Positions 1-53,145 of a stretch of 53,145 nucleotides of DNA are shown here, one piece after another; position 1 is the stretch's first letter; each line of letters starts with the position of its first letter. This DNA comes from Balneolaceae bacterium (GTDB taxonomy: Bacteria > Bacteroidota > Rhodothermia > Balneolales > Balneolaceae). Both the position numbers and the translations under genes were made by a program. The notes under the pieces were generated by a model, which searched no databases, was not told where the DNA came from, and worked only from the letters and a program-made list of their open reading frames with translations. The stretch covers positions 1 through 53,145 of the forward strand of contig JAFIES010000124.1 of assembly GCA_020832415.1 (NCBI GenBank), given 5' to 3'.

Positions 1-462
1 CAAATGGCTCATTTCTACCTGAGAGAACTGAGTAATTCCGACACCATCAACACAACTGCACTGGTTCATGAAGCGTACCTGAAACTGTTTGACAAGGAGA
101 AATTAACCTTAGAGAACAGGGTTCATTTTTTTGCTCTTTGCGGAAAAGTGATGCGACAGATTCTTGTAGATTATTACAGAAAAAAAACTGCCAAAAAACG
201 AGGCGGTGAGGCTTTCGACAAAACTCTGAGTGAAGAGTTATTACCAGGTACAGAACACAGGCTCGAACTTCTTGATTTAGACCTTGCCTTAAGCAAATTA
301 GAGAAACTAAACAGCAGGCTTAGTGTAGTTGTTGAGTGTAAATTTTTTGCTGCCATGAATGATGATGAGATTGCATTGTATCTCGGAGTAACTGACCGAA
401 CGGTCAGGAATGACTGGAGAAAAGCCCGAATGTGGCTCTCAAGAGAATTGTCCGGTCTTTGA
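1..462 (+). CDS. ECF RNA polymerase sigma factor (5' truncated)
   Basis: This is an extracytoplasmic-function sigma factor that would direct RNA polymerase to a small regulon. The reading frame is open at base 1, and the first Met (base 4) lies inside the conserved sigma-2 stretch, so the true start is left of the window. Visible are the region-2 signature TTALVHEAYLKL, then FFALCGKVMRQILVDYYRKK, a short linker, and a region-4 helix-turn-helix near the end (MNDDEIALYLGVTDRTVRNDW). This arrangement is typical of the TIGR02999-type ECF sigma factors, which usually sit beside a Ser/Thr kinase. That is the case here: a kinase gene starts 49 bp downstream on the same strand. I infer that the kinase controls the sigma factor post-translationally. 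Confidence 0.9.
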   Translation, partial: QMAHFYLRELSNSDTINTTALVHEAYLKLFDKEKLTLENRVHFFALCGKVMRQILVDYYRKKTAKKRGGEAFDKTLSEELLPGTEHRLELLDLDLALSKLEKLNSRLSVVVECKFFAAMNDDEIALYLGVTDRTVRNDWRKARMWLSRELSGL

Positions 463-511
463 TGAATATGCTGTATACCGGCCAGAATAAGCCTGTCGCC
501 GGTCGAATAAA

Positions 512-3295
512 ATGACAATCAATTTTGCTATGGATAAAAAAACATGGCAGTACATCGAAGAGATTCTTGATAAAACGTTCGAACTTGATGAAACTGAAGC
601 ACTGAACTTTATTGAGTCTGAAGTTCATGATGAGCTCCTTAAAAAGGAAATAATTGCACTGCTGCTGGCAGAAAAAGCTGCTCCCGATTTTCTTGATTCC
701 GGTATTGATGGACTACTCACATCTAACCAGGCAATCCAAAATATTGCCGATAGTTTTAAAAACCATCATGTTGAAATAGACCGGTATCAAATTTCTGAAG
801 AAATTGGCCGTGGCGGAATGAGTGTGGTTTACCGGGCAAAACGAACTGACGGTGAATTTGAACGGGAAGTAGCTATTAAAATCATGCAGCCTTTCGGCAT
901 TGATCGCGAAGATCGTTTCAGGCGTCTTCGGGATGAACGCCAGATTTTAGCCTCCCTGAACCACCCTAACATCGCAAAGGTTTTTGACGGAGGCGTAACC
1001 CCCGAGGGATGGCCCTACATGGTAATGGAGCTGGTGGATGGTGCTCCATTTATTGATTATTGTAACAAACAAAATCTCAATTTAATCGATCGATTAAATC
1101 TGTTCACATCTGTTTGCAAGGCTGTTAATTATGCACATCAAAACCTGATTTTACACAGAGATCTGAAACCCGGAAATATATTAGTAACCAACGATGGGCG
1201 GGTAAAACTATTAGATTTTGGAATTGCAAAGCTGCTTGATGAAGGCGGATCTGCAGTACCACTAACCCGCACAGGGATACCTCTGCTAACGCCAGAATAT
1301 GCTGCTCCCGAGCAGTTTCAGAATGAACCACCTTCCACATCCTTAGATATCTACAGCCTTGGAGTGATTTTATATGAGCTTTTGGCCGGTACTCGGCCAT
1401 TCGATCTGAATAACAAAAGCTATTTTGAAATCACCAATATTATCCGTGAAAAAGCGCCTGCTAAGCCATCTGAAAAATCCTGCATAAAAAAAATCTCCCC
1501 ATCAGATCTTAGAGGCGATCTGGATACAATATGCATGAAAGCATTGAGGAAAGAGCCGAATGAACGCTATGGTTCAGTACAGGAACTTCTTGATGATATT
1601 ACCCGATATTGCTCCGGGCTACCGGTACGTGCGCGACCGGCAACCCGTAGCTATCGCTTGAAAAAGTTTGTGGGGAGGCATCGAACAGGTGCAGCCGCTT
1701 CACTCGTATTTCTTCTATTCCTTTTTTCCTTCATCGCCCTATTGATCTATCAGCAATCGATCACTTCTTTGGAACGGGACCGTGCCGTATCTCTTACTGA
1801 ACAGTTACAGGCAGAGCTTGACCGGTCAAACACACTCCGGAATTTCCTGGTTGATCTGTTCAGCGCAAACATACCCGACAGACCAAGCGATGAGATACCC
1901 TCCACCGAAGAGCTTCTTGAAATAGGTGTGGAAAAAGCCTTGGATCCGGAAAGCGGCAGTGATGCCATTCGTGCAGATATGTTAACCGTAATCGGCTCCA
2001 TCTACGAACCTCTCAACAGGCTCGAACGAGCAATTGAACTTACTGAGAAGGCAATTGAGATCGCAGAGAGTGATACTGATAAAAACAGAAAGCAGCTTAT
2101 AGCAGCTTATCGTCTTCACAGTAAAATTTTACTGCGCCAGCGGGAATTTCTACAGTCTGAAACCTCTCTCTTCAAAGCACAGGAACTGTTGGCACCTGAT
2201 GAACGGACAGGTGAAGATGATTTACGGCTCATGCTTGACCTGGCCCGGATACGCATGCATCATGGTGAGTATGATGAAGCAAAGAAAATGCTACTCCCCT
2301 TTGTTGATCAGGCAAAATCCGGTAAAACCTATTCTCCGGCTTTGATTACAAGACTGCTTTGGGATATGGGCATCGTATATAACCTTACCGATGAACTTGA
2401 GAAATCACTTGAGATCAGAACGTTTCTAAACACTCATACTAAAAACATACATGGAACAACCAATCTAAACTATATCGTATCTCTTGCTAATACAGCACTG
2501 GTTCAAATCAAATTAGGGCGGTTCACCGATGGAGAAGAGAGCCTGGCTGAGGTTTTTAATCTTTACGACGAGATTTTTAAGGAGAAACCGAGTGAATATA
2601 GGGCAGCTGCCCTCAATACATTGGCAAGACTTCAGAAGTACAGAGGTGATTTTGATGAAGCTCTTGTCACAGCCCGGTTAAGCAGTGAAGAGTGGGCTGC
2701 AGCCAGGGAACTTGATAATCTGGATGATTACGTTTGGCTGCACTTTGGGCAGGCTCAAGTTCTGATGGCCAGCCAAAATTGGGAGAGAGCGGAATCAGTC
2801 CTTACTCACACTGAAAATCTCTTTCTTTCGTCAGAAACAGTGATGTATGGAAATCTTACATGGGTGGAAGCATCTTTGGCTCAAATTCACTGTAACAGGG
2901 GAAACAGTAATTCAGGTATTGAAATGATCCAAAAAATCAATAATCGCCTCGAAGAATCGGAAACCGACTATATGACCACAGACTATCACCTTGCCCTATA
3001 TGAAGCTGAAGGTATCTGTGCTGAATCCATGGGACAATTTCAGGATGCTATTTCAGCCTTTAATCGTGCACTGGCACTACCCATTCCAGCCGGACAATTT
3101 GCAGACATAGCCCGTCTCAACATTCACCTGGCAAGGGTAACAGCAGCAGCAGGCCAGTTTGAATTTGCGATGAACCATCTCGAAGAGGCGGAAAGAGAAC
3201 TTTTAAAACACGCTCCGACAGACCATCCATACACAGCATTGCTTGAGGAAACTCACTCTGAACTTTCTGCTATTTCTGTACAAGATATTAATTGA
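512..3295 (+). CDS. Membrane-anchored Ser/Thr protein kinase with TPR sensor region
   Basis: This is a PknB-type (Hanks) kinase of 927 aa. The kinase domain runs from about residue 91: glycine loop GRGGMS, catalytic Lys123 in VAIKIM, catalytic loop HRDLKPGN (H215-D217), DFG at D235, and an APEQF activation segment. A hydrophobic segment at about 395-417 is a single membrane span. The remaining 500 residues are tetratricopeptide-like helical repeats (many A..Y...G....A pairs), probably outside the membrane as a protein-interaction or sensing part. A start at base 530 (MDKKTW) is also possible, as no ribosome binding site decides between them. The gene follows the ECF sigma gene and is probably in its operon, a common pairing in Rhodothermota, Acidobacteria and Planctomycetes. 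Catalytic residues are intact, so it is likely active. Confidence 0.93.
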   Translation: MTINFAMDKKTWQYIEEILDKTFELDETEALNFIESEVHDELLKKEIIALLLAEKAAPDFLDSGIDGLLTSNQAIQNIADSFKNHHVEIDRYQISEEIGRGGMSVVYRAKRTDGEFEREVAIKIMQPFGIDREDRFRRLRDERQILASLNHPNIAKVFDGGVTPEGWPYMVMELVDGAPFIDYCNKQNLNLIDRLNLFTSVCKAVNYAHQNLILHRDLKPGNILVTNDGRVKLLDFGIAKLLDEGGSAVPLTRTGIPLLTPEYAAPEQFQNEPPSTSLDIYSLGVILYELLAGTRPFDLNNKSYFEITNIIREKAPAKPSEKSCIKKISPSDLRGDLDTICMKALRKEPNERYGSVQELLDDITRYCSGLPVRARPATRSYRLKKFVGRHRTGAAASLVFLLFLFSFIALLIYQQSITSLERDRAVSLTEQLQAELDRSNTLRNFLVDLFSANIPDRPSDEIPSTEELLEIGVEKALDPESGSDAIRADMLTVIGSIYEPLNRLERAIELTEKAIEIAESDTDKNRKQLIAAYRLHSKILLRQREFLQSETSLFKAQELLAPDERTGEDDLRLMLDLARIRMHHGEYDEAKKMLLPFVDQAKSGKTYSPALITRLLWDMGIVYNLTDELEKSLEIRTFLNTHTKNIHGTTNLNYIVSLANTALVQIKLGRFTDGEESLAEVFNLYDEIFKEKPSEYRAAALNTLARLQKYRGDFDEALVTARLSSEEWAAARELDNLDDYVWLHFGQAQVLMASQNWERAESVLTHTENLFLSSETVMYGNLTWVEASLAQIHCNRGNSNSGIEMIQKINNRLEESETDYMTTDYHLALYEAEGICAESMGQFQDAISAFNRALALPIPAGQFADIARLNIHLARVTAAAGQFEFAMNHLEEAERELLKHAPTDHPYTALLEETHSELSAISVQDIN

Positions 3296-3368
3296 AAAAC
3301 CAGCACCCCCCTGTTCATCATTTTTCATGCCGGCTATTCATTCATTAAAAGTCAGATAAATACCAATG

Positions 3369-3875
3369 TTAACTGCATTGCCCGGTCTGCACGTACCTGT
3401 TTCCTGCCTTCAGTCCTTCAACGTGTGCAATTAGCTCACTAGCATTCTGATTCATGAGATCCCGGTAGGTGCTGAAAGCACATGCTGCAGCGCCGGGGTT
3501 GTCTGGATATGTTTCGTTGTAGAGTCTTTGTGCTGAAGGACGTTCACGAAAATCGCCTGAGAAATCAAACTCCGGAACAAATCTCTCAAAAGGTACAGGT
3601 ATTGGAAATGGCCTGAATGTTCCAAATAATTTCTCCATTGCATTATCGAGTGATAAAATGGGGAAGTCTCTTCCTGTAACCCTACTTTCCAGGTATAATA
3701 CTGCACTTTTAACTGATGGATCTGCCTGATTTGAAAGTTTTTGCAGCTGTTCCGAAAACGAACATTTATCATACACCGGCAATTTTACAGACTGCAGCAC
3801 TTTTATGGCTGTATTAACATTCTTCGGGGTGTGTTTTTCTATTAGTTCTGAATTATTGGCTTTATCTTTTTTCAT
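3369..3875 (-). CDS. Hypothetical protein, 168 aa
   Basis: I recognise no family. The frame is a full-length ORF with an ATG start and no overlap with neighbours, convergent with the kinase gene and divergent from the beta-propeller lipoprotein gene. There is no signal peptide or membrane segment, so the product is probably cytoplasmic. The N-terminal 45 residues are rich in Lys, Asn and Thr. The centre holds an aromatic/proline stretch (FGTFRPFPIPVPFERFVPEFDF), and three Cys lie in the sequence (residues about 38, 132 and 167). The C-terminal part (AACAFSTYRDLMNQNASELIAHVEGLKAG) looks helical. It could be a lineage-specific protein. Codon use resembles the neighbours, which supports a real gene. 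Confidence 0.6.
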   Translation of the reverse strand: MKKDKANNSELIEKHTPKNVNTAIKVLQSVKLPVYDKCSFSEQLQKLSNQADPSVKSAVLYLESRVTGRDFPILSLDNAMEKLFGTFRPFPIPVPFERFVPEFDFSGDFRERPSAQRLYNETYPDNPGAAACAFSTYRDLMNQNASELIAHVEGLKAGNRYVQTGQCS

Positions 3876-3960
3876 TTCTTTCTCTGATCTATTATTTGAT
3901 TAAACTACTATCTAATCACACATACGCAAACAGAAGCAATTATTGGAAATCAGCCAGCAG

Positions 3961-4752
3961 ATGTTAAGCACATACAAGCCTGTTTATACGTTTATAATCC
4001 TTTTCAAAATTTCACTTCTTTTTTGGATCTCCTGTTCAGATGATCAACCACCCGTTGCGCCAAGTGAGGAATATGAAGAGATCACTCTTCTTGCTGAATT
4101 TCCACTGGATATCAGAGATCCCTCCGGACTTGCACTCGATCCGGATGGTGAAACATTGTGGGTGGTGAGTGATAATCCGGGCAGGGGAATTTACCGAATC
4201 ACCTATCAGGGCGAAATTGTTGAGCAGATTCAAATGGATAGTGATGATCTTGAGGGAATAATCGTAGACCCAAATGACAATACTCTTTGGGTAGTTGAGG
4301 AGAGACTCAGGCAAATTGTAAACATATCAAGAAGTGGTGAAGTACTGCAGAGAGTACAGCTTGATGTAGAAGGAGATATTGAAAATGACGGGCTTGAAGG
4401 TATTACAGTAAATCCAAATAACGGCCACTTCTTTGTAGTGAATGAAGCCAACCCCAGGCAGCTGCACGAATTAACCCCTCAAATGGAGATCATAAATACC
4501 ACTGATATCAATTTCAGTGGTATTTTTGAGGTAGAAGATCTGTCGGGAATCAGCTACAATATCACTGAAAACAGTCTTTGGATTGTTAGTGATACATCAG
4601 AAAAAATTGTTGTTACAGATCTGAATGGGTCACCAATTAAAGCCTATAATATCGATGTTTTTGATCCGGAAGGAATTGCTCTGGATGCCTCACAAAGAAT
4701 TGTATTTATTGTTTCTGATTCTGACAGGACACTCTACGTTTTCAACTATTGA
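3961..4752 (+). CDS. Lipoprotein with SdiA-regulated / phytase-like beta-propeller
   Basis: The product is probably an exported lipoprotein carrying a beta-propeller of the SdiA-regulated family. The frame is open from a TTG at 3943, but the ATG at 3961 gives a better start: it is followed by a short basic stretch, a hydrophobic core (FIILFKISLLFWIS) and a lipobox-like Cys followed by SDD. The body contains repeated blades: DPSGLALDPDGETLWVVSD, DLEGIIVDPNDNTLWVVEE, GLEGITVNPNNGHFFVVNE, DLSGISYNITENSLWIVSD and DPEGIALDASQRIVFIVSD. Each shows the pattern of an acidic/Gly turn, D-P-x-x-x-x-L-W and a beta strand. Family members have been linked to calcium-dependent or phytase-like folds, but no catalytic residues can be assigned. 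The ligand is unknown. Confidence 0.8.
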   Translation: MLSTYKPVYTFIILFKISLLFWISCSDDQPPVAPSEEYEEITLLAEFPLDIRDPSGLALDPDGETLWVVSDNPGRGIYRITYQGEIVEQIQMDSDDLEGIIVDPNDNTLWVVEERLRQIVNISRSGEVLQRVQLDVEGDIENDGLEGITVNPNNGHFFVVNEANPRQLHELTPQMEIINTTDINFSGIFEVEDLSGISYNITENSLWIVSDTSEKIVVTDLNGSPIKAYNIDVFDPEGIALDASQRIVFIVSDSDRTLYVFNY

Positions 4753-4765
4753 TGTATGGATATGA

Positions 4766-5884
4766 TTACCGAACGTAAATCTTCGAATTGGGCGTAAATC
4801 CTGATACTTCTTCTGCAAGTTTTCCTTCGAACCATTCGTATTGCAGCGTTTCAGCATCAAGCAGTTGAACCAGAACCGTTCCTTCAACCGCAGGGTTTTC
4901 AAGATTCAGAGCTCTCCACCAGGTTATTACTTCGTATTTTACCGTTCCGGAGCTTACGGTAATACTTTCAGGTTCCGGGCTATTGCCTTTCACAAACAAT
5001 GAATAGGGATCTAAACCATCATTTAACATACCATCACCATCCACAAGTGGGCTGGCATCCACAATCATTATCTGATCACCATATAATTCATGCCAGACAA
5101 AAACGAGCTGTCTGCTCCATTGAGTGATTTCCGTTGTACCTTCCAGAAACCAGTTTCCTGCAAGGGTTCCCTCTTTGTCATAAGCTACTCTGCCACATCT
5201 TGGCTCAGCCGTACGGGGATTGATTGCCCAGATTTCTTCTCTCAGGGACGCCGGCATATAGTCTGTATAACAAACAGCCGACCTGTAATCGCGGCCATAC
5301 ATAGATGGATTGGCGAAATAGTGTTCCCGTTCATGGTCGTACATCCCGATATCAAGACCCGGATGTGGCCCAACATACCCAATTACCTGACCTGCTGTTA
5401 CCTTGATCTTAACTTGATTCCGTACTCCTCTGCCTTTTCGTATTTCGCCCGCCTGTTCTAAAATATAATCAGACAGAGCAGTAATATGACCATAGTAGCC
5501 TCCTGCATGTTTGCTGTAAACGATGTCCATGGTAAAATCATCGTAATCTATACCCTGCACTTCTTCTGGTGCATGGTGATCTACAACCGTTCTGAATTCT
5601 TGTTCAATATTAATGATATATCCATCGCCCATGGCAAACACAGGAACAGTTGGCGGAAATGTATACGGGTTCAATAGATAGAATCCTCCATGCATTTTTG
5701 GAATGACGCGTATTTGGCCCATCGGCCCAAAACTGTGCATTTGAGATAAGTCTGTTGGCAGGTGAGTTAATTCAAACTCATCAGGCAGATCAAGACTGTC
5801 TAAGAATGATTCTTTACAGGCTGAGAAGTACACCAAAAGCAAGAGTATCGCTATGATGCATATGATTGGTTTTAGTGTATTCAT
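4766..5884 (-). CDS. Lipoprotein with degenerate M23 (LytM)-like fold, paralogue 1
   Basis: The start chosen is the ATG at 5884, because MNTLKPIICIIAILLLLVYFSAC is a clean lipoprotein signal. The frame also opens at 5923, but those extra codons lie across a palindrome. The central part resembles M23 endopeptidases: an HGG motif, PVFAMGDGYIINIE (like the family's V.A..dG.V), YYGHITALSD (like Y.H...l) and AGQVIGYVG. The family's final HxH zinc motif is replaced by GLDIGMYD, so metal-dependent hydrolysis is doubtful. A C-terminal region with RCGRVAYDKEGTLAGNWFLEGT follows, conserved in the paralogue at 7519-8673. I infer a cell-envelope protein that uses an M23-like fold for binding. The substrate is unknown. 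Confidence 0.75.
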   Translation of the reverse strand: MNTLKPIICIIAILLLLVYFSACKESFLDSLDLPDEFELTHLPTDLSQMHSFGPMGQIRVIPKMHGGFYLLNPYTFPPTVPVFAMGDGYIINIEQEFRTVVDHHAPEEVQGIDYDDFTMDIVYSKHAGGYYGHITALSDYILEQAGEIRKGRGVRNQVKIKVTAGQVIGYVGPHPGLDIGMYDHEREHYFANPSMYGRDYRSAVCYTDYMPASLREEIWAINPRTAEPRCGRVAYDKEGTLAGNWFLEGTTEITQWSRQLVFVWHELYGDQIMIVDASPLVDGDGMLNDGLDPYSLFVKGNSPEPESITVSSGTVKYEVITWWRALNLENPAVEGTVLVQLLDAETLQYEWFEGKLAEEVSGFTPNSKIYVR

Positions 5885-5892
5885 GGTTTTAC

Positions 5893-5926
5893 AGTCTTGA
5901 GTCATGAGATTCTCAAGACTCATATC
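5893..5926. promoter_or_regulatory. Palindrome of TGAGTC-type units upstream of M23-like paralogue 1
   Basis: The + strand reads AGTCTTGAG, then TCATGAGATT, then CTCAAGACTC. Arms made of TGAGTCNTGAG units are arranged around a central TGAGATTCTCA. The same structure, longer, lies at the same place upstream of the paralogous gene (8688-8726). It sits just before the start codon, so it could be an operator or an mRNA leader hairpin, or simply a dispersed repeat. Confidence 0.5.
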
Positions 5927-5950
5927 TAAAGTTTGTTCATTTTCCCTTTT

Positions 5951-6415
5951 TCAGACAATCACCACCCGTTTGGTATCGGGATCGTACTTCACTTCCACTT
6001 CGGCACCGGGTTGATACTGCGTAATACTGAACCGTGAAATAAGCTGCTCTGTTGTAGCCTGAAAGAGTTCCCCATATTCAGATCGTACTTCCAGTTGAAA
6101 TCCCACTACCGGCTGATGATTAATGGTTGTGCCGGTTTCATATAACTCTACTATTTTGGCTCTGCCCGGCTTTCCATTCTTTCGGATACGCGCATTCTGT
6201 ATGCTGCTGGCAAATAACGAGCCGAAAATCAGGGCGAAAGTCAGAATAAATAGCACACTTAACGGAATGAGCGAGTACATGGCCAGTGCCGGCATTTCAT
6301 TCAATCCATATTCGCCTGGCGGTAATTGCAATACGCCAATCATCAATGTGGTAAAGGGTATCCACATCAGGCCAAAACAGATCCAACCGAATTTTCTAAG
6401 TTTTTTTGGGTTCAT
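5951..6415 (-). CDS. DUF3592-like two-span membrane protein, 154 aa
   Basis: This is a small membrane protein with two hydrophobic segments (about residues 10-30 and 44-68), followed by a cytoplasmic or periplasmic beta domain. That domain has the features of DUF3592-like proteins: GKPGRAKIVELYETGTTINH with PVVGFQLEV, a central aromatic/Thr stretch, and the closing pattern QPGAEVEVKYDPDTKRVVIV. No enzymatic motif is known for the family. It lies in a run of same-strand genes between the collagen-like lipoprotein and M23-like paralogue 1, with 66 bp to the latter's start. The function is unknown. Confidence 0.7.
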   Translation of the reverse strand: MNPKKLRKFGWICFGLMWIPFTTLMIGVLQLPPGEYGLNEMPALAMYSLIPLSVLFILTFALIFGSLFASSIQNARIRKNGKPGRAKIVELYETGTTINHQPVVGFQLEVRSEYGELFQATTEQLISRFSITQYQPGAEVEVKYDPDTKRVVIV

Positions 6416-6509
6416 TTTTACAGATCGTTGTATAGTGAATTTTTCCTCGTTAGAGCCTTGTACTTCTAACGGGCTTTATTAATTTTGTAACGTATACAGA
6501 GAACCTGAT

Positions 6510-7379
6510 TCAATCCGGCAGGTTAAAAATCTCCTTTACCTGCTCATAGTCTTTCAAAATTTCTTCCGAAAGTTTTAGTGGTACACCCCCGGGTATTAGT
6601 ACATAGCGCACATGTGTAATCCAGTCAGCGTCAACATCTGAACCATCCGTAGACCTTGCCACTAATTCTATACTGCCCGTGAAGGCAAAAAACCTGTACG
6701 AGTGAACCATCTCAACAAAAGGAATTGCAAAAACCTGCGGACCTAAACCTCTTACATACACCAATATGACACCCGTATTCAGAAGCTCTTCCGTTACAGC
6801 CGGCTCATCAATAGACATCTGTTTCCAGTTGGGATTATCCAGTGAATTCCAGACTCTATCCAGCCACCCAGAATAATAAACGTTTGCAGTACCCGGCGGG
6901 CCTTGCAGGTCTAAGGGTTCTCCCCAGCCGCTTTCTGTTTTTGGTCCATAAAGATGAAAATTTTCTCTATCCAGGTAATAATCTCCAATCTCACCCAGGC
7001 TGTTCGCCGGTGCCCCATCACCTGCATAAATCTGGCTTCCGTCTTCTCCGTCAGACCCATCCGTGCCATCCAGCCCCTGGGCACCCTGCAAGCTGAGTGG
7101 CTCTCCCCAGCTATCTTCTGTTTTTGGTCCGTAAAGATTACCCGCGGCTAAGTCAATATAAAAATCTCCTCTGTTTCCCAGATTTTGGTGTGGCTCTCCA
7201 TTTCCTGCTAACATAATAGCACCACCGGCTCCAGCCGGACCAACCGGGCCTTCTGGACCCTCAGGGCCTGTTTCACCTTGAGGGCCAACCGGACCTTCAC
7301 ATGAAATATTAACCATTGACACAGCAAGAATAAATGGAATTATCAGAATAAATCGTGATTGTATATTATTTATACCCAT
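6510..7379 (-). CDS. Collagen-like lipoprotein
   Basis: The N-terminus is a signal sequence ending in a lipobox-type Cys (about residue 27, followed by EGPVGPQG). A short collagen-like run of Gly-X-Y triplets follows (GPVGPQGETGPEGPEGPVGP). Two copies of a 45-residue unit come next, each with GDFYID or GDYYLD, LYGPKTE, WGEPL.LQG and an adjoining short collagen stretch. The C-terminal 120 residues form a globular domain of unknown function with YVRGLGPQVFAIPF. Such proteins are surface-exposed and trimerise through the collagen part in known cases. Neighbouring genes also encode surface proteins, which suggests a cell-surface locus. Confidence 0.8.
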   Translation of the reverse strand: MGINNIQSRFILIIPFILAVSMVNISCEGPVGPQGETGPEGPEGPVGPAGAGGAIMLAGNGEPHQNLGNRGDFYIDLAAGNLYGPKTEDSWGEPLSLQGAQGLDGTDGSDGEDGSQIYAGDGAPANSLGEIGDYYLDRENFHLYGPKTESGWGEPLDLQGPPGTANVYYSGWLDRVWNSLDNPNWKQMSIDEPAVTEELLNTGVILVYVRGLGPQVFAIPFVEMVHSYRFFAFTGSIELVARSTDGSDVDADWITHVRYVLIPGGVPLKLSEEILKDYEQVKEIFNLPD

Positions 7380-7518
7380 CGTTCAGGTTTTAACTTTGTG
7401 ATTTCATTCGGGCAATGCCACCATTTCTTATTAGGAGCACTTCCTCTCTCTTTTTAAAACGTAATCCTGGGGTCTAACCGGAAATATGTTTATAGTCCTG
7501 AGCCTTGAATCTTGATTC

Positions 7519-8673
7519 CTATCTTAAATAAATCCTTGAATTGGATGTAAAGCCTGATACTTCATTTGCTGACTTTCCTTCAAAATATTCATACTGAATT
7601 CTTTCAGGTTCTAGCATCTGAATCAGCAGCGTTCCCTCCGGATCTGCATGCTCATTATTCATATGTATCCATGGATCTGCAACTTCATATAACACCAAAC
7701 CCGATTCTACAGTTATACTTTCGGGTTCCGGGGTATTACCTTTTACAAGCCAGAGGTGCGGAAATCTCCTCATATTTTGCGCCCCATCTCCATCCAAAAG
7801 CGGGCTCGCATCAGCAATGGCGATGCGATCGCCATGTATTTCATGCCGGGCAAAAATTAACTGCCGACTCCATTGACTTAGATCTGTTGTCCCCTCCAAA
7901 AACCAGATTCCGGCAAGTGTTCCCTCTTTGTCGTAGGCTACTCTGCCGCATCGCGGTTCGGCCGTGCGGGGATTGATTGCCCAGATATCATCCCGTAGAT
8001 CTGCCGGTAAATAATCTGTGTAACAGACAGTCGATCTGTATTCAGGGCTGTACATGGATGGATTGGCATAATAGTGTTCCCGTTCGTAGTCGTACATCCC
8101 GATATCAAAACCGGGGTGTGGCCCAATATATCCCAAAACCTGGCCCGGCGTTATTTTAATTCTAACACGATTATGTACGCCTCTGCCTTTCTTTATTTCA
8201 CCAGCCTGTTCTAAAATTTCATCAGATAAAGCCGATACATGGCCATAGTAACCTCCGGCATATTTACTGTATACAATATTCAATGAAAAATCATCGTAAT
8301 CTGTACCAGCCACATCAGGAGGCCAATGATCTGTTACGGTCCTAAAATCTTTCTCGATATTATAAATATATCCCTCACCCATAGCATATACCGGTATCAT
8401 ATTTGGAGGAAATGTATAATAATTGATTAGCCCGAACCCTCCATGCATTTTTGGAATACCCTGAAGAGAACCCATAGGACCGAACCCTGCCATTTGGGAC
8501 AGATCTGTAGGTAAATGGGTAAATTGTACTTGATCCGGGAGATCCGGAAACTCATCATGTATAGTCCGCTTTTCATCCTCGTAAAGAGCCGGATTATCCT
8601 TACAGGCAAAGAAAGATAAAGACAAAAGCGAGATTATCGCTGTGAGGTATATGATTGGTTTGATTGATTTCAT
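7519..8673 (-). CDS. Lipoprotein with degenerate M23 (LytM)-like fold, paralogue 2
   Basis: This is the paralogue of 4766-5884, with similarity along the full length. I choose the ATG at 8673 because MKSIKPIIYLTAIISLLSLSFFAC is a lipoprotein signal; the longer frame to 8712 covers a palindrome. Shared landmarks are FGPMGSLQGIPKMHGGF, PVYAMGEGYIYNIE, GGYYGHVSALSDEILEQAG, GQVLGYIGPHPGFDIGMYD, AINPRTAEPRCGRVAYDKEG and a C-terminal SGFTSNSRIYLR. As in the first copy, the usual HxH zinc ligands of M23 peptidases are absent. The two copies flank the collagen-like and DUF3592-like genes on the same strand, so an ancestral tandem duplication with later insertion is likely. Confidence 0.75.
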   Translation of the reverse strand: MKSIKPIIYLTAIISLLSLSFFACKDNPALYEDEKRTIHDEFPDLPDQVQFTHLPTDLSQMAGFGPMGSLQGIPKMHGGFGLINYYTFPPNMIPVYAMGEGYIYNIEKDFRTVTDHWPPDVAGTDYDDFSLNIVYSKYAGGYYGHVSALSDEILEQAGEIKKGRGVHNRVRIKITPGQVLGYIGPHPGFDIGMYDYEREHYYANPSMYSPEYRSTVCYTDYLPADLRDDIWAINPRTAEPRCGRVAYDKEGTLAGIWFLEGTTDLSQWSRQLIFARHEIHGDRIAIADASPLLDGDGAQNMRRFPHLWLVKGNTPEPESITVESGLVLYEVADPWIHMNNEHADPEGTLLIQMLEPERIQYEYFEGKSANEVSGFTSNSRIYLR

Positions 8674-8687
8674 TGTTTTATAATCGT

Positions 8688-8726
8688 GAGTCCTGAGTCT
8701 TGAGATTCTCATGACTCAAGACTCAT
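8688..8726. promoter_or_regulatory. Palindrome of TGAGTC-type units upstream of M23-like paralogue 2
   Basis: The + strand contains GAGTCTTGAG, then ATTCTCATGA, then CTCAAGACTC, embedded in a longer near-palindrome centred on TGAGATTCTCA (arms of about 17 bp with two mismatches). A related structure precedes paralogue 1 (5893-5926). A degenerate run of the same units lies at about 7492-7512, just beyond this gene's 3' end. The role is unknown; an operator, leader hairpin or mobile repeat are all possible. Confidence 0.5.
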
Positions 8727-8911
8727 ATCTAACTAAAGATTATTCCAATTCCATCACCATCAGAAAAACCAGATCATGAATTCCGGTGGCAATGGTTAGC
8801 AAGGTATATTTCACTATTATTTCGGTGGGACTGATTCCTGGTAAAAGGTGGTACTTAGAAAAGCTATTCAATAAATAAACATAAAAATTTTTATTGTTGA
8901 AAAATCTGATG

Positions 8912-8953
8912 ATTCCACATACACCTTTATTTAAAGTGAATGTGGAATTTTTG
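8912..8953. terminator. Rho-independent terminator after the DUF285 lipoprotein gene
   Basis: There is a stem of 12 bp with one A-A mismatch: ATTCCACAT/a/CAC pairs with GTG/a/ATGTGGAAT around an AT-rich loop, with a T-run directly after on the + strand. It begins just past the stop codon of the - strand gene 8964-10703. On the - strand the hairpin is followed by CATCAGATTTTTC, so it may also work for that gene. Confidence 0.65.
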
Positions 8954-8963
8954 CTTTTGAATA

Positions 8964-10703
8964 TTAATTGGGAGTTCGGACAGTAACTCTCAATTCCCTA
9001 CCGTTACTTAAGCCGATCGTTGCCGGTGATAATTCAAAATTATTTGCAGAAGCCAGCCCCAAAAAGAAACTGGTTTCACCGGCCATTCGGCCTCTGCCCG
9101 GACAAACTCCCTGCCCTTCAAACGTAAATGTAATCAAACTACCATCTTGTTCAGCACTTTCCGGTACTACTGAACCAAGACCACCTTCTGTTCCTACAAA
9201 TACATGATCCAGATTACCATTACCATTATAATCCAGTTGTTCTACAGGGCCAAAATCAAGACTGAGGGTTTGTACACAGATAGGCCTTCCTCTTACTTCT
9301 GTTAAATCTACTCTGTAGAGATAGGCATAGAGTCCCTCACCAGGAGTTTCAGTCTCACCCTGTGGAAAATTACGGCTTTGCAGAAATCCACCCGGGCTGT
9401 ATCCCGGGGGTTGAATGGTATCGATAAAATCATCAACTATAATGTGGCAGTTATGATTAAACACGCAATTTATACCCGGGAAGGATACTTCCACAATACT
9501 CAATTGATTGGTATCAGTACTGCAGCCTTCCGCGATTGAATCTCCTGTAATCTCCCAGCCGTCATTAACTATCAGAGAATGCCGGGCTGCTGCTCCATCG
9601 CAGTATTCCAGGCCAAATGATCCCAATTCAACATCGCTTTGTACTGCTTGTGCCGCCCAGCCTATCAGTGTCTGATCATAATTAGCTACAGACAAACCGG
9701 AACTATTAAGCATCTGGTTCATGTGGATTACATTGCTAATTTTCCAGTTTCCAAGATTCTGATCAAATGAGCTTGCAGCTAAAAACATTTGCCACATATC
9801 GGTTACATTTTCTGTATTCCAACCGCTTATGTCTTGATTAAATGGTGTACCATTAAACATCAATCGCATATTGGTTACATTTCCGGTATCCCAGCTGCTA
9901 ATATCCTGGTCAAATGATGAAGCCATCAAAAACATAACCGACATATTGGTAACACTGGCAGTATTCCAGCTTCCAATTGGTTGGTTAAATGATGAAGCCC
10001 CCTGGAACATCCAGCCCATATTTGTAACATTTCCGGTGTTCCAGCCCCCGATTGGCTGGTTAAAGCTTGTAGCTAAGCCAAACATTCCAAACATATTGGT
10101 AACTGTACTTACATCCCAATCCCCAATCTCACCGTTAAAAGATGAAGCCCCACGAAACATATTCGACAGATCTGTAACCCCAGATAAATCAGGTGTATCC
10201 ACTGCCTCCAAGATAAGATTGGATGCTCCGGCAAATGCTCCTACCATGGATGTCCACTCAATAGCTCCCCACTGCTGGACAGAAAGGAGTTTTTGAGCTT
10301 CATCGCTACTACCTGTGAAAATACGAGGAAAAGTACCTGAAATCTCCAACCGATAGGTACCGGGTACCGGAAATGTAATGGTGGTTTCGCCAGTTTGATC
10401 AGTCAAGGTTCCGTTTATGGTTTCTTCCATTACATTTTCCCAATAAATATCATAAAGATAAGTTTCACCCGGGAAAACGGGTATGGTTACCTGGTCCGGG
10501 TTTGAATCTCCCGGATTGTCTGTTTTCCAGATTGTTACAAATGCATTCTCATCTTTAATTGCATCAAGATTTGAGAATTCAACCGGTGTATGGGCAATAA
10601 GATGTTGGCGATCGTTATTCACTTCTTCAATTCCGGTTGATCCGTTACATCCAATCATCACAATGAAACAAAACAGGTACATACTCTTTTTTGTGTTTTT
10701 CAT
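8964..10703 (-). CDS. Lipoprotein with PKD-like and DUF285 (BspA-like) repeats
   Basis: This is a 579-aa exported lipoprotein (signal MKNTKKSMYLFCFIVMIGC). Residues about 50-130 are a PKD-like beta sandwich beginning FVTIWKTDNPGDS. Residues about 150-330 are DUF285 repeats of about 25 aa with the pattern MF.GASSFNQ.I..WNT.NVTNM. The C-terminal 170 residues form a separate beta-rich domain (LDFGPVEQLDYNGNGNLDH, then VCPGRGR and SFFLGLAS). DUF285 repeats occur in surface proteins of Bacteroidota, Mycoplasma and lactic acid bacteria and are thought to mediate adhesion. One module here corresponds to one of the four modules of the giant protein encoded just upstream, so the two genes are evolutionarily linked. 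A terminator follows. Confidence 0.85.
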   Translation of the reverse strand: MKNTKKSMYLFCFIVMIGCNGSTGIEEVNNDRQHLIAHTPVEFSNLDAIKDENAFVTIWKTDNPGDSNPDQVTIPVFPGETYLYDIYWENVMEETINGTLTDQTGETTITFPVPGTYRLEISGTFPRIFTGSSDEAQKLLSVQQWGAIEWTSMVGAFAGASNLILEAVDTPDLSGVTDLSNMFRGASSFNGEIGDWDVSTVTNMFGMFGLATSFNQPIGGWNTGNVTNMGWMFQGASSFNQPIGSWNTASVTNMSVMFLMASSFDQDISSWDTGNVTNMRLMFNGTPFNQDISGWNTENVTDMWQMFLAASSFDQNLGNWKISNVIHMNQMLNSSGLSVANYDQTLIGWAAQAVQSDVELGSFGLEYCDGAAARHSLIVNDGWEITGDSIAEGCSTDTNQLSIVEVSFPGINCVFNHNCHIIVDDFIDTIQPPGYSPGGFLQSRNFPQGETETPGEGLYAYLYRVDLTEVRGRPICVQTLSLDFGPVEQLDYNGNGNLDHVFVGTEGGLGSVVPESAEQDGSLITFTFEGQGVCPGRGRMAGETSFFLGLASANNFELSPATIGLSNGRELRVTVRTPN

Positions 10704-10758
10704 AGTTATTTAGATTCTGATTTTTTTATTAACAGGTGTTTTTCACAGGGGTGAATAC

Positions 10759-10890
10759 TTACGATTGCTCTGGAAAAGGTGGCGGCTCCAGTGGTTGCTG
10801 TTTTGTTTCGGAGTGAATGTCCAATTGGTTGATGACCGGTTTAGACCACTCTTTCTTATTTTCTTTATCTGCTGTTTTTTTCGTGTCCAT
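10759..10890 (-). CDS. 43-aa peptide with KKEWSKPVINQLDI motif
   Basis: This small ORF (ATG at 10890, TAA at 10759-10761) lies between the two DUF285 genes. It is not the longer overlapping frame at 10743-10946, which has no protein-like features. The peptide starts MDTKKTADKENKKEWSKPV, then INQLDI, and ends in a Pro/Gln/Glu-rich tail (EPPPFPEQS). The W-x-K-P-x-I/L-x-x-L-D pattern resembles the N-terminal leader of ribosomally made peptides such as paeninodin-type lasso precursors. However, no processing enzymes are nearby and the tail lacks an obvious core. A real small protein is likely; its function is unknown. Confidence 0.5.
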   Translation of the reverse strand: MDTKKTADKENKKEWSKPVINQLDIHSETKQQPLEPPPFPEQS

Positions 10891-10925
10891 ATTCGGGTTT
10901 TTAAACTGTTGATGTAGAATTTAAT

Positions 10926-10953
10926 GTGGTGATGAATGTTCAGCACTCACCAC
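10926..10953. other. Hairpin between the giant-protein gene and the small-peptide gene
   Basis: GTGGTGA pairs with TCACCAC over a 14-nt loop, just past the 3' end of the giant gene. There is no T-run, so this is a weak terminator or mRNA structure at best. Confidence 0.3.
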
Positions 10954-10960
10954 CGTTTGA

Positions 10961-13900
10961 TTATTTAACAAGCGTCAATTTTCTGCTTTGCACAGTACTG
11001 CCTGCCTGTAGTCTGTAGATGTAGACACCGCTTGTGAGTCCCGAGGCATCAAAATTAACCTGGTGGCGGCCCGCCTGCATTGTACTGCTCTCAACAAGGG
11101 TAGCCACGCGCCGGCCAATCATATCAAATACTTCAAGATAAACCTGGCTCTGCTGTGGCAGTTCAAAGCTGATAACTGTTGTAGGATTGAACGGATTTGG
11201 ATAATTCTGTGCCAGATTCACCCTGTCCGGCAAATCACCCAGCAGGGATAATCCATCCACATTGCCTCGGGTAATCAACAGTTCAAACCTGGGCTGCTCA
11301 CTACTTTCAGCCGTTTGATGGATCAGTCCGGCGGTTGTTTGAAGTGGAAATACGTTTTCATCCTGCCATTTCATGCCCCGGTTATCCATTTCGAAACGGT
11401 ATGTTTGCCCATGCCTGAGTTCCAGAACATTCCCGGTTTGATTATCCCTGAGCCAGAAATCACCAATCATTTGCTGGTTATCAGGCAGATTCCAACCCAT
11501 CTCGAACCAAGCCTGTTCCGTGGTGCGGATATCAAGAGGCAGGCTGATCTGATCTCCAAAATCGAGTGGAAGGCTGCGATATGCATATGCCCGTCCCGAT
11601 TCATCAAGTGTGTGGAATGAGATCCAGCGCTGTGCCAGCCCGGATGCATCCAGTTTGGGCACATCAAAACGATCTCTGCCAAGAGTACCCTCATCAGAAA
11701 AGAGCAGGTTTGCCTGGTTGGTGAATACGCCATCTTTTCCGGCCACCTCAAGGCTTACATGCATCACATCTCCATACGGATTTGCCTGATCGGTATTCAT
11801 GTTTGCAAGTCCCGGCTGATCTTTAAAAAACCCACCTTCCATGGTTTCGAGAAAGAAACCAGTGCTCAGTTCCGGGTTTGCGGCAAATGTTTGAACCCAA
11901 AATGCCTGGAATGGGGCAATATGAATGGCTGGTGGTATCAAACAAGTCTCCGCTACATAATCACCATTTCCTCCATTGGCTGATGGATCCCAGAAATGCG
12001 CAAAAGGAGAAATTTCTGATGCCAAAAAGATTAACATCTGGCAAAAGTCCAGTGATAACGGGTGGGGGTTTGCAATCAGGTAAAAATTATCCGGATTTAC
12101 ACCAGCAGGATCGGGATCATAGTTCAGGCCGGAAAAATCAAAACCATCAGCCAGTTCCATCCACGATTCACCCGACAAGAGTGTTTTTGGGAATCCGTCC
12201 GGGGTGCCGCCGCCATCATCATCAGAAAAAACGTAGACAATGAACGCTTCGCCGATCCCGATCTCTTCATCCATATGGCCGGGCACTTCCCAGTCGTAAT
12301 TGGCCTGATCAATTCTGTATACATTCGGGAATGTGGCCGCAGGGTTGTTTGAGCCGGGAATGCCTTGCGTGTAGACAGGCCCGAGCAGCGATGCAAAGGT
12401 TTCTCCTGCAGCGGGACTGGTCATAAAGCGCCACCCTTCACCATCGTGCACCAGGTCTACAAATGCAGCGCCAAGATCTATTTTTATCTCAAACAGTTCA
12501 CTTTCCACTCCCACATCATCGATTATTCGGGCTGCAAAATTTGTATAGTTGTACCCATGTTCATCGGTGGTGTGGCTCCAGACCATTTTGCCGGCATCAA
12601 GATCGGGCACGGTAATGATCTGGTCCGCTGTTACCGGGGCACCCTCAAATAAAAGCTGGCCTTTGTCCGGAAGCGATACGATTCGCACAGAGTGTGTGGG
12701 GTCGAGGTCGGTATCGGAGAATACTAAATCGCTTCGGTTGCTGGCCAGTATGCGCGGGTCTTCAATCACAAGCGGTTCACAGCCTGCTGCGAGCCCGGCA
12801 TCGGTAATGGTCCAATTGTTTGGGGCGTCAATCAGTGTTTGGCGTTCGGCTTCTGCGGAGCAGTATTCCAGTCCTTCGGCCCCAAGCTCTACACCGGCCT
12901 GAACCGCCTGCCCTGCCCAGCCAATCAGGGTGGCATCGTAGTTGGCTGTGGAGAGGGCGGTGTTTTCTAACATGCCAATCATTTCTTCTACACTGCTGAT
13001 ATCCCATCCGCCCAGATCTTGATCAAAAGAGGTTGCCCCGAAAAACGTTCCGTTCATAAAAACAGCACCTGAGAGATTCCACCCGCTGATATCCTGGTTG
13101 AAAGCAGAAGCCTCACTAAACATATTGCTCATATTGGTGATGCCACCCGGCAAAGTCCAGCCGGTTATATTTCCGTTAAAGGAAGTGGCACCCCAGAACA
13201 TGGCGTCGATACTGTTTAAACTGGTAACCACCCAGTCATTCAAATCCTGGTTGAAAGAAGTGGCATTTCGAAACATCTGGAACATAGTGGTTACCGACGA
13301 TACGTCCCACTGATCAATGGCTCCGTTAAATGCAGTGGCCCCGCTAAAGAGTTGCGACATCACTTCAATGTTAGAGGTATCCCAGTGGTTGAAGTCGCTG
13401 TTCAGGGAAGCGGCGCCTGCAAACATGAGCAGCATGTTGGTAACATTGCTCAAGTCAGGTGCATCTGTGGCATTAACTTCCAGGTTTGAAGCACCTCTGA
13501 ACGCCTGTTCCATCGACGTCCACTCGATATCTCCCCACTGCTCTATGGTGAGAATTTTGTCTTTATCGCCATCATTACTAAAAAAAATGCGAGGAAAATC
13601 ACCGGTAATAGTAACTGTGTAGGTACCCTCGGCTGCATAGGTGTGTTCCACATGGTGAGCAACCGCACCTGGATTCAGAACAAAATCATCACTGTTTCCA
13701 TCGCCCCAGTCTACCGTAAAATCGTAACCGTCTCCAAACAAGGGAATACGTATTTGATCGTCATTCGAATCGCCCGGGTTATCGGTTTGCCAGGTGGTGA
13801 CGAAGGCGCCGGGAGAGGTACAGCCAGCGGCAAGCCCGGCGTCAATAATGGTCCAATCATTGGTAGCTGGGTCTGTGAGACTCTCCCAGGCAGTTTGCCC

Positions 13901-16900
13901 GGAACAATAGGTGAGCCCTGCGGCCCCAAGGGTTATTCCGGTTTGAACCGCCTGTGGTTCCCAACCGATAAGAGTGGCATCGTAGTTGGCTGTAGAAAGG
14001 CCGGTGTTATCGAGCATACTCGACATATTCGTTACACCGGTTATATCCCAGCCGCCGAGATCCTGATCAAATACCGAGGCATCTCGTAACATTCCATTCA
14101 TATTGTTCACGCCAGATACATTCCACCCACTGATATCCTGATTGAAAGTACTAGCTCCATGGAACATTGAAGTCATATTTTCCACATTTGAAACATCCCA
14201 CCCGCTGATGTCCTGATTAAAGGAACTCGCTCCCTGGAACATTGACATCGTACTGGTAACATTGCTGAGATCAGGTGCGTCTATTGCATGTACTTCGAGA
14301 TTGGTTGCTCCCCAGAAGGCGTTGCCCATCATACTCCATTCGATATCCCCCCATTGATCAACGGAAAGGATTTTTTCTCTGTCTCCCTCGTTATTAAAAT
14401 AAATTCGGGGGAAATCTCCTGTAATTTCTACTGTATAGGTTCCGGCAGCGGCGTAAGTGTGTGTGAGATTTTCCACGGGGTCTCCATCTTCCCAGTCTGT
14501 GGAGTTGCCATCACCCCAGTGTACAGTAAAATCGTAACCGCCATCTATAACAGGAATTGTGATCTGAAAATCAGTAGAAGTACCGGGGTTATCGGTTTTC
14601 CAAGTGGTGATGAAGGGCTGCTCTTCTGGACAACCCAGTGCACGGCCACTATCCAAAATATTCCATTCGTTGGGCGCATCGATTAATGATTGCCGCTCAT
14701 CTCCTGCATTACAATATTCCAGTCCTCCAGCTCCAAGAGTCACATTGGGTTGAACGGCTTGCGCGGCCCAGCCAATAAGTATGTTATCGTAGTTTTCAGT
14801 AGTAAGGCCGGTGGCACCGAGCATAAACTCCATATTTGTAACATTGGATATATTCCATATACCTATGTTCTGATTGAAAGAACTTGCGCCGAAAAACATC
14901 TCATTCATCACTTCTGTGCTCGATACATTCCACCCGCTAATATCCTGATTGAATGAGCCTGCCCCTGAAAACATACCGGTCATTGTGGTTGCACTGGTTA
15001 CAACCCAGCCGCTAATATCCTGATCGAAATCAGCTGCATTTATGAACATTCCAGACATATTTTCCACATTGGAAACATTCCATCCGACAATGTTTCCATT
15101 AAACAGAGAAGCCTCGGCAAAGAGATAAGACATGTCCGTTACATTTGTCACATCCCAGTGATTCAGGTCGTCATTCAACGATGAGGCGCCCCGAAACATT
15201 AGGCTCATACTCGTTACACCACTCAAATCCGGGGCATCGGCTGCATTCACCTGCAGATTAGAAGCCCCCCAAAAGGCTCGTTCCATTGAGCTCCATTCAA
15301 CATCCCCCCACTGCTCAACAGAGAGAATTTTTTCTTTGTCCCCAGCATCATCAAAAAATATCCGTGGAAAATCGCCGGTTATGGTAACCGTATAGATGCC
15401 CTCGGCGGCATAGGTGTGTTCAACATGGTGAGCAATCTCTCCTGAAGACCAAACAAAATCGTCGCTGTTTCCATCGCCCCAGTCAACTGTAAAATCGTAG
15501 CCGTTTCCAAAGCCGGGGATACGGATCTGGTTGTCATTGGAATGGCCGGGGTTATTGGTTTGCCAGGTTGTGACGAACGGTTCAGAAGTAGAACATCCGG
15601 TACTCAGCCCGGCATCGGTTATCGTCCAGCCGTAATCATCGGTAAGTGTATTTCGGGCGGCTTCGGCACAGTATTCCAGGCCTTCGGCTCCAAAGTCACG
15701 GGCTGGCATTGGGGGCAGCGCTGCCCAGCCGGTTAGTGTGGCATCGTAATTAGCTGTGGAGAGACCGGAGTTGTTGAGCATACCATCCATGTCCGTTATA
15801 TCGGCCACATTCCACACACCGATATCCTGATTGAATGACGTTGCATTATTGAACATGGATCTCATAACCGTTACACTGGATATATCCCAGTCAATGATGG
15901 GCTGATTAAAGGAAGCGGCATTTTCAAACATTCCTGTCATATTTTCCACCGAAGAGACGTTCCAAGCCACGTACTCTTCGGCGGTTCCCTCATTAATAAT
16001 CTTTGTTGAGATGTCTTGGTTAAATAAGGCTGCACTATTGAACATTCCTCCCATATTTTCTACCAAAGAGACGTTCCAGTTGCCGATATCCTGGTTGAAG
16101 GCACTGGCATCGAAGAACATGCCACTCATATCATTCACTGAAGAGACATCCCAATTGCCAATATCCTGGTTAAAGGCAACGGCACCGGAAAGCATTCTAT
16201 TCATATCTTCCACCGAAGAAACGTTCCAATTTCCAATGGGCTGGTTAAATGCATCGGCCCTGTGAAACATAAACTCCATATTTTCCACCGAAGAGACTTC
16301 CCAGTCGGCGATGGGTTGATTAAAGGCAACGGCAACGGCAAACATATAACTCATATCGGTAATACTGGACACATCCCAGTGATTCAGATCCGCATTCAGG
16401 GATGAAGCACCACTAAACATAAGCCTCAGGCTTGACACCCCCCTCAAATCCGGGGCATCAGTGGCTGATACTTGCAGGTTGGAGGCGCCATAAAATGCAA
16501 CCTCCATAGACGTCCATTCAATATCGCCCCACTGTTCTACAGTAAGAATTTTGTCTTTATCGCCGCTATTATTGAAATAAATCCGTGGAAAATCCCCGGT
16601 AATTTCTACCTGATAGGTTCCTGGTGCGGGAAAGTCAATGATCAGGTTTCCGGCAACATTGGCCTCTGTCCCATTTACCATTGCATTATTTACATCTACC
16701 CAGTGCACATCGTAGTTGTAACCGCCACCTGTAGTGGGAATGGTAATCTGCAAATCTGTAGAAGTGCCCGGGTTATCGGTTTTCCAGGTGGTGATAAATG
16801 CTCCCGGAATTTCAGGATCTCCCTCAAACTCGTAAGCCCCCATATCAATGGCGGCACCATCTACCCGTGGATTACCGGCCAGGTCAATGGGATCGCCCGG

Positions 16901-18352
16901 CCCGCCGGGGAAAATGGAAAGGTCGGCCGGTGTTAATCCGGCGTTTATCACCGGGCTGCTGGCCAATACCGTAAAATCACCATCCGAAGTGGGGTCGTCT
17001 GGCCCTGCAGTTCTGGGATCGGTAAAACCCGGATCGGCATCCAGGTTGTTGCCGTCGTTTGAACCAAGGTCTGTATCCCACGCTCCACTTCCACCAGAGT
17101 CTTCAATGAGGCTGTAGGAGATTTCAGGTATATTTGTACCTGCACCAGAGTTATCGATCTGATCTCCCCCACCCTCTGCCCGATTGCCCCATAAAATAAC
17201 ATTGGTGAGAATAGGGTTACTATTATTGAGATTACTTAAGCCACCGCCGCCAAAACTCGCCCTGTTTCCGGCAATGGTTACATTCGTCAGGGTAGAAGTA
17301 CTACCGTTATTATGTAATCCACCTCCGTTATTAGCAATATTACCGGAGAGAAGTGAACCTGCTAACGTTAAGTTAGTTCCACTGCCAAGGGCAATCCCAC
17401 CACCAGAATTTCCTGAATCATTACCGGAGAATACTGAATTGGTAATGCTTGCCACCACACCTGAAATGAAAATTCCCCCGCCACCGGAACCACCGGCTTC
17501 ATTCTGAGAAAAGGTTGAGCTTACAATTTCCAAATTTCCCTGGCTAAACATTCCACCACCACTGCTCCCGGCTTCATTATTTTCAATTCTACTTTCTGTA
17601 ATCTGGTACTGTCCGGAACCAGATGCCTGCCATATACCGCCGCCAACACCACCACTGCTGTTACCAGAAATTGTGCTGCTTGAAATTGTAACCGTTTCTG
17701 CAGTAATGCTGTAAATACCTCCTCCGCCTGCAGTAGCGTCTGCTTCATTATCAGCGATGCTGCTGTTATTCTCTATAGTCAGACCTCCACCACTCCAGAT
17801 ACCACCACCTTCAGCACCTGATATATTCCCTGAAATAATACTATTATTGAGTGTAGTTGCACTATTATCCTCTGTTGAAATACCGCCACCCCTGGAGGCT
17901 GAGTCATTATTTATTACTAATGAATTAGTCAATGTCAGAATGCCATTATTATATATCCCCCCTCCTCCAACACTACCTGCTAAGGTAAAATTGCCATGGC
18001 GCACAGTTACATTATTGAGATTTACCTCTGTTGTGGCATCAGAAATTGTAATCACCCTCGAATCGGCCACTCCGCGGTTTTCGTGTGCCTGGATGATGGT
18101 GGTTGCGGCATCGGTTCCCTGAATGGTGATATTATCAAAAATGCTGAATGATTCGGTATACTCGCCGGGTGCAAGGTTGATGGTATCGTCCGGATCGGAT
18201 TGGCCCAATGTATAGAAAATTGTTTCGCAGGGAGCGGTATCGTCCGAACAGTCTGTAGTATCGGAGCCGCCCGGGGCTACATAGCGGTTTTGTGCAATTA
18301 ATGAATTAGTTACAAAGAACAGTAGAATTATCAGCAGTAGTTGTGTTCTCAT
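10961..18352 (-). CDS. Giant modular surface protein, T9SS cargo (2,463 aa)
   Basis: A signal peptide (MRTQLLLIILLFFVTNSLIAQ) directs export, and a C-terminal sorting domain (NYPNPFNPTTVISFEL..., ending in QSRKLTLVK) marks the protein as a type IX secretion cargo. Domains in order: an N-terminal right-handed beta-helix (about 25-500) with repeated SGN.SG..GGGI turns like polymorphic outer-membrane proteins; then four modules (starting about 515, 920, 1247 and 1516), each with a PKD-like sandwich (TTW.TDNPG...GDFPRIFF) and a run of DUF285 repeats ending in LEYC...WTI.DAGL..GC. A CSPG/cadherin-like sandwich (about 1860-1970) and a GWRFMTSPAAG module (about 1975-2190) precede the sorting domain. 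It is probably an adhesin or other cell-surface protein. No enzymatic motifs were seen. Confidence 0.92.
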   Translation of the reverse strand: MRTQLLLIILLFFVTNSLIAQNRYVAPGGSDTTDCSDDTAPCETIFYTLGQSDPDDTINLAPGEYTESFSIFDNITIQGTDAATTIIQAHENRGVADSRVITISDATTEVNLNNVTVRHGNFTLAGSVGGGGIYNNGILTLTNSLVINNDSASRGGGISTEDNSATTLNNSIISGNISGAEGGGIWSGGGLTIENNSSIADNEADATAGGGGIYSITAETVTISSSTISGNSSGGVGGGIWQASGSGQYQITESRIENNEAGSSGGGMFSQGNLEIVSSTFSQNEAGGSGGGGIFISGVVASITNSVFSGNDSGNSGGGIALGSGTNLTLAGSLLSGNIANNGGGLHNNGSTSTLTNVTIAGNRASFGGGGLSNLNNSNPILTNVILWGNRAEGGGDQIDNSGAGTNIPEISYSLIEDSGGSGAWDTDLGSNDGNNLDADPGFTDPRTAGPDDPTSDGDFTVLASSPVINAGLTPADLSIFPGGPGDPIDLAGNPRVDGAAIDMGAYEFEGDPEIPGAFITTWKTDNPGTSTDLQITIPTTGGGYNYDVHWVDVNNAMVNGTEANVAGNLIIDFPAPGTYQVEITGDFPRIYFNNSGDKDKILTVEQWGDIEWTSMEVAFYGASNLQVSATDAPDLRGVSSLRLMFSGASSLNADLNHWDVSSITDMSYMFAVAVAFNQPIADWEVSSVENMEFMFHRADAFNQPIGNWNVSSVEDMNRMLSGAVAFNQDIGNWDVSSVNDMSGMFFDASAFNQDIGNWNVSLVENMGGMFNSAALFNQDISTKIINEGTAEEYVAWNVSSVENMTGMFENAASFNQPIIDWDISSVTVMRSMFNNATSFNQDIGVWNVADITDMDGMLNNSGLSTANYDATLTGWAALPPMPARDFGAEGLEYCAEAARNTLTDDYGWTITDAGLSTGCSTSEPFVTTWQTNNPGHSNDNQIRIPGFGNGYDFTVDWGDGNSDDFVWSSGEIAHHVEHTYAAEGIYTVTITGDFPRIFFDDAGDKEKILSVEQWGDVEWSSMERAFWGASNLQVNAADAPDLSGVTSMSLMFRGASSLNDDLNHWDVTNVTDMSYLFAEASLFNGNIVGWNVSNVENMSGMFINAADFDQDISGWVVTSATTMTGMFSGAGSFNQDISGWNVSSTEVMNEMFFGASSFNQNIGIWNISNVTNMEFMLGATGLTTENYDNILIGWAAQAVQPNVTLGAGGLEYCNAGDERQSLIDAPNEWNILDSGRALGCPEEQPFITTWKTDNPGTSTDFQITIPVIDGGYDFTVHWGDGNSTDWEDGDPVENLTHTYAAAGTYTVEITGDFPRIYFNNEGDREKILSVDQWGDIEWSMMGNAFWGATNLEVHAIDAPDLSNVTSTMSMFQGASSFNQDISGWDVSNVENMTSMFHGASTFNQDISGWNVSGVNNMNGMLRDASVFDQDLGGWDITGVTNMSSMLDNTGLSTANYDATLIGWEPQAVQTGITLGAAGLTYCSGQTAWESLTDPATNDWTIIDAGLAAGCTSPGAFVTTWQTDNPGDSNDDQIRIPLFGDGYDFTVDWGDGNSDDFVLNPGAVAHHVEHTYAAEGTYTVTITGDFPRIFFSNDGDKDKILTIEQWGDIEWTSMEQAFRGASNLEVNATDAPDLSNVTNMLLMFAGAASLNSDFNHWDTSNIEVMSQLFSGATAFNGAIDQWDVSSVTTMFQMFRNATSFNQDLNDWVVTSLNSIDAMFWGATSFNGNITGWTLPGGITNMSNMFSEASAFNQDISGWNLSGAVFMNGTFFGATSFDQDLGGWDISSVEEMIGMLENTALSTANYDATLIGWAGQAVQAGVELGAEGLEYCSAEAERQTLIDAPNNWTITDAGLAAGCEPLVIEDPRILASNRSDLVFSDTDLDPTHSVRIVSLPDKGQLLFEGAPVTADQIITVPDLDAGKMVWSHTTDEHGYNYTNFAARIIDDVGVESELFEIKIDLGAAFVDLVHDGEGWRFMTSPAAGETFASLLGPVYTQGIPGSNNPAATFPNVYRIDQANYDWEVPGHMDEEIGIGEAFIVYVFSDDDGGGTPDGFPKTLLSGESWMELADGFDFSGLNYDPDPAGVNPDNFYLIANPHPLSLDFCQMLIFLASEISPFAHFWDPSANGGNGDYVAETCLIPPAIHIAPFQAFWVQTFAANPELSTGFFLETMEGGFFKDQPGLANMNTDQANPYGDVMHVSLEVAGKDGVFTNQANLLFSDEGTLGRDRFDVPKLDASGLAQRWISFHTLDESGRAYAYRSLPLDFGDQISLPLDIRTTEQAWFEMGWNLPDNQQMIGDFWLRDNQTGNVLELRHGQTYRFEMDNRGMKWQDENVFPLQTTAGLIHQTAESSEQPRFELLITRGNVDGLSLLGDLPDRVNLAQNYPNPFNPTTVISFELPQQSQVYLEVFDMIGRRVATLVESSTMQAGRHQVNFDASGLTSGVYIYRLQAGSTVQSRKLTLVK
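12786..16806 (-). repeat. Four tandem PKD-DUF285 modules inside the giant gene
   Basis: Modules begin near 16806, 15595, 14615 and 13805 (reading leftwards on the - strand). Each carries GDFPRIFF-type, EQWGD.EW.SM-type and DAPDL-type landmarks. They differ in the number of 25-aa DUF285 units, which points to unequal recombination after module duplication. Confidence 0.85.
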
Positions 18353-18742
18353 CTTTTTTTCGTTTATGATTACATTTGGTGTATGGGTGTCAGGAGGTTT
18401 TGCATCTTAATAGTGGTAATTCTCTACTCTTCCCCCGTTCATATTTCCTTTACTTACCCTCTACTACGTCAACTACTGCTGATTCCGGAAAATCTTCTGC
18501 TAAAAAGTCTCAGAATTTATATCACTAAAGAGAATGTTTGCATCAAATCACATTAAATCTGTTCTCACATAAAACCGAAAAATAATAGGCTAATGTAACT
18601 TAGAAGCAACAGTTTGTAACGTACACGTAACTGTGTTTGACCGGCAGGATGTACATTGGGTTTAAGTGGAGAGCAAAAGCACTTTAAATAAGATTGCTTT
18701 TTAAAACTCCCTTCACAGATAAACTCAAAAACCTTCCAAGCC
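18353..18742. other. Divergent intergenic region
   Basis: This 390-bp non-coding stretch lies between the divergently transcribed giant surface-protein gene and the helical-repeat lipoprotein gene. It must hold both promoters. A possible Bacteroidota-type -7 element (TGTGTTTG, near TANNTTTG) lies at about 18630 for the + strand gene, but the spacing to an upstream TTG is short. No other structure was seen. Confidence 0.4.
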
Positions 18743-20872
18743 ATGGAACAAAACATCCTTAAAACTTCAAAACAACTGTATGTCTGGATTCTGCTTGCAG
18801 CGTTTAGCACTTTGATGCTTTCTGCCTGTGATAATTCAGTAAGCTCCATCGAATCCGATGAAATCGAACTTTCCGGGAATAAATCTGAACTTCAAAACTC
18901 TGCTTTTCCCGGAACCGGCAGCATCGAGTTTGAACCAAATAACGTATATCTGACAGATGCCTTTCACTTGCTTGAGCCTATTGAGAAAGCCGGCAATCCC
19001 ACCGGTGAGGCAGATCAATCTCTGCTCGATCTGTTAACCGTTACTATTTGTGCAGGTGCAGATGAGCACTGCAATCTCCTTGATAAGATAAATTCCGGGT
19101 CGAAAGGCCAACAAAGACTTCGTTTAAGTGATGATGGTACATATATGGCTGTTTGGCATTCTTCTCAAAGAGGTAATATTGCACCGGTTTCTTTCAGAAT
19201 AGTAGTGGATATCTCAGGTTTGATTATTGCTGATCATCTGGTTGAACCAAGTAACAGAGGGCAGATGAACCGTGCATGGCCCATCCGCTTTATGATTGAG
19301 AATGATGCTGTCATCAGAGTGCGTTCTCTCACATCTCAGGGATATTCTGCACCGGAAATTGCCGAGGTTTTACTGGGTGAATTCAATCTCAAACCTGAAG
19401 AAGCAGCCGGTTTACTGGCAACCGATCTTTCTCCCTTCAATGCAAACCAGATTGCTGAAGCATTAAAGGATGTGTACAAGCAGACCGCAAACGAAACCGC
19501 CAAAATATTGCGGGATGTAAAGTTTACCGTATACCAGGTAACCGAAGCGCTCGATACTATTTATGAAATAGCAGAAGGCTCGATTGCCGTTGCGTTAGAT
19601 TTTGCCGGATTTGCACTGGATGAAATTACCTCTGCTCTTGACGAGGTTCTTGAACTGATTGAAGATGAAATCGCAGCTGCATTAAAGGTTGCCAAGTTCA
19701 CGATTGATCAGATCACCAAGACTCTGAACAAAGTTCTGAACGCATCCGAGAAAGTCATCGCAAAGGCCCTGAAATTTGCAGAGTTCGGTATTGACGAGAT
19801 TACAAAATCACTGAATGAAGTTCTGGATGCTGCCGAAGATGTTATCGCTACTGCACTTAAATTCGCAGAATTTGGCATTGATCAGATCACCAAATCATTG
19901 AAAGATGTACTGAACCTGGACGAGGACGACATTGCACTCGCCCTGGCAATCGCTGAATTTGCAGCTGGTGAAATTGGTAAAAGCCTTCAAACTGTTTTTG
20001 GTGCAAGTGCGGATACCATTGCAAAAGCTCTTAAATTTGCAAAATTCGGTATCAATGAAATTACAGACACGCTTGGCAATGTTCTCAATTTTGCTGAAGG
20101 AGTAGTTGCAAAAGCCCTGAAATTCGCTGAATTTTCGCCTGAAGATGTTATCCGTGCACTGGACACTATGCTCGATATTACCGAACAGGCTATCGCCAAT
20201 GCATTAAAGTTTGCCGGATTTGCACCCGCTCAAATCGTGCGTGGATTTACCCTGATTCTCAACTATACAGATATAGCGGTCGCTGCAGTTCTGAAAGGTG
20301 CCGGTTTTACGGCTGATCAGGTTGCAAAAGGGTTGAAAGATGGTTTGGATAACATTTCCGACACTGAAATTGCCGAAGCCATGCGAGATGCCGGTTTCCC
20401 AATTGATGATATTATTGATGGATTGAAAATTGGGATTGGGATTGGCAACGACTTAGTTGCGCAAGCTCTCAGAGGTGCGGGATTTACAGCAAGTGCAATA
20501 ACCGGTGCTTATAAAAATTTCCTACGCCTTTCTGAGCAGGAAATAGCAAACTATCTAAATTTTGCAGGTTTCGCTGCCTCAACCGTAGCAAACGCATTTC
20601 GAACAGTACTGCATCTTGATGGGAATGATGTGGCCCATATATTAAACCAAGCGGGATATACGGCTACTCAAATTGCCGATGCCATGAATGACGCTTTCAA
20701 CTGGACCGCAAGCCAGATTACCGATTTTCTCGGCGGTGCACTAAATCTGGGTAAAGATACCATTGAAAGTATATTAGGTGCTGTTGGCTTCTCATCCAGT
20801 GATATTGCCAGTGCTATTGGCAGTTTCTTTGATGACGTAGGTGATTTCTTATGTAACGTTTTCTGTTTTTAA
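18743..20872 (+). CDS. Lipoprotein built of thirteen 29-residue helical repeats
   Basis: I do not recognise the family. The N-terminus (KQLYVWILLAAFSTLMLSAC) is a lipoprotein signal. Residues 50-210 form a globular part with C..ADEHC. From residue 261 to 638 there are 13 consecutive units, twelve of 29 aa and one of 30 aa, with the consensus F(A/G/T)xxxIxxxLxxVLxxxxxxIAxALKxAx (for example FGIDEITKSLNEVLD followed by AAEDVIATALKFAE). Less regular units flank them. Each unit should form two amphipathic helices, giving an alpha-solenoid. The protein ends GDFLCNVFCF with two Cys. A strong terminator follows. I infer a surface-exposed or periplasmic binding scaffold; the ligand is unknown. Confidence 0.85.
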   Translation: MEQNILKTSKQLYVWILLAAFSTLMLSACDNSVSSIESDEIELSGNKSELQNSAFPGTGSIEFEPNNVYLTDAFHLLEPIEKAGNPTGEADQSLLDLLTVTICAGADEHCNLLDKINSGSKGQQRLRLSDDGTYMAVWHSSQRGNIAPVSFRIVVDISGLIIADHLVEPSNRGQMNRAWPIRFMIENDAVIRVRSLTSQGYSAPEIAEVLLGEFNLKPEEAAGLLATDLSPFNANQIAEALKDVYKQTANETAKILRDVKFTVYQVTEALDTIYEIAEGSIAVALDFAGFALDEITSALDEVLELIEDEIAAALKVAKFTIDQITKTLNKVLNASEKVIAKALKFAEFGIDEITKSLNEVLDAAEDVIATALKFAEFGIDQITKSLKDVLNLDEDDIALALAIAEFAAGEIGKSLQTVFGASADTIAKALKFAKFGINEITDTLGNVLNFAEGVVAKALKFAEFSPEDVIRALDTMLDITEQAIANALKFAGFAPAQIVRGFTLILNYTDIAVAAVLKGAGFTADQVAKGLKDGLDNISDTEIAEAMRDAGFPIDDIIDGLKIGIGIGNDLVAQALRGAGFTASAITGAYKNFLRLSEQEIANYLNFAGFAASTVANAFRTVLHLDGNDVAHILNQAGYTATQIADAMNDAFNWTASQITDFLGGALNLGKDTIESILGAVGFSSSDIASAIGSFFDDVGDFLCNVFCF
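19523..20656 (+). repeat. Thirteen in-frame 87-bp repeats coding 29-aa helical units
   Basis: The repeat array covers exactly 378 codons (12 x 29 + 30). Units 3-7 are the most alike (FTIDQITKTL, FGIDEITKSL, FGIDQITKSL, FAAGEIGKSL, FGINEITDTL). Those towards the end have diverged, which suggests recent expansion in the middle of the array. Confidence 0.85.
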
Positions 20873-20894
20873 AACCGGTAAACTACTGAAAGAG

Positions 20895-20927
20895 AAAGCC
20901 ATCAGAAGTAATTCTGATGGCTTTTTT
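20895..20927. terminator. Bidirectional rho-independent terminator
   Basis: AAAGCCATCAGAA and TTCTGATGGCTTT form a 13-bp perfect stem around a GTAA loop, with T-runs on both strands. It lies between the convergent repeat-lipoprotein gene and asnS and can stop transcription from both sides. Confidence 0.9.
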
Positions 20928-20938
20928 ATATCAATTAA

Positions 20939-22432
20939 TTACGGACGCAACCTGCCCAGCATTCTTGGGAACGGAATGGTCTCTCTAACGTGACTCAGTC
21001 CACATATCCAGGCAACGGTTCGTTCCAGGCCAAGCCCGTAACCCGAGTGGGGCACCGAACCGTAACGGCGCAGATCGAGGTACCATTCAAACACCTCTTT
21101 ATCCAGGCCTTCTTCGGCTATCCGTTCTTCGAGGGTTGTTAGGTCGTCCTCACGCTGGCTGCCTCCCACAATTTCGCCGTAACCTTCCGGAGCCAGGATG
21201 TCCATGCCCAGTGCCAGTTTATCCGTTTCATCGCGTTTCATATAAAACGCTTTAATTTCTGCCGGCCAGTGGGTTACAATCAGGGGAACATCAAATTGCA
21301 TCATCAAAACCGTTTCGTCACTGCCACCAAAATCGTTGCCCCACTCAAAATTTCTTGCTGACTCTTTCCAACCCGGAATATTCCTGAGGTCTTCTTCAAT
21401 CTGGTCCACACGCGCACCAATCTCTTTGATTCGCTGATCGATCTGCGCCTTTCTCCATTTCTTGGCAGAACCGTGTTCCTTTTTAATCTCTTCCCGTTCC
21501 TTTTTGATGTCGGCCAGTTCTTTTTCACGAGATGCGGCCATCTCATCCAGTAATGCAGCAGTCTCGTCACTTTTCAACTTATCAACCGCTTCGGTATAGG
21601 TCATCCGTTCAAACCGTTTTTCGGCAAGATTTTCTAATGCTGTTGTATCTCGTTCAAGAATGTCGAGCTCTGCCTTGTTCTTTTCCAGCACGGTTTTTAC
21701 GATCGCCTTGATCATATCCTCGGCCAGGTCCATGTTCATCTCCAGATCATAGTAAGCCATTTCCGGCTCAATCATCCAGAATTCGGTTAAGTGGCGACGT
21801 GTTTTCGATTTCTCTGCACGAAAGGTAGGCCCGAATGTGTAGATCAAACCGTGTGCCATCGCCAGTGCTTCACCGTAGAGCTGACCGGTTTGCGCCAGAT
21901 AGGCTTTTTCATCGAAATAATCCGTTTCGAAAAGTGTGGTACTTCCTTCGGCGGCGTTTCCGGTAAAAATCGGAGAGTCCATCTGCACAAAACCTCTGCC
22001 CTGAAAAAAGGTGTGGATCGCAAAAATAATCTCATTTCGCACACGCATGGCGGCCCATTGACGCCGGCTTCGAAGCCACAAATGCCGGTTCTCCATCAAA
22101 AATTCCACACCGTGCTCTTTTGGTGTGATAGGATAGTTTTCCGCAATCTGAACCACCTTCAAATCGGTTGCATGCAGTTCATATCCGCCGATGCTTCGGT
22201 CATCTTTTATCACCTTGCCGGAAATTTCCAGTGAACTTTCCTGTTTTAATGAGCCGGCTGCTTCGAATACCTTTTCGCTCACATCATCGGCAGAGACAAT
22301 ACACTGGCAGAGGCCGCTGCCATCTCTCACTTCAATAAAATGGATGGATTTGCTGTTTCGGATATTGTAGACCCAGCCTTTAAGGGTTACAATTTGGTCT
22401 TGATGATCGGATAGCTGTTTAATTGTTACCAT
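20939..22432 (-). CDS. asnS: Asparaginyl-tRNA synthetase with coiled-coil insertion
   Basis: This class IIb aminoacyl-tRNA synthetase charges tRNA(Asn) with asparagine in the cytoplasm. Residues 1-100 are the OB-fold anticodon-binding domain. The catalytic domain shows PIFTGNAAEGSTTLFETDYF, motif 2 (GPTFRAEKSKTRRHLTEFW, residues 202-220), and motif 3 near the C-terminus (SGYGLGLERTVAWICG). The protein is 497 aa, longer than the usual 430-465. The surplus is a charged helical stretch at about 288-355 (REKELADIKKEREEIKKEHG onwards) inserted between the YTEAV segment and the FEWGNDFGG segment. The gene is transcribed alone and ends at the shared terminator. The identification is secure because the AsnRS-type N-terminus and motifs are intact. 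Confidence 0.95.
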   Translation of the reverse strand: MVTIKQLSDHQDQIVTLKGWVYNIRNSKSIHFIEVRDGSGLCQCIVSADDVSEKVFEAAGSLKQESSLEISGKVIKDDRSIGGYELHATDLKVVQIAENYPITPKEHGVEFLMENRHLWLRSRRQWAAMRVRNEIIFAIHTFFQGRGFVQMDSPIFTGNAAEGSTTLFETDYFDEKAYLAQTGQLYGEALAMAHGLIYTFGPTFRAEKSKTRRHLTEFWMIEPEMAYYDLEMNMDLAEDMIKAIVKTVLEKNKAELDILERDTTALENLAEKRFERMTYTEAVDKLKSDETAALLDEMAASREKELADIKKEREEIKKEHGSAKKWRKAQIDQRIKEIGARVDQIEEDLRNIPGWKESARNFEWGNDFGGSDETVLMMQFDVPLIVTHWPAEIKAFYMKRDETDKLALGMDILAPEGYGEIVGGSQREDDLTTLEERIAEEGLDKEVFEWYLDLRRYGSVPHSGYGLGLERTVAWICGLSHVRETIPFPRMLGRLRP

Positions 22433-22706
22433 ATGTCATTTTTCAAAAAATTTTGACCGGTTTTGATTATCATCACAAAAATACGAGATCAACCCGATAA
22501 ATACAGGAGTTATTGTTGACACTGCTACAATTCATCAATGTCTTTGTATATTCTTTTGAAACTTCAGGAAATGATCATACTCGGGCCACTACTGGATTAA
22601 GCTGGATCTCAACTCTCCATTGCTGCGCTTTATAAATCGATCAAATTCGGTTGCAGGGCATATATAATAAGGGGCTTATGAAGCATCCGATGTGAAGTAC
22701 AACTTT

Positions 22707-23021
22707 CTAAGCGCTCTGCTTTTTATAGGTGTGTATCGTCTGCACTGAAATATTCATCTTTTCTGCTATTTCTCTCATTCGTTTTCCATTTATGTTTTTA
22801 AAAAAACCTGCCATTCCTGTTCAGACAAAGTATGATCCCCCCTTTTTTTGACGAGTTAAAGTTCGCACAAGTTGTGAACCTACATAGAAGCTTAAATATC
22901 TTTGATTTTTTGTTGAAAGTATGAGAATGGCCTTTAACACATCAGTGTATAAATTCTCATGATCTTTTGTCAGGTAACCCACAGCTCGGGCACGGAACAT
23001 TCTAACAGCATAGCAGGCTTC
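22707..23021 (-). pseudogene. Remnant of a NarL/LuxR-type response regulator
   Basis: Reading the - strand across two frames gives the second half of a response regulator. The end of the receiver domain is visible (EACYAVRMFRARAVGYLTKD, with the invariant Lys), then a linker (YLSFYVGSQLVRTL), then a GerE helix-turn-helix (TLSEQEWQVFLK, break, INGKRMREIAEKMNISVQTI, ending HTYKKQSA and TAG at 22707). At least two frameshifts are needed: one near the GGGGGG run at about 22842-22850, and one about a codon after FLK at about 22796. The phosphoacceptor half of the receiver is missing. Its upstream neighbour is a histidine-kinase remnant, so this is a decayed two-component system. Confidence 0.75.
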
Positions 23022-23159
23022 TTAAATCGTGAGCAATGATACTTACAAATCTTGTATTTGCTTTATTACTTTTTTGAGCTGAATGTTTTGACTGGCAATT
23101 GTCTTGTTCATTTTCACAAGACGCCTCATATTTTTTCTGACTGCCGCCATTTTCTCCAT
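23000..23159 (-). pseudogene. Remnant of a sensor histidine kinase (H-box)
   Basis: The - strand reads MNKTIASQNIQLKK and then, in a shifted frame, NKANTRFVSIIAHDLRSLL. This matches the coiled coil and phosphoacceptor H-box of histidine kinases (typically QN.EL..LN..KDKFFSIIAHDLRSP). The kinase breaks off immediately after the H-box and runs into the receiver fragment of the response regulator. A deletion therefore removed the ATPase domain and the first half of the receiver. Upstream of 23159 I find no recognisable sensor sequence. Confidence 0.7.
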
Positions 23160-23415
23160 AACAAAATGAGATTTACAGTGGCCATTACGGAGATTACAAC
23201 TGCAAAAATCGGGTATTAATCCCGGATCCATGAAGGAATGGGCAGGCCAAATAAATTCTGGAAACAGCAACCTTCCAGCTATCCGTACCCTACAGCTGAG
23301 AAGGTCACTTCCTTAGCTGTGTATAGCTAGTTAGAGCGAAAAGTGTAAACCTACTTCAGGAATAACAGTAAATAAATATAAAACTGTCAACCTAAATCAG
23401 GAACAGCCCCTTATA

Positions 23416-23676
23416 GTCAATCCTTTCTGGTCGGGCTTCGAAACCAGAGTGCTTACCACCAATGCGGCGAACCTGGAGGATGTCTGTTATGTGTATGACC
23501 ACAACTGCGACGTTTGAGTCTCCGATGCCGGAGGTTTAGAGGGCCTGGTGGATATAGTCATAGCTACCGGTAAGGGCTTTTTTGTAGAAGTAAATGGCAG
23601 TGATCCTCCACTTAAAAGTTCGCAGGTATCTGCTAATAAAATGTTCAGAATGATCATAATCACTGAATTCTCATGA
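23416..23676 (+). pseudogene. Fragment of a T9SS cargo gene (pre-sorting-domain module)
   Basis: The frame encodes VNPFWSGFETRVLTT, then NAANLEDVCYVYDHNCDV, a TGA at 23515-23517, then VSDAGGLEGLVDIVIATGKGFFVEVNGSDP. This parallels the intact subtilase at 31479 (GNPFNSAISF...INSVVYVYDHACDSG...FQGFFVIAAGNNP). The piece lacks both the beginning of the module and any sorting domain, so it is a dead relic. It lies shortly upstream of an intact cargo gene carrying the same module type. Confidence 0.65.
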
Positions 23677-23848
23677 TGCTTAACTATTGTGCAGCAATAA
23701 GTTTCAAGAATTGTTTTTTTTATTTTTATTAAATTTTATTAATCTTTACGGGCAATAAACATTAGTGAAAACTAATGAATATTCAGCTTGTATTTATTTA
23801 CATCCACAAATTAACTCCTTTCGACTCTCAATTAGATTAAAATCGCCT

Positions 23849-26098
23849 ATGTCTCCTCACAGAAATAAGTTGATTAAATCAATACTCTACTGCATTGCTT
23901 TAATTGGAGGCTTCTTGTTAATACCCCAAATAACATCAGGACAAGAACTAACACCATTTGAATGCGGCCCAGAAGGCATCCTCACCCAATCGGATCCACT
24001 TCCTGATCCAAGTGACATGTTTTTTGTGAATATGACGAGCGGGGATGTAACACAAATAGCAACACTTTCCACTCATGTAAATGCCATTGGATACAATATA
24101 GTGGACGATTTTGTTTACGGAGTTGACCGGCAGAATGGAGGTATTATACGGTTCGGCTCCAATGGCAATCTGGAAACAGTGGCCGGGGCTGCTGTCATTA
24201 ATGATCGTACTCCCGTAACCGGTGATGTGGATGATAATGGTCATCTTTGGCTATATGCGGGTGGTGCTAATGAATGGATCCAGGTAGACCTGAATGCCGA
24301 TGATAACAATGCAGACCCGGTACAGGTTGGTTCCGGTACACCCGGCGGCCTCAATCTGAATAATTACAGCCAAATTGTGGATTGGGCATACATTCCCGAA
24401 ACAGATTATCTCTACTCGGTAACAGCTACAGCTGATAACTCAACAGCCCATTTACTCCGATTTAACCGCACAAGCAAAGAATTTGAATTTGTAGCTGATC
24501 TGGGCCACCTCGGAGAGTCTAACACATTCGGGGCCACATATACAGACTCAGATGGTTTACTCTACGCAGGCAACAATGGAACGGGTGTTATCTGGCGGGT
24601 TGATGTAGATAATGGTACCGCTTCGGAGTTTACCCAGGGCCCATCTACAAGTCAAAACGATGGTGCCCGTTGCTTCAATGCACCAATTCAGGTGGAGATA
24701 ACACTTACCGTTGGGCCATGCTGGCGCATGCTTACCTCACCGGTTGACGGACTCACCTATGCCGATATGCTTGATGGCCTTTGGACCCAGGGTATGCCTG
24801 GATCTGACTTCGAAGATGGAGAGCCTAATGTATTAATATGGCCGGATGGAGAAGCAGGAAATGACCCCACCGGATGGCAGCCGCCTTCCACCTTAAATCA
24901 GGTAATCCCAGCGGGAACGGGTTTTTTAATCAGCGCATTTAGCGATGATAATTATGACGGAACTGAAGATGGGTTTCCTAAAGTGATAACCTTGTCCGGC
25001 CCTGCCCACCCGAGAGATACCTCACCTCCGCTCAACAGCACCCCCGATGGGTGGACTTTAACAGGCAATCCATACACTCAGTCTGTAGATTTTAATGCCC
25101 TTGAAAAAAACGACCTCACAGATGTAGCCTACATTTGGGACCAGGACTCCGGAAATTGGGTAACAACCACTTCCGATGGTTTCGGAGATATTCCCGATGG
25201 AATCATAGCTCCGGGTCAGGCTTTTTTTGTACAGAATGTTACCACTCCCACCGATCCTTCAATCACCTTTAATGATGAAAGCCGCACAATGGGCGGTCAA
25301 TTCTACGGCAAACAGGCCATACAAAATCAATTGCATGATTATCTTCGGTTTGAAGTACATGGAGAAGGCCTCTTCAGTTCCCTGTGGGTTCGTTTCTCAG
25401 TAAATGGTTCTGATGAAGCAGTTTACGGGGATGCGCTAAAGCTTCAGCCTTTAACCCGGGAACACGCCATTTTTGGAACCCGGAAGTCTGATGAAACCCT
25501 GCTAGATATCGGCCATTTCCTTCTGTACAACCCTGAAATTGAAATTCCGGTTCATTTTAACGCAACCAAAAACGGGACTTATACCATCACAGCCACCGAT
25601 CTGAACCTTCCTTCCGGTCCTGATCTCTACTTCTCCGATCTTCAAACCGGTGAAAGCAAGCTTATTGATAACCGGTTTGAATACTCCTTCACAAACAGCC
25701 GGGCACAACGAGTAAGGCCCGATGAAACAGATATATTGTCATGTAATGCCTCCCCTCAAAAAACATCAACAGCTGGTGAAGACCGCTTTTTAATTACCTA
25801 TGCTCCGCCAAACTCCCCCGGTGACGATCTGCCCCAACAGGTGACCCTGAATCAAAACTATCCCAACCCATTTAATCCGGCCACGATAATAAGCTTTAAT
25901 CTGCCCGAACAGACAGATATACGGCTGGAGGTTTTTGATATGGCTGGCCGCCAGGTTGCAACACTTGCAGACGGCACCATGCAAGCCGGGGTTCACACGG
26001 TAAATTTTGATGCAAGCCATCTCTCAAGTGGTATTTACATGTATACATTACTTGCCGACGGGATATCAATTACTAAAAAACTAACCCTTATAAAGTAA
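23849..26098 (+). CDS. T9SS cargo with N-terminal propeller-like domain (DUF6923-like)
   Basis: The frame is open from 23765, but the ATG at 23849 directly precedes the signal peptide (MSPHRNKLIKSILYCIALIG...ITSGQ), so I use it. Residues about 25-290 resemble the DUF6923 / beta-propeller type (FFVNMTSGDV, VNAIGYNIVDDFVYGVDRQN, GDVDDNGHLWLYAGG). A module starting GPCWRMLTSPVDGLTYADML follows, with WTQGMPGS, then FGDIPDGIIAPGQAFFVQN. The end is a T9SS type-A sorting domain (NYPNPFNPATIISFNLPEQ to TKKLTLIK). The product should cross the outer membrane through the type IX system and be attached to the surface or released. No catalytic motif was seen. The gene stands alone, downstream of a degraded related fragment. 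Confidence 0.88.
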   Translation: MSPHRNKLIKSILYCIALIGGFLLIPQITSGQELTPFECGPEGILTQSDPLPDPSDMFFVNMTSGDVTQIATLSTHVNAIGYNIVDDFVYGVDRQNGGIIRFGSNGNLETVAGAAVINDRTPVTGDVDDNGHLWLYAGGANEWIQVDLNADDNNADPVQVGSGTPGGLNLNNYSQIVDWAYIPETDYLYSVTATADNSTAHLLRFNRTSKEFEFVADLGHLGESNTFGATYTDSDGLLYAGNNGTGVIWRVDVDNGTASEFTQGPSTSQNDGARCFNAPIQVEITLTVGPCWRMLTSPVDGLTYADMLDGLWTQGMPGSDFEDGEPNVLIWPDGEAGNDPTGWQPPSTLNQVIPAGTGFLISAFSDDNYDGTEDGFPKVITLSGPAHPRDTSPPLNSTPDGWTLTGNPYTQSVDFNALEKNDLTDVAYIWDQDSGNWVTTTSDGFGDIPDGIIAPGQAFFVQNVTTPTDPSITFNDESRTMGGQFYGKQAIQNQLHDYLRFEVHGEGLFSSLWVRFSVNGSDEAVYGDALKLQPLTREHAIFGTRKSDETLLDIGHFLLYNPEIEIPVHFNATKNGTYTITATDLNLPSGPDLYFSDLQTGESKLIDNRFEYSFTNSRAQRVRPDETDILSCNASPQKTSTAGEDRFLITYAPPNSPGDDLPQQVTLNQNYPNPFNPATIISFNLPEQTDIRLEVFDMAGRQVATLADGTMQAGVHTVNFDASHLSSGIYMYTLLADGISITKKLTLIK

Positions 26099-26106
26099 TT
26101 AAAGTG

Positions 26107-26126
26107 AGTTAGTTAGTTAGTTAGTT
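26107..26126 (+). repeat. AGTT microsatellite, five units
   Basis: Five tandem copies of AGTT lie 8 bp after the stop codon of the T9SS cargo gene. They are in non-coding DNA between convergent genes, so phase variation of a protein is not suggested. Confidence 0.8.
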
Positions 26127-26170
26127 AAGTATGATGGTAAATGTTTATATAAGAGCTTGTAGTACCCCTC

Positions 26171-27424
26171 TTATTTTGGTATCAGCAGTGTCTCAGAAAA
26201 CATCTCCGGGTCAAAAAACTTTTCAGAAAAACGAATCAAATCCTCTTTTGTAACTGCATCTATATTTTCCACAAGTTCGTCAAGGGTAATGAATCGGTTA
26301 AAATAGAGTTCGCTTTTGGCCAGCCGGGTCATCCTGTTACTGGTATTTTCCTGTGAAAGCAGCAATTTACCTTTCAACTGTGCTTTGGCCTCTCCAAGCT
26401 CTTTATCATCCACTTTTTCAGATTGAATGCGTTCAAACTCTTTGGTGATGAGTTCCCTTACATGGGTTACATATTCAATATCTGTTCCTACATATACACC
26501 AAATAGTCCACTGTCAACGTATGATTGATTGAACGGCCCTACAGAGTAGCAGTATCCATATTTTTCACGGATGTTTTGATGCAGCCGTGAGCTCATGCCA
26601 CCGCCCAAAATGGTGTTTGCGAGCAGCAACAGGTATTTATCCGGATGATTGTAGTTCAATGCCCGGCGGCCCATAATCATGTGGGTCTGCTCAATAGGTT
26701 TTCTTACTTCCTTTTTTGAAACTTCATAAGGCTTCAAAGGTTGATCCGGATTTTCCGTTTTCTTTGATTCTCTGTGGTTCAGCAGTTCACCCACAAGATC
26801 CACAACCTGGTCATGATCCACATTTCCTGCCACGGCTACTAGCAGGTTATCCGGCTGATAGCGCTCTTCCATGTAGTCAAATAAATTCTGTCTTGAAAAT
26901 GCAGATACAGTGCTTTCAAACCCAAGAATGGGTCTTCCGATCGGGTGGTCACGGAAAACCTGACTACTGAATTCATCAAATACTACATCCTCCGGGCTGT
27001 CCCGATACATCTTCATCTCTTCCAGAACCACTTTCTTCTCTTTTTGAAGCTCTTTTCGCGGAAATTCGGAATTCTTTACCATATCTGCGAGAACATCAAG
27101 AGCTGTTTCCACCTTGGTATCGAGGCAGCGGGCGTAGTAGCAGGTGTACTCGGTTGATGTAAAAGCATTGAGATAACCCCCAACCGACTCCATACTTTGG
27201 GCAATATCGAATGCAGTGCGTTTTTTGGTACCCTTAAAGAGCATATGTTCAAGAAAGTGCGTAATTCCGGCCTGTTTTTCTGATTCATTCCGGCTTCCGG
27301 TTTTCACCCAGATACCAACGGATATGCTTTTAACACTATCCACCAGCTCACTAACAACCTTCAGGCCATTTGGTAAAACCGTTTTCCTGATGTTTGCTTC
27401 TTTTTCAATAATCGTTGTACTCAT
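26171..27424 (-). CDS. M16 family zinc metallopeptidase
   Basis: This is a 417-aa insulinase-family (M16) peptidase of the short bacterial type. The inverted zinc motif HxxEH is intact (H56-F-L-E59-H60 in GITHFLEHMLFKGT), and the third ligand Glu lies in KKVVLEEMKMYRD (about residue 135-136). GGYLNAFTSTEYTCYYARC is the typical substrate-groove strand. The C-terminal half contains the family's inactive domain with GGGMSSRLHQNIREKYGYCY. No signal peptide is visible, so it is probably cytoplasmic, in the manner of YmxG/MPP-beta-like proteins that degrade peptides or act as dimers. It is transcribed on its own, with 170 bp to the adenine deaminase gene upstream. Confidence 0.93.
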   Translation of the reverse strand: MSTTIIEKEANIRKTVLPNGLKVVSELVDSVKSISVGIWVKTGSRNESEKQAGITHFLEHMLFKGTKKRTAFDIAQSMESVGGYLNAFTSTEYTCYYARCLDTKVETALDVLADMVKNSEFPRKELQKEKKVVLEEMKMYRDSPEDVVFDEFSSQVFRDHPIGRPILGFESTVSAFSRQNLFDYMEERYQPDNLLVAVAGNVDHDQVVDLVGELLNHRESKKTENPDQPLKPYEVSKKEVRKPIEQTHMIMGRRALNYNHPDKYLLLLANTILGGGMSSRLHQNIREKYGYCYSVGPFNQSYVDSGLFGVYVGTDIEYVTHVRELITKEFERIQSEKVDDKELGEAKAQLKGKLLLSQENTSNRMTRLAKSELYFNRFITLDELVENIDAVTKEDLIRFSEKFFDPEMFSETLLIPK

Positions 27425-27593
27425 AATTCCTATCTAAATTTAATCTGTGCATGGTTACGGCATCAGGGTTATACCTGATTTTACAGAATCCACACAGCTT
27501 ACTGCTTTCAATACACAATGCAATCGTTTGATGAATGAATCAGCCCGCCTAAAATACGAATCTGTGAATCAAAAAATCGGGTGAATATTTTTT

Positions 27594-29210
27594 TCACTGA
27601 TCAACAAATTCAAAATTTTCACCATCAAACAGACCTTTATCACTCATCTTAAGGCTTGGTATCACTAAAAGAGCCATAAAAGAGATCAACATAAACGGAG
27701 CTTTCAGTGTACTGCCCATTTCTCTGGATATCTTACTTAAGCGTTCATATCCGCGAGCTACAATTTCCCCGGAATCATCACTCATAATACCACCAATTGG
27801 GAGCGGAAGCACATCTTCGTTCTCACCGTGAACCGCTGAGATTCCACCTTCATTTTCCATAATCAGATTTACGGCACGGCTCAAAAATTCGTCCGATGTA
27901 CCCACAACAATAATATTGTGTGAATCGTGGCCTACTGAGGAGGCAATTGCACCATTTTTCAGGCCAAAGTTGGTGATGAATCCAACAGCCGGGGGTTGCT
28001 TTTCATAGCGGTTCACTACGGCGATCTTCAGGATATCCTTTTCGGGAGCTGCAAGAACTTCACCATCTTTAATTTGAAGAGTAACCGTTTTGCTGCCTGT
28101 AATCAGTTCCCCATCATTCGCCACGATAATCTGTTGGTCCTGATTTTCTGAATAGAGTTTGAAATCTTCTGCAGAAACCTCATACGATTTGAAATTATTG
28201 ATACGGCTTGATGCAATGTCACCAAACCGAACGGTATCTTTATCATACACCTGCTCACCATCAATCCACGTTTCCAGAACGTTCATGGATTCGGGATTAT
28301 CTACTATGATGAAATCTGCAGGATCTCCCGGCTGCAGCAACCCTACTTTCAGTTTGTAATGCTGCACGGGAAGAACAGACGATGCATGGAGCACATCATA
28401 AAGATCAAAACCCCGCGCAAGCGTACGGCTCACTATTTCATTGATGTGGCCGCGCAACAGATCATCCGGGTGTTTATCATCCGAGCAAAACATCATTTTA
28501 CCGGGATAATCTTTCAGTAAATCGATCAGTGCTTCATAGTTTTTTGCTGCACTGCCCTCTCTTATGGCAATCAGCATACCGGCTTCAAGCTTATCGATGG
28601 CTTCCTGCCTCGTGAAACTTTCATGATCGGTTGTGATGCCGGCTGATGCATATTTTCTTGCCCTCTCACCATTTAATCCCGGTGCATGGCCGTCTACCGG
28701 TTTTCCCAGTTTGAGTGCAGCCTCTATTTTTGCCAGCACATCGGGATCGTCATTCAATACGCCGGGCCAGTTCATCATTTCGGCGAGATAGTGGATTTCA
28801 TCGCGCTCCAGCAGCTCTTTTACATCGTCCACATCAAGAACTGCACCGGCTGTTTCAAAGGGTGTAGCAGGTACGCATGACGGAGCCCCGAAATAGAATT
28901 TCAGCGGCACTTTTTTGCCGTTTTCAATCATATACTCCACTCCCTCTTTTCCGCAAACATTGGCAATTTCATGCGGATCAGAAACCGTGGCAACCGTACC
29001 GTGCTGAACGGCAAGACGGGCAAATTCCGAAGGTATCAGCATGGAACTTTCGATGTGAATATGTGCATCCACCATACCAGGCAGAATATATCGTTGGGGA
29101 ACATCATCCGCTTTTTTAATCTGTTTGATGCGGCCATGTTCAATTTCCACTTCCCCGCTAAACGTATCTCTATTTACGGGATCTACGATAATGCCTTTTA
29201 CTGTTTTCAT
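27594..29210 (-). CDS. ade: Adenine deaminase
   Basis: This amidohydrolase converts adenine to hypoxanthine and ammonia in purine salvage. I prefer the ATG at 29210 (MKTVKGIIVDPVNRDTFSGE) over the one at 29234, because the family begins with this strand. Metal-binding HxH is in GMVDAHIHIESSML, and further conserved blocks are VSDPHEIANVCG, GAPSCVPATPFE, DGHAPGL, TDHESFTRQEA and MFCSDDKHPDDL. The C-terminal part has the Ade-type GHDSHNIIVVGTSDE and GGISAVHGE. The length (538 aa) is normal for the family, which is larger than adenosine deaminases. It is probably monocistronic and cytoplasmic. Confidence 0.95.
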   Translation of the reverse strand: MKTVKGIIVDPVNRDTFSGEVEIEHGRIKQIKKADDVPQRYILPGMVDAHIHIESSMLIPSEFARLAVQHGTVATVSDPHEIANVCGKEGVEYMIENGKKVPLKFYFGAPSCVPATPFETAGAVLDVDDVKELLERDEIHYLAEMMNWPGVLNDDPDVLAKIEAALKLGKPVDGHAPGLNGERARKYASAGITTDHESFTRQEAIDKLEAGMLIAIREGSAAKNYEALIDLLKDYPGKMMFCSDDKHPDDLLRGHINEIVSRTLARGFDLYDVLHASSVLPVQHYKLKVGLLQPGDPADFIIVDNPESMNVLETWIDGEQVYDKDTVRFGDIASSRINNFKSYEVSAEDFKLYSENQDQQIIVANDGELITGSKTVTLQIKDGEVLAAPEKDILKIAVVNRYEKQPPAVGFITNFGLKNGAIASSVGHDSHNIIVVGTSDEFLSRAVNLIMENEGGISAVHGENEDVLPLPIGGIMSDDSGEIVARGYERLSKISREMGSTLKAPFMLISFMALLVIPSLKMSDKGLFDGENFEFVDQ

Positions 29211-29299
29211 AGATGTGTGATCAGAATTGTTCAAAACGTTTTAGAGTTCATAATAAAATCTTCGTTTCTGTTTATGTAGAATAGATTTTATTGCATATC

Positions 29300-29500
29300 G
29301 AAAATGGATCCCCCACCTTATTTCTCGCAAAGGTACTCAGAAGGTTTCGCGGAGATTCGCATAGACTGATTTGTGTATTGATCATCAGCGTTCGTCTGCG
29401 GGTTCGTCGGCGCCCGTCTGCGAGAAATCTGTGAGGGCAATATATTGGTTCTCGAAGAGATACGCTGATGAATTTGCTTAAGTTCACAGATTATCTGCCC
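29300..29500. repeat. Likely dispersed non-coding repeat (Arg/Thr-rich spurious frames)
   Basis: The 380-bp gap between ade and the ygjV-like gene contains a stretch whose frames read as low-complexity peptides such as ADGRRRTRRRTLMIN and LCESPRNLLSTFARNK. Such sequences resemble dispersed intergenic repeats in other bacterial genomes that are wrongly called as small ORFs. No second copy exists in this window, so the call rests on resemblance. The remaining DNA in the gap shows no feature. Confidence 0.35.
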
Positions 29501-29616
29501 CATTTTATTGTCTTTGGCACAAGATTGATAACTGATTTCATTAGAGTTTGTAAATAACTTGCTTATTCTTAAATCGGTTTGGAAAGCATTGATGTATGAT
29601 TAAAATTTATGAAATG

Positions 29617-30243
29617 TCAGAGTTTGAGTTCATAACTGTATGAATCTGACTGAACCTGTTTGAATCCGGCCTTTTCGAGATATCGGTTGTGATCGGGGTT
29701 GCCTGATGCGGCCAGAATTTCTCTTATCCCCTGTTCTATGAAATAGTCGATTTTTTCACCAAACAAGTATTCGCCAATTTTAAAATCCCTGAAATTGGGT
29801 ATCACAAAATCGAGATCAATCTTCAGCATGCCTTTATCATCACGATTTCCCAGAATGAGACCCGCAGGAACCATATCTCTGAGTACAAACAGCGAAAAAT
29901 TGTAATCCTGTTTAAAATCAAAACCTGGCTGGTAGTTGAGGATATCATCCTTGTGAAAATGGAGAAATGCTTCGAGATATTTACTCTCCTTATCTACATT
30001 CAGTAGCTTAAAATACTCTTTATCTCGCCAGAGCTTTATCAAAAAATAGATATTGATCAATACGATAAACCCATTCATTGCGGCAACGGGAATAGATCCT
30101 ATCAGTACCCCGTACACCGAAAATGTAAATGCCCCGATCATGTTTACGATTCTCAGTTTAATGATGGCACTCATCATCAATGAAACCGCAACCAGTACCG
30201 AGGCAACGTACCCTATTATTTCATACAGAACATAGTTCTCCAT
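29617..30243 (-). CDS. YgjV-type membrane domain fused to a GNAT-like domain
   Basis: The first 75 residues resemble the YgjV family of inner-membrane proteins (YEIIGYVASVLVAVSLMMSAIIKLRIVNMIGAFTFSVYGVLIGSIPVAAMNGFIVLINIYFLIKL), with three predicted membrane spans. The remainder (about 85-208) looks like a GNAT acetyltransferase fold: a strand with FSLFVLRDMVPAGLILGNRD, a beta bulge, then GEYLFGEKIDYFIEQGIREILAASGNPDHNRYLEKAGFKQ, like the acetyl-CoA loop helix and the usual N..A...Y.K.GF ending. The standard Q/RxxGxG/A loop is weak (FKIGEYLFG). The substrate is unknown. The upstream OsmC gene is only 12 bp away, so the two probably share a transcript. Confidence 0.75.
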   Translation of the reverse strand: MENYVLYEIIGYVASVLVAVSLMMSAIIKLRIVNMIGAFTFSVYGVLIGSIPVAAMNGFIVLINIYFLIKLWRDKEYFKLLNVDKESKYLEAFLHFHKDDILNYQPGFDFKQDYNFSLFVLRDMVPAGLILGNRDDKGMLKIDLDFVIPNFRDFKIGEYLFGEKIDYFIEQGIREILAASGNPDHNRYLEKAGFKQVQSDSYSYELKL

Positions 30244-30255
30244 AAAAGCGGCCTG

Positions 30256-30765
30256 CTACGTTGTTACTGAATGTGTAATTGTGATATCTACTCCCCCTTT
30301 GAGGGTTTGGTACACCACACAATACCGTTCCGTTAATTTGAGCAGGGCTGCGATTGCCTCTTCATCAGCATCTGTCTTCAGATCGTAATGAAGGGAAATC
30401 TCTTTGAATCCAACGGGCACCTCTTTAGATACCCCAAGGGTTCCTTTAAAATCGAGAATACCTTCTGCGGTGAGCGTGGCGTCGGCCAGATTCACTTCAA
30501 TGGCTGTAGCCACAGTGTTCAGGGTAACACCTGCACACGCTACAAGTGCTTCAAGGAGCATATCACCCGAGCAGGCCTGCATGCCATTACCACCGGTGGC
30601 GGGATGAAGTCCGGCCTCGACCAAAGCCTTACCGGTATCCACTTTACAGGAGAGATTCTCTCCGATTTTTCCCTGCGCCCTCAGTGTAATGACTGCAGTA
30701 TCGGGATTTTCCTTATAACTGTTTTTAAGAGGAGCCTGAAGCTCCCGAAGTTTTTCGGAGTTCAT
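30256..30765 (-). CDS. OsmC family peroxiredoxin-like protein
   Basis: This is an OsmC/Ohr-superfamily protein of 169 aa. The family reduces organic hydroperoxides with two active-site cysteines. Both are visible in GGNGMQACSGDMLLEALVACAGVTLNTVA (about residues 65 and 77). The C-terminal half shows the usual KEVPVGFKEISLHYDL strand and LLKLTERYCVVYQTLKGGVDI, a third Cys position typical of the YhfA-like branch. The protein should be cytoplasmic. It lies between a DoxX-like gene (15 bp upstream) and the YgjV-GNAT gene (12 bp downstream) on the same strand, so the three form a likely operon with a stress or redox theme. Confidence 0.88.
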   Translation of the reverse strand: MNSEKLRELQAPLKNSYKENPDTAVITLRAQGKIGENLSCKVDTGKALVEAGLHPATGGNGMQACSGDMLLEALVACAGVTLNTVATAIEVNLADATLTAEGILDFKGTLGVSKEVPVGFKEISLHYDLKTDADEEAIAALLKLTERYCVVYQTLKGGVDITITHSVTT

Positions 30766-30780
30766 AAATTATATAATGGG

Positions 30781-31179
30781 TTATGTAAATTCATCATAAT
30801 CATTTTCATCTTCATCCTCTTCGGAGTAGAGACCGGCCAGGAATAGCGCACCACCGGCAAGGGATGTATCTTTCAGCAGATTAAACAGGGCGTTGGGGGT
30901 TTCGGCCATCACACCGGGAACGTGAACCAAGCCCACAAATATCAGCAAAAGCAAGGCCAGAAGAAGGGCTACCTCTTTCACACGAACCTGTGCCACAAAA
31001 CTAAAACAGGCGCCGAGCAGAGCTATTCCAATCAGATACACCCAAACGATGCCACCGGGCACAAAGTCGGGAACCATGCCTGCCATTTCGCGGCCCATCA
31101 TAAAATGTATGATTCCAAAAATGCCAAACGGCAACGCAAAAAGCAGCCTGCCCACCCGAAAGGTTAGAAAATCGATCAT
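30781..31179 (-). CDS. DoxX-like small membrane protein
   Basis: This is a 132-aa protein with four hydrophobic segments and an acidic C-terminus (SEEDEDENDYDEFT). It resembles DoxX/DoxD-type membrane proteins: the opening VGRLLFALPFGIFGIIHFMMGREMAGMVPDFVPGG matches the GRi.f...f...G..hf family start, and HVPGV and LKDTSLAGGALFLAG match the later spans. Members occur beside oxidoreductases and thiol-stress genes. Here the downstream neighbour is OsmC. The exact role is unknown. Expression may start near 31200, where an AT-rich leader precedes a transposon-like element. Confidence 0.75.
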   Translation of the reverse strand: MIDFLTFRVGRLLFALPFGIFGIIHFMMGREMAGMVPDFVPGGIVWVYLIGIALLGACFSFVAQVRVKEVALLLALLLLIFVGLVHVPGVMAETPNALFNLLKDTSLAGGALFLAGLYSEEDEDENDYDEFT

Positions 31180-31292
31180 GTTGATTGTTTTTTTATTTCA
31201 AAGTTTTCAACTTGAAAATAGGCAATAGCAGGCAACCACACGAATCTGATCGGAAGCAAATTGTAAATAAATGCAGGGAAAATTCTCTATTT

Positions 31293-31480
31293 AACGTGAT
31301 TTCGATATAATAATGAACAATATGACTGAACCCGTCATATTTAGCGCATCCCGATGCAGTTCAATCGGGAGAAGTCGAAATGTGACGGGTTCAGAAAATG
31401 AGCGCCTTCGTCCATCCTGAAATACGTCGGGACTGCGCTCTAACTGACGATTCTTATAAATGTTATATCGAACTCACGTT
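31293..31480. mobile_element. MITE-like element, copy 1 (188 bp)
   Basis: Terminal inverted repeats AACGTGATTTCGATATAA and TTATATCGAACTCACGTT (one mismatch) bound a 188-bp segment without an ORF. Inside are nested palindromes: TCCCGAT/ATCGGGA and TGAACCCGTCA/TGACGGGTTCA. The flanking ATTT on both sides may be a 4-bp target duplication. A second copy lies at 43204-43390. The right end supplies the last two bases (AA) of the subtilase stop codon, so it inserted exactly at that gene's end. Confidence 0.65.
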
Positions 31481-34400
31481 ATTTAATAAGAATCATTTTC
31501 CTCGAAAGCACACTATTTCCGGCAGTAAGCCGATAGAGATACACTCCGCTTGCAAGATTTGACCCATCAAACCGCACAGAGTGCACACCGGCAGGCTGAA
31601 CCGAATTTATGAGCGTTGCCACTCTCTGTCCTTCAATGGAGTAGATATCCAGAGTTACGTTGCTCTCAGCCGGAAGTTCGTACCGAATAAGTGTACTTGG
31701 GTTGAAGGGGTTTGGGTAGTTTTGGGAGAGGGTAAGTTGCTCCGGCAGTTCGGTGGTATTTAGATCATCTACCGGATAAGGATAGACAATCAGTGAAAAG
31801 CGACTGTCTTCCTCAGTACTTATTTTTGCTGAAGAGAGGCTAACATTGTATTCAAGATTTTCAACAAGTTTCATAGGTGAATTCTCAACATAAAATTTGT
31901 ATGATTTTGATTCACGAAAATCAACAACGTTGCCTGTTATATTGTCTCTTAATGTCACGGTCCAGTTTGAAGGCACATTTCTGAATTCCGACATAAAAAT
32001 TTCTGCCTGCCCTTCTAACGGTTCATAGGAAGTATGACCATCTGAAGAAGAAGGTTGCCACGCTTCAATATGAATTGGGATTTCAAGTGGATCATCGAAA
32101 TCAAGAGGTAGATTTTTGATGTTGAATGACTGTCCATCTGCTTCAGAATAGAAACTCATAAATGGCTTGTAATCCATTGGATAAAGATAAGGCGCATCAA
32201 AATTGTTTCTTTCTTTTGAGCCGGTTTCCGAAAAACTGAACCAGGTATCAGCATGATATCTGTTTTGAATAATTGCCTGAAGCTGCACAACAGGAACAGA
32301 TTCGGGTGCTTTATAAAAATCAGTTGCAACATCCGTTTTTGCAGTTTCCGGAATTACTATTTCGGGATTGTTTCCGGCAGCAATTACAAAAAATCCCTGA
32401 AATGCAGCTATTCGCCCGCCATTCAAACTTCCGGCATCAACACCATTCCAAGCCCTGAAACAGCCGCCCGCTGGTCCGCCATCTTCATCCAGTTCGAGGC
32501 CTGAATCACAGGCGTGGTCATATACATATACCACGCTATTAATATCTTCAGTATCAAAATCCCCAAAAGAAATTGCAGAATTGAAGGGGTTTCCTAAAAG
32601 GGAAAAGACTTCATTACCGGGGTTCAACCCATTCGAGGTATTAATCTGGAATGGGCTTATACTTTCTAAGCCTACAGTTGACAAACTCTTTGGCCAGGAA
32701 TCAGCCACACCGTTAAAGTTATCATCAGCATAGACATATACAGCCACACCTTTCCCGGGCAACAGTTCTTCATTTAGGTCCGATACTGACACATAGTTTG
32801 AGCTTGCTCCATTAAACTCAATAACATTTGTTTCGCTCAATAGAATATTGTTTTGGTCAGCTGCCGGGGCATTCGAGTTGGCCGGTCCCTGGGTCCAAAT
32901 TGATGATAAAAATTCAGAGTACATGGTAGCAACCGGAGAACTTATAAATCGCCAGCCTTCTCCATCACCTTCATTAATGTCTAATGTAAACGTTTGAGCT
33001 TCATTCCCGGTGACTATAAGAGAAAAATTTTGCGAACCCGGCACAAGATTTCCTTCTACATCTTCCAATGTTTGCAAATCTCCTTTATGTGTTATTCTTA
33101 TGGTATAGATTTCACCGGCTGCTGGGTTTTGGATGTGAACCATTTCAACATTGTCTCTAAAATTATCTCCATTTGACGCTGCATTACCAGGATTGGCCGG
33201 ATCAAGTATAAAGGGTTGGTATTCAGTTAAATTGCCGTTAAAAATTCTCAAATCAAGATCATTGACAAGCATAGGAGTTGGATCATTCAACGTTCCAAAC
33301 TCAATTATGTCGTCTTCATTAATTGGCGGATCTGTCCATGCCAATGTTGCACGCAGTGGTTCATTGCCTTTGGCCCTTACATTAATATATACTTCATCAC
33401 CATTATGTAAGCTTAATTCATGGATATGTAATCCATGATCTACATTATCACTCATAACTCGGGCAGCAGCTTCAGTATTCATTAAACCCCAGCCAAATTC
33501 ATAATCTGGCCCTGTATTTCCAAGGTCTTCAGCTGTGTGGATAATTAATCCCCGAATTGTTGATGATAACAGTAGTTCATCCGGATTTAGATTTTCCTGA
33601 TGCTCTAAAAGTAACCCTGCAGAACCAGAAATCATCGGTGCTGAAAACGATGTACCACTACTGGTAGAGTAACTAGTATTTGAACCACCAGAAGACGAGA
33701 AAACACTTACTCCTTTTGCTACTATATCCGGTTTAATCCTGCCATCATCGGTTGGGCCCCAGCTGCTGTTTGATGACATTACACTACTTTGATTAACTGA
33801 TCCAACGGTGATTACATTTTTTGCGAGATTGAAGCCGGAAATGGATTTATAACCATCCGTTCCACCATCAGGCCCCGGTATCTCAAAATTAGGTTCATAT
33901 GTCCGAATCGTGGTAACAGACTCCCAATCTGCATCTCCATTATTATCTAAATCATAAAAAATGAAAATTTCATTTTCTGGTGTTCCATCGGGATAAATTT
34001 CACCTCTTTGGTTCCCTGCAGAAACAACGATTGTATAATTTGGAGCAAAATGAGCAACTTTGTCCCAATCCCGGGTTGTCTCATCATAGTAGCCGAAGAA
34101 AAAGCTTTCATCATCATTTTGGTCTCCATACCAATACCAACCAGGACCTTTGCCAAAACTTCCAAAACTCCATCCCACATTTATTTGATAGGGGTGTACT
34201 GAATTTAGTAATGGATTTGTAATATCTCCCGCAGCACCACTCATTTCAGATATGTCATTAAAAAAGTTATAACTATCCACAGAAGCTTCAAATGCCATTC
34301 CTTTTGCATCTGAGTCTACCCCTGTCGCGATCAATGTTCCTGTAACCCTCGATGCATGATTATCTACATTTGAAGATCCGTCACGAACGGTTACTCTGCC

Positions 34401-34802
34401 GGAGTATTCAACATGATCGAGCCTTGGTTTTCCCGCATCCCAAAGACCAATCACTTGTCCGCTTCCACTTAATGAAAGCCCTGAGTTGCCACCCGAATAT
34501 ACTTCATCTGTATTAATAAGTGAAGCACCACCCGCATTTGCGGTAGAGTAATAGATGGGAAAACCATTTTCAAAACGCATTAACTCCATAACGGTGCCAT
34601 CTTCCAGTTCATTACGAAGTGGAATCCCCTCTCTGTTTGCTTTTGCAATGGCAAGAGCACGCTGTAGCTTTGCATTTTCACCCAACCTCTCGGACAATTG
34701 CTGTAATTTCACTCTTTGCTGCTGGTTCTGTGCATTTACAAAACTTCCTGAAAAGACCAGTAGTGTGATAAGTATAAAAAGTATTTTTTTAAATGGAAGC
34801 AT
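31479..34802 (-). CDS. Secreted subtilisin-like serine protease, T9SS cargo
   Basis: This 1,107-aa S8 protease has a signal peptide (LFILITLLVFSGSFVNAQ). The catalytic triad is visible: Asp122 in GLWDAGKPRLDH, His149 in VDNHASRVTGTL and Ser385 in GTSFSAPMISG; the oxyanion Asn264 is in VVSAGNQRG. After the catalytic domain come a P-domain-like sandwich (about 460-600), the module GEGWRFISSPVATMYSEFLS with WTQGPANS, and a type-A sorting domain (NYPNPFNPSTLIRYELPAE to SRKMILIK). It should be secreted by the type IX system and hydrolyse extracellular protein. The stop codon is completed by a MITE-like element. A wide spacing to both neighbours suggests its own promoter. Confidence 0.93.
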   Translation of the reverse strand: MLPFKKILFILITLLVFSGSFVNAQNQQQRVKLQQLSERLGENAKLQRALAIAKANREGIPLRNELEDGTVMELMRFENGFPIYYSTANAGGASLINTDEVYSGGNSGLSLSGSGQVIGLWDAGKPRLDHVEYSGRVTVRDGSSNVDNHASRVTGTLIATGVDSDAKGMAFEASVDSYNFFNDISEMSGAAGDITNPLLNSVHPYQINVGWSFGSFGKGPGWYWYGDQNDDESFFFGYYDETTRDWDKVAHFAPNYTIVVSAGNQRGEIYPDGTPENEIFIFYDLDNNGDADWESVTTIRTYEPNFEIPGPDGGTDGYKSISGFNLAKNVITVGSVNQSSVMSSNSSWGPTDDGRIKPDIVAKGVSVFSSSGGSNTSYSTSSGTSFSAPMISGSAGLLLEHQENLNPDELLLSSTIRGLIIHTAEDLGNTGPDYEFGWGLMNTEAAARVMSDNVDHGLHIHELSLHNGDEVYINVRAKGNEPLRATLAWTDPPINEDDIIEFGTLNDPTPMLVNDLDLRIFNGNLTEYQPFILDPANPGNAASNGDNFRDNVEMVHIQNPAAGEIYTIRITHKGDLQTLEDVEGNLVPGSQNFSLIVTGNEAQTFTLDINEGDGEGWRFISSPVATMYSEFLSSIWTQGPANSNAPAADQNNILLSETNVIEFNGASSNYVSVSDLNEELLPGKGVAVYVYADDNFNGVADSWPKSLSTVGLESISPFQINTSNGLNPGNEVFSLLGNPFNSAISFGDFDTEDINSVVYVYDHACDSGLELDEDGGPAGGCFRAWNGVDAGSLNGGRIAAFQGFFVIAAGNNPEIVIPETAKTDVATDFYKAPESVPVVQLQAIIQNRYHADTWFSFSETGSKERNNFDAPYLYPMDYKPFMSFYSEADGQSFNIKNLPLDFDDPLEIPIHIEAWQPSSSDGHTSYEPLEGQAEIFMSEFRNVPSNWTVTLRDNITGNVVDFRESKSYKFYVENSPMKLVENLEYNVSLSSAKISTEEDSRFSLIVYPYPVDDLNTTELPEQLTLSQNYPNPFNPSTLIRYELPAESNVTLDIYSIEGQRVATLINSVQPAGVHSVRFDGSNLASGVYLYRLTAGNSVLSRKMILIK

Positions 34803-34881
34803 GTTTGAAACGTGTCTGATATTATTCCCTAATGAAATTAAGGCTGTAAATAAGCTATAAAGTTTCTTTTTTACAATGATT

Positions 34882-35529
34882 TTAATTTTTCACTTTCCTC
34901 AAAATAATCACTCTCTCCCCAAGGATCTCAAGCTCAGCTTCATAACCATCTGCCAGCCACTGAAAAGTTTTTGTTGAGTAGAGCGAAACGTGGGTATCAT
35001 CTTTGATGTAGTGCCACTCCTTAAATGGTCTCTTTTCGGGTACAAGAAGCGTCATTATCCCCAGATAGCCTCCCGGTTTTAGCAAGCTCCACAGTTTTTT
35101 GAACTCGTCCGCAGGATCATAGAAATGTTCGGCTGTTTCAGTTATGGTTATGAAATCGAATGATTGGTCAAATACAGTTTCATCCTTTGCATAGAACGGA
35201 TCGTAAATCATCATTCGATGTCCCGCCTCCTCAAACATGATATGCAGTGTGGGTCCGGGACCGGATCCATAATCAAGGCCGAAAGTTCCGGCAGGTAATC
35301 GGGAATTCAGAGGTTCAAACAGCTGGCTCAAAAATGCTCTGTAGCCGGGATCATCAGGACTGTTTTCGTGGTAATCGTACCGTTTTTTCTCCTCATCAGG
35401 CGCCAATCGTTGTGAGGGATCCACAAATATCAACCCGCATTCCGGGCACTCCATATATGAATAGGAGTAGATTTCACATTTCAGCGAAGTGTCATGATTG
35501 CCACATAGTGTGCAACAGGGTTGAGCCAT
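34882..35529 (-). CDS. Class I methyltransferase with N-terminal zinc ribbon
   Basis: The N-terminus holds two Cys pairs (C..C..C at CCTLCG and YMECPECGLIF), a zinc ribbon. A class I SAM-dependent methyltransferase core follows: FGLDYGSGPGPTLHIMFEE (motif I), MMIYDPFYA (motif II acidic), FDFITITETAEHFYDPADEF and LKPGGYLGIMTLLV. The C-terminus forms the usual final strands (LEILGERVIILRKV). At 215 aa it is a small member, like methyltransferases that modify metabolites or tailor surface sugars. The substrate cannot be read from the sequence. It is divergent from the amylase gene. Confidence 0.88.
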   Translation of the reverse strand: MAQPCCTLCGNHDTSLKCEIYSYSYMECPECGLIFVDPSQRLAPDEEKKRYDYHENSPDDPGYRAFLSQLFEPLNSRLPAGTFGLDYGSGPGPTLHIMFEEAGHRMMIYDPFYAKDETVFDQSFDFITITETAEHFYDPADEFKKLWSLLKPGGYLGIMTLLVPEKRPFKEWHYIKDDTHVSLYSTKTFQWLADGYEAELEILGERVIILRKVKN

Positions 35530-35769
35530 AATCTTTAACTAAAATTTCGGATCGGAAATATACCATTTTCTGAGTTTCTGCTTCCTATCTGTTATATTTA
35601 ATAATGAGGTATATATTCTAATTACCTCTCTTTTACCTCAATTTTGTTCAAACTTTAAAGTTACAGTGATACGTTAGGGAGACGCTTGTAAACTACTGAT
35701 ACTGAAACTTTTTGATGAACTTTATTCTGAAAACTTTTTTAAGACACAACTAAATAAACAGATCACATC

Positions 35770-37656
35770 ATGATAAAGAGAATCTCACTTACGGCACTGC
35801 TATCCCTCTTTTCCGTTTCGCTGCTGCTTGCACAGCCGGCTGACATTGAACGGGTTGAACCGGAATTCTGGTGGACCGGTTTTCTGGAGACCGAACTTCA
35901 GCTACTGGTTTATGGCGATGATATCGGCAGCTCCAGGGCGTCTATCGACTATCCCGGGGTGCAGCTGAAGCAGGTTATCTCTGTTGAAAATCCAAATTAC
36001 CTGTTTCTCTATCTGGATGTGACCGATCAGGCCGAACCCGGTACGTTTACCATTACGTTTTCCAAGGGCGGTGAAGTGCTTACTCATGACTATACACTGC
36101 TCGAACGCGAATACTCTTCAACCCGCCACCAGGGATTCGACAGCAGTGATCTGATCTACCTGCTGATGCCCGATCGTTTTGCCAACGGAGATCCATCGAA
36201 CGACGAAATTCCCGGAATGATAGAAGGTGTGGATATGGACGAACCCTATGCCCGAAAAGGCGGCGATATCAAAGGGATTTCGGATAATCTGCAGTACATC
36301 AAAGACCTGGGGATGACTGCAATCTGGCTCAACCCAACGTTCGAAAACGATATGCCTTACAATTATGAAATTGGCGCGGGTTTCTATCATGGTTATGCCG
36401 CCACGGATATGTATAAGGTGGACCGCCGGTTTGGCACCAACGAAGAGTTTGTGGAGATGATCCGAAAATCACAGGAGATGGGCATGAAAGTAATCATGGA
36501 TAAAATTCATAACCATGTAGGTACGCATCACTGGTTCATTAAAGATCTGCCCATGGCCGACTGGATTCACGATCAGTCGGAGGTTGGAAATACCAATTAC
36601 CGGACGGATACCATCATGGATCCATACGCATCCGAAGCCGATTTCAACGCAACCGTAAAAGGCTGGTTTGTGGATGAGATGCCCGATCTGAATCAGCGCA
36701 ATCCACTCTTGGCCGATTATCTGATACAGAATACTATCTGGTGGATAGAGTACAGCGGTATCGACGGCATACGGATGGATACCCACCCCTACCCTTACCA
36801 GGAGTATATGGCCGCTTGGACACGACGGCTTCTGCAAGAGTACCCGGATTTTAACATAGTTGGCGAAGTGTGGATGCAGAATGTGGCTACTACAGCCTGG
36901 TGGCAGTACGATTTTCCCACTCAGAGCGGTTACAACTCCTACCTGCCAAGCGTTACCGACTTTCCGCTCTACAGGTCTATCGTTAGCGGATTGAACGAAG
37001 ATGCGGGCTGGGATACCGGACTGGCTAGAATTTATTACACCCTCGGCCAGGATTTTCTCTATACCGATCCATATCTCAATGTAATTTTTGTAGACAATCA
37101 CGACCTCACCCGATTTATGACATCTGTGAACGAAGATCCGGCTAAATTCAAACTGGGTTTGGCACTGTTGCTCACTACGCGCGGTATCCCGCAGATCTAC
37201 TACGGAACCGAGATCATGAAAATGGGTGGCGCTAATGATCCCGACAAGCGCAGACTTTTCCCGGGTGGTTGGCCAGGTGATGAAATCAACGCTTTTACCG
37301 AAGAAGGGCGCAGGGAACTGGGCGAAAAACGAAACCTCCCCATACCCGAAGTTTTTAACTATTTGAAAACCATCTCAGAGTGGAGAAAAGATAAAGAGGT
37401 GATCCATACCGGCGATTTAACTCACTTTATCCCGGAAAATAATGTCTATGTCTATTTCCGCCACAACAGTGAGGAGACGGTAATGGTTATTTTGAATGGT
37501 TCTGATGAAGCCCAATACCTTGAGACAGCACGTTTCAATGAAATCCTGTCAGGTTATAAAAAAGCGATAAATATTTTAAGTGGAAAGACATTTGAACTTG
37601 AAAGCCCTTTATATGTTAGTGAACACACTGCCTATATATTAGAATTAAGTAAATAA
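35770..37656 (+). CDS. GH13 alpha-amylase-type enzyme (cyclomaltodextrinase-like), secreted
   Basis: This is a 628-aa glycoside hydrolase family 13 enzyme with a signal peptide (MIKRISLTALLSLFSVSLLLA). Residues about 22-120 are an N-terminal beta sandwich as in cyclomaltodextrinases and neopullulanases. The TIM barrel starts about 125 (YLLMPDRFANGDPSND). The catalytic residues are intact: nucleophile Asp337 (GIRMDTHPY), acid/base Glu366 (IVGEVW) and Asp445 (VDNHD). A C-terminal beta domain (about 540-628) matches the usual maltogenic-amylase C-terminal fold. It should hydrolyse alpha-1,4 glucans or cyclodextrins in the periplasm or outside. No sus-type transporter is in the window, so it is not part of a complete utilisation locus here. 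Confidence 0.93.
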   Translation: MIKRISLTALLSLFSVSLLLAQPADIERVEPEFWWTGFLETELQLLVYGDDIGSSRASIDYPGVQLKQVISVENPNYLFLYLDVTDQAEPGTFTITFSKGGEVLTHDYTLLEREYSSTRHQGFDSSDLIYLLMPDRFANGDPSNDEIPGMIEGVDMDEPYARKGGDIKGISDNLQYIKDLGMTAIWLNPTFENDMPYNYEIGAGFYHGYAATDMYKVDRRFGTNEEFVEMIRKSQEMGMKVIMDKIHNHVGTHHWFIKDLPMADWIHDQSEVGNTNYRTDTIMDPYASEADFNATVKGWFVDEMPDLNQRNPLLADYLIQNTIWWIEYSGIDGIRMDTHPYPYQEYMAAWTRRLLQEYPDFNIVGEVWMQNVATTAWWQYDFPTQSGYNSYLPSVTDFPLYRSIVSGLNEDAGWDTGLARIYYTLGQDFLYTDPYLNVIFVDNHDLTRFMTSVNEDPAKFKLGLALLLTTRGIPQIYYGTEIMKMGGANDPDKRRLFPGGWPGDEINAFTEEGRRELGEKRNLPIPEVFNYLKTISEWRKDKEVIHTGDLTHFIPENNVYVYFRHNSEETVMVILNGSDEAQYLETARFNEILSGYKKAINILSGKTFELESPLYVSEHTAYILELSK

Positions 37657-37829
37657 ATATCAAATGTTTAATTATTATCCTATTTATCTTAACTTAAAAT
37701 TCTATTGTAAGATTAAGTTCATTATAAATAACTAACAATCCACATGTTTAATTATTAGTTGTTATATTTTGCTAAATAAAATGGTTGAGAGTAGGTTGGC
37801 AACCCAATGATTTAACAGAGAGCGTATAA

Positions 37830-39122
37830 ATGGGAAAATATGCGATTTTAATTGTATCTGCACTTATCTTTTCGATGCTGACATATTCTTATGCACTTAG
37901 AAATGCAGTGCTTCAATCCAATCTTCGCACTGTACAGAGTTACAGCTTGAATCAAGCACAAAACATTGCTCAAAGTGCAGCAATGCTTGCATATAATTCA
38001 ATAAGAAGTGGTGAAAATAATATATTTGAGCCCAATGAAGGAGAGTCATTTATTTATCCTTTAAATAATGATTTTCAAATATGGCCGGAACTCAATGGAG
38101 AGTATCGCCTTTCAGGAACAAATCAAGGAGATTCACTTTTAATTATCCAATCTACAGGTTTGTTTGAGCAAACTTCATATAATGTTAGTTTTGGTGTAGT
38201 ACTAAATAGTTCAGGTAACTGGAACCCTTCAGTTATTGATCAAGCAGTTCATGCTGAGAGCGAAATTGATCTTGGGAACGGTGAAATAGATGGGGATGCA
38301 ACTTTAAACCAAGCTTACAATGCGTTGAAAATCAACAGAAATGGCTCAATCACTGGAGACTTCCAATTTTATAATGATGCTTTAGAACCAGGCAATACCG
38401 GTATAGAAAATAGCTCAATTGGAAAAAACATCATCAATATGCCGGAGAGAATTGAGTTTGACGATCCAATTTTCCCTGATTTCCCCAATAACTTCATGCC
38501 TTTAACAGAAAATGGAAGTAAACAAGAACTTTTCCCTTCTGATATCAAAAACCTTCGCTTTAAAAATTTTAATACAAACAATACTACAATCAACATTGGG
38601 GATGAAGATATTACACTTCATGCAGAAAATATTGATTTAAGTGGTGGCCTAACAATAATTGGTGAAGGTACTCTCTCACTATATGTTGAGGAATCCATAA
38701 ATCTTGGTAATGCGCAAATAAATTCCTCAAGATCCCCCAAACACCTTGCTATCTACTACAAAGGGACTCAAAATATTAGATACACAGGCAATGGTACTAT
38801 GAATAGTATGATCTTTGCAGAGGCAGACAATATAAATATTACAATTGGTGGTAATCCCACATTTGAAGGGCACATTATTGCAACCGGTAATAATACAACA
38901 ATTAATTATAATGGTACTCCTGCTGCCGCTGCACTTACGTACGCCCCAAAAGGCACAGTAACACTTGGCGGATCAGCAGGTTCTTACCATGGTGCAATAG
39001 TATCAGATAAGTTTAATGCAAATGGAAGGCCAGTTGTAACTTATGACCCGGACTTTGCTTCAACAATGCCACCTTTAAAAACCGAAAATGTTAATGAGTA
39101 CAATATTTCTTTTTGGAATTAG
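37830..39122 (+). CDS. Large pilin-like protein with beta-helical body, paralogue 1
   Basis: This 430-aa protein begins directly with one membrane helix (MGKYAILIVSALIFSMLTYSYALR), followed by an amphipathic stretch (TVQSYSLNQAQNIAQSAAMLAY), as in PilX-type pilus proteins. No class III prepilin site (G before FTLxE) is seen. The body is beta-rich with repeated N/G turns (IDLGNGEIDGDATLNQ, IYYKGTQNIRYTGNG, GNPTFEGHIIATGN, YAPKGTVTLGGSAGSYHGAIV), similar to DUF7305-type or bactofilin-like beta solenoids. It heads the + strand half of the pilus locus. The adjacent gene is a full-length paralogue. A long AT-rich leader precedes it. I infer an extracellular subunit of the pilus; its role (fibre or tip) is open. 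Confidence 0.75.
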   Translation: MGKYAILIVSALIFSMLTYSYALRNAVLQSNLRTVQSYSLNQAQNIAQSAAMLAYNSIRSGENNIFEPNEGESFIYPLNNDFQIWPELNGEYRLSGTNQGDSLLIIQSTGLFEQTSYNVSFGVVLNSSGNWNPSVIDQAVHAESEIDLGNGEIDGDATLNQAYNALKINRNGSITGDFQFYNDALEPGNTGIENSSIGKNIINMPERIEFDDPIFPDFPNNFMPLTENGSKQELFPSDIKNLRFKNFNTNNTTINIGDEDITLHAENIDLSGGLTIIGEGTLSLYVEESINLGNAQINSSRSPKHLAIYYKGTQNIRYTGNGTMNSMIFAEADNINITIGGNPTFEGHIIATGNNTTINYNGTPAAAALTYAPKGTVTLGGSAGSYHGAIVSDKFNANGRPVVTYDPDFASTMPPLKTENVNEYNISFWN

Positions 39123-39306
39123 TATAAATGTGGCTCTGTTTATTACTCTTGAAAGTTCATATTTTTAATTATAGATGTATATATTAATTATGATTTAATA
39201 TTAATTTTTTTTAATATTATTGATATCTAATATACAAATACTATATTGGCAAACTTTATAGTTGTTAAGTTGTATCAAAACAAGACACTAACAACACGAG
39301 GCTTTT

Positions 39307-40647
39307 ATGGGTAAATATGCAATTCTTATCGTTTCTGCATTGATCTTTTCAATGATCACTTATTCACATGCACTGAGAAATGCTCTCTTCATGTCGAGTG
39401 CGAGGACTGTACAAAGCTTTAGCCAAAATCAGGCGCACAATATTGCCCATAGTGCTGCAATGATGGCAATTACAGATCTTCGAAATAATGAGAACAGTTC
39501 ATTCTTCCCCTCACCAGATAATAGTTTCACTTACCCATCTGTGGATGGATTTGAAGCATGGCCTGACATGAATGGAGAGTATAATCTTCAATTAACAAAT
39601 CAAGGAGACTCTTTACTTGTACTTAGTTCAGTGGGCAGATTTGAGGAAACCAATTACAGAACAAATATTGGTTTGGTTATCGGCTTTTCACAGTGGGACC
39701 CCAGTTTTGACCAAGCACTTCATGCAGAAAATTCCATTAACATGGGTGGTAGTGATTACATCGGGTGTGAAGGATTAAACCCTTGCCAGGTCACACTTAA
39801 CAGTTCAGCAAATAATTCAATGACTTTTAATGGTGGTTCTCAAATCAATGCAGATGTATTCATTGGGCCGGGCAGTGATCCGGATATGGTAGTATCCAAT
39901 CACAATAATGTTACAGGTGATATCAATGTGATGCCACAAGCATTAAAGTACGAAATGCCGATTTTCCCTGATTTCGGAGCATTGAACTTTATGCCGTCAG
40001 GGGACTCTTTTTCAAATTCCACAATGACACTAAACCCATCAGATTATGATCAGTTGCACCTTTCCGAAATCAGAATGACTCAAGGAAATAATACACTAAC
40101 TATTAACACCGGTGATCAAGATAGAGAGTTGCGTGTAGGAAGATTGGAATTGGGCGGGCAAAATGAGATTAAAATCATCGGGGACGGTAAATTAACCATC
40201 TATGTTGATTATGATGTTGATATGAAAGGCGGGTCATCAATTAATGAAAATGGTGATGTGAACCAGCTAATGGTCTACTACAGTGGCAATCAGGAAGTTG
40301 AACTTTATGACGAGACACTCGATTTCGGTGGAAATACTCATTTCAATGGCAGCTTTTTTGCTGATAAAGCAAATGTCCGGCTTAGAGGAACATCTGGAAT
40401 CCAGGGTAACGTTATAACTGGAGGCAATGTGACCATGAGCGGTAATGCTTCAGCAATATCACGCGTAATATATGCACCAAACGGGACAGTCAGCACTCAG
40501 GGAAATGTAAAAATTCGTGGTTCAGTTATATCAAACATCTATAACTCAGGTGGAAATACAGACATCATTTTTGATCCCGATTTTGGTGCTGAATTACCTG
40601 ATCTTGAAGTGTTCGGCAGCGGCTTTGACGTTGTTTTTTGGAATTAA
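39307..40647 (+). CDS. Large pilin-like protein with beta-helical body, paralogue 2
   Basis: This is a 446-aa paralogue of the preceding gene, near identical at the membrane helix (MGKYAILIVSALIFSMITYSHALRNALF) and in NGEYNLQLTNQGDSLLVLSS; the bodies differ more. The body again shows a beta-solenoid-like pattern (LNSSANNSMTFNGGSQINADVFIG, GGNVTMSGNASAISRVIYAPNGTVSTQGNVKIRGSVIS). Differences include one possible disulfide pair (C..LNPC at about 156-161) absent from the first copy. The 184-bp AT-rich gap between the copies may carry its own promoter. The gene is followed after 19 bp by the small pseudopilin-like gene, with which it is probably co-transcribed. A duplication that yields two related subunits is likely. 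Confidence 0.75.
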   Translation: MGKYAILIVSALIFSMITYSHALRNALFMSSARTVQSFSQNQAHNIAHSAAMMAITDLRNNENSSFFPSPDNSFTYPSVDGFEAWPDMNGEYNLQLTNQGDSLLVLSSVGRFEETNYRTNIGLVIGFSQWDPSFDQALHAENSINMGGSDYIGCEGLNPCQVTLNSSANNSMTFNGGSQINADVFIGPGSDPDMVVSNHNNVTGDINVMPQALKYEMPIFPDFGALNFMPSGDSFSNSTMTLNPSDYDQLHLSEIRMTQGNNTLTINTGDQDRELRVGRLELGGQNEIKIIGDGKLTIYVDYDVDMKGGSSINENGDVNQLMVYYSGNQEVELYDETLDFGGNTHFNGSFFADKANVRLRGTSGIQGNVITGGNVTMSGNASAISRVIYAPNGTVSTQGNVKIRGSVISNIYNSGGNTDIIFDPDFGAELPDLEVFGSGFDVVFWN

Positions 40648-40666
40648 CATCTTGGATAATTAAATA

Positions 40667-41113
40667 ATGGGTACAGGACAAACATTACTCGCACTGGCGG
40701 CCATTGTACTGCTCTCGATCATTACGATGAGTATCCGGCAAATGTATGTTCAGTCCGTAAATACCACGGTAAACAGTCAGCATACTGCTGATGCACTTAA
40801 CTTTGGAAGAGATATTAGTGAGCGCATACATACATTTTCTACCAGGTATTTAGATTTCGTAGATGAGTATGGTGGCTGTACAGCTGACACCTTTGACCTT
40901 GAAGATGTAGATACTAATTGCATTTTTGAAATGAACTCTATGGCAGGTGAAAGTTATATTGCTACTTTACTGGTATCCCCCGAAGGTGATATTGATATTG
41001 GCCCGGCCATACAAACAGGAAGAGTAATTACTATTCGCATTTTTTCAGAACGAGATGATGTAAATACATTCAGAGCAGAATACAGAACAATTTTAACAAA
41101 CCTTACACCGTAA
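40667..41113 (+). CDS. Small pseudopilin-like protein, 148 aa
   Basis: The start MGTGQTLLALAAIVLLSIITMSIR is a single N-terminal membrane helix without a longer leader. The following stretch (QMYVQSVNTTVNSQHTADALNFGRDISERIHTFSTRYLDF) is the kind of helix seen in minor pilins. The rest (residues 60-148) is a small domain with two Cys (GGCTADTF, DTNCIFEM) that may form a disulfide, and ends in beta strands (GRVITIRIFSERDD). It lies 19 bp after the large pilin-like gene and 23 bp before the next small one. It is probably a minor subunit of the same pilus. The family is not recognised with certainty. Confidence 0.65.
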   Translation: MGTGQTLLALAAIVLLSIITMSIRQMYVQSVNTTVNSQHTADALNFGRDISERIHTFSTRYLDFVDEYGGCTADTFDLEDVDTNCIFEMNSMAGESYIATLLVSPEGDIDIGPAIQTGRVITIRIFSERDDVNTFRAEYRTILTNLTP

Positions 41114-41136
41114 AACCGTGTAATGAAAAAACAACA

Positions 41137-41703
41137 ATGGTAGCACAACTTGATCTTATCATACCGCCTGTAATTGTAGGGCTGCTTATCATTCTGATAT
41201 TCAGGGTGAATGCCTTTATGATGGATTCATCTGTTGATACAAGGCTCTCAAACGATGTCCAGATGCACGCTGATTTGATTGCTGACATCATACAGGAAGA
41301 ACTTAGAGGTGCTGCAAACAGTGATATATTAATGAGTTCACCTGGAACTATCCAAGCAGATTCTTTAGACTTTGTAAGATCGGTTGTTGATGTATCTTCA
41401 GGTCTGCTCCCACTCAATGTCAGAATAAAAAGAGACGAAAGAAATCTGGTAATATACAGAGATTTCGACCCTATTGAACAATCCTCAGATAACATTGTGT
41501 ATGGATCTCAAATATCATCACTTGAATTTCGAATGGCTACAGATCGTGACAATAACATAATCCCGAATGTGATACACTTCAGAGTAGTAACAGAGAGTGA
41601 CCCTGCACATCATGTGCGTTTTCGGGATGATGACAAGGTAGTGAGGGCTGTTGCCGAACGGGAAATATTTCTCAGGCATAGGGCTATGACTTCTGCAAAC
41701 TAA
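41137..41703 (+). CDS. Small pseudopilin-like protein, 188 aa
   Basis: One N-terminal membrane helix (LDLIIPPVIVGLLIILIFRVNAFMM) opens the protein, followed by a helical stretch with ADLIADIIQEELRGA like PilW/PilX-type minor pilins. The C-terminal domain consists of strands (LNVRIKRDERNLVIYRDF, ISSLEFRMATDRDNN, VIHFRVVTES) and ends in RAVAEREIFLRHRAM. No class III leader peptide is present. It lies 23 bp downstream of the other small gene and 111 bp upstream of pilC. The last region could be a promoter, as the PilC protein is much better conserved. I infer a minor pilin or an assembly factor. Confidence 0.6.
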   Translation: MVAQLDLIIPPVIVGLLIILIFRVNAFMMDSSVDTRLSNDVQMHADLIADIIQEELRGAANSDILMSSPGTIQADSLDFVRSVVDVSSGLLPLNVRIKRDERNLVIYRDFDPIEQSSDNIVYGSQISSLEFRMATDRDNNIIPNVIHFRVVTESDPAHHVRFRDDDKVVRAVAEREIFLRHRAMTSAN

Positions 41704-41814
41704 AAATATGCTGAATATCTAGTAGGCTGAATCAAATTCTAATCAGTAAATTGAAATAATCATTGAGTTTGCTATTTTGTCATCATATACGTTGCAATAC
41801 TAAACCTATCAAAC

Positions 41815-43146
41815 ATGCCTCAATTTCGATTTCGCGGAACTACAAATCAGGGTAAGATTATCCAGAGGGAGTTTGAGGCCCCTAATAAAAAAGCAGCTAA
41901 AGAGAGAGTACATAAGCTTGCCCAGGCAAGATCATTTAAAATTGAGTCTGTAGATCAAAAGCAGGTTTTTCTCTACAAAGTCCGTAAAAACGGGCAGCCT
42001 GCCACCGAAGGTGAACAGGAAGCTTACTCGGCCGATGAAGTAGAACGCGCCCTGAAAAAAATGGGGTATCGTGTAGATTCGGTCAAAAAGAAATGGCTCG
42101 ATCTTAAGGGCATGGTGCCCAACGAAGAGGTGGTTACCTTTATCCGACTCTCTGCCGACCTGCTTCGCCAAAAGTTGCCGTATGATCAGATTCTCACCCT
42201 GCTCTATGAGGATACCACCAACAAAGGCATGAAGGAGATTATACGTGTTATTCAAAAAGATCTTCGGGATGGTAAAGAAGGCGCCGAAGTGTATGATAAA
42301 CATGTAAAAGTATTCGGCAGGTTTGCATCGTATATGCTGGGGGTTGCATCAACAAGCGGTAACATGGCCAGCGTTTTCGATAGTACCGCCAAGTTTATTG
42401 AACGTGATGCTGATTTCAAAAAGAATATGCGCCGCGCTCTTTTTATGCCGGCAATTACAGTTTTTGCTGTAATACTAACACTGCTCTTTTTCGTGGGATA
42501 TGTTTTCCCGGTTACAGCAGAGATGTTTCTCGAGTTTGATATTATCCTCCCCCCACTTACAGCCCAAACACTGGACATTAGCTACTGGCTGCAGGCAAAC
42601 TGGCTTCCAATTGTACTTGTACACGTAATTCCAATAGTTACCCTTGTACTGATGTGGAAAAATAAGAGGGGACGCCTGATTCTGGATAAATACCTGATAA
42701 ATATGCCGGTTATTGGTGACCTGATGCACAAAACAAGCATTGAAATATTTGCTCGCGTATTTAATACTCTCTATAGTGGTTCCGGCCAGAACATTGAAGT
42801 GATACGAATTGCCGCAGAAGCGTGCCGGAATAGTTACATCGAAAAGCAGGTAAAAGAGGTAGCCATTCGAAAAATGCTTGAAGATGGCGTTGGCCTTATT
42901 GAAGCCCTTGAGGCAACCAAAGTCTTTCCAAAAAGTGCTCTCAGCCGGTTCAGGCTGGGTGCTGAATCAGGGTCGCTCAAAGAGAATGCCGGACAACTTG
43001 CAAACTACTACGAAAAACAGACCGAATATAAGCTCGAATCGGTGATCAATATGATCAACCTGTTTATTAATATCTTTATTTTCGTAGCTCTGATCTACAT
43101 AACTGTTGTATCATCCGAAGCTGCCATTATCCAGCCGAACTACTAA
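41815..43146 (+). CDS. pilC: PilC/GspF inner-membrane platform protein
   Basis: This is the inner-membrane platform on which the pilus ATPases act. Two T2SSF domains are visible: the first at about 105-230 (FIRLSADLLRQKLPYDQIL, then RRALFMPAITVFAVILTLLFF), the second at about 310-435 (HKTSIEIFARVFNTLYSGSGQ, then GAESGSLKENAGQLANYYE). Three membrane spans fit the family. The N-terminus is unusual: the short beta unit that begins these proteins (F.Y.....G....G...A....A...L...G) appears twice, at residues 1-50 and 53-97. The gene follows the pilin-like genes and precedes pilB, with a 188-bp MITE-like element in between. It should interact with both PilB and PilT in this locus. Confidence 0.92.
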   Translation: MPQFRFRGTTNQGKIIQREFEAPNKKAAKERVHKLAQARSFKIESVDQKQVFLYKVRKNGQPATEGEQEAYSADEVERALKKMGYRVDSVKKKWLDLKGMVPNEEVVTFIRLSADLLRQKLPYDQILTLLYEDTTNKGMKEIIRVIQKDLRDGKEGAEVYDKHVKVFGRFASYMLGVASTSGNMASVFDSTAKFIERDADFKKNMRRALFMPAITVFAVILTLLFFVGYVFPVTAEMFLEFDIILPPLTAQTLDISYWLQANWLPIVLVHVIPIVTLVLMWKNKRGRLILDKYLINMPVIGDLMHKTSIEIFARVFNTLYSGSGQNIEVIRIAAEACRNSYIEKQVKEVAIRKMLEDGVGLIEALEATKVFPKSALSRFRLGAESGSLKENAGQLANYYEKQTEYKLESVINMINLFINIFIFVALIYITVVSSEAAIIQPNY

Positions 43147-43203
43147 GATTTTAACCGGCAACGACTATCGATTTCCGTCAATGGATACTTAAATAGTTAT
43201 TTT

Positions 43204-43390
43204 AGCGTGAGTTCGATATATAAATGAACAATATAACTGAATCCGTCATATTGAGCGCATCCCGATGCAGTTCAATCGGGAGAAGTCGCTCATCTTTTGC
43301 ACGCGTAGCGATATATGAGTTTTCGACTTCGTCCCTCCTGAAATACGTCGGGACTGCGCTCTAACTGACGATTCTTATCGAACTCGCGTT
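43204..43390. mobile_element. MITE-like element, copy 2 (187 bp)
   Basis: Termini AGCGTGAGTTCGATATA and TTATCGAACTCGCGTT are inverted repeats like those of copy 1 (31293-31480). Shared interior segments include GCATCCCGATGCAGTTCAAT and the ACGTCGGGACTGCGCTCTAA stretch near the right end. The middle differs, including an extra TTTTGCACGCGTAGCG. It lies in the 471-bp gap between pilC and pilB; the rest of this gap is AT-rich and may hold the pilB promoter. Confidence 0.65.
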
Positions 43391-43618
43391 AATTAAGTTG
43401 ATATGACTTTGAGATCTTCGCCTTAGGTAAATGGATTCGATGCCTGCAATCAGCTAAGTACTTCAAACGTTTAGGACAAAGAAATTGTTAATGGCTCTAA
43501 TTCGGGAAAAATTATACTAATAATCATTGTATCAGCAATTAATAGTGTTTTTATAGAAGTTTGCAATACATTAAATTGCATAAATTGAATCTACAGCACG
43601 GCATGGTTTTATCACTTT

Positions 43619-45406
43619 ATGAATAGCGTACAAAAAAATACCTTTTACGTAAGACGAAGACTTGGGGAGGCTCTCGTAGAAAAGGGCATTATTGATGATG
43701 ATAAACTCGATGCAGCCATTAAGCAGCATCAATCTGAACCAATTTCTATTCGCCGTCGCTTAAGTACCATACTTGTTGATGACTATAAGGCAGACAGGCA
43801 TGAGGTGATGAAAGTTATTACCAAACTGTATGCCTTCAGGGAGGTAATCACTTCTGATGAACCAACAGCTAAGCTTATTGAAAATGTAAGAAAACTGATG
43901 GACGACCTGCCGGATGAGGTAGTTGATGAGATGATTGCCCAAAAGACCGTTCCATTTAAAGCTACAAAAGACCAAATCGTACTGGCCAGTGCAGATCCAA
44001 CTGATCCTCAAGTATCAATTCTCGCTTCAGAACTGCCTTACAAACTGTATGAGCTCACCTACTGCAGGCTCGAAACGATTGATAAGATCATCAGTAAGGT
44101 GTACGATCAGCGAAATGAGTTCCTCAAACTCCTCGATGATATGGAGCTTGAAGAGCCTGATATGCCAATGCAGGAAGTTGATGAGGAGGAACTGGATGCT
44201 GAAATCAACAAGAGTATGCTCAACTCTCTCATCGAGGGAATGCTTGTTGAAGCAGTTCGGAAGGGAGCCAGTGATATTCACATCATTCCGGGCAAAAAAA
44301 ATGTAACCGATATCTTATTCAGGCTTGATGGCCGTTTGCGTGTTTGGCACTCCCAGCCCGGAGTTAAACCGGAAGCAATTTCTGCTGTTGTGAAAGATAA
44401 GGCATTAAATATTGATCGGTTTGAACGCGATTCTTCTCAGGATGGCTATATTCAGCGCCGAATTGATAATACCAACATTCGTTATCGGGTATCTATCATG
44501 CCAATGGTAGGTGAAGAGTTTAACCGAAAACTGGAATCCATTGTAATTCGGGTGCTGGATGACCGAAAGGTAATCACAGATCTCGAAAAACTGGGTCTGC
44601 AGGAAAAAGCTTCTATTGATTTCAATAAAGCTATTCGAAAACCTTCCGGAATTGTAATTATCACAGGACCAACCGGATCAGGTAAATCAACAACACTGGT
44701 TGCTGCGCTTCATGCTGTAATTAGTCCAGAGTTTAACGTTTTGACGATTGAGGAGCCGGTTGAATACCTCATAAAAGGTGCAAGGCAGCTCAAGATTTCT
44801 GAAAGTATGACCTTCGATATGGCCATGCGTGGTATTCTGCGCCATGATCCGGATATTGTACTTGTAGGTGAGATTCGTGACCTGAAAACAGCTGAAATTG
44901 CCATTAAACTTGCCAATACGGGTCACCTTACATTCTCAACCCTTCACACAAATGATGCACCGAGTGCTGTTGCACGGCTCTTCAAAATGGGTGTGGAACC
45001 CTTTCTGATTGCCAACGCCATTAACCTGGTTATGGCCCAGCGTCTTGTACGAAAACTATGTTCTGATTGTAAACGTCCGCTTGATAAAGAGCTTAATCAT
45101 GAACCACTGGTAAATCTTGGATTCTCTGAACAAGAGATTGAAGAGTCTACATTTTATGAGGCAGTTGGATGTGAAAAGTGCAACCGCGGTTATAAAGGCC
45201 GTGTAGCCATTTTTGAGGCACTCTATTTTGATAAAGAACTGCAGCGAATGATTTTTGCCGCAGGTGATGAAATTGATGAAGATGCTATTCGCCAGCACGC
45301 TATCAAACAAGGTATGCTTACCCTTAGAGCCTCCGGTCGCCTGCGAATAAGGAATGGTATGACTACAATGGAAGAGGTTCTTGCAATTACCCTGGAAGAT
45401 CAGTAA
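43619..45406 (+). CDS. pilB: PilB/GspE-type assembly ATPase
   Basis: This hexameric ATPase powers pilus extension or secretion. The N-terminal 140 residues are a MshEN-like domain (RRRLGEALVEKGIIDDDKLDAAIKQH). The catalytic core has Walker A GPTGSGKST at residues 350-358, the Asp box and Walker B LRHDPDIVLVGEIRD, and the His box STLHTNDAPSA. A zinc-binding tetracysteine of the extension ATPases is present (C481, C484, C518, C521). This separates it from PilT-type retraction ATPases, one of which is encoded at 50827. It is 595 aa, a normal length. The gene is the last + strand gene of the locus, followed by the repeat block. Confidence 0.94.
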   Translation: MNSVQKNTFYVRRRLGEALVEKGIIDDDKLDAAIKQHQSEPISIRRRLSTILVDDYKADRHEVMKVITKLYAFREVITSDEPTAKLIENVRKLMDDLPDEVVDEMIAQKTVPFKATKDQIVLASADPTDPQVSILASELPYKLYELTYCRLETIDKIISKVYDQRNEFLKLLDDMELEEPDMPMQEVDEEELDAEINKSMLNSLIEGMLVEAVRKGASDIHIIPGKKNVTDILFRLDGRLRVWHSQPGVKPEAISAVVKDKALNIDRFERDSSQDGYIQRRIDNTNIRYRVSIMPMVGEEFNRKLESIVIRVLDDRKVITDLEKLGLQEKASIDFNKAIRKPSGIVIITGPTGSGKSTTLVAALHAVISPEFNVLTIEEPVEYLIKGARQLKISESMTFDMAMRGILRHDPDIVLVGEIRDLKTAEIAIKLANTGHLTFSTLHTNDAPSAVARLFKMGVEPFLIANAINLVMAQRLVRKLCSDCKRPLDKELNHEPLVNLGFSEQEIEESTFYEAVGCEKCNRGYKGRVAIFEALYFDKELQRMIFAAGDEIDEDAIRQHAIKQGMLTLRASGRLRIRNGMTTMEEVLAITLEDQ

Positions 45407-45465
45407 CGATCTGTTCCAAGTGAAACATCGCGGGCCGAGAATCATCTCTTTTTTCTAAACGAACT

Positions 45466-46400
45466 AAGTGGCAGAGCCACAGTACATCTCTCCCACTGAT
45501 ATATCGGCTGTGCCTATGGCACTTCTTCAATCCGTACTATGACCCTGAAAGGGTCGAAGAACATAGCCCGGGGCACCGCCCCGGGAAAAGGGACAAGATC
45601 ATGGAATACCATCGGCCAATCAATCAATTACAACACATAACCCATTCCGATGGTTGTTCTCCGGATGGAATCAACGCCCTGTTATCCCCTGACCGGTTCA
45701 TGAATACATCCCCTCGATTAGACCCCGAACGTTGATGACATCCATTGCCTCGGGGTGTTTTCGGCTCGATTCTCCAGTCCCGGGGCGCTGCCCCGGGCTG
45801 TGAGATGTGACCCTTTCAGGGTCTGGTATTAAACCCCAAGTGGCAGAGCCACGACCAATGTTGTAACAGCGGGATTCATCCCGCTGCCTAAGCCAAACCA
45901 AACCATCCAAGTGGCAGCGCCACGGTACATATCTACCCATCAAGTTTCCGGCTGTGCCTATGGCACTTCTTCAATCCGTACTATGACCCTGAAAGGGTCG
46001 AAGAACATAGCCCGGGGCACCGCCCCGGGAAAAGGGACAAGATCATAGAATACCATCGGCCAATCAATCAATTACAACACATAACCCATTCCGATGGTTG
46101 TTCTCCGGATGGAATCAACGCCCTGTTATCCCCTGACCGCCTCATGAATACATCCCCTCGATTAGACCCCGAACGTTGATGACATCCATTGCCTCGGGGT
46201 GTTTCCGGCTCGAATCCCCAGTCCCGGGGCGCGGCCCCGGGCGGTGAGATTTTTACCTTTCAGGGTTTGAATTAATTTCCCAAGTGGCAGCGCCACGACC
46301 AATCTTGTAACAGCGGAATTCATTCCGCTGACCAGGAGACTACCCAAAACATCTGAGTGGCAGAGCCACGACCGATGTTGTAACAGCGGGATTCATCCCG
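45466..46400. repeat. Two 420-bp direct repeats made of different REP-like palindromes
   Basis: Two copies (45466-45886 and 45909-46330) and a partial third (46353-46400) fill the gap between pilB and the secretin gene. Each contains a fixed series of small hairpins: GTGGCAGAGCCAC, GACCCTGAAAGGGTC, CCCGGGGCACCGCCCCGGG, a long CCCCGA...TCGGGG stem, and CAGCGGGATTCATCCCGCTG. The copies differ by single bases that often keep pairing. Frames inside them (for example 45698-45943 on the - strand) are spurious. The hairpins resemble REP units mobilised by RAYT-type transposases; none is encoded in the window. Confidence 0.85.
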
Positions 46401-46437
46401 GTAACAACACTCAGATAGTTATACAGATAATGCGTCC

Positions 46438-47652
46438 TTAATCAATCTGAATTTCCTGAAGTTCATCGATCTCCTGCTGAAACAGCTCTCTTCTTTCACG
46501 GAGTAACTCAGGCATATTTCTCCTTGGGTCGGCAAGCCTCTCTTCCAGGGATGGAAGTATGGTGGCCTTAATCAGTACAACCAGCTCTTGTACCGTACTT
46601 TCTGTGGACTCATATCCAAACAGATAACGTAACCCGAAAAACCATCCCGGCAGATCTTTCAGTATTGGAATGCCCCTTCGGGTGCTGCTCACCTCTGTTT
46701 CATACAACCCGGCAATTACGGTACTTTCACCACTCAGCATCAGGATTTCAGTGGCAGCTTCCTGCTTATTCACTATTGTTGAAATAGGATCAGGCTGCGC
46801 CGTGCTTCTCTCGGCATTTACCGTCATATAGATAAACGGTGTATCTTCATGATAAAATATTTGCGGCTCCACCCTTAAAATGGTTCCCGTACTGAAGAAC
46901 CGGTCTGTAATATTCCCGGCAAAATCCCTCTGTTTAATAGAGAAATCCTGACCAACCTGTATGGTTCCAAGCTCCCCTTCAAGTACTTTAATGGTTGGTG
47001 AGGATAAAATCTCACCTTTGTTATTTTGCTCAAAAGCACTAAAAAGGGCATTAATATCCCACCCGGAGTTAAATATATCGGTCCAGCTTGCTTCCACTTC
47101 AAATACATCCTGGCCAACACTACCGGCTGCAAAACTTGAAACCCGTACCCTGTCGTTCTGCAGGCTGGTCCAGTCGATACCCAGTTCACGGATCATCTGT
47201 CGGTCACCTTGAAAAAAGGTAGCCTGAATCTCTATTTCGCGGGACCTGAATGTTACTTTAGGTGGTTCGGTACGCTCTGCAACACGTTCATCCATATCGC
47301 GGATCCGTTCATCAGCAGGCACATCAATTATTTCTATATACCGGTCGAACTCTGCGATATACATATTATTTGCAGCTGTAATTTGCCTCAATGCATCTTC
47401 CCAGTGCATGGATGGTATCTCCACGCCAATGGGTCCTTCATAGGATCCGCGGTTCACAAATATTTTTTGCCTGAACTCAAGAGCGAGCTCTTCAATAATA
47501 TCCAATGCTGCAGAAAAGGAAACATCTTCTGATAAGATAATCAGCTCATCGGGATTGGTATATTCCCTGCCGGGAAACCTGTCCTGAGAATAAAGCTCTT
47601 GTGTGGCCATTAAAAAGAGTAATGCCGCTATGGTTATGATTGCTTTTTTCAT
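46438..47652 (-). CDS. Secretin (PilQ/GspD-like), short form
   Basis: This outer-membrane secretin monomer is 404 aa, short for the family (usually 450-700). A signal peptide (KKAIITIAALLFLMATQELYS) is followed by a small N-terminal STN/N0-like domain (VSFSAALDIIEELALEFRQKIFVNRG, then WEDALRQITAANNMYI). The secretin core comes next: VTFRSREIEIQATFFQGDRQ, NNKGEILSSPTIKVLEGELGTIQVGQ, GTILRVEPQI and SGESTVIAGLYETEVSSTRRGIPILKDLPGWFFGLRYLFG, the last being the diagnostic lip and gate strands. The long N1-N2 ring domains are missing. It ends the - strand half of the locus, 18 bp behind the PilO-PilP fusion. Confidence 0.9.
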   Translation of the reverse strand: MKKAIITIAALLFLMATQELYSQDRFPGREYTNPDELIILSEDVSFSAALDIIEELALEFRQKIFVNRGSYEGPIGVEIPSMHWEDALRQITAANNMYIAEFDRYIEIIDVPADERIRDMDERVAERTEPPKVTFRSREIEIQATFFQGDRQMIRELGIDWTSLQNDRVRVSSFAAGSVGQDVFEVEASWTDIFNSGWDINALFSAFEQNNKGEILSSPTIKVLEGELGTIQVGQDFSIKQRDFAGNITDRFFSTGTILRVEPQIFYHEDTPFIYMTVNAERSTAQPDPISTIVNKQEAATEILMLSGESTVIAGLYETEVSSTRRGIPILKDLPGWFFGLRYLFGYESTESTVQELVVLIKATILPSLEERLADPRRNMPELLRERRELFQQEIDELQEIQID

Positions 47653-47670
47653 ATCAGTTCCTATATGGAT

Positions 47671-48525
47671 TTATTGTTGAAGGCTTAAAACAACTCTGTC
47701 CCGAATACCGCCCCGGTTCAGTTCAAATACAGCTTCTCCCCTGTTCATATTTATCGATGCAAGCCGGCCCAGGTAAACCCGGTCGCCAACTGTGAGCCGC
47801 TGCAGTGTACCTGTTTGGTCCAGTATGTGAGCCCTGGTGCCGGTTAAAACCACAAGGCGGCTATCGTCTACATTTGGCAGATTGTCTACATTTGCAGGCA
47901 CTTCATGTATTAGCGGGTAGTACGGGTTATGCAGTATTTGCCCCAGCGGGCCGGATGGTTCAAGTTCAGCTTGATAATTGGTCCAGTCACCACGGCGATA
48001 ATAAGCACCTATGGAAACCTGGAAGTTCACCCTGTCGAGCCGTTCAAGATCTGTAATATTATCCAGTTGTACTGTACGTACCTGGATAAGCGGACGGCTG
48101 TATTCCATTCTGTATAAAAAGTTAACAAGATTTTCGTACCGCCCCTCTCCCTGGATATTTACGTTGATGATTCCATGATCGTTTTGCAAAACAGAATCAC
48201 TCAATGAGTAGTTTAGCTGCGTGAACGATATATCCCTGTTTAGCTCCTGCAGATAATTATAGAGGTTCCCGGAATTATGACTTCTGAATAGTTCTTTGGG
48301 ATGGTTGAGGCGCGTATAGAGTGCCGTATTATAATTTGCCTGGGCGGAGGTAAACATACCGGCCGACTGCTGCACATCCTGCAGTTCAGACCGCAGTTCT
48401 TCCGTGCGCTGCTTTTCCATTTCTATATCTTCACTAAACCTGTTTTCGATATAAAAATATCCGCCCCCGGCCAACAGAAGCAGTGTAAAAATAAGAATCA
48501 GTGTATTTCGAATACCATATTTCAT
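47671..48525 (-). CDS. PilO-PilP fusion protein (alignment complex)
   Basis: This is a 284-aa protein with one N-terminal membrane helix (LILIFTLLLLAGGGYFYI) and then a coiled coil (RFSEDIEMEKQRTEELRSELQDVQQSAG). A PilO-like ferredoxin-fold domain (about 80-180) contains INVNIQGEGRYENLVNFLYRMEYSRPLIQVRTVQLDN. The C-terminal 90 residues (RLVVLTGTRAHILDQTGTLQRLTVGDRVYLGRLASINMNRGEAVFELNRGGIRDRVVL) look like the beta sandwich of PilP, which binds the secretin. In canonical systems PilO and PilP are separate proteins. Here a linker with proline and Asn joins them. It sits between the PilM-PilN gene and the secretin gene with gaps of 18 bp, in one operon. Confidence 0.75.
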   Translation of the reverse strand: MKYGIRNTLILIFTLLLLAGGGYFYIENRFSEDIEMEKQRTEELRSELQDVQQSAGMFTSAQANYNTALYTRLNHPKELFRSHNSGNLYNYLQELNRDISFTQLNYSLSDSVLQNDHGIINVNIQGEGRYENLVNFLYRMEYSRPLIQVRTVQLDNITDLERLDRVNFQVSIGAYYRRGDWTNYQAELEPSGPLGQILHNPYYPLIHEVPANVDNLPNVDDSRLVVLTGTRAHILDQTGTLQRLTVGDRVYLGRLASINMNRGEAVFELNRGGIRDRVVLSLQQ

Positions 48526-48543
48526 GCATGTACCCCGCGGCGG

Positions 48544-50814
48544 TTAACGTATTCGTGTTATAAAATTTGTATTTCTGTACGGCTCAGGAAGATCATTTAT
48601 CGCTGAAAGAGCATCACTCACGGTTTCAAACTGCCCCACACCTACCCGCCAGGTTGTTGTTCCATCAGAAAAGCGATATTCCCACAGTGTAGTTTTGTAG
48701 CCCTCTTCTCTGAATTCTTTCATCTCCTCTACGGCCCTTTCGTACGATTGCAAGCTGTGCAGTACAATGGTGTAAGCCCCCAGCAAGGTGATCTCTTCAT
48801 ACCCCATCAATCCATATGAACTGATACTGCCATTTCTGAGAACCGGCACATTTGGTTCAGGCTGTTGCACCGGCTCTGTTACCTCAACCACATCTTCTTC
48901 CCGGTCAGAGTTCTGCTGTTCGTCAGCTATAGTCTCTGTCTGCTCTACTGCCGGCGGAGTATCCTGCTGCTGAACAGTTTCTGCAACTTCTTCTTCCACC
49001 GGTGCAGGGGGTGTCTGTTCCTGAACAACCTCTTCAGGTTCTGAATTGAAAGACTGCTCCGGGAAAAACTCATCATCAGGAGCGAATGAAAGCTCTATTT
49101 CCCTCTCATCCATCTCCTGCCCATCGTGTTGAGGCATTTCCAGTAAAAACGGGTTTATATCATTTCTGAAATTATTCGCCTGCATAGCAAAAGTGTACAC
49201 CCTTTGGCCGCGAATCTCAGTTTCAGTTACCTGGTTAATGTTCATATCTGAGAAGAGCCGTGCGATTACCGGGATCTGTTCACGGGAAAGGGATATACCC
49301 GATATATTCAGATGCGGATCGGATGTTCGTAAAGATGTGAGCCAAACACCCGGTATATCTGCAACACCGTTATTGAAGGTTCGCAGCACTTCCGACCATT
49401 TCTGGCTGTACCGTGCAAGTTCGAGCAATCGATCGTTTTCGCCATTAATAACCATTGCATCCTGTATCAGGTCTTCCGTCATGTTGGCAATGGGGCGCAG
49501 TTCATCTATTTCTGTTTGAAGCAGTCTGTTCTGTTGTTCCAGCTGCTGCAGGGTGTCGGATCGATCGTTATATAAATTATTAAGAAAAAGCGGAGTAAGT
49601 GCAATCAGTGCCAGGATCATAATACCGTGCCACTCAATTTTCAGAGTTCTCTGATTTTCCAGTACATATTCCGGCACAAGGGAAAAACCGGCAAACTCTT
49701 TTGCATTCTCACCGGAGGCCGCCCATGCAGCACCAATTGCTGTAATATATGGCTGCAGATATTCCGGAGAGTTCATAATCTCATCGGAATAGGTAAACCG
49801 TTCGGGATGAAGTGTGAAATAGTCCACTTCAATATCCTCAAACTGCTTTTTAAAATACTTTAGTGCTTTCTCACTCAATTTGGCCGAACGCACCAGAAGC
49901 ATCCGGTTTATTTTCGGGATTTCTCCCTTATCAATCTCAAAGAGAATTTTACTGAAAATTGTATTGAGGATATTTTCCTCTTCCTCACCTTCAGTGATAA
50001 TAGGCAGTACACTGATAATCTCACTGCCCTTCATAAACATAATACGGCTGCTTTTCTCGCCCAGGGCAATCAGGCCGGTAATTTCATCTGCCTCTGTATT
50101 GTAGTTTGTACGAACCAACCCGGCCCATATACTTTCATCGGGTTGCCTGTCTTTTACAAGAAGCTTTTTCTTGGAATAAGTTTCAGCAAGCTCTACAAGG
50201 TTCAGGAGCTCCAGGTCATTTGGGTTGTAGGCGAGCAGGCAGTCGTTTTCTCCAATTTTCACCCAGCTGTAGTGCTCTTCCAGAATATCCCTGCCAAAAA
50301 TTGGCCTCAGCTTCTCTTCAAAAAACTCCTTTCGGTCTCTCTTTTTCATTTTTGAAGGATCCACATTCTTAAAGAACTGGAATGTGGTTTTCCCAAATGG
50401 AATATGCAGGCCGATGTTTAATTTTGAGGATGAATACTTGGCCACATATTGAGCCAGCATCTGTTCATTATCTTCCGCTGCTTCAGAGATATCTTTCGGG
50501 CGGGTCATGTCAAAATCGTTGTCCAGCCCCCCCAAATCAGCACTTTCCTCACCTCCCTCTTCAAAATCAAAGTTTTCAAGGTCGTCCAGGTCATCAAGGC
50601 CGGTAGCCGGGGATGTTTCTGCTTCAAAAATCCCGTCATACTCACCGGAAAAGTCCTGCTGTCCCGGTGCCGGTTCACGCTGGCTCAGAATGGGCTGCGG
50701 AAGATGAATGGTGTCCACTTCGAGCAGTTCTAACCCGGCTTTGGTTGCGCGAATTCTCGCCAGCCTCAGGCGGTCGCTCTCATAGGTTATGCCTATAAAC
50801 TCTTTTTTTGCCAC
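48544..50814 (-). CDS. PilM-PilN-SPOR fusion protein
   Basis: This 756-aa protein starts at GTG (50814). Residues 1 to about 385 resemble PilM, the cytoplasmic actin-like subunit, but the usual phosphate loops (DIG) read YES (residues 11-13) and ALG, so nucleotide binding is doubtful. A membrane span at about 397-415 (HGIMILALIALTPLFLNNLY) is followed by a coiled coil and a PilN-like domain (LLELARYSQKWSEVLRTFNN, then VWLTSLRTSDPHLNISG). A Pro/Gln/Glu-rich linker (about 590-655) leads to a C-terminal SPOR domain (GAYTIVLHSLQSYERAVEEM, then WRVGVGQFETVSDALSAI), which in other proteins binds denuded septal peptidoglycan. The gene lies 12 bp behind pilT. Confidence 0.82.
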   Translation of the reverse strand: MAKKEFIGITYESDRLRLARIRATKAGLELLEVDTIHLPQPILSQREPAPGQQDFSGEYDGIFEAETSPATGLDDLDDLENFDFEEGGEESADLGGLDNDFDMTRPKDISEAAEDNEQMLAQYVAKYSSSKLNIGLHIPFGKTTFQFFKNVDPSKMKKRDRKEFFEEKLRPIFGRDILEEHYSWVKIGENDCLLAYNPNDLELLNLVELAETYSKKKLLVKDRQPDESIWAGLVRTNYNTEADEITGLIALGEKSSRIMFMKGSEIISVLPIITEGEEEENILNTIFSKILFEIDKGEIPKINRMLLVRSAKLSEKALKYFKKQFEDIEVDYFTLHPERFTYSDEIMNSPEYLQPYITAIGAAWAASGENAKEFAGFSLVPEYVLENQRTLKIEWHGIMILALIALTPLFLNNLYNDRSDTLQQLEQQNRLLQTEIDELRPIANMTEDLIQDAMVINGENDRLLELARYSQKWSEVLRTFNNGVADIPGVWLTSLRTSDPHLNISGISLSREQIPVIARLFSDMNINQVTETEIRGQRVYTFAMQANNFRNDINPFLLEMPQHDGQEMDEREIELSFAPDDEFFPEQSFNSEPEEVVQEQTPPAPVEEEVAETVQQQDTPPAVEQTETIADEQQNSDREEDVVEVTEPVQQPEPNVPVLRNGSISSYGLMGYEEITLLGAYTIVLHSLQSYERAVEEMKEFREEGYKTTLWEYRFSDGTTTWRVGVGQFETVSDALSAINDLPEPYRNTNFITRIR

Positions 50815-50826
50815 GTTATACCGGTT

Positions 50827-52050
50827 TTACTTTAGCAGTTGTTTGATCCGTGTCTTGTTGTTGGCCTGGTTAAGCGCCTCCTCCGGACTGATGATCCGCT
50901 GGCGAACCAGCCTCACAAGATCCTGTTCCAGTGTATGCATACCATGTTGCCCGCCTTCATTGAGCATCTGATAAATTTCAGAAATATTGTTATTCCGAAT
51001 AGCAGCCCTCACCGGCGGCGTGGCTACAAGCACCTCCTTTGCCAAAACGCGGGTGCCTTCAATGGTATTTACAAGTTTTTGGCTGATTACGCAAGTTAAT
51101 ACGTCAGCCAGGCGCACACGCACTCGTTCCTGCTCGTTCAGGGGTGTTTCACCAATTATCCGGTCGATACTTTCCATAGCCGAGGCTGTGTGAAGTGTTG
51201 AAAATACCTTGTGGCCCGAGTCGGTTACTTCCAAAGCATTTTTGATGGCCACATTATCACGAAGCTCTCCAATCACCACAATATCGGGATCCTGCCGCAT
51301 CGCCTGCACAATACCATCCCTGAAGGTTGCCACATCGCTCCCCACCTCCCTGTGGCGAACAATGCATTTCATCGGTTTGTGGACCAGTTCTATCGGGGAG
51401 GCGATAATTACAATATGGCCGCGAACCGACCGGTTATTGGCATCGATAATGGTATCGAGTGTGGTGGATTTACCGGAACCGGTAATTCCCGTTACCAGTG
51501 TGAGGCCATATTTCAGGTATTTAAGGCTGAGAACTTTTGCTACCTCCGGGTGCAGATTGAGCCCTGCAAACGGGCGAATTTCGTTATTGATCTTCCTCAT
51601 GTTCATGCCGAGGTTTTCCAGATCAAAATAGCAGGTACAACGAAACCGGCGGTCGCGGTCGATGGAGAGTGCATACGAAAGGTCAACACTCTTATTCATC
51701 ACCAGGGCTTCCATCTGTGAATCGCTGAGGATACTCAGAATCAGAATATTGCTCTCAATTAGCTTGTACGTTTCACTGCGGTCTGCCGCGCGTTTGGTTC
51801 CATGTATTCGGTACCACACCTTGCCCACACAGCCATCACCTCCAAGATCAATATCCGAGGCTTCCAGTTTGTCCATATCTTCGAGGTAGCTCTCCACATG
51901 CCGTTTTAGCATCTCTCTCTGCTCGGAGGGCATCTCAAACAGGAGATTCACCATATACTGCACTTCATCTATTCCGGTTATCTCAGCCGGAGTCTCTTCA
52001 ATAAGCTGATTAATGATGGGCTGGATGTCTTTCTTTTCTACACGTTTCAT
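50827..52050 (-). CDS. pilT: PilT-type retraction ATPase
   Basis: This 407-aa PilT-family ATPase probably depolymerises the pilus. Walker A GITGSGKST is at residues 188-196, the Walker B/Asp-box region reads MRQDPDIVVIGELRD, and the His box is STLHTASAMESIDRI. Arg fingers and the C-terminal AIRNNNISEIYQMLNEGGQHGMHTLEQDL are typical of PilT, not PilB, and there is no tetracysteine motif. An N-terminal extension of about 60 residues precedes the family's ASDIDLGG start. The gene is the first of a - strand operon with the PilM-PilN fusion 12 bp behind. Location: cytoplasmic face of the platform. Confidence 0.93.
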   Translation of the reverse strand: MKRVEKKDIQPIINQLIEETPAEITGIDEVQYMVNLLFEMPSEQREMLKRHVESYLEDMDKLEASDIDLGGDGCVGKVWYRIHGTKRAADRSETYKLIESNILILSILSDSQMEALVMNKSVDLSYALSIDRDRRFRCTCYFDLENLGMNMRKINNEIRPFAGLNLHPEVAKVLSLKYLKYGLTLVTGITGSGKSTTLDTIIDANNRSVRGHIVIIASPIELVHKPMKCIVRHREVGSDVATFRDGIVQAMRQDPDIVVIGELRDNVAIKNALEVTDSGHKVFSTLHTASAMESIDRIIGETPLNEQERVRVRLADVLTCVISQKLVNTIEGTRVLAKEVLVATPPVRAAIRNNNISEIYQMLNEGGQHGMHTLEQDLVRLVRQRIISPEEALNQANNKTRIKQLLK

Positions 52051-52785
52051 GACCCGTTCCGTTGCATGGTTAACCCCGATGATTTGTGCTGAATGATAAG
52101 ATACAGTTTGCTATATGTTACTGTTCCCCTAACACATTTAATGTATTGAACTTCATGAAATTTTAAAACAGAAACTGCAAAAACCGGTTGCTCAAAGAGA
52201 TCGGCAAAATGTGGCTTCAGACGGTTTTGAAGGCATTTTTTAAGCTTCACTATCCACATCTTAAAGAAAACTAATAATAACAATGCCATTCTGCGTAAAT
52301 CCCCGGAGATGTGCAGACACCGGTTCCGCTGTCTGTTCATTTTTTTGATCATTATTAAGCCATCCCATTTTCCCTGCACTTTCCAACACACTTAACGGAA
52401 AGTCTACCATTTCAACGTAGTTTGTTTTTAACGGTTTAACTATCCAAAGACATATTTGCAGGCAATGTTTATTTCAAAACTATTTTTAAATATAGACAAT
52501 ATTAAGATTTTTTAATATAAAAAATTTTGTTTTTTGGCACTACCTGTCATCGTACCTGTCATCCTGAAGGAGCTCACTTCGGTGAACACAGCCCCAGAAC
52601 GATGCTCATCTGTCCCCCACCTTCAAAAATAAACTTCACCAATTCACCAAATCAGGGATTGACACTAATTCATCATTCAACATTCATCGTACAGCATTTT
52701 CCCGGACTAATATTCATTACAAACTACCGTATAATTTCACATTCTATGCTTAAATATGTATGTTTTATAACTAAACCATAAGCCA
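52051..52785. other. Non-coding region upstream of pilT
   Basis: This stretch of 735 bp has no convincing gene. A 114-aa frame on the - strand (52047-52391) overlaps pilT's start and has no recognisable domain. About 52480-52530 is very AT-rich and could hold promoters. A short TGTCATCCTGAAGGAGCTC near 52557-52575 resembles fragments of dispersed intergenic repeats. It probably contains the divergent promoters for pilT and the toxin-antitoxin-like pair. Confidence 0.4.
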
Positions 52786-53004
52786 ATGCCCAGAAATTTA
52801 ACGGTACATATAGCAAAAAATCATCAAGAAGCTGATGAATGGGATATTCAGCAAAATTTAAAAATGTCGCCGCAGGAACGGTTACGGGCAGCCCGCATTT
52901 TACAGCTTCAGTATTTTGGAAAACATTCGCCTGATGTAAAGAAATCAACCCCGGTTTCATCAATGACAATGACTTCTATGTATCGGAAAAATGGCAAAAC
53001 ATGA
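52786..53004 (+). CDS. Small antitoxin-like protein upstream of hicA-like gene
   Basis: This 72-aa protein shows the layout of small antitoxin-like proteins: an early EADEWD stretch, MSPQERLRAARILQLQYFG and a variable tail. Similar short proteins with SPEERL...RELR are known beside nucleotidyltransferase-type toxins. The tail overlaps the next gene by 14 bp, so the two are translationally coupled. It is charged, has no signal, and is probably cytoplasmic. The pairing of such a protein with a HicA-type toxin is not the textbook one (HicB normally follows hicA), so the identification is tentative. Confidence 0.5.
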   Translation: MPRNLTVHIAKNHQEADEWDIQQNLKMSPQERLRAARILQLQYFGKHSPDVKKSTPVSSMTMTSMYRKNGKT

Positions 53005-53145
53005 CAAATTAATTCGTAAAATACTTTCGGGCCAGTCTGATGCAAATATCAAGTTTAATGATGTTGTTGGGCTCTTATTACATCTTGGTTTTGAGAAGCG
53101 CACAAAGGGCAGCCATAACATTTTTAGAAAAGAAGGCGTTGACGA
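52991..53145 (+). CDS. hicA: HicA-type toxin (3' truncated by window end)
   Basis: The start ATG at 52991 overlaps the upstream gene. The 51 visible residues (MAKHDKLIRKILSGQSDANI, KFNDVVGLLLHLGFEKRTKG, SHNIFRKEGVD) match the HicA mRNA-interferase family, which has a dsRBD-like fold. Its catalytic His lies in the G(S/T)H motif, here GSHNIF. The window ends before the C-terminus and before any hicB gene, so whether the partner is the upstream small protein or a downstream HicB cannot be seen. Confidence 0.8.
   Translation, partial: MAKHDKLIRKILSGQSDANIKFNDVVGLLLHLGFEKRTKGSHNIFRKEGVD

Follow-up and report, generated by a model that had tools for sequence, protein, structure and literature searches.

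It is not yet understood how large trans-envelope machines pass through the cell wall and are held there. The window, a contig of 53,145 nucleotides from a Balneolaceae bacterium of the class Rhodothermia (GCA_020832415.1, JAFIES010000124.1), bears on it through one gene, in which an earlier note had read PilM, PilN and a SPOR domain fused in a layout thought to be new to type IV pilus systems. The locus raises the question of which part of this layout is new, and what a SPOR domain may do at the end of an inner-membrane protein. In our literature searches, no publication dealt with the type IV pili of either Balneolaceae or Rhodothermota.

Domain architecture of the PilM-PilN-SPOR protein

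The open reading frame has a GTG start and no internal stop. Its product is arranged as PilM fold, membrane helix, PilN domain, a Pro/Glu/Gln linker of about 115 aa, and SPOR, as follows.

48544..50814, minus strand: PilM-PilN-SPOR protein, 756 aa, whole gene (open frame, domains, 16 further genomes alike)
49675..50814, minus strand: PilM (actin-like) part, residues 1-380, acidic insert included (model match to PilM)
50497..50682, minus strand: acidic disordered insert within the PilM part, residues 45-106 (pLDDT <50)
49351..49674, minus strand: membrane helix and coiled coil, residues 381-488 (predicted structure, hydrophobic stretch)
49147..49350, minus strand: PilN ferredoxin-like domain, residues 489-556 (PF05137, profile match to Myxococcus xanthus PilN)
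48799..49146, minus strand: Pro/Glu/Gln-rich linker, residues 557-672 (disordered in model)
48547..48798, minus strand: SPOR domain, residues 673-756 (PF05036, pLDDT 90-95, dN/dS 0.03-0.09)

Pfam detected PilN (PF05137) at residues 489-546 with 24.4 bits against a cut-off of 22.8, and SPOR (PF05036) at 679-743 with 23.9 bits against a cut-off of 21, leaving PilM undetected by sequence; phmmer with the single 756-aa sequence gave no useful match in the PDB. The PilM part was recognized instead from an AlphaFold2 model built from 40 relatives (mean pLDDT 73, below 50 at 45-106 and 562-663), the N-terminus of which matched Pseudomonas aeruginosa PilM (5eou_B; VIA Z 23.9, rmsd 3.3, 297 residues). 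Further PilM matches were 2ych_A (Z 23.0) and 3jc8_Ma (Z 22.2); FtsA ranked lower (Z about 19), followed by the cytoplasmic GspL domain (1yf5, Z 14.2). In the model, a single long helix (382-484) includes the hydrophobic stretch HGIMILALIALTPLFLNNLY, and the PilN part consists of this membrane helix followed by the strands of the ferredoxin-like domain. Furthermore, the profile of the protein family matched PilN in the M. xanthus T4aP model (E 1.4e-9). The matches of the whole-model fold search were all actin-like chains, and the PilN and SPOR parts rest on Pfam, profile and model. Residues 557-672 contain 20% Glu, 11% Pro and 11% Gln and are disordered in the model. The three domains and the linker composition given in the earlier note were thus confirmed, PilM by structural match and not by sequence profile.

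That note had also named a missed stop or sequencing error as a possible source of the fusion. This was ruled out by full-length, stop-free homologues in many genomes of the same genus, including the isolate Rhodohalobacter sulfatireducens WB101; the architecture recurs in 16 further genomes of the genus.

The PilM-PilN fusion and its phosphate loops

The joining of PilM and PilN has a known precedent. GspL of type II secretion has the same layout and is the counterpart of PilM plus PilN (PMC4471445, PMC3815138). GspL (EpsL/PulL/OutL) has an actin-like part in the cytoplasm, a membrane helix and a ferredoxin-like part in the periplasm, and the present protein likewise joins these three elements in a single chain. 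It differs in that its actin-like part is nearer to PilM (Z 23.9 vs 14.2), its PilN part matches PilN, it has a SPOR tail, and its machine includes a PilT-family ATPase. It shares with PilM and PilN of the T4aP systems of P. aeruginosa, M. xanthus and T. thermophilus the folds, the order of parts, the operon with PilO, PilP and PilQ functions, and the company of PilB- and PilC-type proteins and a PilT-family ATPase. In those systems, however, PilM stands by itself in the cytoplasm and binds the N-terminus of PilN, whereas one frame encodes both here, and no SPOR is known on either protein.

Searching with a profile of the PilM-PilN family gave relatives in 157 genomes out of the 245 in the class, in frames of about 550-760 aa, and in some 57 genomes from other classes of Bacteroidota, in frames of about 510-545 aa. 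Beyond the window's order, the match spans PilN and the last portion of the PilM part, so that a PilM part there is deduced from frame length. Judged by this profile, the fusion is ordinary, occurring throughout the class and in other Bacteroidota. PilM-PilN fusions, together with the PilO-PilP fusion described below, occur regularly in the filament machines of Bacteroidota and largely escape standard profiles. The claim of a new layout therefore holds for the SPOR tail and fails for the fusion, which is widespread and known from GspL. In other orders of the class, we also observed a PilMN part inside a 1260-aa open frame (L209, 5077-8856) and a PilOP part inside an 881-aa one (L210, 4739-7381), each with extra N-terminal sequence; these long frames may be further fusions or frame artefacts.

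The earlier note had pointed to degenerate phosphate loops reading YES and ALG. These are present as described (T-Y-E-S and A-L-G, both aspartates absent) but are not special to this protein: among 76 relatives across the class, the aspartate was found in none at loop 1, where other orders are loosely aligned, and in 2 at loop 2. T4aP PilM, in contrast, binds ATP. The nucleotide site of the PilM part has probably been lost, and since the aspartates are missing class-wide, the loss of ATP use is probably an old lineage trait. What is new here is the SPOR domain and its position; neither the joining of PilM to PilN nor the degenerate motifs set this protein apart.

Neighbouring genes and class of the machine

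The gene belongs to a tight same-strand run encoding a PilT-family ATPase, PilMN-SPOR, PilOP and a secretin, which PilB and PilC adjoin on the other strand.

41815..43146, plus strand: PilC/GspF-type platform protein, 443 aa (PF00482, E 2e-30)
43619..45406, plus strand: PilB-type assembly ATPase, 595 aa (TIGR02538, 438 bits)
46438..47652, minus strand: secretin (PilQ-like), 404 aa (PF00263, E 3e-28)
47671..48525, minus strand: PilO-PilP fusion, 284 aa, PilO-like at 79-178 and PilP/GspC-HR-like at 205-284 (structural matches)
50827..52050, minus strand: PilT-family ATPase, 407 aa (TIGR01420, E 1e-92)

Relatives keep the order PilT, PilMN, PilOP, secretin, which is frequently preceded by PilC, PilB and a cyclic-nucleotide-binding protein. 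In the PilO-PilP protein, residues 79-178 matched PilO (2rjz_A, Z 11.0) and residues 205-284 matched both PilP (2lc4, Z 9.3) and the HR domain of GspC (3oss_C, Z 8.7). Pfam gave a weak T2SSM_b match slightly below the cut-off, and a profile of the protein had whole-length matches in proteins from other orders of the class. Because PilMN and PilOP are fusions and are accompanied by a secretin, three genes cover the roles of PilM, N, O, P and Q; equivalents of PilB, PilC, PilMNOP and PilQ are encoded together in the window. Pfam found nothing besides PF00263 in the window secretin, neither SPOR nor AMIN, and no AMIN domain was found in this genome.

A true T2SS is the less likely reading, as the T2SS counterparts were outscored both by the PilM fold and by the models for PilB, PilC and PilT, none of these models exceeding its curated cut-off. 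The PilT-family ATPase scored 311.1 bits with TIGR01420 (cut-off 319.1), the PilB-type ATPase scored 438 bits with TIGR02538 against 405 bits with GspE, each below its own cut-off, and the PilC model scored ahead of GspF for the platform protein. The Bacteroidetes "T2SS" represented by Cytophaga hutchinsonii clusters with T4aP and not with the true T2SS (PMC6668835), and three C. hutchinsonii proteins resemble PilN/M/O/P without a Pfam match (PMC5553014). The likeness to the present locus lies in these PilN/M/O/P-like proteins; the C. hutchinsonii cluster differs in encoding a prepilin peptidase (CHU_3197), an enzyme for which the present genome gave no match, and no SPOR has been reported there.

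In this 95%-complete genome, there was no match to prepilin peptidase (PF01478) and no match over the cut-off to the N-methyl pilin model (PF07963). PF01478 occurs in only 18 of 240 genomes of the class despite the widespread pilus machine; either a divergent peptidase was overlooked or the pilins need no processing. Candidate pilins of 430, 446, 148 and 188 aa lie beside PilC (37830-41703), and they and their orthologues have a hydrophobic helix nearly at the N-terminus, as if leaderless. A cyclic-nucleotide-binding protein of about 167 aa between PilB and PilT is conserved in relatives (L043, 5500-6000; L036, 7484-7984) and was not found beside PilT in the window.

Fold and constraint of the SPOR domain

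The SPOR part was modelled at pLDDT 90-95 in the order strand (681-688), helix (691-703), strand (708-714), strand (720-729), helix (732-739), strand (751-754), the order expected of a SPOR fold. Pairwise identity, averaged over 12 proteins with the SPOR tail, was 65% for the PilM core, 69% for PilN, 61% for SPOR and 26% for the linker, and 33% for the acidic insert at residues 45-106; linker length was kept at 103-123 aa. The dN/dS values, obtained for those pairs whose synonymous sites allowed an estimate and rough because several pairs are near saturation, were 0.03-0.09 for SPOR and 0.22-0.31 for the linker. The SPOR tail is real and conserved, about as constrained as PilM and PilN; these ratios indicate that it is under purifying selection and that the linker is a spacer.

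In RlpA, a Gln and a basic patch of the SPOR domain contact denuded glycan (PMC6895207). No SPOR structure was found among PDB sequences with a SPOR profile, and the contact residues were therefore compared by motif spacing only: by this measure, the Gln is Val in the PilMN SPOR and one of the three arginines is clearly matched. That arginine is missing from the secretin SPORs described below.

Location of SPOR in sister machines

Over 73 distinct gene clusters, SPOR was located on PilMN in 17, at the secretin C-terminus in 35, on neither in 21 and on both in none. The 17 are genomes of the window's genus, which includes R. sulfatireducens and R. halophilus, and mostly have the gene as one stop-free open frame. 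Of the remaining genus and family members examined, most have a plain PilMN and carry SPOR at the secretin C-terminus. SPOR-bearing secretins are 605-712 aa long vs about 400 aa otherwise; Pfam alone sees the domain in 10 of 20 long secretins (best E 4.8e-9), and the others, seen only by profiles built here, are weaker identifications. The linkers before the PilMN SPOR and the secretin SPOR measure roughly 105-155 aa and are mostly Glu-rich.

The clusters with SPOR on neither protein belong to families f3, f4 and f5, to other orders and, in two cases (L045, L220), to the window's own family. A wall anchor on PilMN or the secretin is thus not universal. The two clusters of the same family (L220, 5241-9149; L045, 684-4589) represent a second, more distant PilMN/secretin lineage. 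Because SPOR sits on one of the two proteins and never on both, the machines that carry it seem to need one wall anchor, a pattern behind which stand about two gains and not 52 independent cases. In another genome of the genus, in which no PilMN gene was found, a 1032-aa TPR protein (L047, 3362-6457) contains SPOR twice and weakly matches a lipoprotein signal.

Origin of the SPOR domains

In the tree of the PilMN core, the SPOR-bearing clade was sister to family f3 (100/99) and apart from the clade of the remainder of its own family (100/99). The hosts nevertheless form one family by Asn-tRNA synthetase identities and by the SPOR part of an HU-CCDC81-SPOR gene. Since the PilMN tree conflicts with these host markers, the operon is either xenologous to its host or descended from an old paralogue.

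In the SPOR tree, a split with full support (100/100) set the secretin SPORs apart. The PilMN SPORs grouped with HU-CCDC81-SPOR proteins, nearest those of f3; these trees comprise 83 columns only and their internal details are uncertain. Mean identity of the PilMN SPORs was 49% to the HU-CCDC81-SPOR proteins of f3 vs 38-40% to others, the host's own included. Descent from the host's own HU-CCDC81-SPOR protein is disfavoured by these identities, although the AU test on the donor grouping rejected neither alternative (p 0.28, 0.12). Taken together, the trees indicate two separate recruitments, the PilMN type resembling HU-CCDC81-SPOR and the secretin type belonging to another subfamily.

Proposed role and alternative explanations

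We consider it fairly probable that PilMN-SPOR is the inner-membrane alignment protein in a machine of T4aP class and Bacteroidota lineage, and that one SPOR domain ties this machine to peptidoglycan. We infer the topology and partner contacts of this machine as follows. The PilM part would be cytoplasmic and most likely a structural dock for the PilB and PilT motors; the PilN part would pair with the product of the adjacent gene through its PilO half, while the PilP half of that product would reach the secretin. The SPOR domain, on a flexible tether of about 115 aa, would bind the peptidoglycan sacculus and fix the machine in the wall, perhaps at a site where remodelling goes on. In sister machines this part may fall to the secretin C-terminus, where a SPOR of separate recruitment hangs on a tether likewise rich in Glu, so that one wall anchor per machine would matter and its side may differ. 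Wall binding and septal or polar targeting by the putative anchor are plausible.

A different reading would make the domain a static clamp that holds the machine to the wall anywhere along the cell, resisting pull and not steering to septa or poles. Pulling forces are likely, because a PilT-family ATPase is encoded next to PilMN-SPOR, and the residues that read denuded glycan are, by motif spacing, only partly kept. We nevertheless regard a mere clamp as somewhat unlikely, in view of the general preference of SPOR domains for septal, stem-peptide-free glycan (PMC6895207) and of the T4aP machines of P. aeruginosa, which are set at future division sites via wall binding (PMC5285504). The absence of the key Gln and of two arginines out of three in the basic patch, again by motif spacing, would suggest that glycan binding is gone and that SPOR acts as a protein-protein module within the machine, e.g. 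towards the secretin or an envelope partner; its presence on two proteins expected close together in the envelope would fit. This appears improbable to us: a shared wall ligand accounts more simply for two SPOR subfamilies on two proteins, and the closest sequences, the HU-CCDC81-SPOR proteins, stand outside the machine.

The confinement of the architecture to one clade could also speak for an assembly or sequencing artefact, or for a neutral accident without function, which is scarcely credible given 17 genomes with mostly one stop-free frame and purifying selection on SPOR. The sole broken case, a few-contig genome (G005, L051) with PilMN, PilB and PilC in pieces, has several fragmented genes and resembles sequencing noise; its broken genes are probably sequencing frameshifts.

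More tentatively, the wall anchor may be a movable module, with two SPOR subfamilies separately attached to opposite ends of one trans-envelope complex and the side that searches for septa and young poles differing within a genus. Close relatives with SPOR on the inner-membrane arm or on the outer-membrane pore offer a natural experiment on wall placement, and these gene clusters make the fixing of such machines testable.

Known anchors, which set precedents for tying such machines to the wall, differ in family and position. Placement of the P. aeruginosa T4aP requires the AMIN domain of PilQ and the LysM domain of FimV (PMC5285504). These and TsaP are likewise peptidoglycan anchors or positioners of the machine (PMC5285504, PMC9239104), but they belong to other domain families and lie on the secretin or on separate proteins, never on PilN. 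The nearest likeness in having SPOR built into a core part is the Legionella T2SS secretin LspD (PMC9239104, PMC6617341), which carries it at the N-terminus, whereas here it sits on the inner-membrane protein or at the secretin C-terminus.
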